Virus record (IMG/VR): IMGVR_UViG_3300044858_003438
Coordinates: 1 to 42,958 of that record
Reading direction: 5' to 3' (one strand)
Origin: a virus
DNA: 42,958 bases
Positions 1-42,958 of the stretch are shown in pieces. The notes under the pieces were generated by a model. It made no database searches and was not told where the DNA came from. It worked only from the letters and a program-made list of their open reading frames with translations. Position 1 is the first letter of the stretch. Each line of letters opens with the position of its first letter. Both the position numbers and the translations under genes were made by a program.

Positions 1-89
1 TAGTTAATGCCTGTCTTGGGTCTGCCTCTATTTAATTGCATAATTTTATTATTGTCAATAGCTTTTTTTAAAATATTTTTATCACGCAA
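1..89 (-). CDS. Small basic hypothetical protein, N-terminal part only
   Basis: The first 29 codons of the 76-residue gene seen complete at 41787-42017, cut by the start of the window. It begins MRDKN and includes the basic stretch NRGRPKTG. The sequence is identical to the right-hand copy over this part. The stop codon lies outside the left edge, and the gene closes across the genome junction. Confidence 0.75.
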   Translation of the reverse strand, partial: MRDKNILKKAIDNNKIMQLNRGRPKTGIN

Positions 90-421
90 TAATCCGCGTC
101 TTTGAGCTTTGATTTGTGGCTCTCGATAATGATTTTGCCAACAAATTCATGCGTGTCATTTTGTAAAATTCCGTATTCAACCAAACAATCCTCAATCATT
201 TTTGCCATAAAAAAGCAGTTACTGCTATCAAGCGCGCGACCTCCCCAGAAAAAATCAAACTGTAAATTAACTTTTTCCTTGACAGGTTGCAACCTAGAGA
301 ATGGCACTTTGGTCAACCAAAGATAAGAGTCTTTCAGTTTCTTTCTTTTAGTCCAATGAATGCCGGCGTAAATCTGATTGGCAGATTGCTTGATGATGTT
401 TTCTAGCTTAATCTCCTGCAT
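68..421 (-). CDS. RusA-like Holliday junction resolvase (left copy)
   Basis: A 117-residue protein, close to the usual ~120 residues of RusA. The C-terminal half has the RusA-type acidic layout: D65-x-x-N68, K74, D78, then D89 in an NDT motif followed by a beta-strand (EFVGKIII). RusA enzymes are dimeric nucleases that cut four-way DNA junctions, and phages use them to resolve recombination intermediates before packaging. The second acidic residue of the usual DxDN motif is Ser here. The start overlaps the 3' end of the HNH nuclease gene, whose last codons supply AGGAG as ribosome site. All base differences from the right copy inside this gene are silent, as the two proteins are identical. 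The family is assigned from motif recall, not a search. Confidence 0.68.
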   Translation of the reverse strand: MQEIKLENIIKQSANQIYAGIHWTKRKKLKDSYLWLTKVPFSRLQPVKEKVNLQFDFFWGGRALDSSNCFFMAKMIEDCLVEYGILQNDTHEFVGKIIIESHKSKLKDADYCVIKIF

Positions 422-767
422 ATTCTAACAATTTATTCGTTATCTCAATTAACTCATCCTGATTTCCCCATTCACTTTCCCAATCACTGAGAATAGATTT
501 ATGGATAGCCCAGGTGTTTATTAAGTGAGAATCTTCTCTCCGGATAAATCTTGCCGAATGGTGCAAATCACAAAGAGGCATTGAAAGTAAATCTGAAGCT
601 TTAAGTCCCAGCCCCATTCCTATTTTATGATGAGCCTCAGTAGGATAGCGCTGTTCTATTCCTTTCAATTTACATGCCAAACAAGGTAAATCATGGATAG
701 CCTCCATCCTTTTAGGGTCTTTGTAACCGTTACGAAATTTCGGGTCAGGCTTAAGTAGATTTACCAA
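408..767 (-). CDS. Ref/YbcO-like HNH nuclease (left allele)
   Basis: 119 residues with a zinc/HNH layout: C29-x-x-C32, then AHHKIGMGLG with H46-H47, then PLCDLHH with H69-H70. This resembles the small phage recombination nucleases of the Ref (phage P1), YbcO and DUF968 group, which often sit beside rusA as here. It starts at TTG with an upstream AAAGGA. The region after residue 70 is unlike the right-hand allele: it lacks the FHKIG...FEEKF segment that the family normally carries there and has a Trp-rich tail instead. Both alleles share the first ~22 and last ~14 residues. It probably acts with the RusA-like enzyme in recombination (inference). Confidence 0.7.
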   Translation of the reverse strand: MVNLLKPDPKFRNGYKDPKRMEAIHDLPCLACKLKGIEQRYPTEAHHKIGMGLGLKASDLLSMPLCDLHHSARFIRREDSHLINTWAIHKSILSDWESEWGNQDELIEITNKLLEYAGD

Positions 768-952
768 ATTCTTTTTCCTTTATACGTTAATCGAGTCTTT
801 TTCCCAGTTACCCAAGACGCAAGTAAGATAGTAACCACCCCAAGAGTAAACGGAAGATAAAGCGGCAATAAAACCAACCACCAGCTCCAAGTGATAAATC
901 CGGCTAATTTCAGCCCAATAAATAAGATCGTTAATAGTTTAAAAAACGTCAT
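761..952 (-). CDS. Small two-helix membrane protein (Fragile-X-F-like)
   Basis: 63 residues with two predicted membrane segments (about 5-20 and 24-46) and a basic C-terminal tail. The motif KLAGFITWSWWLVLLPLYLP is characteristic of a small membrane protein common in phages and often annotated as transmembrane Fragile-X-F protein; its function is unknown. ATGA-type overlap with the upstream 53-residue gene indicates coupled translation. The gene is absent from the right-hand allele of this locus, where the HNH gene directly follows the 53-residue gene, so it appears dispensable. Confidence 0.75.
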   Translation of the reverse strand: MTFFKLLTILFIGLKLAGFITWSWWLVLLPLYLPFTLGVVTILLASWVTGKKTRLTYKGKRIW

Positions 953-1110
953 ACTTTTCTCTCTGTTTTTGCTGGTGGATTAAGCGCGTATTCAATAGCA
1001 AATAGCAACTCTTTCACGTTTTTGTTTTCATCCATAACTGCTTTCTCCTGGCGGTATTTTGCCACCTCTATTGCGTCATAGATTTTTATTATTGCTTCAT
1101 TTAGCGTCAT
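949..1110 (-). CDS. Hypothetical protein, 53 residues
   Basis: An open frame from MTLNEAI to TERKV, stop TGA overlapping the next start (ATGA). It overlaps the 3' end of thyX by 14 bases. Mostly helical and charged; I do not recognise a family. It is conserved as a gene in the right copy (42659-42820) with few changes, which supports it being real coding sequence. Confidence 0.6.
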   Translation of the reverse strand: MTLNEAIIKIYDAIEVAKYRQEKAVMDENKNVKELLFAIEYALNPPAKTERKV

Positions 1111-1750
1111 ATGATTTGATTGTTGCCGGAACGATGTCCGTGATTATTTCTTTTATTGCTTTGGCGTATTGCTGAATTTCTGGTTGAGCGTGTGGATGAG
1201 ACCTCAGCTCAATGAATTTAAGTAAATTTCTTAAATCAATCCCCCAGTAAAATTCAGTGTAAAGAGAAACCGGCAGAATAGTCCTAGCCAGCTCCCTTGC
1301 CACACCTAGCTCTAAAAGTTTTTGGTAATCCCTGTAAGCCTTCTTATTAGCACTTGAAATTAGCTTCTGAGCAATAAGCTGGTCAGCTTCATTTAAGGCG
1401 TCACCCGAGCATTGCTTATTTTTAGGAGATTGCCCTTGAATGCGATTTAACTCCGGAACATAAAACTCGTTCTCCATTTCAGAATAACGTGCAGAAACCT
1501 CATTGAAAGACCCGCTACGATGGCGAAACCATTGACGAGCAACGAAGATTGGACACTTAACATGAAACACGAAAGAACACATCTCAAAAGGCGTTCCGTG
1601 GTCATTATTAAGAAGATAACCAATCAATTTATTGTCTTCTAGCTTTGTCTTAGTTCCTTTCCCATAGCTCACTCTAGCAGCCTGAACGATATAATCATCA
1701 GAAGCTGCATGTCTTACTAAGCGAACATGACCCTTATCTAAGACTTTCAA
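1097..1750 (-). CDS. thyX: Flavin-dependent thymidylate synthase ThyX
   Basis: 217 residues carrying the signature RHRx7S (R76-H77-R78 ... S86), which binds dUMP and FAD. ThyX makes dTMP from dUMP using methylene-tetrahydrofolate and NADPH, in place of ThyA, and supplies thymidine for phage replication. The N-terminal segment VRHAASDDYIVQAARVSYGKG and the C-terminal ELRSHPHAQPEIQQYA are also typical of the family (RxHxxAQxEIR). Length is normal. It lies in the leftward DNA-metabolism block just after ssb, with overlapping neighbours on both sides. A C-terminal part recurs at the right edge of the window. Confidence 0.96.
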   Translation of the reverse strand: MKVLDKGHVRLVRHAASDDYIVQAARVSYGKGTKTKLEDNKLIGYLLNNDHGTPFEMCSFVFHVKCPIFVARQWFRHRSGSFNEVSARYSEMENEFYVPELNRIQGQSPKNKQCSGDALNEADQLIAQKLISSANKKAYRDYQKLLELGVARELARTILPVSLYTEFYWGIDLRNLLKFIELRSHPHAQPEIQQYAKAIKEIITDIVPATIKSYDAK

Positions 1751-1901
1751 TTTCTCTCCATTTTTTTATTTTAACTAACTTTAGAAACTTAGCTTTTGCC
1801 ACAAGCTCCTTTATCTTAGACCCCTTTAACCCGTATTGGATATTTGACCCTACAGGTTCGGCTTCGATTATGCCTTCAGGGGTTTCGTATTTCTTAAGCA
1901 T
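1734..1901 (-). CDS. Hypothetical protein, 55 residues
   Basis: An open frame MLKKYETPEGIIEAEPVGSN ... IESLR whose ATG overlaps the stop of ssb as TAATG and whose end overlaps the thyX start. Such re-initiation geometry on both sides supports a real gene. C-terminal half is Lys-rich and probably helical. No family recognised. Confidence 0.6.
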   Translation of the reverse strand: MLKKYETPEGIIEAEPVGSNIQYGLKGSKIKELVAKAKFLKLVKIKKWREIESLR

Positions 1902-2320
1902 TAAAAAGGAATTTCATCGTCTTGTATCTCTTCTTGCTGTGGTTGATAACCATCGGCTTTTGCGCGATTATGCGCATCAATATTTTCTTCTCTATCTTTG
2001 CCCTTGATAATATCAATAACGCTAGCAATAATTTCGGTTTTAGGCACTTCGACACCTTCCTTGTTCTTGTAAGTTCCATAAGAAAGCTCGCCTTCAACAT
2101 AAACTTTACTTCCTTTGTCTAGGTATTGGCAAAGTTTAGATAGCGAACCCCAAACACTGATATTGTGCCAAGTTGTTTTCTCTTGCTTCTCTCCTGCTTC
2201 GTTTTTCCATCTCTTGCTTGTTGCAATGGAAAAGTTGGCGTAGTCTTTGCCATTTTGTGTTTTGCCAATATTCGGAGCTTTTCCCAAAGTGCCAATTAAA
2301 ATAGTTTTATTTATACTCAT
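1901..2320 (-). CDS. ssb: Single-stranded DNA-binding protein
   Basis: 139 residues: an OB fold over about 1-105 with the typical opening MSINKTILIGTLGKAP, the central FSIATSKRW and TTWHNISVWG strands, and an acidic, disordered tail ending DDEIPF. The last residues are the conserved tip through which bacterial SSB recruits helicases, nucleases and primase. It protects single strands in phage replication and ERF-mediated recombination, whose genes are in the same operon. Translation of the next gene is coupled through TAATG. Confidence 0.95.
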   Translation of the reverse strand: MSINKTILIGTLGKAPNIGKTQNGKDYANFSIATSKRWKNEAGEKQEKTTWHNISVWGSLSKLCQYLDKGSKVYVEGELSYGTYKNKEGVEVPKTEIIASVIDIIKGKDREENIDAHNRAKADGYQPQQEEIQDDEIPF

Positions 2321-2389
2321 TTTGTTTTTAGTTTAAGATTATTAATTTTCCTAATTAGTTCGGCTTTTTCCCGCAATAACTTATAGATA

Positions 2390-2554
2390 TTAACCTTTAA
2401 TAAATTCTTCAGTTGTCGCGATTATTTCACCAGTTACTATCTCAACACAATCGCATTCCACTATTGCTTTAGCGTGTGGGTTATGATTATCGTTGAGATA
2501 CTTTATCAGTGGCTTTGCAGCCTCTAATAACTCTATTTGTTCTTTTGTTTTCAT
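2390..2554 (-). CDS. Hypothetical phage protein, 54 residues
   Basis: Open frame starting MKTKEQIELLEAAKPLIKYL and containing a ...HPHAKAIVECD-like centre (HNPHAKAIVECD) and EIVTGEI. The form resembles a short conserved phage family of unknown function that I recall with a LEAAKPL(I/M)xxLN...HPH motif. Lies between a coiled-coil protein gene and ssb. Recognition is by eye only. Confidence 0.6.
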   Translation of the reverse strand: MKTKEQIELLEAAKPLIKYLNDNHNPHAKAIVECDCVEIVTGEIIATTEEFIKG

Positions 2555-2603
2555 TCTGTTTTTAATTAGTTGTTGATAATTAAGTTAATACCGTATGCTA
2601 AAT

Positions 2604-3104
2604 CTAAACCTCCTTTTCATTTTCTTCTAATTTTTCCATTCTCTCTTTTATTTTTCGATAAGCAGGAATTTTCGCGCGCTTTTCCAGTTCTAAATTTTCA
2701 TCGTCTATTTCTCTTAGAGTTTGTTGGAATCTTCTAGTTTTAATCGCTCTAAATTTTTCCCATGCCTCAGTAAGCTGTTGACCAAGATACTCTTTTTCTT
2801 TTTCCAAACTAGAGATTTGCTCAAGATATTCTTTTTGATAACGTTTTCTTTCGTTAGCCAACTGGCGAGATTGATACTCTTTATCTAAAAGCAATTCAAC
2901 CGCTTTTTTAATCTGAAGAGGCCAAGCATAATAATAATCGCTGCCGAACTCGTTGACCAATCCAACACTATCAACAGTTAATGCATTGAAGAAATCTTCT
3001 AATTCTTTAAGATACTTAATTGTACCCTGCTTTATGTTCTCTAATTCATCATATTTTTTAGCTTTACGTAAAAGCTCTTCTATGTTTTGATTTTTACAGT
3101 CCAT
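2604..3104 (-). CDS. Coiled-coil hypothetical protein
   Basis: 166 residues, mostly heptad-like charged helix from about residue 75 to the end (runs of Glu, Lys, Arg, Leu), with an aromatic segment around FGSDYYYAWPLQI. No catalytic motif. Start overlaps the 3' end of the next upstream gene by 25 bases and follows GGAGG. Function unknown; a structural or scaffolding role in a complex is possible. Confidence 0.75.
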   Translation of the reverse strand: MDCKNQNIEELLRKAKKYDELENIKQGTIKYLKELEDFFNALTVDSVGLVNEFGSDYYYAWPLQIKKAVELLLDKEYQSRQLANERKRYQKEYLEQISSLEKEKEYLGQQLTEAWEKFRAIKTRRFQQTLREIDDENLELEKRAKIPAYRKIKERMEKLEENEKEV

Positions 3105-3538
3105 TTTTCCTCCTTGTTATTGTAAAATTGCTTAGCTTGTTTTAAACTTTCTTCTGTAGCTTCTATTTGCGTTTCAAAGCAATCGGTAGCATTTAGTATA
3201 GTGTCTGTTTCAACTGTTATATTGTAAGGCTTCTTTAGATCATCTTTGAAGAAACAGGTCGCAGACTTAACTTTATGCATAGAAACGCCGCTTAAATTGC
3301 CCATCCAACAGAAATCACCATTTACAAAAGGTAGGCGGATTGAATTTAGCAGAAAATCTTCCGCTTCTTCCTTCGACCCAAAAGATTGATTCTCTAGAAA
3401 CAAACTATTCCTACTAAGATAAGAAATACCTGTTCCATGGATCGCGATAGACTCAATCTCAATTTTAACAATTTCATCTTTCTTGATAGAAAAAATTGTT
3501 TGCCCAACCTTAAATTTTGGCTTTATGTAAAAACTCAT
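3080..3538 (-). CDS. Hypothetical phage protein with barrel-like N-terminus
   Basis: 152 residues. The N-terminal part (KPKFKVGQTIFSIKKDEIVK...) followed by a segment with FGSKEEAEDFLL fits a recurring group of uncharacterised phage proteins having a small beta-barrel and a SKEEA helix. The last 16 residues, from QFYNN onward, are read from the same DNA that acts as a leader and ribosome site for the following gene, so this C-terminus may be a recent extension. Function unknown. Confidence 0.7.
   Translation of the reverse strand: MSFYIKPKFKVGQTIFSIKKDEIVKIEIESIAIHGTGISYLSRNSLFLENQSFGSKEEAEDFLLNSIRLPFVNGDFCWMGNLSGVSMHKVKSATCFFKDDLKKPYNITVETDTILNATDCFETQIEATEESLKQAKQFYNNKEEKWTVKIKT
3109..3129 (-). 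repeat. Duplicated translation leader, copy 1 (copy 2 at 3543-3563)
   Basis: A 21-base sequence with GGAGG at its 3' end (minus strand) is present identically at 3543-3563. Each copy lies just before a start codon (genes starting at 3104 and 3538). In copy 2 it contains the stop codon of the upstream gene; in copy 1 it is read through as amino acids. Confidence 0.85.
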
Positions 3539-3550
3539 TTTCCCTCCTTG

Positions 3551-4165
3551 TTATTGTAAAATTCCACCAAACTCGCCATTTCCTGCGAAGTTAGCTTCTG
3601 GTATTTCGATTCCATATCCAGCAGCAAATCTAATCACTGCGTCAATATACTTTGCCACATCTGCTTTATTTCCTGCGTTGGAAATGGTCAGCCTAGCTTG
3701 ATAAATCTCACCAGTAATTGGATTTACTTTTTCCGTTTTTAACCCTTCTTGGTCTTCAATCGCATCTTTTATTGCCTCGTGTAAATCCTGCTGAGGAATA
3801 AAATTACCCTCTTTCTTAAAATGCTCTTGGATTGTTGGAATAACAATGCCCCAATAGTAACCTCTTTGCTCATCACTTGGAGCGGAAGCAGGAACTAGCA
3901 TTAATTTAAAATCGTCAAAATAAGGATCGTTTATCCGTCTTGTTAATTCCTTACCCACACTTGCCCTAATATTCATCAAGTTATCTTTATTTGATTGCCT
4001 AAAGAAGAATACATTGGGGAGCTTCAGGTCTTTCTGTGGCTTGCAATATCCAAACTGAATAAAGAAATCCTTCCCACAAGCAAGATATTTGGTAATTGCA
4101 TCAGAAAGCTCCACCTGCGATTTAGTCCAGTTTGCTTTGTTGGATTGGAAGAAGGCGAGTTTCAT
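3551..4165 (-). CDS. Possible NinB-like recombination protein
   Basis: 204 residues. The central motif PSDEQRGYYWGIVIPTIQEH followed by LHEAIKDAI and the end segment YIDAVIRFAAGYGIEIPEAN match a widespread phage family that usually reads (R/S)xxQNxYYWGVVxPxI ... EVRRWAAxxGIYIPxPN, sometimes labelled NinB or Orf-like. Such proteins bind single-stranded DNA and help recombinases load. The location between SSB and ERF supports a recombination role. The N-terminal 85 residues are not recognised. The NinB label is tentative. Confidence 0.5.
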   Translation of the reverse strand: MKLAFFQSNKANWTKSQVELSDAITKYLACGKDFFIQFGYCKPQKDLKLPNVFFFRQSNKDNLMNIRASVGKELTRRINDPYFDDFKLMLVPASAPSDEQRGYYWGIVIPTIQEHFKKEGNFIPQQDLHEAIKDAIEDQEGLKTEKVNPITGEIYQARLTISNAGNKADVAKYIDAVIRFAAGYGIEIPEANFAGNGEFGGILQ

Positions 4166-4440
4166 TTTGCGGAATAGTCTTTAATTAGGGACTCTTTAGC
4201 TTTTTCTAATTGTTTGAAAAAGTTGCTGTTGTAGCTTTGAGGACTATGGTAAACATAAAACACCTCATCAGAATCGGTGAATTTAATTTCGTAAATGCAC
4301 GGTTTCTCTCTGCGATTCTCATCGCGTTTAAACTTCACGCCATAAATTCTTTGCTCTTCTTCTGTGCAAGGTATAGTTGCCTCAATTTCTAATTCCCAAT
4401 GTCTTTTCCCGCCGCTATTTGTTTTTTCTATGAATTTCAT
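4162..4440 (-). CDS. Hypothetical protein, 92 residues
   Basis: Alternating strands and charged turns (FIEKTNSGGKRHWELEIEA; IYEIKFTDSDEVFYVYHSPQ) ending in a Lys-rich helix. ATGA-type overlap with the next gene. Starts directly after a 26-base leader that is duplicated 259 bases upstream. No family recognised. Confidence 0.65.
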   Translation of the reverse strand: MKFIEKTNSGGKRHWELEIEATIPCTEEEQRIYGVKFKRDENRREKPCIYEIKFTDSDEVFYVYHSPQSYNSNFFKQLEKAKESLIKDYSAK

Positions 4441-4463
4441 ACTCTTATTGTTTGTTGGTTAAA
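4438..4463 (-). repeat. Duplicated 26-base leader, copy 1 (copy 2 at 4697-4722)
   Basis: An identical 26-base sequence, which includes the ATG and preceding AATAAGAGT, lies at 4438-4463 and 4697-4722, each at the start of a small gene. It has only a weak ribosome site, so the copy probably arose together with its start region. Confidence 0.85.
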
Positions 4464-4480
4464 GGTTAGTTTCATTTTAT

Positions 4481-4699
4481 TTAAGAATTATGAATTACTG
4501 AGTTTATGTATTTCCTCTTTTTTAAAAACTGCCTAGCCTCTTCTATGTTTTCAAAATAAATACATTTCTTTACCCCGCACAAAGTTATTTCTCCAAAATA
4601 TTGCCATTCAAACCAAGAATCTATGTCTAAAAGGCTCCAATATTGAGGGTAAAAAATACTTTCTCCTTCAGACTTTCTTTCTAATATTCTTGTCCACAT
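4481..4699 (-). CDS. Hypothetical protein, 72 residues
   Basis: Trp- and Tyr-rich N-terminal half (YPQYWSLLDIDSWFEWQYFG) and a C-terminal EEARQFLKKRKY helix. Uses the duplicated leader at 4697-4722. Not recognised; the EEAxxFL helix recurs in other small proteins of this leftward block. Confidence 0.6.
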   Translation of the reverse strand: MWTRILERKSEGESIFYPQYWSLLDIDSWFEWQYFGEITLCGVKKCIYFENIEEARQFLKKRKYINSVIHNS

Positions 4700-4717
4700 A
4701 CTCTTATTGTTTGTTGG

Positions 4718-4909
4718 TTAAAACGGGGTATATCCTACAAGAAACAACATTTCTTCCGTGTTTCCTTCTTGATCGACACAAAGTTTTTCAATTTTTGCAT
4801 CCACAATTTCATCTCCTGTGTAATGTTGATGAATAACTACCATCTCCAAAGCCTCCGGTCTTTCTTCGGCTAGTTGGTTTAGTTGTTCTAGTAGTTGTGC
4901 TAGTTTCAT
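4718..4909 (-). CDS. Hypothetical protein, 63 residues
   Basis: Acidic small protein opening MKLAQLLEQLNQLAEERPEA. The pattern LLexLxxLxexxPEA is common among small uncharacterised phage proteins. Overlaps the lipoprotein gene by four bases (ATGA), so it is translationally coupled to it. Confidence 0.62.
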   Translation of the reverse strand: MKLAQLLEQLNQLAEERPEALEMVVIHQHYTGDEIVDAKIEKLCVDQEGNTEEMLFLVGYTPF

Positions 4910-5199
4910 ACTCTTTCACAAAATAATTCTAATGATGTTTGTTCGCATTGCCTAACCAAATCCTCACCCTCTTCATCACTCATCGGATTGGCAGCTTTGG
5001 CACACTCAATGATAAATTTAGCCCTAGATGGTTTATCGCATTTGTAATAACCATGTTGCTTGAGACACTGCCCCAGTCCATTTCTGCCGCCACACGTCAA
5101 ACCAGAAGGTGGCTCTTCACTGTCGCCAGCTGATAATAAGTCGCAAGCTGATAATAAGGTTAAACAAGTAATTGCTAGTAGTTGTTTTAGTTTCATCAC
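4906..5199 (-). CDS. Predicted phage lipoprotein
   Basis: 97 residues with a lipoprotein signal: basic start, hydrophobic LLAITCLTLLSA and a lipobox LSAC, giving Cys19 (from the first Met) as the lipidated residue. The mature part has six further Cys, which could form disulfides in the periplasm. An early-block lipoprotein could act in superinfection exclusion by blocking receptors or DNA entry, as seen for other phage lipoproteins, but nothing in the sequence proves it. ATGA overlap on both sides places it firmly in the operon. Confidence 0.75.
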   Translation of the reverse strand: MMKLKQLLAITCLTLLSACDLLSAGDSEEPPSGLTCGGRNGLGQCLKQHGYYKCDKPSRAKFIIECAKAANPMSDEEGEDLVRQCEQTSLELFCERV

Positions 5200-5420
5200 T
5201 CCCCCTTATATTCAGTTGGTAATTCAGGTAACGGCATCCAGTGAGTTGGACTTTCCGCGATAGGTTGCTCATAACAATAATGCACCGCTTCCCAACGGTT
5301 GTAATCCCAGCGGGCAATTAAAGGCACTGAGTTTGATCCGGCACTTTCAATATGCCCACCAACTACAATTATCGGCGTTCCATCTTTAGGTGCCGTTTCA
5401 ATAGGTTGCCACATATTCAT
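5196..5420 (-). CDS. DUF551-like protein
   Basis: 74 residues with the DUF551 pattern: MWQPIETAPKDGTPIIVV near the start, a central RWDYNRWEAV, and THWMPLPELP near the end. DUF551 proteins are small, found in phages and prophages, and of unknown function. Four-base overlaps with both neighbours. Confidence 0.88.
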   Translation of the reverse strand: MNMWQPIETAPKDGTPIIVVGGHIESAGSNSVPLIARWDYNRWEAVHYCYEQPIAESPTHWMPLPELPTEYKGE

Positions 5421-6106
5421 TCCCCCTTATATTCTGGATCAACCGCTAGCTTAGCGTTCCTAATTATTGTCTTGGCTTGAGCCGCATTAACCGGACTCAT
5501 TGCTTGCAATACCTCTAAGCGAGACTTACCCTTAAACTTAACTTCTAAATATCCGTCAATCTCAGCCACGCTGCCAAGGTCATTTAAAGATAGCTTCAAC
5601 TCAGAAAGCCTTTTTTCTTCTGCTGCCGTTTTAATGTCATTGCCTGCTTGTTCAGCTAAACCAGCAAATTCTCCGCTGGGTTGTTTGCTAAATTTCTCAG
5701 CTGCTGATTTATTTCCCTTTGGTTGTTCGGCAGCTTTATTTCCATCGTCATCTTCAGCTCCAATATTTACTAAAGATTGCAGTCCATAACGTCTAGCATA
5801 AGTAATACCTGAACCTTGGGCTTGCGGGTCATTTTGTTTAGCGAAAAGAATTTCAGTCAAAGATTCGATTGTTTCGCCCGATTCATGCAGAAGAATAGTT
5901 TTAACAAAATTCTTTCCTTCAATTTGGATAGTTGGCTGTAATACGGAAATTCCGAATTTGTTCAGAACTGGCAAACACGCCTCTCTAACCGCATTCAAAT
6001 CTGCGTATTTATTGCGAAAAAAAGGATTTGTTGAATCCTTCACCGCATTACCCATTTCTGCTTGAGCTTTAACAAAAGCTGCCGCAATTTTGTTTCCTAT
6101 TGTCAT
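5417..6106 (-). CDS. erf: ERF-family single-strand annealing protein
   Basis: 229 residues with the ERF family core over about 1-125: NPFFRNKYADLNAVREA, then ISVLQPTIQ and the conserved GSGITYARRYGLQSLVNIGAEDDDG. ERF proteins form rings that anneal complementary single strands in phage recombination and end repair. The C-terminal third is helical, linked by a Lys/Ser-rich linker. It starts after GGAGAATAAAA. The neighbouring ssb, RusA-like and HNH genes make a complete recombination set. Confidence 0.93.
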   Translation of the reverse strand: MTIGNKIAAAFVKAQAEMGNAVKDSTNPFFRNKYADLNAVREACLPVLNKFGISVLQPTIQIEGKNFVKTILLHESGETIESLTEILFAKQNDPQAQGSGITYARRYGLQSLVNIGAEDDDGNKAAEQPKGNKSAAEKFSKQPSGEFAGLAEQAGNDIKTAAEEKRLSELKLSLNDLGSVAEIDGYLEVKFKGKSRLEVLQAMSPVNAAQAKTIIRNAKLAVDPEYKGE

Positions 6107-6108
6107 TT

Positions 6109-6186
6109 TTATTCTCCTTTAGTTTGTTGGCTGGCATTCCACCAGTAGTTGTAATAATCTTGGTCGAAATTTTGCTCTATTTCCAT
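6109..6186 (-). CDS. Possible 25-residue ORF between PRP and erf
   Basis: A short open frame ([16 protein letters not shown]...) that overlaps the end of the pentapeptide-repeat gene and terminates three bases before the erf start region; its last codons encode the erf ribosome site (GGAGAATAA). It fills an otherwise empty gap, but there is no clear ribosome site of its own. Confidence 0.35.
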   Translation of the reverse strand: MEIEQNFDQDYYNYWWNASQQTKGE

Positions 6187-6698
6187 GGATATTTAATACT
6201 TATTTGTTTTAGAAAGTTCATGGCATCAATGTATTCGCAATCATTACCATATTTTTCGGCAACCGCAGCTAGTAATTCTTCCTCACTGCCAGAAAAGCAT
6301 CCCGCCATGAAGTAAAAAGAACCATCTTCTAGCAGAAAGCAACGCAACTGCCTTCTTGAATTACCAATTCCAGAAACTTCTTTGTAATTGACAATCTTTT
6401 TATCGGCAATTTCAGCTCCCCAGAGATTAGCTCCCCTGAGATCAGCTCCCCAGAGATTAGCTCCCCTGAGATCAGCTCCACTGAGATTAGCTCCCCTGAG
6501 ATCAGCTCCACTGAGATCAGCTCCCCTGAGATCAGCTCCCCAGAGATTAGCTCCCCTGAGATCAGCTTCACTGAGATCAGCTCCCCTGAGATCAGCTTCC
6601 CAGAGATTAGCTCTGTTTTTTTCGGCGGTTTCTCTAGTATTTAAAAGAGTTTCTTCGCAAATTAAATTGCCAGTAAATCTGTTTATTATTTTAGTCAT
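6177..6698 (-). CDS. Pentapeptide-repeat protein
   Basis: 173 residues from the ATG that follows GGAGATCATTA; a longer frame upstream lies inside the preceding gene and lacks a ribosome site. Residues about 30-94 are 13 consecutive pentapeptides of the A(D/N)LxG type, which form a right-handed quadrilateral beta-helix. Related proteins (Qnr, MfpA) mimic DNA and bind gyrase. The C-terminal ~75 residues form a separate domain ([26 protein letters not shown]...) common to phage pentapeptide proteins. A DNA-mimic role against host gyrase or a restriction enzyme is an inference. Start overlaps the upstream gene by 8 bases. Confidence 0.88.
6417..6611 (-). repeat. Thirteen 15-base pentapeptide repeat units
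   Basis: Tandem 15-base units encode alternating ADLRG and A(N/D)L(W/S)(G/E) pentapeptides. The alternation gives a clear 30-base higher-order period at DNA level, so near-identical units could expand or contract by slippage or recombination. On the opposite strand the repeat gives a spurious LRSAP-rich open frame. Confidence 0.93.
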
Positions 6699-6864
6699 TA
6701 ATGATCTCCGTTTGATAGCTTGGCTTTTGTAACTCATCCCAAGACCCTTTTTCCTTAGCAAGTTTTTTAGCTAATTCCTTGGCTTCTTGTGGACATTGTG
6801 CTTTGACTTCGACTATGTCGAAATCTCGCGTGATTCTTACTACTTCGATTTTATATGTTTTCAT
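6691..6864 (-). CDS. Hypothetical protein, 57 residues
   Basis: Open frame [20 protein letters not shown] followed by a [18 protein letters not shown] helix: a compact beta-beta-alpha form with the QEAKELA helix typical of small phage proteins. ATGA overlap with the upstream gene and 8-base overlap with the pentapeptide-repeat gene. Confidence 0.65.
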
Positions 6865-7154
6865 CTCATTGACTTAAATTCACGAATAATATCCTCTAGC
6901 CCTTCGCGCTCGATTTCTTCGATGCCGAGTTGTCTTTGGAATTCTTCTCTGCATTCGTCCACGAAATCTTCCAAATCTTCGTAGCCAGAAACATTGCCTT
7001 CATCATCAACTAATTCGATTAATTCAGCTTCGATAAATTCTTCCTCTTCAACTGAGTAGTCGATGTATTTCTGCTTAAGTTCTTCTAAGCTGTTAGCCTG
7101 AAAATTACTTAAACCTTTCTCGTCAAAGTAAAGTTCGTAAGTATAGTTTTTCAT
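6861..7154 (-). CDS. Very acidic hypothetical protein
   Basis: 97 residues from the ATG preceded by TTGGAGGAAAAA; an earlier in-frame ATG lacks such a site. About a third of residues are Glu or Asp, in blocks such as SVEEEEFIEAELIELVDDE. Strong acidity is seen in DNA-mimic phage proteins, but also in many inert small proteins, so a function is not assigned. Confidence 0.75.
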   Translation of the reverse strand: MKNYTYELYFDEKGLSNFQANSLEELKQKYIDYSVEEEEFIEAELIELVDDEGNVSGYEDLEDFVDECREEFQRQLGIEEIEREGLEDIIREFKSMR

Positions 7155-7264
7155 TTTTTCCTCCAAAAAAATTAAGTGGTAAGCGTTATTCCTGGTCAAT
7201 TTTATTATGCAATAAAAATATTTGCATTTATTCTAAATAAATTACTTGGCACGATTCGTCATAG

Positions 7265-7393
7265 TCATGACGCGGTCTCTCCCAATACTATTTCTTTGTA
7301 GCATTCCAAACAATACCACGCTTTTTCCATTTCGACACAACCATCAAGATCTTCGTCAACATGTTGCTCACAACCACTACACCAGAAAAACAT
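7265..7393 (-). CDS. Small zinc-ribbon protein
   Basis: 42 residues (MFFWCSGCEQHVDED ... WYCLECYKE) with two CxxC knuckles at C5/C8 and C28/C31, plus one more Cys. This spacing fits a minimal zinc ribbon. Its ATG overlaps the stop of the preceding gene as TAATG. Such mini-ribbons are frequent in phage early regions; their targets are mostly unknown. Confidence 0.68.
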   Translation of the reverse strand: MFFWCSGCEQHVDEDLDGCVEMEKAWYCLECYKEIVLGETAS

Positions 7394-7578
7394 TAGATCA
7401 GTTTTGAGAGTTTATCGGCAGTCTGGGAGTTAAACATTTTCAGATAATCCATGCGCCGGAAGTTGTTATCTGCGATTAACTTAGCCACGTCTTTCAATTC
7501 TCGCTTAAAGATTTGGCGGTTGTTTTCCAATCTGTTTTCCTCTGCGATTGGGCGCAGTTTTATGTATTTTTTAGACAT
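7393..7578 (-). CDS. Hypothetical basic protein, 61 residues
   Basis: Arg/Lys/Asn-rich helical protein (MSKKYIKLRPIAEENRLENN...). No family recognised. Coupled to the downstream zinc-ribbon gene by TAATG. Confidence 0.6.
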   Translation of the reverse strand: MSKKYIKLRPIAEENRLENNRQIFKRELKDVAKLIADNNFRRMDYLKMFNSQTADKLSKLI

Positions 7579-7649
7579 TGTTTAGATAAATTTTGTTTAA
7601 GCTCCGCTTCTAACTGCACTAAATACTCAGCGCAATTAAACTTGGTATT

Positions 7650-7790
7650 TTAAGTTACTATCCTTTCCATCTTCTTAAACGCTCCCGCGCTAACCAATGA
7701 ATCGTAAACTTCAGATGGAGACAGGTTGCCATAACCTTCGAAGTATTGTAAGAAATGGTCTTTGTTGTTCTCCCAGAATTTAGCTGTCAT
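7650..7790 (-). CDS. Hypothetical protein, 46 residues
   Basis: Short open frame (MTAKFWENNKDHFLQYFEGY...) with an excellent ribosome site, AGGAGGAGAA, just before the ATG. After its TAA the same frame stays open for 29 more codons (to about 7561) without a start codon, so either a second short protein was lost or the stop codon is a recent change. Confidence 0.65.
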   Translation of the reverse strand: MTAKFWENNKDHFLQYFEGYGNLSPSEVYDSLVSAGAFKKMERIVT

Positions 7791-7807
7791 TTCTCCTCCT
7801 TGTTTTT

Positions 7808-9109
7808 TTAAAATTGTTGCTTGATGTTTTGTTCAGAAAATATTCCAAACTCGCCGTCAAAATTTACAGATAAAGTTCCACAAATACCGTTTCTGTTCTT
7901 AGCGATCTCCATGTTAAGATTTTTATTTTTTTGCCCCTCTTGTTCTTGATCTGAATCTGTCCACATGTTTATGACAGTGTCAGCTCCCTCGGCGATTCCT
8001 CCGCTTCCTTTGAGAGACTTTAGTCCAGGTCTTCCACCAAGAGCGTCTTTTGTTATCTGGGACAAGGCTACCATCACAACATTAAACTCTTTTGCGATTT
8101 CTTTTAATGCGGTGACGTTTTCCTTTATTAAAGTCGCCTCGTTTAAGTTCTTCTGATCCCTAGTTTGAATGATTTGAATGTAATCGACCGCAACTAGATC
8201 AATTTTGTGTTTGCGTTTGATTCTTTTTACAGTCGAGCGAATTTGTGAGATAGAAAGAGATCCTTTTTCCGTGATTAAAATGTTGTTTTTAAATCTTTCC
8301 CATTTTTGGCAAGCGTGATTAAACAAATTAGTCTCGTGTTCGTAAAAATTATTGAGCAAAATTCTAAATGGATTGATTTTACTGATTGCGGAAAGAAAAC
8401 GAGTCAGAACATTTTCTTTTTCCATTTCCATCGAGAAAAATAGACACTTTTTACCACTCTCTAGAGCGCTCAAGATTATCTGTTGTGCGAAACTTGTTTT
8501 TCCGCATCCGGGAGCTGCACCAATCACATAAAGTTTTTGAGGATAAAACCCTCCATTTAGCATTTTATCTAAAGGCGTAATTTTCGATTGAATTGCATCT
8601 GGTTTCTTTTTCCAGATTTCTTGAAGTCCTGCTGCCATATCAGTCCCATCGTAAACAGCGACAACACTTGATTCATTTTCTAGCTTCGAGACTTTTTCCA
8701 GAACTTCTTCGCCAACTTTAACAGCAGATTTCGTTTCTAAATCAGTTATCGCGCTCTGATAGATAGATAGCTGCTCTCGTTTATTGTGATTATCAACGAT
8801 CAGGTTTGCGTAGTGCCTAATGTCAACAACTGCCGATGCGCTGCCTATTAATTGTGCCAAATAAAGCGACCCACCAATTTCTTTGATTGAGCTTTCAGAG
8901 TCGAAAAATTGTTTAAGTGTGATTTGATTTTGGATTTGATCGTTTTTTATTCCTTCCTCGATTCTTGCAAAAATGGCCTGATTTTGAGGGAAAAAGAAGT
9001 GAAAGCTGTGCAGGGTGTCAGAAACGCTTTTATAGTATTCATTGTTGATTAAAATCGTTCCTAAAACTATTTCTTCTGCCTCTTGTGAGTAAAAATTGTG
9101 TTCTAGCAT
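7808..9109 (-). CDS. DnaB-like replicative helicase
   Basis: 433 residues with the two DnaB domains: an N-terminal helical domain (about 1-110, starting with QEAEEIVLGTIL) and a RecA-like C-terminal domain (about 165-433). Walker A is GAAPGCGKTS at about 197-206; Walker B is LVAVDYIQII near 300; the SQITKDALGGRPGLKSLKGSGGIAEGAD region holds the arginine-finger and loop motifs. It unwinds the phage replication fork as a hexamer. Start overlaps the replication gene upstream by seven bases, so helicase and likely loader are made together. No separate primase was recognised in the window. Confidence 0.95.
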   Translation of the reverse strand: MLEHNFYSQEAEEIVLGTILINNEYYKSVSDTLHSFHFFFPQNQAIFARIEEGIKNDQIQNQITLKQFFDSESSIKEIGGSLYLAQLIGSASAVVDIRHYANLIVDNHNKREQLSIYQSAITDLETKSAVKVGEEVLEKVSKLENESSVVAVYDGTDMAAGLQEIWKKKPDAIQSKITPLDKMLNGGFYPQKLYVIGAAPGCGKTSFAQQIILSALESGKKCLFFSMEMEKENVLTRFLSAISKINPFRILLNNFYEHETNLFNHACQKWERFKNNILITEKGSLSISQIRSTVKRIKRKHKIDLVAVDYIQIIQTRDQKNLNEATLIKENVTALKEIAKEFNVVMVALSQITKDALGGRPGLKSLKGSGGIAEGADTVINMWTDSDQEQEGQKNKNLNMEIAKNRNGICGTLSVNFDGEFGIFSEQNIKQQF

Positions 9110-10029
9110 AAAAATTCAAATTTCTTATTACCAAAAAGGGCTTTGATTTTGTTTCTTGTTTCCTCGTTCAAATCGAAAAGTTTCGACTTAGCAGTTGGGC
9201 TTTTGCAGAAAACTTTGATTTCGGTTTCAGTTTCTTTTGTTGAAGAAATCAGATCAGACCCACAGATTTGGTTGATTTGAGTTGCTAGAGTTTGTTCTTG
9301 TTTTCCACCTTGTCTTAATTCCCAAGTGATAACTTTCTGCTTCCAGTTTTTCATTTGATTGCCTTGGGTATCTGTCCAGTTTGCTACTGAATAAAAGTCA
9401 AAAAAATACTTTGCATCAATGTTGTTCTTTCTTTCAGCGCAATAAGCCTTAACCTCTTCAAAAGTTGGGGGGATAAATTCTTTCTTTTTTCTTTGCGCGC
9501 CAGATTTCTTTTTTCTTTCTTCTTCAATCTCAAGAGTTGGAATTTCTTTTTGCTCAGCAGGGATGTTTGATTTGGCTTGGTTATACTGGTTTAAGGAATC
9601 TTCCTTCACTTCATTACTTACACTATCACTTACACTTACAGCGACGTTTGCGATCTGACCGATCGTATCCGATCCCACCCGATCGGTGTGCGATAACCCT
9701 TGGGACTGTAAGATCCGCTCCACTTCTTCTAGTGTTTTTGTCTTATTTACGACCTCAAGATAAAATTGTGGATGCCATCTTTTTAAGTTACCAAGTTTGC
9801 CAGCGATGGTTTTTTCTTCCCTTGCTTTTTGCCATTTTTGACCGTCTCTTCTAAATTGAGCAATAAAAGAAGACATTGCAACTTTAACCAAAGGATCTTC
9901 CGGGAAAACCCCCGATTCTTGATATTCAAATATTGCTGTGATTAATTTTCCCCTAGTTTCTAGATCGAGAGAGAGAAAAACTTCTTTATTGTCCAGGTAA
10001 AGGACAAAACTATTCTGATGATCCGTCAT
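9103..10029 (-). CDS. Replication initiation / helicase-loader-like protein
   Basis: 308 residues. The N-terminal ~85 residues (FVLYLDNKEVFLSLDLETRGKLITAIFEY...) resemble the DUF6291 domain of phage replication proteins. A low-complexity Ser/Val/Asp and charged linker follows. Residues about 195-235 (FIPPTFEEVKAYCAER...YFFDFYSVANWTDTQGNQMKNWKQKVITW) match the W-xD-xxG-x(6)-NWK-x(4)-W motif found in phage replication proteins placed just upstream of DnaB, as here. It likely binds the origin and loads the helicase; the origin may lie within its low-complexity linker or in the divergent region (inference). Confidence 0.72.
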   Translation of the reverse strand: MTDHQNSFVLYLDNKEVFLSLDLETRGKLITAIFEYQESGVFPEDPLVKVAMSSFIAQFRRDGQKWQKAREEKTIAGKLGNLKRWHPQFYLEVVNKTKTLEEVERILQSQGLSHTDRVGSDTIGQIANVAVSVSDSVSNEVKEDSLNQYNQAKSNIPAEQKEIPTLEIEEERKKKSGAQRKKKEFIPPTFEEVKAYCAERKNNIDAKYFFDFYSVANWTDTQGNQMKNWKQKVITWELRQGGKQEQTLATQINQICGSDLISSTKETETEIKVFCKSPTAKSKLFDLNEETRNKIKALFGNKKFEFLC

Positions 10030-10207
10030 TTTCTTTCATTGCTTGATTTAACATTTGCACACTCTTGTCTTTGTAAGTATAGAGTATTTTTTTAATTGAA
10101 TCGCGTTGTTGCTGAGAAGTTCCTACCATTTCCAAAACTGGCATGATATAACCCACTAGCTTCCGCGTCTCATCGTTCAAAATTTCTTCGATTATTTTTT
10201 CTTTCAT
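10010..10207 (-). CDS. Hypothetical helical protein, 65 residues
   Basis: Overlaps the replication protein start by 20 bases. All-helical, charged, opening MKEKIIEEIL. No family recognised; position suggests it is translated with the replication genes. The ~87 bases between this gene and the next upstream one show no convincing gene. Confidence 0.55.
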   Translation of the reverse strand: MKEKIIEEILNDETRKLVGYIMPVLEMVGTSQQQRDSIKKILYTYKDKSVQMLNQAMKENDGSSE

Positions 10208-10294
10208 TGCTTGAATAACATTGTTGCGCCACCACCGGAAAAAACCTCTTGAAGGAGATGGTGACGCGCATTTGAGCCGACTAGCGAAACACTA

Positions 10295-10477
10295 CTAGAT
10301 GTCGTCAAAATTGCAATTTAACTTGCTAATCGACTCAGCGTTATTGGCTAGGCCACTCGTAATGGTAACCAATAACACAAAGGCGACTAGCCAGGAAGAA
10401 TGAAAAAACTTCCTGGCCGAAGGAGTAAGCGAAACTATTCCCATAAAAACGCTTACGCCGAGGAAATTACTTTCCAA
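10295..10477 (-). CDS. Possible small membrane protein
   Basis: Open frame of 60 codons from a TTG, or 49 from the in-frame ATG at 10444. Contains one hydrophobic segment (WLVAFVLLVTITSGLA). Neither start has a good ribosome site. It fills the gap between two operon genes on the coding strand, which is the main reason to keep it. Confidence 0.4.
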   Translation of the reverse strand: MESNFLGVSVFMGIVSLTPSARKFFHSSWLVAFVLLVTITSGLANNAESISKLNCNFDDI

Positions 10478-10674
10478 TTCCTTTGAGTCAAGGCTAATTT
10501 TTTAAGACTTTCAAGCTCAACTTTCGCAAGCTCAATATCTATTTGATCAACTTGCGTTTCAGTGAGCATTTCTCGCGTAACTTTCGAGTAATTTGGAGAG
10601 AAGCCGAGCTTATCGTAAAAACCAAGGATTTGCTCGTTTAACTCGCGGAATTCATTTAAAATCTGGCGCGACAT
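10453..10674 (-). CDS. Hypothetical coiled-coil protein, 73 residues
   Basis: Opens MSRQILNEFRELNEQILGFY and ends in a leucine-rich helix with regular Glu/Leu/Lys spacing. The ATG lies 22 bases inside the upstream membrane-protein gene and follows GGAGGAAT. Unknown function. Confidence 0.6.
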   Translation of the reverse strand: MSRQILNEFRELNEQILGFYDKLGFSPNYSKVTREMLTETQVDQIDIELAKVELESLKKLALTQRNWKVISSA

Positions 10675-10933
10675 ATTCCTCCTGATTTAAAAGAATTTCC
10701 CCGATCTTATCAAAACGTGATAAGTCAGCTCGCAACTTACTTTTACACTCCTGGCCGCGTAGATGATAGCCAAGGAGAAAAGAAAGCACGACGGCAAGTA
10801 AAACTAGCGCGATTTGAGCGAGTCCAGCAGAAATTTCAGCTCCTTTTCTAGTTTGTAGGCTTTTTTTCTTTGTTTGTTGATTCTTTGGCATAGTTCGTGC
10901 TTTTTTTGGAGTAATTTGATTATTTTTTGACAT
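10652..10933 (-). CDS. Single-pass membrane protein with basic N-terminus
   Basis: 93 residues: a strongly basic N-terminal 30 residues (Lys, Gln, Thr), a single membrane helix at about 35-55 (GLAQIALVLLAVVLSFLLGY), then a charged C-terminal tail of ~38 residues. By the positive-inside rule the N-terminus is cytoplasmic and the tail periplasmic. Unknown function. Confidence 0.62.
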   Translation of the reverse strand: MSKNNQITPKKARTMPKNQQTKKKSLQTRKGAEISAGLAQIALVLLAVVLSFLLGYHLRGQECKSKLRADLSRFDKIGEILLNQEEYVAPDFK

Positions 10934-10940
10934 TTTTCTT

Positions 10941-11108
10941 TCATTTGATTTTAAGTTTAGTTGAATTTTTCGGTCTGCCAGGTTTACGCCCAGCGATTCC
11001 GTGTAATTTCCGGTATTTTATGACTGTTTTGCGATCTACTTTCAAGTAAATTGCTAGCTCCCCGTCAGTCATGAATCCAGCTAGTTTTTTAAGTGTTGAT
11101 AGTTTCAT
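10941..11108 (-). CDS. Small HTH protein with AT-hook-like tail
   Basis: 55 residues. MTDGELAIYLKVDRKTVIKYRKLHGI forms a helix-turn-helix of the type that reads DNA with its second helix (VDRKTVIKYRKL). The C-terminal GRKPGRPKN contains the GRP core of an AT-hook, which grips the minor groove of AT-rich DNA. The combination fits a small transcriptional regulator acting on AT-rich promoters, possibly the divergent region 1 kb away (inference). Confidence 0.68.
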   Translation of the reverse strand: MKLSTLKKLAGFMTDGELAIYLKVDRKTVIKYRKLHGIAGRKPGRPKNSTKLKIK

Positions 11109-11184
11109 TGAGGATTTCTTGTTGGATACGTTCCCAGCGTTTATCGGCGCGGAGATTAAAAAGTATTTTAGAAATTAGTTTCAT
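11089..11184 (-). CDS. Possible 31-residue protein
   Basis: Open frame MKLISKILFNLRADKRWERI ... overlapping the HTH gene start by 20 bases. Small amphipathic, basic; no recognisable family. Retained because it is in the correct strand and fills the gap, but coding potential is weak at this length. Confidence 0.35.
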   Translation of the reverse strand: MKLISKILFNLRADKRWERIQQEILNETINT

Positions 11185-11191
11185 ATTGAAA

Positions 11192-11350
11192 TTAGTTTAG
11201 AAGTAAAAGAATTGCCCAGAACGGTAAAAACATTATCCAGCAAAACAAAACTAAAGACAAAAAAATCATCTTGAGTGAATTCGATAGAGACTTCACTTCC
11301 TTTTCTAACTCGATTTCAGAATAATGTTGTAGTCTTTCTGATTTTTTCAT
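11192..11350 (-). CDS. Small membrane protein, 52 residues
   Basis: Charged N-terminal helix (MKKSERLQHYSEIELEKEV) followed by a long hydrophobic C-terminal half (MIFLSLVLFCWIMFLPFWAILLLL) that could span the membrane once or twice. Not recognised. Confidence 0.5.
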   Translation of the reverse strand: MKKSERLQHYSEIELEKEVKSLSNSLKMIFLSLVLFCWIMFLPFWAILLLLN

Positions 11351-11370
11351 TTTTGAGATTATCCAATTAT

Positions 11371-11529
11371 CTAAAACGTTTTAAAAAGTGAAATGACCGT
11401 CAAATAAGATAAAGCCCAAAATAAAAGAATAATCAGGACGCAAAAGATTGGGTCAACCAAGTGACAGCGTTGAAGCAAAAATTTCTTAGTTTTGTTTTTC
11501 AGTTTTTTTGAAGTTTTTAGTTTTTTCAT
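11371..11529 (-). CDS. Small membrane protein with Lys-rich N-terminus
   Basis: 52 residues: MKKLKTSKKLKNKTKKFLLQ then one membrane helix (FCVLIILLFWALSYLTVI). Overlaps the end of the upstream gene by 44 bases in another frame. Same general design as the adjacent 52-residue protein. Unknown function. Confidence 0.45.
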   Translation of the reverse strand: MKKLKTSKKLKNKTKKFLLQRCHLVDPIFCVLIILLFWALSYLTVISLFKTF

Positions 11530-11728
11530 TTTGTAAAAGTGTTTGAATTGCTTGAAGTTTAGCTTTGACCGTGCTACGATTACCTTTGCCGCGTTTTAAC
11601 TCAGCTTTTGCAGTGATCGCAGCACTTTCGAGAGCTTCACGATTGGGCCAATATTTGGGGGCGTTTTTGATCCAGAAATCAACATTTGTCGTTTTCTTTA
11701 CGTTCCCGTCAAAGAGTCTTAAAGCCAT
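11486..11728 (-). CDS. Basic hypothetical protein, 80 residues
   Basis: MALRLFDGNVKKTTNVDFWI ... with Lys/Arg-rich C-terminal half and a helical centre. Could bind nucleic acid on charge alone. Start overlaps the stop of the upstream gene by 10 bases. Not recognised. Confidence 0.55.
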   Translation of the reverse strand: MALRLFDGNVKKTTNVDFWIKNAPKYWPNREALESAAITAKAELKRGKGNRSTVKAKLQAIQTLLQNEKTKNFKKTEKQN

Positions 11729-11907
11729 AAAATCTTACCCCCAAAAGAACGTTGTGCGCGGAAGGTTTTATTTCCTTTTGTGAGTTCGACTGAGTCAAAA
11801 CCGTGTTGTTCGATTAGCTTCTTTGCTGCTCGTTTAGCTAAAAAAAGAAAGAAGAACGAATCAGTAAGAGTTTGACGACCGGCTTGTGCGAATAGTTTAG
11901 TTTTCAT
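11719..11907 (-). CDS. Hypothetical protein, 62 residues
   Basis: Opens MKTKLFAQAGRQTLTDSFFF; Phe-rich and basic, with a RAAKKLIEQHGFDSVELTKG helix-turn. Second gene of the leftward block. Not recognised. Confidence 0.55.
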   Translation of the reverse strand: MKTKLFAQAGRQTLTDSFFFLFLAKRAAKKLIEQHGFDSVELTKGNKTFRAQRSFGGKILWL

Positions 11908-11927
11908 AATTTTTAAGTTTTGGTTGA

Positions 11928-12074
11928 TTATTGAAAATTTGCGTTAGTCGCGACTTCTTCTAAATCTTGAATTATTGCCAAAATTTTTATGCGATCATTT
12001 TGATTAATCGCGTCAATCAATCTTTGTGAATCTTGCTTAAGAGCTTCAATTTGTCTCTGTGAAAGTTTGTTCAT
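11928..12074 (-). CDS. First gene of leftward block, 48 residues
   Basis: Helical small protein MNKLSQRQIEALKQDSQRLI ... It lies about 50 bases downstream of the strong leftward promoter, so it is probably the most immediately and strongly expressed early product. The Gln-rich helix gives no functional clue. Confidence 0.6.
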   Translation of the reverse strand: MNKLSQRQIEALKQDSQRLIDAINQNDRIKILAIIQDLEEVATNANFQ

Positions 12075-12121
12075 AAGTTTTTCATTTTTAATCGATTGCT
12101 TGATTGCGAATCGATGAGTGC

Positions 12122-12151
12122 ATCATAGCACTGCGAGAATTTAGATGTCAA
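12122..12151 (-). promoter_or_regulatory. Strong sigma70-type early promoter (leftward)
   Basis: On the minus strand the -35 box TTGACA (12146-12151) and -10 box TATGAT (12122-12127) are separated by 18 bases. The first is perfect, the second has five of six consensus bases. Transcription would start near 12115 and run into the whole leftward operon. AT-rich 12-base repeats lie directly upstream where an UP element or operator would sit. Confidence 0.85.
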
Positions 12152-12180
12152 CAATTAATTACACAATTAATTACACAATT
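12151..12180. repeat. AT-rich 12-base direct repeats next to the -35 box
   Basis: ACAATTAATT occurs at 12151-12160 and again at 12163-12172, followed by a partial third ACAATT at 12175-12180, giving a 12-base period. Placement just upstream of the leftward -35 box fits an UP element or a cooperative operator; the AATTAATT core is itself palindromic. Confidence 0.7.
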
Positions 12181-12331
12181 TAAAGATAGCACCAAAGCAA
12201 TAGGGATAAGGGTTGAGAAGGTAGAGTGATTTGGGGAATTAAGGGAGACTTAGGATTGCGGGTTTTGAGAGTTACAAACATGCGTGAATAAAGGCTTGGG
12301 AAAATGTCAAGAAAAAAGATTTTAAAAAAAG
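12181..12331. other. Purine-rich, G-tract stretch of the divergent region
   Basis: No gene. The plus strand is strongly purine-biased, with runs of three or four G at about 12203, 12210, 12233, 12243 and 12260 and nearly no C. Such asymmetric DNA can form R-loops, triplexes or weak quadruplexes and may be part of an origin or regulatory region. The whole gene-free interval is 12075-12509. Confidence 0.5.
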
Positions 12332-12359
12332 TTGACATCACAGAAAAGAAAAAAATACT
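12332..12359 (+). promoter_or_regulatory. Candidate rightward (late) promoter
   Basis: A perfect -35 box TTGACA (12332-12337) is followed 16 bases later by AATACT (12354-12359), four of six matches to TATAAT. A second TTGACA at 12359-12364 has no good -10. Transcription from the first would start near 12366, just before the hairpin array, and read into the terminase genes. Confidence 0.45.
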
Positions 12360-12383
12360 TGACAACAAGGGTAATTTTTGAAA

Positions 12384-12493
12384 CCCCAACGGGGAAGTAA
12401 GCAACACGATAGTGTTAGACTACTGCTGTATGCGCTAGTCTCGCTGTTTAAGCGAAAACTCGTAATTATTAATAGCGACCAACGAAGTGGCGC
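12384..12493 (+). ncRNA. Structured leader RNA of the late block (five hairpins)
   Basis: Five consecutive inverted repeats in 110 bases: CCCC/GGGG (12384-12394), AACAC/GTGTT with loop GATA (12403-12416), GACTA/TAGTC with inner TGC/GCG (12418-12440), TCGCT/AGCGA (12441-12455), and GCG(A)CCA/TGGCGC (12475-12493). No convincing ORF uses this DNA: the only frame through it starts at TTG with no ribosome site. The spacing between promoter and first packaging genes suggests a cis-acting leader such as an antitermination element, or a small RNA. Structure was folded by eye. Confidence 0.55.
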
Positions 12494-12509
12494 GTCAAAC
12501 TACAATTTT

Positions 12510-12671
12510 ATGACTGAATTAGAATTATTGATCTGCTTAGTGATAGTTTCCAACAGTTTTGCAGATGTTAGAAAAAACAGAAATTCTCTGTGTCTAAATT
12601 TGATTTCAACTGCTGTACATCTCGCATCAAGCATATACGCTATTTTTCTCGTAGTTAAAAACTTCATGTAA
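12510..12671 (+). CDS. Small membrane protein, 53 residues
   Basis: MTELELLICLVIVSNSFADV ... then LISTAVHLASSIYAIFLVV: two hydrophobic helices joined by a basic loop. It begins directly after the hairpin array. Ribosome site is weak, so the ATG is chosen mainly because a longer version from TTG would run through the RNA structure. Its last bases supply the leader of the small terminase gene. Function unknown. Confidence 0.5.
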   Translation: MTELELLICLVIVSNSFADVRKNRNSLCLNLISTAVHLASSIYAIFLVVKNFM

Positions 12672-12681
12672 AGGAAGCGAA

Positions 12682-13104
12682 ATGAAAGAGAAGAAAAAGA
12701 CTCAGAAAGAGATACTGCTAGAGAATGCAGAGGAAGTTATTGAGATGATTGAAGATGATTTTAGCTATAGAGCGATTGCGAAGAAATTTGCTGTTGATTT
12801 GAGCGTTGTGAATGATTTTGTCAATAACTCTCAACATTCCGCGCGCGCGCGTGAAGCATTATTAAATAGTGCTGACAGAGCATTTGATAAAGCAGAAGAA
12901 GCGATACTTGATATTGATGATTCTGCAACTCAAGCAGCAGTTGCAAGACAAAGAGAGCTAGCGCATCACTACAGACGCAAAGCAGCAGTTAAGAATAAGA
13001 ACAAATTCAGCGAATCTCACAGAATTCAAGCAGAAGTAAAAGACACAAGCTCAACGGGCTCTTGGCTCGGTGAAGTATTAAGTGAAATTGACAAGAACAA
13101 ATGA
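12682..13104 (+). CDS. terS: Terminase small subunit
   Basis: 140 residues placed upstream of the large subunit. N-terminal HTH-like region (YRAIAKKFAVDLSVVNDFV), then RAREALLNSADRAFDKAEEAILDI and RQRELAHHYRRKAAVKNKNKFSE, a pattern typical of TerS oligomerisation and terminase-binding regions (ARA...A...EI...R...KW...K..P..Y/F). It recognises phage DNA and directs TerL to start packaging. It follows AAGGAAG. Confidence 0.75.
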   Translation: MKEKKKTQKEILLENAEEVIEMIEDDFSYRAIAKKFAVDLSVVNDFVNNSQHSARAREALLNSADRAFDKAEEAILDIDDSATQAAVARQRELAHHYRRKAAVKNKNKFSESHRIQAEVKDTSSTGSWLGEVLSEIDKNK

Positions 13105-13274
13105 AAAATAAAATACTCGCAGCACTACTGAAACAATCGCTAACAAGCTCAGAGCTGAAAGAACTACTTAATATCAAATTGACAGAACTATCAAAAGCAC
13201 TGCAAGAGATGTTAAATGATAATCAGATTGAAATCGACTCAGATAAAAAATACTCGATAATTGTGAAGAAATGA
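13101..13274 (+). CDS. Small winged-helix-like protein
   Basis: 57 residues: MKNKILAALLKQSLTSSELK followed by LLNIKLTELSKALQEMLNDN and QIEIDSDKKYSIIVKK. The helix-turn-helix plus hairpin order matches a minimal winged helix that senses or binds DNA. Four-base overlap with terS and with the following gene places it inside the terminase cassette. A packaging or regulatory cofactor is possible, but not shown. Confidence 0.6.
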   Translation: MKNKILAALLKQSLTSSELKELLNIKLTELSKALQEMLNDNQIEIDSDKKYSIIVKK

Positions 13275-13396
13275 AAAAAGCATTTTTTTTACTCTTTTTT
13301 TTAGCTTCACAAGCTCATGCACAGGCAACTTGCAGAATTATCTACGTGTGTCAGAATGTAACTCAGAATTGTCAATACATTACTGTTTGTGAATAA
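13271..13396 (+). CDS. Small Cys-rich exported peptide
   Basis: 41 residues: signal peptide MKKAFFLLFFLASQAHA with an AHA-QA cleavage site, leaving a mature peptide of about 24 residues with four Cys (CRIIYVCQNVTQNCQYITVC). The even Cys count and periplasmic export suggest two disulfides. ATGA coupling upstream and an 8-base overlap with the terL start (its TAA lies inside the GTG-AAT-AAT start) fix it in the operon. An envelope-acting function such as exclusion of other phages is a guess. Confidence 0.65.
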   Translation: MKKAFFLLFFLASQAHAQATCRIIYVCQNVTQNCQYITVCE

Positions 13397-14927
13397 TATA
13401 GATCACGAGAAGAAGAGAAAACTAGCAGAACTCTTAAGTAACAAGGCTTGGCGCATGTCTAATCTTTATTACTGCAAAGATGAAAACGGTAAAGAGTTCA
13501 AGTTCATCTGCAACGAAGCACAACAAGAGCTAATTCAAGAAACACACCCGTTGAATATCATCTTGAAAGCCCGTCAAATGGGTATTACTACGTTCTATTG
13601 CATCAACTTTCTTGATGATTGCCTCTTTAACTCAAACATCACGGCCGTCTTAATTGGTGATGACTTAGAAGATGCGAAGAAACTACTAAGAGACAAAGTG
13701 AAATATGCTTACGATCGCCTGCCGCTTGAGATAAAAGAACACAGAAAACTAATCACTGACAGCACTGAAATCATGCGCTTTAGCAATGGATCGTCTTATT
13801 CAGTCACAACGTCAGCGCGTTCTGGAACAGTCCAAAGATTACACATCACAGAGTTTGGCAAGATATGTCGTAAGAGTCCGGATAAAGCTGAGGAGATAAT
13901 GTCGGGTTCTCTAAACACAGTACACCAAGGTCAGCAGATAGTTATTGAATCAACAGCACAGGGAGCAAGTGGACATTTCTTTGACTTATGCCAAGTGGCA
14001 GAAAGAAAGTGGAGAATGAAAGAAGAGCTTACGCCGCTTGACTGGAAGTTTCATTTCTTCGGCTGGTGGAAAGATAAAAAGTATCAGATGAGCGCTGATT
14101 ATACTTTTAACACCAAGCAAGCTGATTACTTTGCTGAGCTAGAGAACGAAGGGATTTATTTAACGAGACAACAACAAACTTGGTATTGCAAAAAAGAAGA
14201 AACTCAGGGCGACTTAATGAAGCAAGAATTCCCAAGCAATAGTAAAGAAGCGTTTGAAAAAGCTATTATTGGAGCTTATTATGCAAAAGAATTGATTAAA
14301 GCAGAGAAAGATGGAAAAATTGGGAGAGTAAGCGTTGACGGTTCTTTGCCTGTTCATACCGCTTGGGATATAGGACTTGATGACTTTACAGCGATTTGGT
14401 TTTTTCAGAAAAAGGGCTTTGATTACATGTTGGTAGATTATTACGAATGGACTGATGAGCCGCTGCCCTTTTATCTGAAAATGTTAAAAGAAAAGAACTA
14501 CAATTATGGCAATCATTTCTTACCGCATGACATAACCAAAAGAGCATACCACGATGGCCAAAACGGCTTAAACACAGCAAAGGAATTTGGGTTTAAATTC
14601 ACTAGAATTGAGCGCACAAATGATCTAATCGGAGATATCAACAATGTCAGAATGTTTTTCCCTCGTTGTTGGTTTGATGCAAAAAAATGTGAACTGGGCT
14701 TAACAAGACTGAGAGGATATAAAAAGAAATTCATAGAAAGCATCGGAGCGTTTGGCGATACCCCTGCTAAAGGTGTAGAGAATCACTGCGCAGATGCCTT
14801 TAGAACGATGGTTGCATCAAAAGGAAGACTTGAACAAGAAGCGCAAAACATGAATGGCTTTGTTGACGACTGGGCTTATGAAGAGTTTCTGAATGCGAGT
14901 AATCGTAATGCTATTACTGGATATTAA
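13389..14927 (+). CDS. terL: Terminase large subunit
   Basis: 512 residues from a GTG start. ATPase domain: Walker A variant KARQMGITT at 60-68, Walker B LHITEFG at 151-157 with E155 as catalytic acid, and motif III VIESTAQG at about 185-192. Nuclease domain (RNase H fold): first acid in HTAWDIGLDD near 330, last acid in HCADAFR near 479. TerL cuts concatemeric DNA and pumps it into the prohead through the portal. Length and motif order are normal. The start lies within the end of the small exported-peptide gene. Confidence 0.95.
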   Translation: MNNIDHEKKRKLAELLSNKAWRMSNLYYCKDENGKEFKFICNEAQQELIQETHPLNIILKARQMGITTFYCINFLDDCLFNSNITAVLIGDDLEDAKKLLRDKVKYAYDRLPLEIKEHRKLITDSTEIMRFSNGSSYSVTTSARSGTVQRLHITEFGKICRKSPDKAEEIMSGSLNTVHQGQQIVIESTAQGASGHFFDLCQVAERKWRMKEELTPLDWKFHFFGWWKDKKYQMSADYTFNTKQADYFAELENEGIYLTRQQQTWYCKKEETQGDLMKQEFPSNSKEAFEKAIIGAYYAKELIKAEKDGKIGRVSVDGSLPVHTAWDIGLDDFTAIWFFQKKGFDYMLVDYYEWTDEPLPFYLKMLKEKNYNYGNHFLPHDITKRAYHDGQNGLNTAKEFGFKFTRIERTNDLIGDINNVRMFFPRCWFDAKKCELGLTRLRGYKKKFIESIGAFGDTPAKGVENHCADAFRTMVASKGRLEQEAQNMNGFVDDWAYEEFLNASNRNAITGY

Positions 14928-14942
14928 CTAAATTTTGAGAAA

Positions 14943-15440
14943 ATGAAAATAAGAAAAGAAACTAGAGATTATTTCCGATCCGCAAACTCCTTGCCGGCTT
15001 TAATGATGTTGAGGAATTTTGAAAGAGATAAAAGATTTTCTTTCACCGAGGTTAAGAAGATTTGTTTATTTCTTCGCGAATATCAAAGAGTCAAAGATTT
15101 AAAACGTGATTCTAGTGATGGATGCGTTACCGTTACGAAGACTGGTTCGCTGTCATGCGATATGCAGCACGTGAAATATGCGTACTTTGTGTCGACGACT
15201 TTTCGGGAGTGTTCAGATATTTTAGGAGAAATCGGGTCTTTCATGGTTGGCGTAAAAAGAGTTGAACCGTTAGAAATAGACTACTCGGGAGAAGCTAATT
15301 CCGTTAAGGATATTTCTTTGTTAATTTATCATTCGTTTTTGGATTTTTCACTAAAAGCTGATTCAATAAAGATGAAGCACTGTATTGTTAACAGTTCTTA
15401 CCACAACAAGAAGTTAAATTTAACATTCAGGTGCGAGTAA
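14943..15440 (+). CDS. Hypothetical protein between terL and portal
   Basis: 165 residues, four or more Cys, mixed helix and strand, no recognised motif. The leader TTTTGAGAAA resembles the TTGAG leaders of several other late genes. A candidate promoter follows it, so it may be an added gene with its own expression (moron). Function unknown. Confidence 0.65.
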   Translation: MKIRKETRDYFRSANSLPALMMLRNFERDKRFSFTEVKKICLFLREYQRVKDLKRDSSDGCVTVTKTGSLSCDMQHVKYAYFVSTTFRECSDILGEIGSFMVGVKRVEPLEIDYSGEANSVKDISLLIYHSFLDFSLKADSIKMKHCIVNSSYHNKKLNLTFRCE

Positions 15441-15472
15441 CAGAAATTCAATAACGGGGTATTAAAAAACAC

Positions 15473-15501
15473 TTGACACTTATTTCTTAATGAGCAAATA
15501 T
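15473..15501 (+). promoter_or_regulatory. Candidate promoter ahead of the portal gene
   Basis: TTGACA (15473-15478) with AAATAT 17 bases later (15496-15501); the second box is weak. It is placed in the only sizeable gap of the head region, and the portal start follows a TTGAGTAA leader. Similar TTGA(C/T) plus GAGTAAATG arrangements occur at about 24569 and 33365. Confidence 0.35.
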
Positions 15502-15518
15502 CCTTTTATCTTGAGTAA

Positions 15519-17720
15519 ATGTATCGAAAAAATAGAACGCAAATAGCTTTGCTTACTCAAGACGCTGCACAATATTTAGACTTCCAAACTATCCTAGGCA
15601 CAGACAATCTTGCCGAGATCTTGTCTGAAGAGATGCGCACTTCCGTTGCTGGCAAAGTTACTACTCGATACAACACCGATTTACAATCAAGAAGTGAAAA
15701 ACAGAAGCAGCTTCAAGAAATCATAAAATATGTTCTTTCTCAATCAGAGAAACGCTCCTTTCCTTTTGAGGGTGCTTCAAATGTTATCTTTCCTTTAATT
15801 TCAACCGCTTGTGTTGAATTTGCCGCCAAATGCTATCCTGAAATCTTCAAAGACGGCAACATCGTAAAAGCCAAAGTTATTGGAAACGATGATGGTGAAG
15901 TGATGAAAGATGCTGAAGGCAATGAGATGCGTAATGAAGACGGCTCGATTGCTATCCTAGATGAAACAGGACTTCCAGCGATTCAGAACGTAGGTGCTAA
16001 ACTTAAACGCGGCCAAAGAGTTGCAACCGTAATGAATTATCAGCTGAACGAAGAGATCGAAGGCTTTGAACAGGATATGGATGCCTTGTTCAATGCTCTT
16101 GGTGCTTTGGGAACGATGTTTAAAAAAGATTACTACGACTCAAATGGCTATAGAATTTGCTCTGATTTAGTTTATCCAGATAAGTTAATCATTAACGATT
16201 TTGCCCCTTCTTTTAAGGCTCCTGTAACTCATGTAATCGAGAAATACCCACAAGATGTTGTTTCCTCGATTCGTTCTGGTGATTACATTGATTTCGATTT
16301 TGATCCTGAAGCCCAAGACTCAGCGGCGTTTGATAATTCTTTAGATGAAAATGACGATAAGAAAACAGGTGACGAAGCGTCTGCTGGCTTAGTTATCTTT
16401 TTAGAACAACACACTTGGATTGACTTAGACAATGACGGCTACGCTGAACCATACATTGCAGTAGTGCATAAAGCGTCTGGTAAGCTCGTTAAGTTAGTTA
16501 AAAGATTCCACGAAAAGGATGTTAAGAGAAACAAGAAAGGCCAAATCCAGTGCATCGAAGCAATCAACTTCTTTGTTAAATACGTTTTCATTCCTTCACC
16601 GGATGGTTCGTTTTATGGAACTGGTCTAGGTCATTTGCTGTTTAACATCAACTCGTCAATCAACAGCTCAATCAACCAATTAACAGACGCTGGAACATTA
16701 CAAAACACAGGCGGTGGCTTTATTTCTAAAGCTCTGAATATGTCTGGTGGTATGAAGCCTTTCCGCCCTGCTGAGTGGAAAATGGTTGATTCGTTCGGTG
16801 GAAATATTCGCGATGCAATAGTCCCGCTTCCAGTTCCAGAACCTTCACAGACTCTTTTTGTTTTGATGCAATTCTTGGTAAGCGCAGGAAAGGAACTAGG
16901 TTCTTTAAGAGATGTTCTGACTGGTGAGAACGCAGGAAATATCGCAGCCACGACTTACATGGGAATGGCTGAACAAGGGCAGAAGCAGTTCAAATCTGTC
17001 TTCATGAGAATCTACAATTCTCTAAAACAAGAGATTAAGATTTTCTACAATCTAAACGCCGAATATCTCACTCAAAAGAAATATGCTGAGATCCTAGACA
17101 TTAAGCTATTTGAAAGCCCAAGCGTAAAAGAAGACTTCTCTCTAAAAGGTTACGACATTGTTCCGGTAGCTAATCCTGAGAATGTAATCTCGATGCAGAA
17201 GTTCGCGAAGGCTCAGTTCTTGATGGGCTTTATCAATTCTCCTTACGTTGATCAATTCCTACTTCACAGAACAGTCTTTGAAACTGCCGGTATTGAAAAC
17301 TTTGACAAATTCATCATTCAACCTCAACCACAACCTGATCCTGAGATTGAGAAGGTTATGGCCCAAGAAGAAACTAAACGCCTCAAAATACAGTCTGATG
17401 CTCAAATAGAAGTTACTAAATTAGAGCTAGAGCAAATCAGGCTTCAAAAAGAAGCTGCTAAGGCCGATTCTGAGGTATTAGTGAATTATGCCCAAGCAGG
17501 TAAGTTAGTGAAAGATACCGAAATGGCAGAAACAAAAGAAAAACTAGACGTTCTGGATAATATAATTGACGCAGAATCAAGACAGAACGAAATGCAAGAC
17601 CGCAAAGAAGACAGAAGACTTAGAGCGGCAGTAGAACTAGCAAAGCTAGAAAAGAATCAGCAAGTCCAAGTCCCTACAAACTTAAATACTGAGGAGAATG
17701 AGACCTCTGCTGATACCTAA
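15519..17720 (+). CDS. Portal protein
   Basis: 733 residues. N-terminal RSFPFEGASNVIFPLISTACVEFAAKCYPEIF is typical of the large portal family of short-tailed phages (xxPFxGASNVxxPLI). A central segment has WIDLDNDGYAEPYIAVVHKASGKLVKLVKRF, followed by YGTGLGHLLFNINSSINSSINQL, the stem and clip region. The C-terminal ~120 residues are a long charged helix. The dodecamer sits at one capsid vertex, guides DNA entry with TerL and nucleates assembly with the scaffold encoded downstream. Confidence 0.93.
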   Translation: MYRKNRTQIALLTQDAAQYLDFQTILGTDNLAEILSEEMRTSVAGKVTTRYNTDLQSRSEKQKQLQEIIKYVLSQSEKRSFPFEGASNVIFPLISTACVEFAAKCYPEIFKDGNIVKAKVIGNDDGEVMKDAEGNEMRNEDGSIAILDETGLPAIQNVGAKLKRGQRVATVMNYQLNEEIEGFEQDMDALFNALGALGTMFKKDYYDSNGYRICSDLVYPDKLIINDFAPSFKAPVTHVIEKYPQDVVSSIRSGDYIDFDFDPEAQDSAAFDNSLDENDDKKTGDEASAGLVIFLEQHTWIDLDNDGYAEPYIAVVHKASGKLVKLVKRFHEKDVKRNKKGQIQCIEAINFFVKYVFIPSPDGSFYGTGLGHLLFNINSSINSSINQLTDAGTLQNTGGGFISKALNMSGGMKPFRPAEWKMVDSFGGNIRDAIVPLPVPEPSQTLFVLMQFLVSAGKELGSLRDVLTGENAGNIAATTYMGMAEQGQKQFKSVFMRIYNSLKQEIKIFYNLNAEYLTQKKYAEILDIKLFESPSVKEDFSLKGYDIVPVANPENVISMQKFAKAQFLMGFINSPYVDQFLLHRTVFETAGIENFDKFIIQPQPQPDPEIEKVMAQEETKRLKIQSDAQIEVTKLELEQIRLQKEAAKADSEVLVNYAQAGKLVKDTEMAETKEKLDVLDNIIDAESRQNEMQDRKEDRRLRAAVELAKLEKNQQVQVPTNLNTEENETSADT

Positions 17721-17742
17721 TATTAACAAATTTGAGTAATCT

Positions 17743-18015
17743 ATGAGTCAAATAGAAATGAAAGAGTTAAAGGATTGGTTAAACGATCCAACGGCACTAA
17801 AGTTTAAGAAAATTTTATTAAATTCTCGAAAAGATATCTTGGAAAGAATCGCTCGTGATTACATGAGCAGGGATTATGAATTTCAAAAAGATCTAATTCT
17901 TACCAAGATTGGTCATTGTGAACAATTGCACGTAATCTCTAGTTGGTTCGGAAATTCCAAAGAAGAAGATCTTGAGAATTTGATAAAACTTTTTTTAGGA
18001 GGTGAGAATGCTTAA
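17743..18015 (+). CDS. Hypothetical protein, 90 residues
   Basis: Helical protein MSQIEMKELKDWLNDPTALK ... FKKILLNSRKDILERIARDY. Its end overlaps the GroES-like gene start by eight bases and supplies its AGGAGG. Such short helical proteins between portal and scaffold are often head-assembly helpers, but no family is recognised. Confidence 0.7.
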   Translation: MSQIEMKELKDWLNDPTALKFKKILLNSRKDILERIARDYMSRDYEFQKDLILTKIGHCEQLHVISSWFGNSKEEDLENLIKLFLGGENA

Positions 18016-18352
18016 TACCTCCGGATATAAAGTGCCTGAGTTTAGAATTTTGATCTTACCCGATGAATTGGGAGAAACCACTAAAGGCGGTATTATTATT
18101 CCTGACACAATAAAAGATGAGCTGCAAGGGGCTAAAACACTTGCCACGATTATTGATATTGGAGAAAAGGCCTTTGACCAAGGAACCGAAAGAGAATGGA
18201 AAGAAAAGCCTAAAGTAGGCGACAAGGTTCTAATCCCTTCTTATGAGGGTTACCGGTTAAGTAAAGACCAAACCAAAGATGGCAGAGAATACAGAATTAT
18301 TCTCGACCGTCATATCTTAGCAATTCAAACAAGTGAGGAAATATGCCAGTAA
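18008..18352 (+). CDS. GroES-like co-chaperonin
   Basis: 114 residues from the ATG placed six bases after AGGAGG (an in-frame GTG two codons earlier overlaps that site). Features of the 10-kDa chaperonin: RILILPDELGETTKGGIIIPDT including the mobile loop, a central ATIIDIGE strand and KVGDKVLIPSYEG. It would form a lid on host GroEL and help fold capsid protein, as phage T4 gp31 does. The location between portal and scaffold matches that role. Slightly longer than bacterial GroES. Confidence 0.9.
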   Translation: MLNTSGYKVPEFRILILPDELGETTKGGIIIPDTIKDELQGAKTLATIIDIGEKAFDQGTEREWKEKPKVGDKVLIPSYEGYRLSKDQTKDGREYRIILDRHILAIQTSEEICQ

Positions 18353-19347
18353 TTGACCGTTCAGAAGAAATCGATATTGATATTGGAGTTCCTACTGAGA
18401 AACAAGAAATCCAGCAAGAAGAGAAAAAGATCCCTGCCAATCCTATCTTTGAGGATATGGAAGAGGAGGAAGTTTTAGAAGATTCAGAAGAAGAGCTAGA
18501 AGTTCCTGAAGATTTTAAGATAAAATTTAAGTCAGAAAAAGAAGAAAGATATTATGCTTCTTTAACTGATGAAGAAAAAGAGGCCTGGAAAGGAGGCTGG
18601 AGAGGCAAATTGTTTAAAGGTTTCTATAAAGATGGAACCCCAAAACCATACAAAACAGCCGCAGAGTTTCTTCAATTTCAAAAGAATCACACTCCTGTCC
18701 TTAACGAAAGAAACAGAAAACTAGCTGCCGAGAAAACCGCCCTAGAGAAAAAGGTCGAGGAAATGCAGAGACAGATGAACGTCATGCTTAACGTTCAGAA
18801 ACTCGCATATGAAGAAAAAACTCAGAGCCGCTTTCAATCCTTAGATGAAGCTGAAGAAGCTGCAATCTTAGAAGGAGACGTTGCTAAGGTTCGAGCTATC
18901 CAGAAACAACGTCTAGAGCTAGAGAAGAACAAAGTTTCTTTTGAGGAGCCTCAAGTTGAAGAACCTAAAAAAGAAATAAATCCGGGAGACAAGGAAGTCT
19001 TTGACGAATGGGCGCCAGACAACACTTGGTTTTACGAAAGCGCTCCGATGAGAGGATATGCAGAAACCTATTTTGCTACCCTATCAGAACGCATTCCTCT
19101 TCGTGAGAGACTAGAAATGGTTACTGAAGAGATCCAATCAAGGTTTAGTGATAAACTGGGAATCTCTAAAGCTCCTAGAGTCGAATCTGGCCAAAGAGGT
19201 GTGCAAGTAGGTAAAAGGCAATATTCCTACAACGACTTGCCTGCCGATGTTCGCAAAGCGTGTGATTTTATGGCTAAAAAGCACAGATTCACTAAAGAAC
19301 AAGTAACTAAAATGCAGCAAGAAGCTGTAAAAGAATATTTTAATTAA
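18343..19347 (+). CDS. Scaffolding protein
   Basis: 334 residues, acidic N-terminal third (runs of Glu), a central coiled coil (about 115-165: LNERNRKLAAEKTALEKKVE...), and a basic C-terminal end (VGKRQYSYNDLPADVRKACD...) as expected to bind capsid protein. This composition and the place between portal and capsid genes define phage scaffolds, which build the prohead and leave before DNA fills it. Ten-base overlap with the chaperonin gene. Confidence 0.82.
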   Translation: MPVIDRSEEIDIDIGVPTEKQEIQQEEKKIPANPIFEDMEEEEVLEDSEEELEVPEDFKIKFKSEKEERYYASLTDEEKEAWKGGWRGKLFKGFYKDGTPKPYKTAAEFLQFQKNHTPVLNERNRKLAAEKTALEKKVEEMQRQMNVMLNVQKLAYEEKTQSRFQSLDEAEEAAILEGDVAKVRAIQKQRLELEKNKVSFEEPQVEEPKKEINPGDKEVFDEWAPDNTWFYESAPMRGYAETYFATLSERIPLRERLEMVTEEIQSRFSDKLGISKAPRVESGQRGVQVGKRQYSYNDLPADVRKACDFMAKKHRFTKEQVTKMQQEAVKEYFN

Positions 19348-19358
19348 TTGAGGTAAAC

Positions 19359-19877
19359 ATGACTAAAGAGATAGAATCAAACAGATTAAATTCAAAAGAC
19401 CACGCGAGAGAAAGATTGGTTAAAACAGACTCAAGAGAGTCGAGACCAGTTAATCGCGATGTTGAAGTTATTAAACTTCCAGATGGAAAAGAGTTTATTA
19501 GAACCCCTCGCACAACTCTGAAAAGATTTGGCGCGATCTCAGACCTGCCTAAAAAACCAGGCTTTGTTCGCAGATGGGTTTCTTCTAATATACCGGGTCG
19601 AGTTCAAGATCTTATCGACTTGGGTTACAAACCAGCCACCGATGAAAACGGCGTTGAAATCGCTCCAATAAGAGGCGGCACAAATAAACAGGGCGAGACG
19701 TTTATGCGTTACGCAATGGAAATTTCTGAGGAAATGCACGCAAAAATTGAGAGAGACAATAAAGCAAGAGCGCAGGTTAAACAGCAAGAAACCCTCGAAA
19801 AAATGAGAGGAGCTGACCTTGGTTCTGGCTCAATGACTTATGTGGGATATGACTCACAAAAATCCGTAACAAAATAA
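19359..19877 (+). CDS. Head-associated protein
   Basis: 172 residues, very basic, with the segment KPGFVRRWVSSNIPGRVQDLIDLGYKPATDENG that is typical of a phage family encoded beside capsid genes (RWVNDxxxRVxxxxxxGYxFV). It may be a minor head or internal protein. Preceded by GAGGTAAAC. Exact role unknown. Confidence 0.65.
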   Translation: MTKEIESNRLNSKDHARERLVKTDSRESRPVNRDVEVIKLPDGKEFIRTPRTTLKRFGAISDLPKKPGFVRRWVSSNIPGRVQDLIDLGYKPATDENGVEIAPIRGGTNKQGETFMRYAMEISEEMHAKIERDNKARAQVKQQETLEKMRGADLGSGSMTYVGYDSQKSVTK

Positions 19878-19890
19878 TTTTTAAATACAT

Positions 19891-20502
19891 ATGGCTAACG
19901 CTGATACTCCTTTTGGTTTAATACCAATTAAGAACTCTCCATTTAACGAGATTCCTAAAAACTACTACTACATTCCATCAAGCTATGCAACTGCATTGTT
20001 TATCGGAGATCCTGTTGTTAAAACCGGAACCTCAAACACTGTAGCTGTTACAACTGCTGGACGTTATTTTAACCCAGGTTCTTTACCTGAAATCAACAAA
20101 GCTACCGCAGGCGATGGCAATGCTATTACTGGCGTTATCATTGGTTTCTTGGCTAACCCAAGCAATTTGAACGTAGCTTACAATCCAGCTTCAACCGAAC
20201 GTATCGCTATCGTTGCTGACAGCCCACTTCAAGAGTTTGAAATTCAAGAAGAGTCTGCTGGTTCTCCTTTAGCTGCGACTTCTGTTGGTTTGAACGCCAA
20301 CGTGGTTTATGCTGAATCTGGTTCGACTGCAACTGGTCTTTCTGGCGCTGAATTGGACACAACTACTCCAGCAACAACCGCTACTTTCCAGCTTAAAATC
20401 CTACGCTTACTTGATGCTCCTGAAAATGCTATTGGTCAACACGCTAAATGGCGCGTTAAAATCAATAACCACACAGAAGCAAACGTAACTGCCGGTATCT
20501 AA
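19891..20502 (+). CDS. Capsid-associated (decoration-like) protein
   Basis: 203 residues. The opening MANADTPFGLIPIKN ... YYIPSSYATALFIGDPVVKTG and the later TGVIIGF belong to a family found directly next to gpT-like capsid genes in short-tailed phages. Beta-rich, Thr/Ala-rich, with no Cys, as expected for an exterior decoration protein. No ribosome site is visible; the leader is AT-rich (TTTTTAAATACAT), as for the capsid gene. Confidence 0.75.
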   Translation: MANADTPFGLIPIKNSPFNEIPKNYYYIPSSYATALFIGDPVVKTGTSNTVAVTTAGRYFNPGSLPEINKATAGDGNAITGVIIGFLANPSNLNVAYNPASTERIAIVADSPLQEFEIQEESAGSPLAATSVGLNANVVYAESGSTATGLSGAELDTTTPATTATFQLKILRLLDAPENAIGQHAKWRVKINNHTEANVTAGI

Positions 20503-20526
20503 TATTAACTTAAAACTAAATAAATA

Positions 20527-21432
20527 ATGTCTGTAATTGTAACAGGTACTATACCTAAATCATTAAAACCGGGAGTAAAAACTTTCTGGGGTTCTTATAC
20601 TGAAGACGACCTTCTTGCCGCTCGACTCGTTAAAATGGAATCAACTGACGAACAGTTTGACGAAGATGTGTTGGTAAGTCCGTTTGGTCTTCTTAACACT
20701 AAAAACGAAGGCGCTGGCGTTGATTACGATTCAATGTCTCAAGGCTACGTAACTAGATACCAACAAAGAACTCGTGCTTTGGGTTATCAAGTTTCTTGGG
20801 AAGCTCGCAAATTCGGTAAATATTTTAACGTTGTTGCTAAAGGTAACGAATACTTGGCTTCTTCTCTTCGTGAGACCAAAGAAGTTGACGTTGCTGCTCT
20901 TTTCAATAACGGTTTTGATTCAAACTACACTTTTGGTGATGGAAAGAAGTTCTTTGCTACTGACCACCCAACTCGTGCAGGTAACTTCTCTAACACTTTA
21001 GCAACTCCACAAGATCTTTGTGAAGAAGCTCTAGAAGAGTTGTGTATCCAAATCAAAGAGACCAACAACGACAGAGGAATTAAGGCCAAAATTAAGCCAG
21101 TTCTTCTTCAAGTTCCATCTGCTTTGATGTTTGAAGCAACTCGTATTCTTGAGTCTCAACTTCGTGTTAACACTGCTAACAACGATTTGAACGCATTGAA
21201 ATACATGGGTCTATTCTCTGAAGGAATTGTGGTCAACCCACACCTAACTTCAGATGATGCTTACTTCATCAAAACTGACGCTCCTGAAGGCGCTAAAATG
21301 ATTACTGCCGTTCAGGGTGAATTCAGTAATGATGGTGCTTTTGAGTCTGGAGACCATAAATACAAAATTATGACTTCATACGCAATTGGTGTTACTGATC
21401 CACGTGGTTACTTCGCTTCTCAAGGCGTTTAA
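20527..21432 (+). CDS. Major capsid protein (Mu gpT-like, HK97 fold)
   Basis: 301 residues. The motif FFATDHPTRAGNFSN, then FEATRILESQLRVNTANNDLNALKYMG and GIVVNPHLTSDDAYFIKTDAPEGAKM match the gpT-like major capsid family closely. It makes up the icosahedral shell. The gene is the most highly expressed late product, yet its leader has no Shine-Dalgarno and is A-rich (AAACTAAATAAATA). A G6/C6 hairpin follows the gene. Codon use is visibly more regular (frequent GCT, ACT, GTT, CGT) than in the early block. Confidence 0.92.
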   Translation: MSVIVTGTIPKSLKPGVKTFWGSYTEDDLLAARLVKMESTDEQFDEDVLVSPFGLLNTKNEGAGVDYDSMSQGYVTRYQQRTRALGYQVSWEARKFGKYFNVVAKGNEYLASSLRETKEVDVAALFNNGFDSNYTFGDGKKFFATDHPTRAGNFSNTLATPQDLCEEALEELCIQIKETNNDRGIKAKIKPVLLQVPSALMFEATRILESQLRVNTANNDLNALKYMGLFSEGIVVNPHLTSDDAYFIKTDAPEGAKMITAVQGEFSNDGAFESGDHKYKIMTSYAIGVTDPRGYFASQGV

Positions 21433-21462
21433 TCCTTTTTAACTGTTGTCCTACTGGGTAAA

Positions 21463-21481
21463 GGGGGGTGAAATTCCCCCC
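21463..21481 (+). terminator. GC hairpin after the capsid gene
   Basis: GGGGGG-TGAAATT-CCCCCC is a perfect six-pair stem with a 7-base loop, extended by an outer GTTGT/ACAAC pairing. The T-run is interrupted (ACAACTAAATTTTATATTT), so it may act as a leaky terminator or as a 3'-end stabiliser of capsid mRNA. It also lies before the next gene's start at 21501. Confidence 0.6.
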
Positions 21482-21500
21482 ACAACTAAATTTTATATTT

Positions 21501-22199
21501 ATGCCAGCTACTAATTTTACTAAAGGCGTTAATAACATTACCGCTCAAAACATTCTGGGTCAAATGATTCAATTAGATCCAACCCAAATGCACACTTACT
21601 TCAACGATTTTGACACTTATGCTGCCGCAGACTGGACAGTAACCGAAACACAAGCTGGTGCAACTCAAGCACTAACTAACGTAGATGGCGGTGTTCTTTT
21701 GCTTACTAACTCAGCAGCAGATGATGATTTGAACGCTTTGCAAAAGGTAGGTGAATCATTTAAGTTTGAATCTGGTAAAAAATTGTTCTTCAAAGCAAGA
21801 TTTGCCGTTTCTGACGCGACTCAGTCTGATTTTGTTATGGGTCTTCAAATCACTGATACAACTCCATTAGCTGTAACTGATGGCGTTTACTTCAGAAAAG
21901 ATGACGGAGATGCTAACTTAGATTTTGTCGTAGTTAAAGATTCAACTGCTTCAACTGCTACCGCTATCACGACAGTTGCTAATAACACTTACATTACTGT
22001 AGGTTTCTATTACAATGGCGTTGACGAGGTAGTTTATGCGGCTTCAACTAACAGCAACAATCCTACAGTCCTTGGCAAACTAGCTACAACCAACCTTCCT
22101 GATGACGAAGAATTAACTATTTCTTTCGGTATTCAGAATGGTGAGGCAGTAGCTAAAACTATGTCTATTGATTATATCTTTGCAGCAAAAGAGAGGTAG
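21501..22199 (+). CDS. Beta-rich virion protein with ConA-like fold
   Basis: 232 residues from the ATG after AAATTTTATATTT; a longer frame starting upstream would run through the hairpin. YFNDFDTYAAADWTVTETQAG, GKKLFFKARFAVSDATQSDFVMGLQ and a final MSIDYIFAAKE form the alternating strands typical of jelly-roll head decoration proteins found in this position in other phages. Function inferred from fold and position. Confidence 0.72.
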   Translation: MPATNFTKGVNNITAQNILGQMIQLDPTQMHTYFNDFDTYAAADWTVTETQAGATQALTNVDGGVLLLTNSAADDDLNALQKVGESFKFESGKKLFFKARFAVSDATQSDFVMGLQITDTTPLAVTDGVYFRKDDGDANLDFVVVKDSTASTATAITTVANNTYITVGFYYNGVDEVVYAASTNSNNPTVLGKLATTNLPDDEELTISFGIQNGEAVAKTMSIDYIFAAKER

Positions 22200-22202
22200 A
22201 AC

Positions 22203-22850
22203 ATGCGTAGAATCGAAATAAACATGGATTTGGCAGATGTCGATCCAAATGGTGTATTCGAGGATCAAACGCTAGGCGGCTCTGGCTTCTTCAATTTGAA
22301 TGGAGCTGGAGTCACTAATGGCGAATGGGTTACTCCTGACGGATTTGCTAAACAAATTGGCTTCGAGTCAACCGGAAACTTGTCTGGAGTCACGTTTGTA
22401 GTTACTGGCTATCAAGACAGGAATAAAACAATTCCTATCAGTGAAGGTATCACTGGGCCAAACAACTCAACAGTAGAAACAACTAACTACTTTTACTCAA
22501 TACAAAGTATTGCAGCAACTGGAGCAGTTGGAACTAACGTAGAAGCTGGGCCAGTTGACGAAGCTATTTCTCAGATTATTCCAATCAAAAGAACTAGCTC
22601 CGACAGAAGTCAAAGAGAAGTTGGCTTGACTTTTATTGTAACGGGAACTATCAACTACACTGTTCAACAAACCAATGATGATGTTCAATCTTTAACTGAT
22701 AGAACATTTAACTGGCTTGATAGTGACGATACTAACGTCGTAGGAGCGACAGCTTCAAAAAACAGTAACTATGTAGCCGTTCCACAAGCAATGAGAGTTA
22801 AAATTAATTCTTATTCTTCTGGTGCTGAGCTACTAATCCAAATAAACTAA
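22203..22850 (+). CDS. Beta-rich virion protein, unknown
   Basis: 215 residues, Thr/Gly/Asn-rich with alternating strands and no Cys; opens MRRIEINMDLADVDPNGVFE. Good ribosome site (GAGAGGTAGAAC). Position among head genes suggests a structural or decoration role. No family recognised. Confidence 0.68.
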   Translation: MRRIEINMDLADVDPNGVFEDQTLGGSGFFNLNGAGVTNGEWVTPDGFAKQIGFESTGNLSGVTFVVTGYQDRNKTIPISEGITGPNNSTVETTNYFYSIQSIAATGAVGTNVEAGPVDEAISQIIPIKRTSSDRSQREVGLTFIVTGTINYTVQQTNDDVQSLTDRTFNWLDSDDTNVVGATASKNSNYVAVPQAMRVKINSYSSGAELLIQIN

Positions 22851-22851
22851 T

Positions 22852-23067
22852 ATGGACTACCGAGTAATATGTGACAGAACTGGCTTCAAAAAATGGCGTT
22901 CAGAATGTCAATATGAATGGGACGGAAAATTAGTTTGGAAGAAGGTTTGGAGGAGAAGACAGCCTCAGGACACTGGGATTGTCTATCCTCCAGCCCAAAA
23001 AATCCCTGATTCAAGACCAGAGCCAACGGATAATTTTATTAATATTCCAGTTCCTAATTACGATTAA
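22852..23067 (+). CDS. Small conserved phage protein, 71 residues
   Basis: Trp/Arg-rich core RSECQYEWDGKLVWKKVWRRRQPQDTG, which matches a widespread short phage family of unknown function with the form RSDCxxxWDGxxVxxxxWExRHPQDF, located downstream of capsid genes. The C-terminal Pro-rich tail is extended. Starts two bases after the previous stop. Confidence 0.7.
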   Translation: MDYRVICDRTGFKKWRSECQYEWDGKLVWKKVWRRRQPQDTGIVYPPAQKIPDSRPEPTDNFINIPVPNYD

Positions 23068-23085
23068 TTAAATTGAGTAAATGAT

Positions 23086-23298
23086 ATGATAAAAAAAGGT
23101 CAAAAAATTCTGTTTAAAGACTTTAGAACGGATAAAATTTATCTTGGCGAAGTCGTAAGCCACAATATGCCAAAAACATCAATGCACTGCGCAGATGATG
23201 TTGATGTTAAAGTTGGTGATAAAGAATTAAACATTATTCCCGATAATATCATTTATTTTATTAAGGAAGACGGCGAATTAACTAAAATCTTAAACTAA
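23086..23298 (+). CDS. Hypothetical protein, 70 residues
   Basis: Small beta-barrel-like protein (MIKKGQKILFKDFRTDKIYLGEVVS...). Leader contains ATTGAGTAAATGAT, one of the recurrent TTGAGTAAATG elements. Not recognised. Confidence 0.62.
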   Translation: MIKKGQKILFKDFRTDKIYLGEVVSHNMPKTSMHCADDVDVKVGDKELNIIPDNIIYFIKEDGELTKILN

Positions 23299-23300
23299 CT

Positions 23301-23435
23301 ATGCCTCTAACAGCTAAAGGAAAGAAAATCAAATCTGCCATGCAGAAAGAATATGGTAAGAAAAAAGGTGAAAAAATCTTTTATGCTACCGAAAACAAAG
23401 GCAAGATCAAAGGCGTAACTAAAAAGAAAAAGTAA
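23301..23435 (+). CDS. Tiny basic protein MPLTAKGKK-type
   Basis: 44 residues, about half Lys/Gly: MPLTAKGKKIKSAMQKEYGK ... KIFYATENKGKIKGV. I recognise the pattern as a tiny conserved protein of many phages (MPL(T)xKGKKxxxxMxxxYGxxKGxxVFYAxxNKGxI). Probably a DNA-binding virion or head-filling peptide, since it is strongly basic and lies in the head region; not demonstrated. Confidence 0.75.
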   Translation: MPLTAKGKKIKSAMQKEYGKKKGEKIFYATENKGKIKGVTKKKK

Positions 23436-23436
23436 A

Positions 23437-23580
23437 ATGGCTAAAGGATTATACGCGAATATTCATGCCAAAAGAGAAAGAATCAAATCTGGTTCTGGCG
23501 AGAAAATGAGGAAGGCAGGCTCAAAGGGCGCACCCACTGCTAAAAACTTCAAACAAGCAAAAAAAACTGCTAAAAAATGA
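23437..23580 (+). CDS. Tiny basic protein MAKGLYANIHAKR-type
   Basis: 47 residues, MAKGLYANIHAKRERIKSGS ... KMRKAGSKGAPTAKNFKQAK. A recurring phage peptide with the AKRxRIxxGSGEKMRxPGxxGAPT motif, usually next to the MPLTxKGKK and DUF6321 genes, as here. Function unknown; charge suggests DNA contact in the virion. Confidence 0.78.
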   Translation: MAKGLYANIHAKRERIKSGSGEKMRKAGSKGAPTAKNFKQAKKTAKK

Positions 23581-23822
23581 AAAAGAAATCAGTTAGTCTT
23601 AGCGTTGGTCGTGGCGAGAAATCTAAAAGTGGAGGCCTTACTGCCAAAGGGCGAGCTAAATATAACAGGGAGACAGGAAGTAACCTAAAAGCCCCTGTTA
23701 GTAAAGAACAAGCCGAAAAAAGTCCCAAGGCTGCTGCTAGAAGGAAATCTTTTTGCGCCAGAAGTGCATCTTGGACAGGCGAGCGAGGTAAAGCTGCTAG
23801 AAAACGCTGGAGTTGTAACTAA
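23577..23822 (+). CDS. DUF6321-like basic protein
   Basis: 81 residues containing SGGLTAKGRAKYNRETGSNLKAPV and RRKSFCARS, the DUF6321 signature. The usual C-terminal segment (KGP...GKPTRKxLAL(K/R)KWxC) is replaced here by a shorter ASWTGERGKAARKRWSCN end, while the usual segment is present as a loose fragment after the adjacent HNH gene. Overlaps both neighbours by one to four bases. Confidence 0.8.
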   Translation: MKKKSVSLSVGRGEKSKSGGLTAKGRAKYNRETGSNLKAPVSKEQAEKSPKAAARRKSFCARSASWTGERGKAARKRWSCN

Positions 23823-24433
23823 TGGTTTATATTAAGAAGCAATGTATTTTGTGCGATATAAACTTAAACGAAGAATTTGTAAAAAATTTTAAACCTAAAG
23901 AATATAAACAAATCCACGGATTTTGTAGAAGTTGTAGAAAAAAACTAAGAGTTCTGCAAAATAAAGTTGGTGGTAAAGTTTGCACTAAATGTTCTGTCGA
24001 TAAACCTTTTGGTGATTTTCCTGTTCATAGAAAAACATATGATGGATTTGATAGTTGGTGTAAAAAATGTAGAAAAGATTATAGATATGAATTAGACCAA
24101 TCATTAGATGCCTATTTTAGGTCTAAATTATCATTAATTAGAGATGATAGAAGAAAAATATATTCAGATATTACATTGGATCAGTTAATTGAGCTTTGGA
24201 ATAAACAAAAAGGTAAATGCGCAATAAGTGGTATTGAAATGTCTTATCAAAGGAATAAAAGGCATCACAACATGAATAATTGCAGTATAGATAGAATTGA
24301 TAGCTCTGGAACATATACTATAGAAAATATTCAACTTGTATGTTGGATTGTAAATAGAATGAAAGGCGAAAATACAAAAGAAGAATTGATAAATTGGTGC
24401 AAACATATAATAAAAAATCAAGAATTATATTGA
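23822..24433 (+). CDS. HNH homing endonuclease with zinc fingers
   Basis: 203 residues. N-terminal CILCDINLNE ... CRSCRKK and CTKCSVDKPFGDFPVHRKTYDGFDSWCKKCRKDY are two zinc-binding CxxC pairs of the kind found in free-standing phage HNH endonucleases. The C-terminal domain has KCAISGIEMSY ... NNCSIDRIDSSGTYTIENIQLVCWIVNRMKG, the HNH-type core (SIDRID...NIQLVC). DNA is more AT-rich than neighbouring genes and interrupts a run of tiny virion genes, so it is a recent mobile insertion. It shares the last base of the previous stop. Confidence 0.88.
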   Translation: MVYIKKQCILCDINLNEEFVKNFKPKEYKQIHGFCRSCRKKLRVLQNKVGGKVCTKCSVDKPFGDFPVHRKTYDGFDSWCKKCRKDYRYELDQSLDAYFRSKLSLIRDDRRKIYSDITLDQLIELWNKQKGKCAISGIEMSYQRNKRHHNMNNCSIDRIDSSGTYTIENIQLVCWIVNRMKGENTKEELINWCKHIIKNQELY

Positions 24434-24438
24434 TTTTT

Positions 24439-24507
24439 AAAGGCCCTACTAGTAAAAATGGTAAACCTACAAGAAAAGGTTTAGCATTGAAAAAATGGGA
24501 CTGTTAA
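24439..24507 (+). pseudogene. Orphan C-terminal fragment of a DUF6321 gene
   Basis: Right after the HNH stop, in another frame, 22 codons read KGPTSKNGKPTRKGLALKKW-DC then TAA. This is the usual C-terminal end of DUF6321 proteins, but there is no start codon. It looks like the 3' remainder of the gene into which the HNH gene was inserted, with the upstream copy completed by a different ending. Confidence 0.7.
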
Positions 24508-24523
24508 TTTAATTTATATTAAA

Positions 24524-24565
24524 ATGAAAAAATGTGGCACTAAGAAAGGCGGAAAGAAAAAATAA
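24524..24565 (+). CDS. Possible 13-residue Cys/Lys/Gly peptide
   Basis: MKKCGTKKGGKKK then TAA. I recall tiny Lys/Gly-rich ORFs in this position in related phages, which would match the tiny basic proteins upstream. Too short for certainty. The 85 bases after it, to 24650, contain only a TTGAGTAAATG leader element. Confidence 0.35.
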   Translation: MKKCGTKKGGKKK

Positions 24566-24650
24566 TTCTTGACGACTTAAAATTAATACTAACAATTACG
24601 AAGCCTTTTTGAGTAAATGATGGTTTCTAAAACAATACTCAAAAATAAAT

Positions 24651-25184
24651 ATGGCTGAAGTATTAGCAGCAACAGATCTAGAGTTACACGCGCCATCCGA
24701 GGGTGAGAATTGCTTTAATTTGCCGGTGATGGCTGATAAATACAGCAAAGATATTACCACTTTATCTAATATTCAAAAAATAGAACTAGCCGAGTTTTAC
24801 CTAAAAAATTACTTTGAAGGATCCAAAGAATTAGCGCAAGAATTGCCTTTAGAGCATTTTATTTGCAACAAGACATATACCCGCCAAATAACTTTACCAA
24901 AAGACATACTATTAACTGGCAAGGTTCACAACTTCGATCACACTAGCATCATATCTAAAGGAGAAGTGACTGTTATGACTCCTGAGGGAGTTACTCGCAT
25001 AAAAGCACCTGCGACATGGATCTCGAAGGCTGGCACAAAGCGCCTAATTTATGTTCACGAAGAAACAATATGGTCAACAATCCATCATAGTGAACATACA
25101 ACTGTTGAAGAATTAGAGAAAGAGCTGGTTCATGATAGCGATTTATCATGGATTGAAAAAGTAAAATTATTAGGAGATAGGTAA
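24651..25184 (+). CDS. Cupin-like virion-region protein
   Basis: 177 residues. Residues about 90-155 have a double-stranded beta-helix look: HNFDHTSIISKGEVTVMTPEGVTRIKAPATWIS..GTKRLIYVHEETIWSTIHHSEH, with His residues spaced as in cupins. Proteins of this family appear between capsid and ejection genes in many short-tailed phages; some are annotated as cupin-domain or injection-related. Role unknown. One-base overlap (TAATG) with the next gene. Confidence 0.65.
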   Translation: MAEVLAATDLELHAPSEGENCFNLPVMADKYSKDITTLSNIQKIELAEFYLKNYFEGSKELAQELPLEHFICNKTYTRQITLPKDILLTGKVHNFDHTSIISKGEVTVMTPEGVTRIKAPATWISKAGTKRLIYVHEETIWSTIHHSEHTTVEELEKELVHDSDLSWIEKVKLLGDR

Positions 25185-25924
25185 TGAGTTTCGCAGTAGC
25201 AGCAATCGGAGGAGCTGCCTTAATAGGCGGTGGAATGGCAACGCAAGGCTATTTTGCAAATAAATCTTCTAAAAAGGCAGCGAAGGCTCAAGCTAATGCA
25301 ATGGATACTTACCTTGCTCAAATGCGACAAGGAAGAGACAGAGCTTTATCTTATCAGCAGCCTTACGAACAGGCCGGAAGACAAGGTTTAAACTTACTCA
25401 CCCAATATTTAACTGGAGATCCCGCAGCAACACAAGCTCGCTTAGAAGCCAGTCCGGGTTTTCAGTTTCGTCTATCTCAAGGGCAAAGATCTGTTCAAAA
25501 TTTACTAGCTTCTCGTGGAGGCCTTAAGTCAGGTGCAGCTATGAAAGCATTAGAAGAATTTGCTCAAGGAACAGCGTCTCAAGAATTTGGAAACCAAGTT
25601 GGATACCTACAAGGACTCGCAGGAATCGGTCAAAATGCCGCAACAGCAATGAGCAACGCAGAGCTATTTGCAGGATCAAATATGGCTTCAGCGGCTCAAC
25701 AAGGCATCTTAGGACAAGGTATGGCTATGGCTAACAGAGACGCACAAATGGGTAATATCATTGGTGGCGGCATGTCCCAGATTGGCGGCACCATGCTTGG
25801 AGTGGGATTGCAAGGCATGAGTCCAAAACCAAAAACAAATACCTATCAACCAACCGGAGCTTCAACTGGATCTTATGATAGCACCAGATTGAGTGTAACA
25901 TATCCATCAACGCCTAAATATTAA
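25184..25924 (+). CDS. Internal virion / DNA ejection protein (P22 gp7-like)
   Basis: 246 residues. N-terminal hydrophobic Gly/Ala segment (AAIGGAALIGGGMATQG), then SPGFQFRLSQGQRSVQNLLASRGGLKSGAAMKALEEFAQGTASQEFGNQ, the signature of gp7-type ejection proteins. It is packed in the virion and released through the envelope at infection. The next two genes encode the other members of the set. Confidence 0.85.
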   Translation: MSFAVAAIGGAALIGGGMATQGYFANKSSKKAAKAQANAMDTYLAQMRQGRDRALSYQQPYEQAGRQGLNLLTQYLTGDPAATQARLEASPGFQFRLSQGQRSVQNLLASRGGLKSGAAMKALEEFAQGTASQEFGNQVGYLQGLAGIGQNAATAMSNAELFAGSNMASAAQQGILGQGMAMANRDAQMGNIIGGGMSQIGGTMLGVGLQGMSPKPKTNTYQPTGASTGSYDSTRLSVTYPSTPKY

Positions 25925-25925
25925 A

Positions 25926-27140
25926 ATGCCGGAATTAATTCAACAACAGACTCCAGATTACGTAGGCAATATCCTCAGAGGGTATCAGTTTGGGCAACAA
26001 GCAAGAGCTAACCAATTAGCCTTACTTGCTGAAGAGCAGCAAATGGATATTAACCAACAAAAGTTAATCCAAGCTCAAGCAGAGAATACCCTAACAGAAA
26101 TGGCTTCTATGGGCGACCAAAACGCCCTACAAAGATTAGCTGCATACAACCCAACTCGCGCTGAAGGTGTAAGAAAACAACAAGAATTTTCAGATATTCA
26201 AGGTGCTAGAGTTTTAGACTCTTATGCTTCAATGCCTCAATACGCTTTCTCTCAAAAGAAATGGGAGCAAATGCACGAAGAATATCGCGCTGCAACAGGT
26301 AGAGAACTTCCTTTACCTTCTGAGAAATCACCAGAAGCTATCTTAGAATTCAAACGCTTATCTTCTCGTCTAAAAGGAAGAGAGCAAGACCTCAAAGAAC
26401 AATATCAAGCGGCTCAAATTAAAACCGAAGGTTTACAGCAAGGTAAAATTGGCGTTGATATTCAGAAAGGTAAACAAGATTTACAGAAAGGTGCTTTAGA
26501 TATTATGAAAGCAAGAGGAGAATTGCTTTCTGTTGAAGAGGAAAGACAAGCTGCTCGCGAACAGGGTCTAACATTACCAGCATTCAAAAAACAACAAGAA
26601 GAGATGGCGAAGGCAAGAGGTGAGAAAGTCGTCCTTTTACAGTCCGCTTCTTCTAAACTGCCTCAGTTATTAAATACTGTAAACAAACTAAGTAAACTAG
26701 GAGAAATCGCCACTTATACTGCGGCTGGTGTAGCTTTTAATACTGCTGCAAGGGAATTAGGTCTTCCAGTACCGAAAGGCGCTGTTGCGCGAAAAGAATA
26801 TATTGCAACAGTTGATAACGAAATACTTCCTTTGTTAAGGGATACTTTTGGCGCACAATTCACGCAAAAAGAAGGCGAATCATTAAAAGCAACATTGGGA
26901 GACACTGGCGCTTCTCCACAAGAAAAAGAAGCTATTCTCCGATCATTTATTGAGACAAAGGTTGCTAACTTAAACTCTGGAGCAAGGGAGCTAGGAATCG
27001 AACCACTCAATCCGACAATAACCTCAAAAGGCAAATACTCCATTATTGGCGGCAAGATTATCCAAGAAGGTCAAACAGCTACAAACCCACAAACAGGGCA
27101 AAAAATAGTATTTAGAGGGGGACAATGGCAAAACCAGTAA
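25926..27140 (+). CDS. Internal virion / DNA ejection protein (P22 gp20-like)
   Basis: 404 residues, Gln/Ala-rich and helical, opening MPELIQQQTPDYVGNILRGYQFGQQARANQ; a pattern of ejection proteins (xPDYxxNxLxGxxxGxxARxQ). Contains long heptad stretches between about 40 and 235, and a C-terminal GKYSIIGGKIIQEG beta segment. It forms a transit channel with its partners (known for P22). Overlaps the next gene by 16 bases. Confidence 0.78.
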   Translation: MPELIQQQTPDYVGNILRGYQFGQQARANQLALLAEEQQMDINQQKLIQAQAENTLTEMASMGDQNALQRLAAYNPTRAEGVRKQQEFSDIQGARVLDSYASMPQYAFSQKKWEQMHEEYRAATGRELPLPSEKSPEAILEFKRLSSRLKGREQDLKEQYQAAQIKTEGLQQGKIGVDIQKGKQDLQKGALDIMKARGELLSVEEERQAAREQGLTLPAFKKQQEEMAKARGEKVVLLQSASSKLPQLLNTVNKLSKLGEIATYTAAGVAFNTAARELGLPVPKGAVARKEYIATVDNEILPLLRDTFGAQFTQKEGESLKATLGDTGASPQEKEAILRSFIETKVANLNSGARELGIEPLNPTITSKGKYSIIGGKIIQEGQTATNPQTGQKIVFRGGQWQNQ

Positions 27141-29470
27141 TACCACAGGGATTTGTATTAGACGAGGCGAACACGCAACAAACAGGATTGCCTTCTGGTT
27201 TTGTTTTAGACGAGCCACAAGAATTGTCCCAACCTAGAATGTCAATGGGTGAAGCTGCTTTCACAACCGCAACTAACCCACTAGGATTCGGCGATGAAAT
27301 CAAAGCAGGAATCGCTGCTGGTGTCGCTAAGTTGTTCGGTGGTGCGGCTACTCAAAACATAGATATTGGCGACCTTTACAGAGAAGCGAGAACTGCTGAA
27401 AGGGTTAAATTAGAAAGAGCAAGACAAGAAAGGCCTTTAACCTCTTTTGCTGGACAAGTTTTCTCTGATGTTGGCGTGGCCGGGAAAGGATTAAAAGCTC
27501 TTGGTTTGGCTGGTCAGGGCATGGGTGCTGCTGTAAAAGGCGGCGCTGCTTTAGGTGGAGCAAGTGCTTTAGGTGAAACCGAAGACCTAACTAATATTCC
27601 TCAAACCATAAAAGACGTTGCAACTGGTGCTGTTGCTGGTGGCGTAGTGGGTGGAGCAGTCCAAAAAGCAATCCCTGCTGCTCAAAGTGCTGTAGGTGCA
27701 ATTTCTCAGGCTCCTAAAAAGGTTTTACAAAAAATCACAGGCGTAAAGCCAGAAGCAGTGAAAACATTTCAAGAATTAGGAATTAAACCAACTCTTGCTG
27801 ATGTCTCTAACTCCGCTGGTATTCAAAACTTTGTAAAAGACATTCCTGTCGCTGGGAAGCCAATCACCGAAGCCTTACAGAAACAGGTAAATGATATTTC
27901 TAGTCAGATTCAAAATGTTGTAAGCGTAAAACCTAAAACATATGCCAGAACTGGCAAAATGATTAAAGAAGGTGCAGAAGAATTTGAAAAATTTGCAGGA
28001 CAAAGAGTTTCTGGTTTATATGACGACTTAGACAGACAAATTCTTAACGAAACTCAAGAAATGACCTCTAATAAGCTATCTTCTGCTATTGATGAATGGT
28101 CTCAATTAAAAGCTATTGAAGGTCAAATTATCGGTGAAATTGAAGTAAATGCCAAATCTGCCGCTTTAAATAGTCAATTTGCTCAAAAACAGCTAGGTTT
28201 TTGGAGAAATAGGACTTTAGCCGATTCAGGTAAATTAACAACAATGGCTGCTAATGATGCCAAAGATTTAAACAATCTTAAAAAGTTAATCAGTAAAAAA
28301 GAATCTGAAATTGCTAACTACGAGAAATACTTATCACCAAATCAACTAAAATCAGTTTTAGCAACGGGTGAGGTAACTGTCCCAACATCTAATACTTTAA
28401 AATCAATTAATGATTTTAGTGTTGAAAATGTTGCTGCCGTAAGCGATGGGGTTTCTCGCACAATTAATAGATATAAAAATATTGTTGATGAGGCTGGCAA
28501 TATGCCTTATCCACAATTGAGAATGTTTAGAACCACAATCGGGCGAAGACTTCAAACACCATCAATAAGCGAAGACGAAAGAATGGCATTGAATACAATC
28601 TACAAGTCTTTAAGTGAGGATATGAAAGATGCTGTTGCTCTTTATGGTGGAACCAAAGGTTTGCAGGCTTTTGATAAAGCAAACGCAGCGTTTAAAAGAA
28701 AAACAGAATTTATTGAAAATATTATTGATCCAGTTCTTAAAGCAAAGACAGCAACTAAAGCGTATAAAAAAGCAATATCACCTTTAAAAGAAGATGCAAC
28801 CATTGCTAAGAATTTAATGTCAAGCCTTAAGCCTATTCAACAAGAATATGTGAGAGCTTCTATTGTTAGAGATATGGGGCTTGTTTCTAAGGCTAAACAA
28901 GGTGCGGAAGGCAATGTATTTAGTCCTCAAAAGTTTATGGCTGAATACTCTGTTCTTAAAAAGAACGGCACAGAAAAAGCCATCTTCACACCTGAACAGA
29001 TTACAGCATTTAATCGTTTAAATAAAGTTGTTGAGCTAACTAAAAATACCGAACAAGCAGGGCAACAAAGACAACTGATGCAAGCTATCGGACTTGGAAC
29101 AATCGGCGGGACTACCGGAGTTGGAGGTTTAGCCACAACAATGGTTGGCGCTAGAATCTCGGCTAATTTAATGACTAACCCTAAATTCATCAACTGGTTG
29201 GCCATTACCGCTCAAGCTACACCTAAAGAGCTTCCTAAGCAACTAAATAGACTCTCAGTTATCACGGCGGCTAATCCGGAGATTAGGGAGGATGTATTAC
29301 AATTTCTTTCTTCGTTCGGAGTAAATGAGGCGGAAGCTAATGACGGAGTAGCAAGTGAAGAACAATTCAAAAACCAACTTCTTGAGCAAAAACAAAAATA
29401 CCCCATGTTAGCAGGTGATATTGATGTTGAGCAAGAGGTGGAACAATACAAAAAACGATACTTAAAGTAA
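27125..29470 (+). CDS. Internal virion / DNA ejection protein (P22 gp16-like)
   Basis: 781 residues. N-terminus has two short GFVLDE repeats (residues 9-14 and 25-30), followed by Ala/Gly-rich segments (about 115-195, GAAVKGGAALGGASALGE...), then a long helical body and another Ala/Gly hydrophobic segment near 645-685. The GFVLDE N-terminus and hydrophobic patches are typical of gp16-type ejection proteins, which pass the envelope with the DNA. Start follows AGAGGGGGACA. Confidence 0.82.
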   Translation: MAKPVIPQGFVLDEANTQQTGLPSGFVLDEPQELSQPRMSMGEAAFTTATNPLGFGDEIKAGIAAGVAKLFGGAATQNIDIGDLYREARTAERVKLERARQERPLTSFAGQVFSDVGVAGKGLKALGLAGQGMGAAVKGGAALGGASALGETEDLTNIPQTIKDVATGAVAGGVVGGAVQKAIPAAQSAVGAISQAPKKVLQKITGVKPEAVKTFQELGIKPTLADVSNSAGIQNFVKDIPVAGKPITEALQKQVNDISSQIQNVVSVKPKTYARTGKMIKEGAEEFEKFAGQRVSGLYDDLDRQILNETQEMTSNKLSSAIDEWSQLKAIEGQIIGEIEVNAKSAALNSQFAQKQLGFWRNRTLADSGKLTTMAANDAKDLNNLKKLISKKESEIANYEKYLSPNQLKSVLATGEVTVPTSNTLKSINDFSVENVAAVSDGVSRTINRYKNIVDEAGNMPYPQLRMFRTTIGRRLQTPSISEDERMALNTIYKSLSEDMKDAVALYGGTKGLQAFDKANAAFKRKTEFIENIIDPVLKAKTATKAYKKAISPLKEDATIAKNLMSSLKPIQQEYVRASIVRDMGLVSKAKQGAEGNVFSPQKFMAEYSVLKKNGTEKAIFTPEQITAFNRLNKVVELTKNTEQAGQQRQLMQAIGLGTIGGTTGVGGLATTMVGARISANLMTNPKFINWLAITAQATPKELPKQLNRLSVITAANPEIREDVLQFLSSFGVNEAEANDGVASEEQFKNQLLEQKQKYPMLAGDIDVEQEVEQYKKRYLK

Positions 29471-29471
29471 T

Positions 29472-30716
29472 ATGGCACAAAGATTTTATGAACCAATAGC
29501 AAGAATATTTACTAACGCTGGAGCTGTAGGCGTTGGTTATAAATATTTCTTTTATCAAACAGGAACTACAACACCAGTAACAACTTATCAAGATGATGCG
29601 TTAAGTGTTGCTAATACAAATCCAGTTATATCAGATTCTAATGGTCGCTTTCCTGAAATTTGGTATTCTGATTTATCTCAGCTTAAATTGGTAGTTAAAG
29701 ATTCCAATGACAATATTGTTGAAGGAGCTGGGGCCGACCCAGTTGGCGCGACTGCTTCCGCTGTTTCTCTTAATGATTTTGACGTTCGTCCAACTTCTTA
29801 CTGGGGATTAACCGCAGGTACTTCAACAGCTTATACTTTAATCGCCAACCCGACAATTAGTGCTTACTCCAACACCCAAACTTTTATTGTACAAACTCAT
29901 ATAGATTGTGGTAATAACCCTACTTTAGCTATTGATGGATTATCTGCTCTAAACTGGAAAAAATACACCCAACAAGGAACAAAAGTAAATTTAATAAGTA
30001 ATGATTTAAGAGCCAATCAAAGATATATCTGTATTAATGATGGCGTGGATATTGTTTGTTTAAATCCAACCGTACTACCTATTTGCGCTGGGGGTGCTTC
30101 AACATTAACAATCGCCACCGATACAGTTACCCTCACTAACGATCGAAGCTCTTATTTAATTGACACAGAGGGGGCGGCCGCTACTGATAATCTAAGCACT
30201 ATTAATGGAGGGCAAGATGGTCAAATGGTAGTATTAGGAACGGTTTCAAGCGCAAGAAATGTAGTAGTCACTAATTCTGGCAATATTGTTACCTCAGATG
30301 GATTGTCAATAACTCTTGAATATCTTACCGATAGATTGTTTTTAATTTACAATTCCGCTGCTGGCGCATGGTATGAAATTTCGAGAAATATTAGAGACGA
30401 AAGAAAAAGAGTGGCAAAAGCATGGGTTAGTTTTAATGGAAGCTCTGCAAACCCGATTACCCCTTCAGCTTCTTTTAATATAAGTGCAACCGTTACTAAA
30501 AATAGCACTGGGAACTACACAATTACTTTTACAACTCCATTTAGCTCAGCTAATTACTGTGCAATAGTTAGTGCTAAACAAACATCTACAACCGGTGGCC
30601 TATCTCGTCAGATTTCAAAATTAGCGGGATCATATCAATTCTTAACCACGGATACATCTAATAACGCTACAGATCAGCAGGCAATAGATGTGGTATTCTT
30701 TGGAGATCAGATATAA
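29472..30716 (+). CDS. Tail fibre protein with tailspike-type head-binding domain
   Basis: 414 residues. Residues about 1-95 (FYEPIARIFTNAGAVGVGYKYFFYQTGTTTPVTTYQDDAL...NPVISDSNGRFPEIWY) correspond to the N-terminal particle-binding domain of phage tailspikes. The middle is a beta-helix-like Thr/Asn-rich region. The C-terminus (AWVSFNGSSANPITPSASFNISATVTKNSTGNYTITFTTPF) is a common fibre tip domain. It attaches to the tail and contacts the host surface. One-base overlap with the gene that follows. Confidence 0.82.
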   Translation: MAQRFYEPIARIFTNAGAVGVGYKYFFYQTGTTTPVTTYQDDALSVANTNPVISDSNGRFPEIWYSDLSQLKLVVKDSNDNIVEGAGADPVGATASAVSLNDFDVRPTSYWGLTAGTSTAYTLIANPTISAYSNTQTFIVQTHIDCGNNPTLAIDGLSALNWKKYTQQGTKVNLISNDLRANQRYICINDGVDIVCLNPTVLPICAGGASTLTIATDTVTLTNDRSSYLIDTEGAAATDNLSTINGGQDGQMVVLGTVSSARNVVVTNSGNIVTSDGLSITLEYLTDRLFLIYNSAAGAWYEISRNIRDERKRVAKAWVSFNGSSANPITPSASFNISATVTKNSTGNYTITFTTPFSSANYCAIVSAKQTSTTGGLSRQISKLAGSYQFLTTDTSNNATDQQAIDVVFFGDQI

Positions 30717-31654
30717 TGTCAGTATCAGGAACTAATACATTTTCACAAACAAGAAACGACATAATCAACAGAGCTTTGTCAATTCTTGGGGTTAAGACTC
30801 GCGGAAGAGCTTTATCATCGGAAGAAGTAAATGAAGCCTCTGATGCTCTAAACTTGTTTGTAAAAGGCCTTAAAAGCGAAGGAGTTTATCTTTGGAAATA
30901 CGCTGAAGGAACTTTGTTTTTAACCGTAGGGCAAGAAAGTTATGTTTTGGACGGTTCAACTGCTAACGCAACTGAATCATTCACCCAAACAACAACAAGC
31001 GCAGCAGCTTCAAGTGGAGCAACCTCGATTGCTGTAACAAGCGCAAGTGGATTCACTATTGGCTACAACATAGGAATCATGCAAGATGATGGCGATCTAC
31101 ACTGGACAACCATTTCTAACATTGCAGGAACAACTATTTCTCTAACCGCCGCTTTAACTGATGATGTTTCAAGTGGAGCAACTGTTTATGTTTATCAAAC
31201 CAAAATCACGCGCCCTGAAGCGATTACCTCAGCAAGAAGGAGAGATTCTTCTAATTACGACACCGCTCTCAATGAATTGGCAAGAAGCGATTATTTTAAT
31301 CTTGCTCAGAAAACCGTAGTGGGAATGCCAACACAATTCTATTACGACAAACAACTAAGCTCAGGAACTATTTATTTGTATCAGGCTCCAGATGACGCTT
31401 CTAACACTATTAAATTCACTTTTCAGAAAATGTTTTTTGATTTCAACTCAGGAACTGACAATCCGGACTTCCCTATTGAATGGGCTGAGACTTTAGCTTT
31501 TGGACTGGCTTCCCGTTTATCATACGATTATGGAATTGATAAAACTAAGTCTGAACTAATCAAAAGAACTGCTGACGAGATGCTTCGTAACTTAAAGGGT
31601 TATGATAGAGAAGACTCAGTTTACTTTGTGCCAACTTACAATCTTTACAGATAA
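30716..31654 (+). CDS. Head-to-tail adaptor (P22 gp4-like)
   Basis: 312 residues. TRNDIINRALSILGVKTRGRALSSEEVNEASDALNLFVKGLKSEGVYLWK is the typical adaptor N-terminus; DNPDFPIEWAETLAFGLASRLSYDYGI is the conserved C-terminal helix pair. A Thr/Ser/Ala-rich insert (about 85-165: TTSAAASSGATSIAVTSASG...) forms an added beta domain, common in relatives. It binds the portal and closes the filled head. It shares its TAATG boundaries with both neighbours. Confidence 0.87.
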   Translation: MSVSGTNTFSQTRNDIINRALSILGVKTRGRALSSEEVNEASDALNLFVKGLKSEGVYLWKYAEGTLFLTVGQESYVLDGSTANATESFTQTTTSAAASSGATSIAVTSASGFTIGYNIGIMQDDGDLHWTTISNIAGTTISLTAALTDDVSSGATVYVYQTKITRPEAITSARRRDSSNYDTALNELARSDYFNLAQKTVVGMPTQFYYDKQLSSGTIYLYQAPDDASNTIKFTFQKMFFDFNSGTDNPDFPIEWAETLAFGLASRLSYDYGIDKTKSELIKRTADEMLRNLKGYDREDSVYFVPTYNLYR

Positions 31655-33066
31655 TGCAACAAATACACTTTGGCGTAAATTCATATAAAGCAAAAAGCGG
31701 CCTAATATCAGCCGAGAGGATGGTTAATTGTTACGCTGAGATTACTCCCCAAACAAGCCCATTTCCTAATTTAGTTATCGGGACTGCTGGCTTAAAACCT
31801 TGGGCCAATACAGATGTTTCTTTGCCGGTATATGGTTTACACGTTATGGGTGAAAACCTTTACGCGGTAATAGGAAACAAAGTAATTAAAATAAACTCTA
31901 CAGGCACACAAACAAATATTGGAGACATAACTGCGGCTCCTGGTCAGGTAACAATGACAGATAACGGAGATCAAGTAACTATTCAATTACCAAGTGGTAT
32001 TACTTACTACTGCACACCAACAGCAGGGTCTTTAACTCAAATTACTGATGGCGATTTTAACAACTCTGGTTCAGTTACAACACTTGATGGGTTTACAATT
32101 TCTGCCCTTTTAGATTCTAACGAGTTTCAATGGTCTGACGTAAATAACACTCAGAATTGGAGTCCTTTAAATGCCGCTACAGTTGAGGCAAATTCTTCTA
32201 AGATAGTCAGAGTATATCAAAACAACTTAGAGCTTTGGTTTTTTAAAGAGAATATTACGCAGGTTTATTACAACACAGGCTCCGGTAGCCCTTTATTCCA
32301 AAGAAAAGAAGGTGTTTACATTGAAAAAGGTTGCGCTGCAAAACACTCAGTAGCAACAATGGATAACTCATTTTTCTTTTTAGGTAATGATCGGCTTGTT
32401 TACCAAACAGTAGGTTACCAGTTAAGGCCGATTTCCACATTCCCAATTTCTCAGGAATTTGAAACTTATTCTGTAATTGATGATGCAATCGCTTTCACTT
32501 ATATCCAGGACGGTCATAAGTTTTATGCGATAACCTTTCCAACAGCAAACAAGACTTGGGAATATGATATTACGACTGAGTTATGGCATGAAAGACAAAG
32601 TGTTGATGATAAAAGAAATATCAGATGGAGAGCCAATTGCCATGCTTATTTTGCTGGCAAAAATCTTGTAGGAGACTTTCAGACTGGTGTAATTTACGAA
32701 ATAGATCCAGATACCTACACTGAGAATCAGGTAGTAATTAAAAGAGAGATTATTGGCACGACAATGTTTAAAAACTTCGCAAGAATGTCTTTAAACAAGT
32801 TTGTTATAATGATGGATACTGGCGTTGGTATTGCAACAGGTCAAGGTTCAGATCCTAAATTAGTTGGAAGATTTTCGATGGACGGTGGAAAAACTTATAC
32901 TAATGAGTTATGGCAATCAGTGGGGGCAGAAGGTTCATTTTTAACTGAAGTGTTTTGGACAAAAATTGGACAAGGTCGCTCTTTTATCGCTAAACTAAAT
33001 TACAGCGAACCAACTAAATTTCATATTGTTGGGGCTTTTGTAGAAACTGAATCAGAAAATGATTAA
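31654..33066 (+). CDS. Packaged-DNA stabilisation / tail protein (P22 gp10-like)
   Basis: 470 residues. SGLISAERMVNCYAEI and PVYGLHVMGENLYAVIGNKVIKI, then LEFFKE-like LELWFFKENITQVYY and a WRANCHAYFAGKNLVGDFQTGVIYEIDPDTYTENQ segment are characteristic of gp10-type hub proteins built as a beta-propeller. It prevents DNA leakage and forms the base for fibres. Eight-base overlap with the next gene. Confidence 0.88.
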   Translation: MQQIHFGVNSYKAKSGLISAERMVNCYAEITPQTSPFPNLVIGTAGLKPWANTDVSLPVYGLHVMGENLYAVIGNKVIKINSTGTQTNIGDITAAPGQVTMTDNGDQVTIQLPSGITYYCTPTAGSLTQITDGDFNNSGSVTTLDGFTISALLDSNEFQWSDVNNTQNWSPLNAATVEANSSKIVRVYQNNLELWFFKENITQVYYNTGSGSPLFQRKEGVYIEKGCAAKHSVATMDNSFFFLGNDRLVYQTVGYQLRPISTFPISQEFETYSVIDDAIAFTYIQDGHKFYAITFPTANKTWEYDITTELWHERQSVDDKRNIRWRANCHAYFAGKNLVGDFQTGVIYEIDPDTYTENQVVIKREIIGTTMFKNFARMSLNKFVIMMDTGVGIATGQGSDPKLVGRFSMDGGKTYTNELWQSVGAEGSFLTEVFWTKIGQGRSFIAKLNYSEPTKFHIVGAFVETESEND

Positions 33067-33361
33067 TCTTCCAAATGTTCAACAACCGATTGAAGAAAAT
33101 GGTATCGTAAAGCCTGAATGGAACACTTTTTTCCAACAAATTAAGTCAACCATTAAAACCGATTTAACCATCGATATTGGAGTTCCTAACGCTTTAGAGC
33201 CGATAACAGATAAAGACGGCAATATAAATAAAACATGGTATTCATTTTTTGAGAAAAGTTATTCCGTGACAGGAGCTACTTTTGGCATTCCTTCCTCTCA
33301 AGAAAAAGTGGGAAAACAATGGAATAATTTTTTTCAAAACATGTATCAGGAACTAAAATAG
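33059..33361 (+). CDS. Short tail-associated hypothetical protein
   Basis: 100 residues with two similar halves: GIVKPEWNTFFQQIKS and GKQWNNFFQNMYQELK, and a third GNINKTWYSFFEKSYS in between. The xxWxxFF pattern repeated three times is typical for small phage proteins next to gp10-like genes. Possibly an oligomerisation or fibre adaptor element (inference). Confidence 0.65.
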   Translation: MINLPNVQQPIEENGIVKPEWNTFFQQIKSTIKTDLTIDIGVPNALEPITDKDGNINKTWYSFFEKSYSVTGATFGIPSSQEKVGKQWNNFFQNMYQELK

Positions 33362-33398
33362 TTCTTGATTCTTTTATTAACTAAACAATCATCAATCC

Positions 33399-33441
33399 AG
33401 TGAGTAAATGTAAAAAGATGATTAAAAAACATTTACTTACT
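33399..33441 (+). promoter_or_regulatory. Long hairpin over the start of a fibre gene
   Basis: AGTGAGTAAATGT (33399-33411) pairs with ACATTTACTTACT (33429-33441): 13 pairs with one G-U, loop of 17 A-rich bases. The 3' arm ends one base before the ATG at 33443, where a ribosome site would be. The 5' arm contains the GAGTAAATG element found before other late genes. It could control translation of the fibre gene or act as an RNA-processing site. Confidence 0.6.
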
Positions 33442-33442
33442 T

Positions 33443-33820
33443 ATGGGTGGTTTATCACGACAATACAAAGGTTTATCAGGCAAAGAACCTACAGCTTCAG
33501 ACATAGGAGCAGTTCAAAAAGCTGGCGATACAATGACTGGCAATCTTATTCTCAAAACAGTTGAAGCGTCGTTATCAGGCACCTACACTATTACTGAAGG
33601 ACTCGGTCAAGTCTTTGGATTGAACCCTAACGGAGCAGATAGAGATGTTTTGCTACCTCCAAACCCAAATGTAGGATTGCAAATTCAAATATCAAATACT
33701 GGCAGCTTAGGAAATATATTAATTGTTAAAAACTCGGCAGGCGTTGCGGTTAGCCAGGGGACAATAGCTAATAATGTAAGCCTTACATTCACATACTTTT
33801 CAAGTGGTTGGAGGATCTAA
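33443..33820 (+). CDS. Fibre-like protein with AVQKAGDTMTGNL motif
   Basis: 125 residues. Starts GGLSRQYKGLSGKEPTASDIGAVQKAGDTMTGNLIL; the KAGDTMTGNL motif is a hallmark of phage fibre shafts. The C-terminal part is a beta-rich domain ending FTYFSSGWRI, similar to fibre tips (SLTFTYxSSGWxx). No ribosome site; start is enclosed by a hairpin. Stop is directly followed by the next gene's ATG. Confidence 0.75.
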   Translation: MGGLSRQYKGLSGKEPTASDIGAVQKAGDTMTGNLILKTVEASLSGTYTITEGLGQVFGLNPNGADRDVLLPPNPNVGLQIQISNTGSLGNILIVKNSAGVAVSQGTIANNVSLTFTYFSSGWRI

Positions 33821-34576
33821 ATGGGAGTAATCTTAGGTTCTAGTCCAATTCCATTGCAAGTCGAACCAGGTTCTTGCGTAGCTTGGTTCGATATGTCAGA
33901 CACTTCATCCGCTAACATGACTTCTTCAAGCGGATTAGTAAGTAAAGTTTTGAATAAAGCCGGCACTAATAATAACCTCCAGCAAGCTACTACGTCAGCA
34001 CAGCCGAAAAACAATACAAGAACGCTAAATGGCCTTCCTGTTCTTGAATTTGCGCATGATGGTACGCGCAACGACATAATGATTTTTGATAGCAATGACG
34101 CATTAGATCAACCATTTACAGTTTTTATTGTTGGACAAAGTGATCAGAATGTTCCTACAGTAGATCAAGCATTTATCGGAAGACAAACAGCAGCAATATC
34201 GGGGCAATGGGTATTGTTAAGAAATGGAAATTTTGCTATTTTTCAAAGTTATTTATTTGGCACAGGAGGAGATAGTGGTGCAACGCAACCATCTAATAAC
34301 AATGCAAATATTTTTACAGTTTGGTTTCAAGACGGTGATAGATTAAATTTTAAACTTAATAATAATACAGCAACTCAAGGAAGTATTAGATCTGGTTACG
34401 ACAATACTGTCACAACTAAACTTGCCATCGGCGGTTCAAATGGAAATAGCAATGCGGCAGCGTCATTGGATGGAATTATTGCTGAAGTTATTATTTACAA
34501 TAAAGTTCTTTCATCTAGTCAAATCACCCAAGTAAATCAATATCTTTCAAGAAAGTGGGGTATCACAATATCATGA
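33821..34576 (+). CDS. LamG/ConA-like receptor-binding protein candidate
   Basis: 251 residues. CVAWFDMSDTSSANMTSSSG, NNTRTLNGLPVLEFAHDGTRNDIM, LDGIIAEVIIYNKVLSSSQITQVNQYLSRKWGI: this order (DxSD at the start and GxIAEVIIYNxxLSxxQxxxVxxYLxxKWG at the end) marks the concanavalin/LamG-type domain of phage fibre and adhesin proteins, which bind carbohydrate. With the preceding short fibre protein it could form the exchangeable host-binding device. Confidence 0.78.
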   Translation: MGVILGSSPIPLQVEPGSCVAWFDMSDTSSANMTSSSGLVSKVLNKAGTNNNLQQATTSAQPKNNTRTLNGLPVLEFAHDGTRNDIMIFDSNDALDQPFTVFIVGQSDQNVPTVDQAFIGRQTAAISGQWVLLRNGNFAIFQSYLFGTGGDSGATQPSNNNANIFTVWFQDGDRLNFKLNNNTATQGSIRSGYDNTVTTKLAIGGSNGNSNAAASLDGIIAEVIIYNKVLSSSQITQVNQYLSRKWGITIS

Positions 34577-34980
34577 CAAAAATTAAAATTTGCGTTTTTT
34601 CTACTTTTGCCGAGGCTAAAGAAGCTCAAAATTACGATCATTCATACATGAAGGCAATAAGTTTTGCAACTGTGACGGGAATTGATTTAGCTATAATTAG
34701 GGAAAAGAATTTACACACTCCAACCCAAAATGGGTATGAAGCTTTAGACCAATATATTGATAAAAATAACATACCACTTCATTTGATTGATCTTTATAAC
34801 CAAACTAAAAAGCATTGGACCAACACTACTGGTTGGTCGCCTTACTTTAAATATCAAGATAAATTTGTTTATTACAAAGATCATTCTGATCGCTCTTACA
34901 ATATACTAGAAGTTAATCAAGAAGATCTAATTCCACTTGATGAAAACGGCAACGAAATCGAGGTGGAAAGTGGAACATAA
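34573..34980 (+). CDS. Hypothetical protein following the lectin-like gene
   Basis: 135 residues from the ATG overlapping the previous stop (ATGA); a slightly longer frame begins inside that gene. Mixed alpha/beta with Lys, Tyr and Trp; acidic end. Genes in this place often encode fibre chaperones or second adhesins, but I do not recognise the sequence. Confidence 0.6.
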   Translation: MTKIKICVFSTFAEAKEAQNYDHSYMKAISFATVTGIDLAIIREKNLHTPTQNGYEALDQYIDKNNIPLHLIDLYNQTKKHWTNTTGWSPYFKYQDKFVYYKDHSDRSYNILEVNQEDLIPLDENGNEIEVESGT

Positions 34981-35317
34981 CGATATTATTCTTTGGTGTT
35001 TTGGTTTAATCCAAGCTCTTATTGCTTACAGCTATTCAAGAGACAAGAAAGAGCTTGAGAGCAAAATCCAATCGATGAAAGTCGATAATAACGAGAAATT
35101 TGACAAGATTGATCGTAAGTTCGAAAAAATCGAAACCGGAGAATTCGTTGAAAGTATTGTCGAAAGAACAATTTATTCAGAAAAAGCCCGTAATTACTTT
35201 AAAAGTATTTTCAAAGAATCGATGGCTTTGGCAATGGCTCACCAGAAAAAGAATGAGGAAACTCCGCTTATGGAGATTCTTGACCGCCTAGAAAGAATTG
35301 AAAACAAAGTAAGATGA
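34970..35317 (+). CDS. Membrane-anchored coiled-coil protein (lysis region)
   Basis: 115 residues if it starts at the GTG after AGGTGGAAA, which gives a short N-terminus and one membrane helix (DIILWCFGLIQALIAYSYS). An alternative TTG 11 codons upstream has no ribosome site. The rest is charged helix (KKELESKIQSMKVDNNEKFDKIDRKFEKIE...). It heads the lysis cluster; such proteins have been called holin-like or spanin-like, but the assignment is open. Confidence 0.6.
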   Translation: MEHNDIILWCFGLIQALIAYSYSRDKKELESKIQSMKVDNNEKFDKIDRKFEKIETGEFVESIVERTIYSEKARNYFKSIFKESMALAMAHQKKNEETPLMEILDRLERIENKVR

Positions 35318-35454
35318 AAAAAAGTAGCGAGAGAGCCTTAAAACTAATTTTAGATTTTGCCGATCGTCACCCTTTCCTAACAGCTTTTATTGCTGTTTGC
35401 GTTTCCCTATCTTTTGTTAAGCAAGACATAGTTTTTATTTTACAGCACCTATGA
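35314..35454 (+). CDS. Small membrane protein, 46 residues
   Basis: One membrane segment (FLTAFIAVCVSLSFV) between a basic N-terminal helix and a short C-terminus. Four-base ATGA overlaps at both ends join it to the lysis cluster. Could be a holin component or antiholin; unproven. Confidence 0.58.
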   Translation: MKKSSERALKLILDFADRHPFLTAFIAVCVSLSFVKQDIVFILQHL

Positions 35455-35708
35455 AACAATTTATCAAATCACTTTTCTACGATCGAGAAAAGCCAAGCGC
35501 AAAAAGAATCTATGGTTCTTTGATGTTTCTAAACGCCATTTTAGGTAAAAATGTCCTGTGCTACATCGCCATGTTCCACCCTGTTACAAATTTCTCCTTA
35601 ATCGACAATTCTCTTGACTCTTTACTGTTCGGTGGTGTAGCTTTATATGCGGGAACCATCGTTGATAAATGGTCAAAAAACACTGAAACAAATTCTCAAA
35701 ATGGATGA
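35451..35708 (+). CDS. Holin-like membrane protein
   Basis: 85 residues: FYDREKPSAKRIYGSLMFLN (the S-KRIxGxL motif common in small phage holins), a hydrophobic segment, then LLFGGVALYAGTIVDKW as a second helix. The topology, size and position ahead of spanins and endolysin fit a holin that opens the inner membrane at lysis. Confidence 0.68.
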   Translation: MKQFIKSLFYDREKPSAKRIYGSLMFLNAILGKNVLCYIAMFHPVTNFSLIDNSLDSLLFGGVALYAGTIVDKWSKNTETNSQNG

Positions 35709-35757
35709 AGAAACAATCAATCTCTTAATTAATAACGCTGGAAGTTTTACTTTATGA
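35701..35757 (+). CDS. Possible 18-residue coupling peptide
   Basis: MDEETINLLINNAGSFTL lies between the holin-like gene and the inner spanin gene, overlapping both in ATGA fashion. It would carry ribosomes across the gap; whether the peptide itself matters is unknown. Confidence 0.35.
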   Translation: MDEETINLLINNAGSFTL

Positions 35758-35957
35758 TAAAACAAATAGCTCTGTTTCTTAGTGGAATCCTTTTGATATT
35801 CTTCACTGGCCGCAAGTCAATGAAGGACTCGATTAAGAACGAACAAAACGAAATTGCCGCTAAACAAATAAAACGCAAAAATGAAATTGAAAAAGCTGTT
35901 CATAATCTTGACGCTGATAGCCTTGACGAATTGCAAAAAAGATTCACCCGTGACTAG
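35754..35957 (+). CDS. Inner-membrane spanin (Rz-like)
   Basis: 67 residues: an N-terminal membrane helix (IALFLSGILLIFFTG) followed by a charged coiled coil and an end motif LDADSLDELQKRFTR typical of small Rz-like proteins. It anchors in the inner membrane, spans the periplasm and pairs with the outer-membrane lipoprotein encoded in an overlapping frame. Together they fuse the membranes in the last step of lysis. Confidence 0.75.
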   Translation: MIKQIALFLSGILLIFFTGRKSMKDSIKNEQNEIAAKQIKRKNEIEKAVHNLDADSLDELQKRFTRD

Positions 35958-36135
35958 CGACATTTGTGGCTATCATCCTTCTCTTGTTCATTTCTCTTCA
36001 AAGAAAACCTACTCGGAGAAAGAGAGGATAAAGATAATCTCAGACAACTGTCACACCTGTGAGGTTTGTTTCGATAGACTAACCTTTGACGAGCGTGCAG
36101 TTTGTCAGGAAGCGGAAAAATGCCCTAAAAAATGA
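35881..36135 (+). CDS. Outer-membrane spanin lipoprotein (Rz1-like)
   Basis: 84 residues with a lipoprotein signal MKLKKLFIILTLIALTNC; lipidated Cys18 in the lipobox LTNC. It starts inside the inner-spanin gene in another frame, 77 bases before that gene ends, the classic nested arrangement. The mature part has four or more Cys in C..C motifs (CHTCEVCFD), unlike the Pro-rich Rz1 of lambda, so disulfides may matter. Confidence 0.75.
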   Translation: MKLKKLFIILTLIALTNCKKDSPVTSDICGYHPSLVHFSSKKTYSEKERIKIISDNCHTCEVCFDRLTFDERAVCQEAEKCPKK

Positions 36136-36491
36136 TAGACAACGAATCAAAAAACGCGATAACTTTACTTCTAAGTAAAATCGAGGAAAAGCTAAAGGCC
36201 TTAATCAATTCGACTAGGATTCCTCCCCTAGTCAGTTTAATCTTTAAGCCAAACCTTAATGAGGCTTTAAAAGACGCACCTCCGGCTGAGAAGAATTGGA
36301 TCCGTTTAGGTTTAAGCTACAAGGTGTTTGACATCGTGCCGGTGTGGGTTATTTTGTTCCTTCCGTTTATCATGGCTGCCGTCTGGTTTGGTAAATCTGC
36401 ACTACAATTCCTAATCGAGGTGATTTCTCAATTTATCCTAGTAGTTCCTTTGTTAGGTTTGGGTTATTTTATCTGGAGATCAATTAAATGA
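36132..36491 (+). CDS. Membrane protein of the lysis cluster
   Basis: 119 residues: a 65-residue soluble N-terminal part, then two membrane helices (VPVWVILFLPFIMAAVWFG and FLIEVISQFILVVPLLGLGYFIW). Position between spanins and endolysin suggests a second holin or antiholin. ATGA overlap on both sides. Confidence 0.6.
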   Translation: MIDNESKNAITLLLSKIEEKLKALINSTRIPPLVSLIFKPNLNEALKDAPPAEKNWIRLGLSYKVFDIVPVWVILFLPFIMAAVWFGKSALQFLIEVISQFILVVPLLGLGYFIWRSIK

Positions 36492-36889
36492 AAAAAGCGA
36501 TAGATTACCTGATTCGAGCGTCTTTCCCTCAATACACTTCTGAGTGTGGTAAATGCGCTAGATTTGTTAGAATGGCAGTAGAGGAAGAGCTAGGTAAGCC
36601 CTTGGAAAGAGTAACAAGTGCTAAAGATTACGGCCCTTCGTATGAGAAAGTTGGTTTTAAGAAAATCCTTTGCTCCACTGAGATAGGAGACTACAAGCCC
36701 AAACATGGTGACATCTCTATCATTCAATATGAACCTCATGGTCATATCTCTATGTTCTGCTTTGGACTAGACCCAGTTACCGGCAAACCATTTGAAGGTT
36801 GGGTTTCTGACTTTAAACAAAGAGACATGTATGGCGGCAAAATAAGAGAGAAGAAGCCATCTTTCGCTATCTACCGCTATGATAGTTAG
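36488..36889 (+). CDS. CHAP/NlpC-like endolysin
   Basis: 133 residues. ECGKCARFVRMAVEEELGKP has the catalytic Cys (likely C23) at the start of a helix, GDISII (75) and HGHISMF with His86 complete a Cys-His pair on a papain-like fold typical of CHAP and NlpC/P60 peptidoglycan amidases. There is no signal peptide, so it depends on a holin to reach the wall. Single-domain and short, usual for phages of Gram-negative hosts. It is the only wall hydrolase found in the lysis cluster. Confidence 0.8.
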   Translation: MKKAIDYLIRASFPQYTSECGKCARFVRMAVEEELGKPLERVTSAKDYGPSYEKVGFKKILCSTEIGDYKPKHGDISIIQYEPHGHISMFCFGLDPVTGKPFEGWVSDFKQRDMYGGKIREKKPSFAIYRYDS

Positions 36890-37028
36890 AACCCAAGAAA
36901 ACAAACAGACAACCGCTTACTCTGACCGCAAAGCTGAGATAACCACTTGGCGCGCACCTGATGCTAAATACGAGGTTAGAAAAAATAACCAACCACGCAG
37001 AAAGAAACCAGAACGGCAAGCGGAATAA
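36879..37028 (+). CDS. Hypothetical basic protein, 49 residues
   Basis: MIVRTQENKQTTAYSDRKAE ... NNQPRRKKPERQAE; no hydrophobic core, Arg/Lys/Gln-rich, likely disordered. Last rightward gene, ending 13 bases from the convergent leftward gene. No clear intrinsic terminator lies in the junction. Confidence 0.5.
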   Translation: MIVRTQENKQTTAYSDRKAEITTWRAPDAKYEVRKNNQPRRKKPERQAE

Positions 37029-37040
37029 ATACCGGATCCA

Positions 37041-38225
37041 TTATTTACCCTCCAATTTTCTTACTCTTTCCTCAAGATCTCTGAGTTTTATTTCTTTGAT
37101 CTTATCTTTTTCTTTTAGTTTCTCGTAGTCTTTGATGAAATCGGTTAAGGTGCAGAATGATTCGACTTCCTCGCTTGAGAATTTGGTGCATTCAATTTTA
37201 TCCTCTCCCCACCCATCAGTTACATAAAGCTCGTCAATCCCATCATCATCATAAAAAGTATGGTTAGCTATTTGCACAGTTCCATTTAATTTAATCAGAA
37301 GTTTTTCGCAACCATCTTCTGGCAACTCACTAACAGGATTCCAAATAGATTCCTCTGCACTCTTCTTCATTATATCCTGAGAAAGCTCTTCCGCATTATC
37401 TAAGTGCTTAAAACTGCCGTTTTCATCAGGCTTCATTTCATTATTAGATAAACATGACCCGCTGCTCGTGTCGATTTTAACCTCTTCTTTCGACATAAAT
37501 TGTTTGTCTACCTTTTCTGCTTGCGCTTTAATGTTATGTAATTCCATAACATTAAATTGTTCGTCTAATGCGTTGAGTAGATTTTGCGCCTCAACCTTAA
37601 GATTTGTGTATTCCTTCAGGCATCTCTCGGGCGATATGTATCTTCCCCATGCTGATTCTCGGAGATTTTTTCTGATATTCTCCATCGCTTCTTTCACTTC
37701 AGGGCTTAATTCTGAAATATGGCTTTGAGTTTCTGGTTTTATTTCAGAGTTAATAACTTCTTCAGCCTTATCTAGCAAACGAGCCAGTTTTTTTTGCAGC
37801 ATATCTTCCACAATTGACGCTGGATTAATCATTAAGTCATCACCATATTTGATGCTTTCTACTTCGTGCTTAATATTGTAGATCGCATCTTTAAAGGAAA
37901 TGGATTGTTCTTCTTTTTGGGTTTTATATTCAAAAGTTGAAGTTGTGCCAGTTTTTATTTTAAACCTTCCGCATTCACTTACATTTTCTTCTGACCAAAG
38001 AATATTGTCTTTTGTTTCAATTTTATCTTCTGGGAGTTCTTCAAAACATTCATTAAAAATCTTTGCTTCATAAGACGCTTGCTTGAAAAATCTTTCTTTG
38101 TATTCGATATTAACAAAATCTGTATCGCCTTTTGTTTCAATATCTATTATCTCGCAAATATCCCAAGGCATTTCCGAATTTTTTATTCTATATTTCTTCC
38201 CCACTACCGGTAATTTATTTGTCAT
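37041..38225 (-). CDS. Large multi-domain hypothetical protein
   Basis: 394 residues. N-terminal ~70 residues are a small barrel (VGKKYRIKNSEMPWDICEII...), followed by a long helical and coiled-coil part (about 110-270), then a DUF551-like segment (ESIWNPVSELPEDGCEKLLIKLNGTVQIANHTFYDDDGIDELYVTDGW) with WNPVSELPE typical of such domains, and a terminal coiled coil. It is a mosaic of small domains that also appear as separate genes in this block. Last gene of the leftward block. Function unknown. Confidence 0.72.
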   Translation of the reverse strand: MTNKLPVVGKKYRIKNSEMPWDICEIIDIETKGDTDFVNIEYKERFFKQASYEAKIFNECFEELPEDKIETKDNILWSEENVSECGRFKIKTGTTSTFEYKTQKEEQSISFKDAIYNIKHEVESIKYGDDLMINPASIVEDMLQKKLARLLDKAEEVINSEIKPETQSHISELSPEVKEAMENIRKNLRESAWGRYISPERCLKEYTNLKVEAQNLLNALDEQFNVMELHNIKAQAEKVDKQFMSKEEVKIDTSSGSCLSNNEMKPDENGSFKHLDNAEELSQDIMKKSAEESIWNPVSELPEDGCEKLLIKLNGTVQIANHTFYDDDGIDELYVTDGWGEDKIECTKFSSEEVESFCTLTDFIKDYEKLKEKDKIKEIKLRDLEERVRKLEGK

Positions 38226-38233
38226 ATTTCCTC

Positions 38234-38476
38234 CTAAAGTTTTCCGAATTGTTTTAATACTTGATGCGCTTCCTTCGATTGCTGAGTTGCGCTATCGTCA
38301 CAAGAGTTAATCTTTCTCAAGCATAAGATGTAAGCGCTGTTCTCTTCTTGAAGTTGTTCGATGATTGAGAGTGCTTCTTTAGCCGCATAAGATTTTCCTT
38401 GATCCCAATCACTGAAATCCACGTGAGATTCTGCCACTTCCTTAAGCTCTTCTATTTGTTTCTGTAAATCTTTCAT
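38234..38476 (-). CDS. Hypothetical coiled-coil protein, 80 residues
   Basis: Helical, opens MKDLQKQIEELKEVAESHVD; contains IIEQLQEENSAYILCLRKIN. The first residues (DLQKQI) are shared with the start of the adjacent upstream gene (TDLQKQI), so the two starts may be duplicated. No family recognised. Confidence 0.62.
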   Translation of the reverse strand: MKDLQKQIEELKEVAESHVDFSDWDQGKSYAAKEALSIIEQLQEENSAYILCLRKINSCDDSATQQSKEAHQVLKQFGKL

Positions 38477-38817
38477 TATCTAACCTCCATATTTTCTTCG
38501 ATTGCCGTAAAGAACATTTCTTTGTCATAGGTCACTAAACCTTTAGTCTCGCTGCATCTATGCAGAACAAAAGAATCTTCCGATTTCTTAACTGATTCGT
38601 AAAGAGCTTTTAACATTTCTAAACTCTGAGTAGCAATTACAACATGGCTAAATTTAACCAAATCATTAGCTTTATCTGTAAACTGAGTGTAGTGTAAATT
38701 GAACTCAGGATTCAAGCAAATAGTAGTTGCGTCCTTCCATTCAGTCTCTTGAATAACTTTAGCGATTAACTCCGGTCTTCCAGTTAAGATCGTGATTTGT
38801 TTCTGTAAGTCTGTCAT
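38476..38817 (-). CDS. Stand-alone fragment resembling an OLD/ABC-type ATPase C-terminus
   Basis: 113 residues from the ATG in an ATGA overlap (an earlier in-frame ATG lies 25 codons inside the upstream gene). Residues about 33-70 read ICLNPEFNLHYTQFTDKAND ... VVIATQSLEMLKALYE. This matches the Walker B and H-loop of OLD/AAA_21 ABC ATPases (LLDEPExNLHPxxQxxLxxxL...QVIIATHSxExLxAL), but the catalytic Asp-Glu is replaced by Asn-Pro and the switch His by Gln. There is no Walker A. It cannot be an ATPase by itself. It may be a remnant or a protein that mimics or competes with a host ATPase. Confidence 0.55.
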   Translation of the reverse strand: MTDLQKQITILTGRPELIAKVIQETEWKDATTICLNPEFNLHYTQFTDKANDLVKFSHVVIATQSLEMLKALYESVKKSEDSFVLHRCSETKGLVTYDKEMFFTAIEENMEVR

Positions 38818-39260
38818 TTTGTTAAAAGTTGGTTGATTGCAATCTGGACTTCTGGTGCTTGTTCTTCCAAGGTTTCTTTGGTTAAGTCCCATTGAATATG
38901 ATTGGTCGTGATAATTAGCCCATCATTAGTAACTGAGTGTTCGCAAAGATAACCTTCACAAAATAAAACTTTATCCCCTAAAGCCAAAAGCACTCGCGAT
39001 AAAGTGATTGTCTGCCCCAAGACACTAAAATAATTGTAAAATTTCTGCTCATCTATGCAATTTAAACAATTAAAATGATCTAAAAAATTAACTGATTCGT
39101 CTTCCCAAAGAACAACAGTAGATTCATTGCCTTTTGTATCTAATAATTTACAACCAAAGTAAATTTCGTTAAATAACGCCTCTTCATATTCGCAGCCATG
39201 AATAGCCTCTAAAATAAGCTTTCTATTCTCTTCTTGTATCTGTTTAATGTCTTTAGTCAT
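38814..39260 (-). CDS. Conserved hypothetical phage protein, 148 residues
   Basis: Contains LGQTITLSRVLLALGDKVLF and a C-terminal IQWDLTKETLEEQAPEVQIAINQLL, which match a common uncharacterised phage family (LGxxITLxDVLxAL ... WDLxKxxLxxQxxExxxxLxxLL). Several Cys around 60-70. Function unknown. Coupled to the ATPase-like fragment by ATGA. Confidence 0.68.
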   Translation of the reverse strand: MTKDIKQIQEENRKLILEAIHGCEYEEALFNEIYFGCKLLDTKGNESTVVLWEDESVNFLDHFNCLNCIDEQKFYNYFSVLGQTITLSRVLLALGDKVLFCEGYLCEHSVTNDGLIITTNHIQWDLTKETLEEQAPEVQIAINQLLTK

Positions 39261-39266
39261 AAGCTA

Positions 39267-39641
39267 TTATTTAATTAAGTGCTCTAGTCCTTTTCCGTGA
39301 AGGTATATTTCCCGATTAGAGTCTGAGAAACTCCCGTCACTAAGTTTACGGAAAGAATTACTTTCTCCTGGCTGCATGACATCTATATGCCTAAAGCCTT
39401 TCCAGTCAGGAAAAGTTAACTGTATTCTGTGATTTTTACTAACATTGGAAATCAGGAAATGACTTAAATTTTCCTCCACTTTGATCTCGACATTCCCTTC
39501 AGATGGGAAAATGGCGTAGTTACCATCTTCGTTAATGCTAAAAACATCGCCTTTTTTTAAGGTTATCTGTTTTATTGTTTGGATGAGGTCTTTGTTGTAA
39601 GGCAAAGAGTCGATTTTTTTCCATGTTAAGCTATCTTGCAT
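39267..39641 (-). CDS. Beta-rich hypothetical protein, 124 residues
   Basis: Mostly strands: DVFSINEDGNYAIFPSEGNVEIKVEE ... IQLTFPDWKGFRHIDVMQPG. Start overlaps the HTH regulator gene by 16 bases. Looks like a small barrel or sandwich; not recognised. Confidence 0.6.
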   Translation of the reverse strand: MQDSLTWKKIDSLPYNKDLIQTIKQITLKKGDVFSINEDGNYAIFPSEGNVEIKVEENLSHFLISNVSKNHRIQLTFPDWKGFRHIDVMQPGESNSFRKLSDGSFSDSNREIYLHGKGLEHLIK

Positions 39642-39808
39642 TTTCCCTCCTTAATTAATTTCTCCAAAGATTTCTTCAGAATGCTAGAAGGCTTCCTAGC
39701 TCCTGTTTCTACCCTGCTAATATGAATCCTTTTACAACCTAACTTTTCCGCCATTTGGGCTTGGGTTAGGTTGAGGGATTTGCGGGTTTGTTTGAATTGG
39801 TTAGTCAT
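39626..39808 (-). CDS. Cro/XRE-type helix-turn-helix regulator
   Basis: 60 residues: FKQTRKSLNLTQAQMAEKLG is the start of the XRE fold, CKRIHISRVETGARKPSSIL the recognition helix and the wall helix. This is a minimal DNA-binding domain without a dimer or ligand domain. It likely controls one of the promoters in the 40-41 kb region (for example the dyads at 40988-41055). Overlaps both neighbours. Confidence 0.88.
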   Translation of the reverse strand: MTNQFKQTRKSLNLTQAQMAEKLGCKRIHISRVETGARKPSSILKKSLEKLIKEGKCKIA

Positions 39809-39980
39809 TGCTTAATATGAAAATTTTTCCATTACACTTCTTAGATCTAATAGCTGAAGATTCTGTTGAAGAAATATCCCAAGAAGTTCTAGCTGGCTTA
39901 AAAAATAATTTAATTCTTAACCACAAACTTAATTTTGACCTCTCAAACCATTCTGGCTTCAGAATATTGTCTTGTTCCAT
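39801..39980 (-). CDS. Small basic protein, 59 residues
   Basis: Starts at the ATG preceded by GGAGGAAGT; a longer frame to 40046 lacks a ribosome site. SKLSLWLRIKLFFKPARTSWDI...KKCNGKIFIL matches a short phage family I recall with an amphipathic WLRIKLxF helix and a terminal (K)xxGKxYIL strand. Function unknown. Overlaps the regulator start by eight bases. Confidence 0.65.
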   Translation of the reverse strand: MEQDNILKPEWFERSKLSLWLRIKLFFKPARTSWDISSTESSAIRSKKCNGKIFILSND

Positions 39981-40024
39981 ACTTCCTCCATTAATTATTA
40001 TTAAAGCAAACTTGCTCTTGTCCA

Positions 40025-40053
40025 TTTGTAGCCAGAGGATACACAATAGTCAA
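40025..40053 (-). promoter_or_regulatory. Candidate internal leftward promoter
   Basis: On the minus strand TTGACT (40048-40053) and TACAAA (40025-40030) are separated by 17 bases, five and four of six consensus bases. Transcription would start near 40018, 38 bases before the gene at 39980, and feed the Cro-like regulator and the genes behind it. Confidence 0.55.
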
Positions 40054-40119
40054 GAAAAAAGATTAAATTATTTTTTAAGGCGTGGTTTACTTGGCGTCGG
40101 TTGAAGATTATTGATTTCA

Positions 40120-40383
40120 CTATTCCTCCTTGATGTTGTCTAATCTAAAAATTAACTCGTTTGTTTCAGCAACTGGAATCACATGGTAATTTATATTACT
40201 TGCTCTTAGATCAAAGTTATCAACTCTTATAGTTCCACATGATTTAATCATGGCTTTAATCAACAATCTTTGATTATTTATTTCTTTGCGTAATTTGTTT
40301 ATTACTTGAGAAGCATCATCTGTTATCTTACTGATATCTTTTGTATAATCTTCGATTGAAACATAACCAAGATCTTTTTCCAT
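40120..40383 (-). CDS. Hypothetical protein, 87 residues
   Basis: Opens MEKDLGYVSIEDYTKDISKI; helical N-terminal half and strand-rich C-terminal half (FDLRASNINYHVIPVAETNELIF). Preceded by GGAGTAAATAG. Not recognised. Confidence 0.62.
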   Translation of the reverse strand: MEKDLGYVSIEDYTKDISKITDDASQVINKLRKEINNQRLLIKAMIKSCGTIRVDNFDLRASNINYHVIPVAETNELIFRLDNIKEE

Positions 40384-40389
40384 ATCTAT

Positions 40390-40584
40390 TTACTCCTCCA
40401 AAATACTTCTGACTTCTGCCAAAGCATGCAGGGTTTCCTCTGATACGTTTTCGTCATATTTGAGCTTTCTATGAATAAACTCTAAAGCATCATCTATTTT
40501 AGCCTTGTATTCGTGAACGTTAATCGCATCTAAGGCGTCTTGTCGTTCTTCGATTGCGTCGAATGTTATTGTTATTTGAGGCAT
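40390..40584 (-). CDS. Hypothetical acidic protein, 64 residues
   Basis: MPQITITFDAIEERQDALDAI ... resembles small phage proteins with a TITF strand and two helices (ALDAINxHEYKxxIDDALEFIHRKLKY). The pattern (FDxxEExxDAxxAINxxxY...) recurs in many phage early regions. Function unknown. Confidence 0.68.
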   Translation of the reverse strand: MPQITITFDAIEERQDALDAINVHEYKAKIDDALEFIHRKLKYDENVSEETLHALAEVRSILEE

Positions 40585-40596
40585 GTTACTCCTTGA

Positions 40597-40953
40597 TTAG
40601 TTTTGGAAGCGGTTGCCAACAACCGTTGCCTCATTTGCAACGGAATAGAGAAGTGTGGCTCTGTTTACAAAGAAAGCTCCATAATCAAATGTGACAGTAA
40701 GTATTTTTTCATAATTCCTTACCTTAAGAAGATCGCCCTCGAAAATCTTGTTTCCCTCACAATCAACTAAGCCTGTCCATTGCGCCAAGGTTTGGTAATG
40801 AATCCCAACACTCCAAACCATAAGATGTATGCTATCCCCAATAGGATCTTTTTTCCCGATAAGCTCACAATATTTCTTGTAATTTTCTTGGTTAAAATCT
40901 TCTAGCATAAATTGGTGTTTTGGATCCCAAGCTCTAAACAAAATCTCTCTCAT
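40597..40953 (-). CDS. YopX-family protein
   Basis: 118 residues: MREILFRAWDPKHQFMLEDF, then LAQWTGLVDCEGNKIFEGDLLKV and a C-terminal EATVVGNRFQN. These three segments define the YopX family (REIKFRAWD...QxTGLxDxxGxxIxEGDI...xxVxGNxxxN). YopX proteins occur in many phages; the function is unknown. Good ribosome site (AGGAGGAAAAATT). Confidence 0.92.
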   Translation of the reverse strand: MREILFRAWDPKHQFMLEDFNQENYKKYCELIGKKDPIGDSIHLMVWSVGIHYQTLAQWTGLVDCEGNKIFEGDLLKVRNYEKILTVTFDYGAFFVNRATLLYSVANEATVVGNRFQN

Positions 40954-40987
40954 AATTTTTCCTCCTTTATATTAAATCCTTTTTTTC

Positions 40988-41055
40988 TATAAGTGACAGT
41001 TGCATCACTTATACATAATCCCCTTTTTTTATACATGACACTTGGACGTGTATAA
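40988..41055. promoter_or_regulatory. Two dyads with TTATACA elements (operator-like)
   Basis: TATAAGTGA/TCACTTATA (40988-40996 and 41005-41013) is a perfect nine-base inverted repeat. TTATACA/TGTATAA (41029-41035 and 41049-41055) is a second, wider one. TTATACA also occurs at 41009-41015. They lie in the 100-base gap upstream of the YopX gene. On the minus strand TGTATAA would be an extended -10-like element. Candidate binding sites for the HTH protein nearby. Confidence 0.55.
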
Positions 41056-41058
41056 ATT

Positions 41059-41358
41059 TTAAGATTGCCTGTTATTAAAATTATTCTTTATCAAAAGATT
41101 CAGTGCTGTAATTGTTAAATCACAATTTGTCACAATAAACTTTTTCAGTCTCTGATTTTTCTTTTTTTGTTCCCTTATCTTTTTAAGATATTTTCTAGTA
41201 TTATTCTTGATCTCTTTAATTAATTTAAGATTAAAATCTTTTACACAATTGTTCAGCCCATTTTGAAGCGCGGTGTTCTCTTCTTCTAATTTCTTTACAA
41301 GAAGCCACGCTTTATCGTTATCTCTTTTAAGATTAATAATTTCTTGATGTAAATCCAC
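41059..41358 (-). CDS. Hypothetical coiled-coil protein
   Basis: 99 residues from the GTG in ACCGTGG; a longer frame begins at TTG inside the structured RNA and is rejected. Long Lys/Glu coiled coil: LHQEIINLKRDNDKAWLLVKKLEEENTALQ..., then a very basic middle (KKIREQKKKNQRLKK) and an Asn-rich end. Ribosome site weak. Possible nucleic-acid or membrane partner binding; unknown. Confidence 0.5.
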   Translation of the reverse strand: MDLHQEIINLKRDNDKAWLLVKKLEEENTALQNGLNNCVKDFNLKLIKEIKNNTRKYLKKIREQKKKNQRLKKFIVTNCDLTITALNLLIKNNFNNRQS

Positions 41359-41390
41359 GGTTAAACTTTTTGTTTTTAAAATTTTAAAAA

Positions 41391-41536
41391 GCGATACCGG
41401 CAAAGGACTTACACCTTTGCACAACCATTAATCCCTTACATAGTCCACGAAGCACCCCTTTTTAAGATTCTCTCCGGTTAGCTCTATGCAGCCGCGTCTT
41501 TTCCGATGCACCAGAATAATTCCGCCACGGTATCGC
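41391..41536 (-). ncRNA. Structured RNA closed by a 9-base-pair stem and U-run
   Basis: On the minus strand GCGATACCG (41528-41536) pairs with CGGTATCGC (41391-41399), enclosing 128 bases and followed by TTTTT. Next to the closing stem is a 7-pair hairpin GCAAAGG/CCTTTGC with loop TGTAAGT (41400-41420), like a T arm. After the 5' strand comes GTGGCGGAATT, similar to the D arm of bacterial tRNA-Leu. The element is too long for a normal tRNA (146 bases), and no CCA follows. It resembles a tRNA-derived structured RNA with an intrinsic terminator-like end. Confidence 0.5.
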
Positions 41537-41557
41537 CATTTAAAATTTCACGATGTT

Positions 41558-41633
41558 TGGTCGGGCGATAGGATTTGCACCTATTCCATTGGGAGCGACC
41601 CAATACTCATGCTCTACTTACACCACTGCCCGA
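41558..41633 (-). ncRNA. tRNA-like cloverleaf, degenerate
   Basis: 76 bases on the minus strand. Acceptor arm TCGGGCA/CGCCCGA (one mismatch) followed by CCA, T stem ATAGG/CCTAT with loop TGCAAAT, and a strong anticodon-like stem ATTGG(G)/(C)CCAAT with loop containing TCGCT. The D region has GTAGAGCA but pairs poorly. Deviations: G instead of U55 in the T loop, pyrimidine at position 37, no proper discriminator. If read as a tRNA the anticodon would be CGC (Ala), but function as a decoder is doubtful. Confidence 0.5.
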
Positions 41634-41638
41634 TGTTT

Positions 41639-41766
41639 GCCTTTTTTACAGAAAGGCTAAACTGGTTGTTTTACCCAGAGTTAAACTAAACGCTATTACT
41701 TAGACCCCCTTTCGAGCTTCTAAAACAAAGAACTCAATCTTTGGCAGCGTTGTCAGGATTCGAACC
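41639..41766 (-). ncRNA. Structured region with junction and T-arm-like element
   Basis: Minus-strand folding elements: GGTTCGAATCC with 5-base stems having one G-G mismatch (41753-41769), a perfect AACGCT/AGCGTT stem (41746-41751 with 41689-41694) enclosing two hairpins (CAAAGA/TCTTTG at 41726-41743; TTAGA/TCTAA at 41700-41723), then a bulged AAC-TGG/CCA-GTT hairpin (41660-41682) and GCCTTT/AAAGGC (41639-41657). ACAACGCTGCCA looks like a tRNA 3' end, yet no matching 5' half is found upstream. The gene-free interval 41359-41786 is thus filled by structured RNA. Confidence 0.45.
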
Positions 41767-41786
41767 TCACTTCTCCATTCCTTGCA

Positions 41787-42017
41787 CTATCTTTGCCGTG
41801 CTAGCTTTTTATGAACCCTTCTTATTGTCTTAGCAAACTCCTTAGAAAAATTAACTTTAGAATCCCACTGCTTAACTTGTTTTAAGATAAGCTCTAACTC
41901 CTTGGGATAACTCAAAGTAATTCTTTTGTAGTTAATGCCTGTCTTGGGTCTGCCTCTATTTAATTGCATAATTTTATTATTGTCAATAGCTTTTTTTAAA
42001 ATATTTTTATCACGCAA
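41787..42017 (-). CDS. Small basic hypothetical protein, 76 residues
   Basis: Opens MRDKNILKKAIDNNKIMQLN; RGRPKTG after a helix resembles an AT-hook, followed by ITLSYPKELELILKQVKQWDSKVNFSKEFAKTIRRVHKK, a strand plus two helices like a ribbon-helix-helix fold. It may bind DNA as a regulator (inference). The start overlaps the RusA-like gene by 22 bases. The 3' end borders the structured RNA. Its first 29 codons recur at the left edge of the window. Confidence 0.65.
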   Translation of the reverse strand: MRDKNILKKAIDNNKIMQLNRGRPKTGINYKRITLSYPKELELILKQVKQWDSKVNFSKEFAKTIRRVHKKLARQR

Positions 42018-42349
42018 TAATCCGCGTCTTTGAGCTTTGATTTGTGGCTCTCGATGATGATTTTGCCAACAAATTCATGCGTGTCATTTTGTAAAATTCC
42101 GTATTCAACCAAGCAGTCCTCGATCATTTTTGCCATAAAAAAGCAGTTACTGCTATCAAGCGCGCGACCTCCCCAGAAAAAATCAAACTGTAGATTAACT
42201 TTTTCCTTGACAGGTTGCAACCTAGAGAATGGCACTTTGGTCAACCAAAGATAAGAGTCTTTCAGTTTCTTTCTTTTAGTCCAATGAATGCCGGCGTAAA
42301 TCTGATTAGCAGATTGCTTGATGATGTTTTCTAGCTTAATCTCCTGCAT
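41996..42349 (-). CDS. RusA-like Holliday junction resolvase (right copy)
   Basis: Protein identical to the left copy (117 residues) although the DNA differs at several silent positions. Silent-only divergence shows that the gene is under purifying selection in both variants. Catalytic layout as described for the left copy. Confidence 0.68.
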   Translation of the reverse strand: MQEIKLENIIKQSANQIYAGIHWTKRKKLKDSYLWLTKVPFSRLQPVKEKVNLQFDFFWGGRALDSSNCFFMAKMIEDCLVEYGILQNDTHEFVGKIIIESHKSKLKDADYCVIKIF

Positions 42350-42662
42350 ATTCTAATAATTTATTCGTTATCTCAATCAGTCCCTCTTGGTCGATTTTAA
42401 ACTTTTCTTCAAAAGCAATCCTGCCTATCTTATGAAAAGCAAACTCTCCCGTGCGATGATGATTAGAGCAAAGTCCCATCGAAAGTAAGTCGCTAACTTT
42501 CTTACCAAGACCTTTCCCGTGTAAATGATGCGCCTCTGTGCGAGTTGACTGTGTCTCGTTTAGAAAAGTGCATAGGCTACACGGGATATTCTGGATAGCT
42601 GCCATCCTTTTAGGGTCTTTGTAACCGCTACGAAATTTCGGGTCAGGTTTGAGTAAATTCAC
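42336..42662 (-). CDS. Ref/YbcO-like HNH nuclease (right allele)
   Basis: 108 residues from a GTG that overlaps the stop of the 53-residue gene. C28-x-x-C31, EAHHLHGKGLGKKVSDL with H45-H46, GLCSNHH with H68-H69, then FHKIGRIAFEEKF. This is the more canonical family member (GxGxKxSDxxxxxLCxxHHxxxxxxxHxxGxxxFExxF). Shares ends with the left allele but not the centre, so gene conversion or exchange took place inside the gene. Confidence 0.78.
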   Translation of the reverse strand: MNLLKPDPKFRSGYKDPKRMAAIQNIPCSLCTFLNETQSTRTEAHHLHGKGLGKKVSDLLSMGLCSNHHRTGEFAFHKIGRIAFEEKFKIDQEGLIEITNKLLEYAGD

Positions 42663-42820
42663 ACTTTCCTTTCTGTTTTTGCTGGCGGATTAAGCGCGTA
42701 TTCAATAGCGAATAGCAACTCTTTCACGTTTTTGTTTTCATCCATAACTGCTTTTTCCTGGCGGTATTTTGCCACCTCTATTGCGTCATAGATTTTTGTT
42801 ATTGCTTCATTTAGCGTCAT
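42659..42820 (-). CDS. Hypothetical protein, 53 residues (right copy)
   Basis: Near-identical to 949-1110, ending KTERKV. Here its stop TGA overlaps the GTG start of the HNH gene directly, whereas in the left variant it overlaps the start of the small membrane protein. Confidence 0.6.
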   Translation of the reverse strand: MTLNEAITKIYDAIEVAKYRQEKAVMDENKNVKELLFAIEYALNPPAKTERKV

Positions 42821-42958
42821 ATGATTTAATGGTTGCCGGAACGATGTCCGTGATTATTTCTTTTATTGCTTTGGCGTATTGCTGAATTTCTGGTTGAGCG
42901 TGTGGATGAGACCTCAGCTCAATGAATTTAAGTAAATTTCTTAAATCAATCCCCCAGT
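42807..42958 (-). CDS. thyX: thyX, C-terminal part (right edge)
   Basis: The last 49 codons of the flavin-dependent thymidylate synthase, cut by the window edge. Contains the ELRSHPHAQPEIQQYA segment. Differences from the left copy seen in the final codons are silent. Confidence 0.9.
   Translation of the reverse strand, partial: WGIDLRNLLKFIELRSHPHAQPEIQQYAKAIKEIITDIVPATIKSYDAK

Follow-up and report, generated by a model that had tools for sequence, protein, structure and literature searches.

The minus strand of the 42,958-base IMG/VR virus record IMGVR_UViG_3300044858_003438, the whole of which was analysed here (hereafter the window), carries a gene-free interval bounded on one side by a 76-aa ORF (41787-42017), itself preceded by a RusA-like gene, and on the other by a 121-aa ORF, raising the question of what is encoded there. 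The terminase, portal and capsid genes in the window establish that it comes from a tailed phage, and no integrase was noticed among the ORFs read. As the RusA region is found at both ends (1-449 corresponding to 41929-42377, and 949-1248 to 42659-42958, at 98% and 97% identity), the contig probably closes on itself via a variant copy of this region, and the genome is thus probably near complete; the HNH genes of the two copies differ. Neither the neighboring small protein nor RusA, used as queries, had a match in the viral contigs. We rejected the interval as a coding region, as the longest stop-free stretch on its minus strand is only 40 codons. Likewise set aside were an RNA antisense to the phage's own genome (the longest match of 12 nt is under the shuffled mean of 12.8) and an attachment site copied from a host tRNA (no exact match to TTCGAATCCTGACAACGCTGCCA in the genome collection).

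The initial annotation had viewed the interval as a densely structured, tRNA-like region. As a single piece, 41385-41770 folds no better than shuffled sequence (z -0.51), but the description holds for single units, above all for one that we term unit c, which together with its flanks folds better than 200 of 200 shuffles (z -3.14). The same annotation was right that no proper tRNA is present: ARAGORN detects neither a tRNA nor a tmRNA in the interval, and the Rfam covariance models call no ordinary tRNA, with no family attaining its gathering score there.

Unit c (41390-41537, minus strand) is a 148-nt RNA with a tRNA-Leu-type scaffold, a 10-pair acceptor stem and no CCA. Its predicted fold displays, in order, an outer AT-rich helix, the acceptor stem, the D-stem, an insert and the T-arm. 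The 3' strand of the outer helix, UUUAAAAUU (41380-41388), is predicted to pair with 41547-41539, and the equivalent site in the arrays of related phages described below carries AAATATTTAAA/TTTAAATATTT, a change compensatory by inspection. The closing (acceptor) stem joins the 5' strand GGCGATACCG (41528-41537) to its partner at 41399-41390, the 3' strand CGGTATCGCT (41390-41399), which is supported by covariation and by the fold and is followed by UUUU; 9 of its 10 pairs are altered on both sides among relatives. Accordingly, the nine-pair stem with five U that had been noted earlier exists, but it closes unit c, with its 5' strand at 41537-41528, and is not a local terminator hairpin; moreover, the interval given as starting at 41391 has to be extended by one base for unit c and to 41380 for the outer helix. 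The D-arm (41494-41525) has a GCG...CGC stem and an enlarged loop. It is followed by a 73-nt insert or "payload" (41421-41493), recognized by its position, which replaces the anticodon and variable arms, with no anticodon arm with a 7-base loop in unit c; the inserts of other such units are unrelated to it in sequence. The T-arm (41400-41420) combines a 7-bp stem, GCAAAGG/CCTTTGC, with the loop TGTAAGT, having a G at position 55, and recurs in the loci L105, L116, L133 and L134.

These marks define what we here call the F1 family, namely a TGG[CT]GGAAT D-arm, a T-stem of 6-7 bp, a non-TTC T-loop, a closing stem and an insert at the anticodon end, and unit c displays all of them. A covariance model (R1), built from 20 F1 units with that of the window left out, finds unit c with 33.2 bits (E 3e-6), but also scores about 29-48 bits at loci of tRNA-Leu size in one phage and three bacterial genomes, so that its score for unit c speaks of kinship with tRNA-Leu and not of a separation of F1 from it. 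Hence, unit c was assigned to F1 by its structural marks and not by this score. It is a divergent member, with its enlarged D-loop and no close homolog, and had no match in 50,697 phage records.

Ahead of unit c lies the linker AACATCGTGAAATTTTAAATGG (41536-41557, minus strand), the last two bases of which (GG) open unit c. It is preceded by unit b (41558-41632, minus strand), a 75-nt tRNA-like element that corresponds to the cloverleaf with CCA recognized by the initial annotation. Its T-loop is TGCAAAT and its D-loop is devoid of GG; hence, an intact elbow (G18 and G19 with T55 and C56) with a TTC T-loop is found neither here nor in unit c. At the anticodon position it has the hairpin ATTGGGTCGCTCCCAAT, with a 5-pair stem and the loop GTCGCTC, and its hairpin sequence GGGTCGCTCCC is shared with array modules of L102, L106 and L115. 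Unit b scores 17.8 bits against the Rfam tRNA model, for which the cut-off is 29, and is less certain than unit c on account of a mismatch in its acceptor stem, its weak fold when taken alone (z -1.10) and the lack of a close homolog. Further upstream is the previously noted GCC hairpin (hairpin H, TTAGCCTTTCTGTAAAAAAGGCAAA; 41636-41660, minus strand), which is also present in 19 viral contigs and in Rickettsiales MAG contigs; it was found in 3 of 263 Rickettsiales genomes, in which a reversed control pattern had no hits. The remaining stretch (41661-41770, minus strand) comprises a T-arm-like hairpin (41769-41753), which with that of unit c (41420-41400) makes up the two hairpins of this type reported earlier, followed by CAACGCTGCCA and a part with weak resemblance to the module found ahead of hairpin H in relatives. 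Local similarity of this stretch to L115 exceeds 500 of 500 shuffles, and to L116 and L103 about 98% of them, while that to L105 is not significant. The letters of a proposed AACGCT/AGCGTT junction are present at about 41751/41692, but the junction itself is unsupported by relatives; a circularly permuted tRNA in this first part (CCA before AGCGTT) was rejected, as no relative supports it.

A terminase search for relatives of the phage recovered 80 loci. The closest large record is G001; at the equivalent site, which lies upstream of its terminase on the opposite strand, it has an ordinary tRNA with the anticodon UAA, a distorted tRNA-like unit of 97 nt and further sequence without clear genes. 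This ordinary tRNA (L094, 4482-4554) spans only about 76 nt and has no long variable arm; bacterial tRNA-Leu usually has one. In the contigs with hairpin H, the linker CCA-AAATCGTRAATATTTAAATGG connects true tRNAs and structured units into long arrays; a variant of this linker lies at 41557-41536 in the window. The array units with F1 marks (L103, L105, L109, L116, L119, L128, L131, L133, L134 and L138) belong to phages of aquatic Rickettsiales, and both the linker and the hairpin of the window are common to these arrays. When compared with Rfam, the ordinary tRNAs of the arrays match and no other family does; the array of L107 had no match in the 50,697 phage records. The arrays of Rickettsiales phages at L127 2040-3500, L133 100-1300, L116 3900-4760 and L138 4100-5500 have several other structured modules without an Rfam match, namely a GGTGGCAC...GTGCCACT unit, a module with a GGTAAAGAWGA hairpin, GGAAAGAC hairpins and tRNA-Ser-like framed units. 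Loci recovered by the pattern GGTAAAGAWGARNGCRRRAAT alone (L139-L143) were left out, given that it produced a false match inside a coding region of L143. That locus also has an RT-18 RNA (7629-7703, 45 bits), with a reverse transcriptase and a variable tail gene next to it, and is apparently a diversity-generating element unrelated to F1.

Unit c and the array F1 units have in common a TGTGGYGGAAT D-arm and a non-TTC T-loop; their T-stems comprise 6-7 pairs and their closing stems 10-14. Across unit c and nine array relatives, two-sided changes affect 13 of the 16 pairs in the acceptor and T-stems, a count equaled in none of 500 shuffles, and the alignment of 20 F1 units also yields 13 of 16. 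These counts were made on 20 well-behaved units or on the conserved ends only; MAFFT misplaced the variable regions of full F1 units. Additionally, the D-stem shifts from GCG/CGC to GTG/CAC in 3 of 12 units (L105, L133 and L134). As the sorting of units demanded paired stems, percentages of pairing on the sorted alignments are partly so by construction; units were therefore also picked by their D-arm and TGCAAAT sequence alone (n=51, several of them close relatives). Among these, the acceptor pairs completely (7/7) in 40 of 51, whereas exchanging partners gave 7.7 on average and at most 15; the T-stem pairs completely (6/6) in 39 of 51, the corresponding values being 14.2 and 22. Thus, the F1 scaffold is held by compensatory changes, and the pair conservation in relatives that the initial annotation had named as a check is borne out. 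Its suggestion of either a novel phage RNA or tRNA genes strung together and remodeled to serve another task is well supported by these covarying stems, by the arrays that mix true tRNAs with remodeled units and by the absence of a matching Rfam family.

A scan of viral contigs with the D-arm alone, the family counts from which are lower bounds, separated at least 45 ordinary tRNA-Leu (T-loop TTC, T-stem of 5 pairs in 44, mostly 79-90 nt) from at least 41 F1 units (T-stem of 6-7 pairs in all, length 91-211); L226, with its T-loop TTTGAAT, was left out of both classes. F1 is therefore a class separate from ordinary phage tRNA-Leu, with a T-stem of 6-7 rather than 5 bp and a T-loop that usually has G55. 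For comparison, TTCRA T-loops are found in 374 of the 394 distinct tRNAs called by ARAGORN in the collected loci. A few phage tRNAs called by ARAGORN (Trp, Met, Gln) have a G at position 55 of the T-loop as in F1, in a normal cloverleaf.

F1 extends well beyond the Rickettsiales phages. A BLAST search with the L155 unit matched 31 phage records, nearly all from Lactobacillus plantarum, and one with the L189 unit matched 35 Enterococcus phage records; the L158 and L176 units added phages of Lacticaseibacillus and Weissella. Among the matches listed, no annotated gene lies under an F1 match. In LP65, ATCC 8014-B2, P1, phiSHEF16 and phage 113, F1 is located in tRNA islands, whereas in temperate phages it occupies the late-operon leader, with the gene of a late regulator (ArpU or RinA) on one side and the terminase region on the other. 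In phage 113, a group I intron endonuclease is encoded upstream of F1, and a tmRNA is annotated there as well. In Schiekvirus phages of Enterococcus (L280, L281, L282, before 1201), F1 starts about 2 nt behind tRNA- or tmRNA-like 3' ends that differ between the phages (AGCTCCATA, AGTTCCATA, TACTCCATA), suggesting variation of the upstream unit as well. F1 has no match among the families of Rfam 15, and no description of it was found in the open PMC library; it may be listed unnamed elsewhere, e.g. in subscription papers or in the supplements of large RNA surveys such as PMC8040213.

Comparison of individual phages shows how the two parts of F1 vary. Between phiSHEF16 and EFP01 the scaffold arms are each 96% identical and the 3' flank 98%, while the inserts are 56% identical, which is within the shuffled range of 43-59%. 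Between phiSHEF16 and phage 113, the insert is fully shared and the 5' flank differs; finally, phiFL2A has the F1 scaffold without an insert. The insert is thus exchangeable, or even absent, while the tRNA frame stays.

Several known RNAs invite comparison. Bacterial tRNA-Leu (RF00005) shares with F1 a frequent location in phage tRNA islands, the acceptor stem, the TGGCGGAAT...AGACGC D-arm and the T-arm, but F1 lacks the anticodon and variable arms and has a long insert, a T-stem of 6-7 bp and a non-TTC T-loop; unit c further differs in its longer closing stem and lack of CCA. The bacterial Y RNA YrlA (RF02553) likewise mimics a tRNA without decoding and joins D- and T-arms to a further part that varies; in YrlA, the order of the arms is permuted. 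We rejected an identity with YrlA, as its model matches neither the window nor the F1 relatives. Its T-loop is a substrate of TruB (PMC8394870), whereas F1 has mostly G55. The Ro/TROVE domain (PF05731) is absent from the 17 records and genomes searched, with a Deinobacterium control positive, although the virus records among them may be incomplete. ROOL (RF03087) and GOLLD (RF02032) are also RNAs of phages or prophages near tRNA islands but are much larger. The earlier view that the interval stands apart from both is upheld, and identity with either was rejected: neither model matches the window or the relatives, ROOL appearing solely as a neighbor in L176, where F1 begins 13 nt downstream of it. 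The tmRNA resembles F1 in that its ends are tRNA-like and a large body replaces the anticodon arm, but the D-arm of F1 is of the leucine and not the alanine type and no tag reading frame was recognized; with no ARAGORN call or Rfam match for tmRNA in the window, this identity was rejected too.

Unit c thus retains the acceptor stem, D-arm and T-arm of tRNA-Leu as a closed scaffold in which the anticodon and variable arms have been replaced. In Escherichia coli, leucine identity depends on A73 and the elbow contacts G18:U55 and G19-C56, with the anticodon and variable arm not being needed (PMC9976931). Most F1 units have G55, and the D-loop GG is also gone in most of the Rickettsiales forms; hence, their charging with an amino acid is unlikely. 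We give about an even chance to unit c being a non-decoding scaffold RNA derived from tRNA-Leu that carries a variable payload. It would be transcribed within a longer RNA together with tRNAs, and its likeness to tRNAs may cause it to be cut out or protected; the missing anticodon and altered elbow would then keep it out of translation, leaving the insert as the putative working end. The rapid exchange of inserts suggests an arms race, the partner in which is most likely to be host functions acting on tRNAs or host defence. Given that phage tRNAs can counter tRNA-targeting defences elsewhere, as two reports (PMC10264068, PMC11555353) describe, counter-defence is by analogy a reasonable candidate role for F1; however, placement in the late operon fits an early counter-defence poorly and argues for late functions as well.

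The same reports lend some credence to an RNA that acts solely by its tRNA-like exterior, binding and occupying a host factor that interacts with tRNAs, such as a tRNA nuclease or RNase P, with the insert as a mere spacer. A tRNA shape without decoding in the company of real tRNAs accords with such a decoy, but we deem it unlikely, as the anticodon loop needed by anticodon nucleases is absent and the wholesale exchange of long inserts would be left unexplained. We likewise regard it as improbable that these units are cis-acting leaders or spacers, i.e. stabilizers or processing signals for the genes behind them: while an ATG often follows hairpin H at a distance of about 20-30 nt and F1 is found in the late-operon leader of temperate phages, units also occur between tRNA genes, and many follow one another with no gene between them. 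Phage-borne tRNA genes decaying without function would account for broken T-loops, lost anticodon arms and the acceptor mismatch of unit b; yet this is very unlikely in light of the two-sided changes that keep the acceptor and T-stems, the T-stem lengthened alike in all of the at least 41 F1 units, the altered T-loop conserved across phages of different hosts, and the two discrete classes, which decay does not give. A tRNA-Leu from which the insert is spliced to restore a working tRNA, as the leucine-type D-arm and the base following the acceptor (in units from Firmicutes phages mostly A, like the leucine discriminator) might evoke, is scarcely credible, since the insert is not bordered by the remains of an anticodon stem, splicing would leave both G55 and the 6-7-bp T-stem in place and Rfam finds no intron there.

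Extending the scaffold-and-payload reading to the family, we tentatively propose, as a possibility short of an even chance, that F1 is a phage RNA cassette system in which a stripped tRNA-Leu elbow would serve as a vector matured by host tRNA-processing enzymes, and deliver a different functional RNA in each of many tailed phages of Firmicutes and Rickettsiales. While tRNA mimics as such are known, this analysis came across no known family that keeps the tRNA-Leu elbow while swapping the content of the anticodon end. F1 is present, unannotated, in genetically usable phages, such as phiSHEF16, EFP01 and phiFL2A of Enterococcus and ATCC 8014-B2, Sha1 and Lb338-1 of Lactobacillus. It also serves as a warning that a part of phage tRNA islands is missed by tRNA callers. 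It often shares its location with phage tRNAs and with ornate RNAs like ROOL, and offers a direct way to ask what the non-decoding RNAs of phage tRNA islands do.
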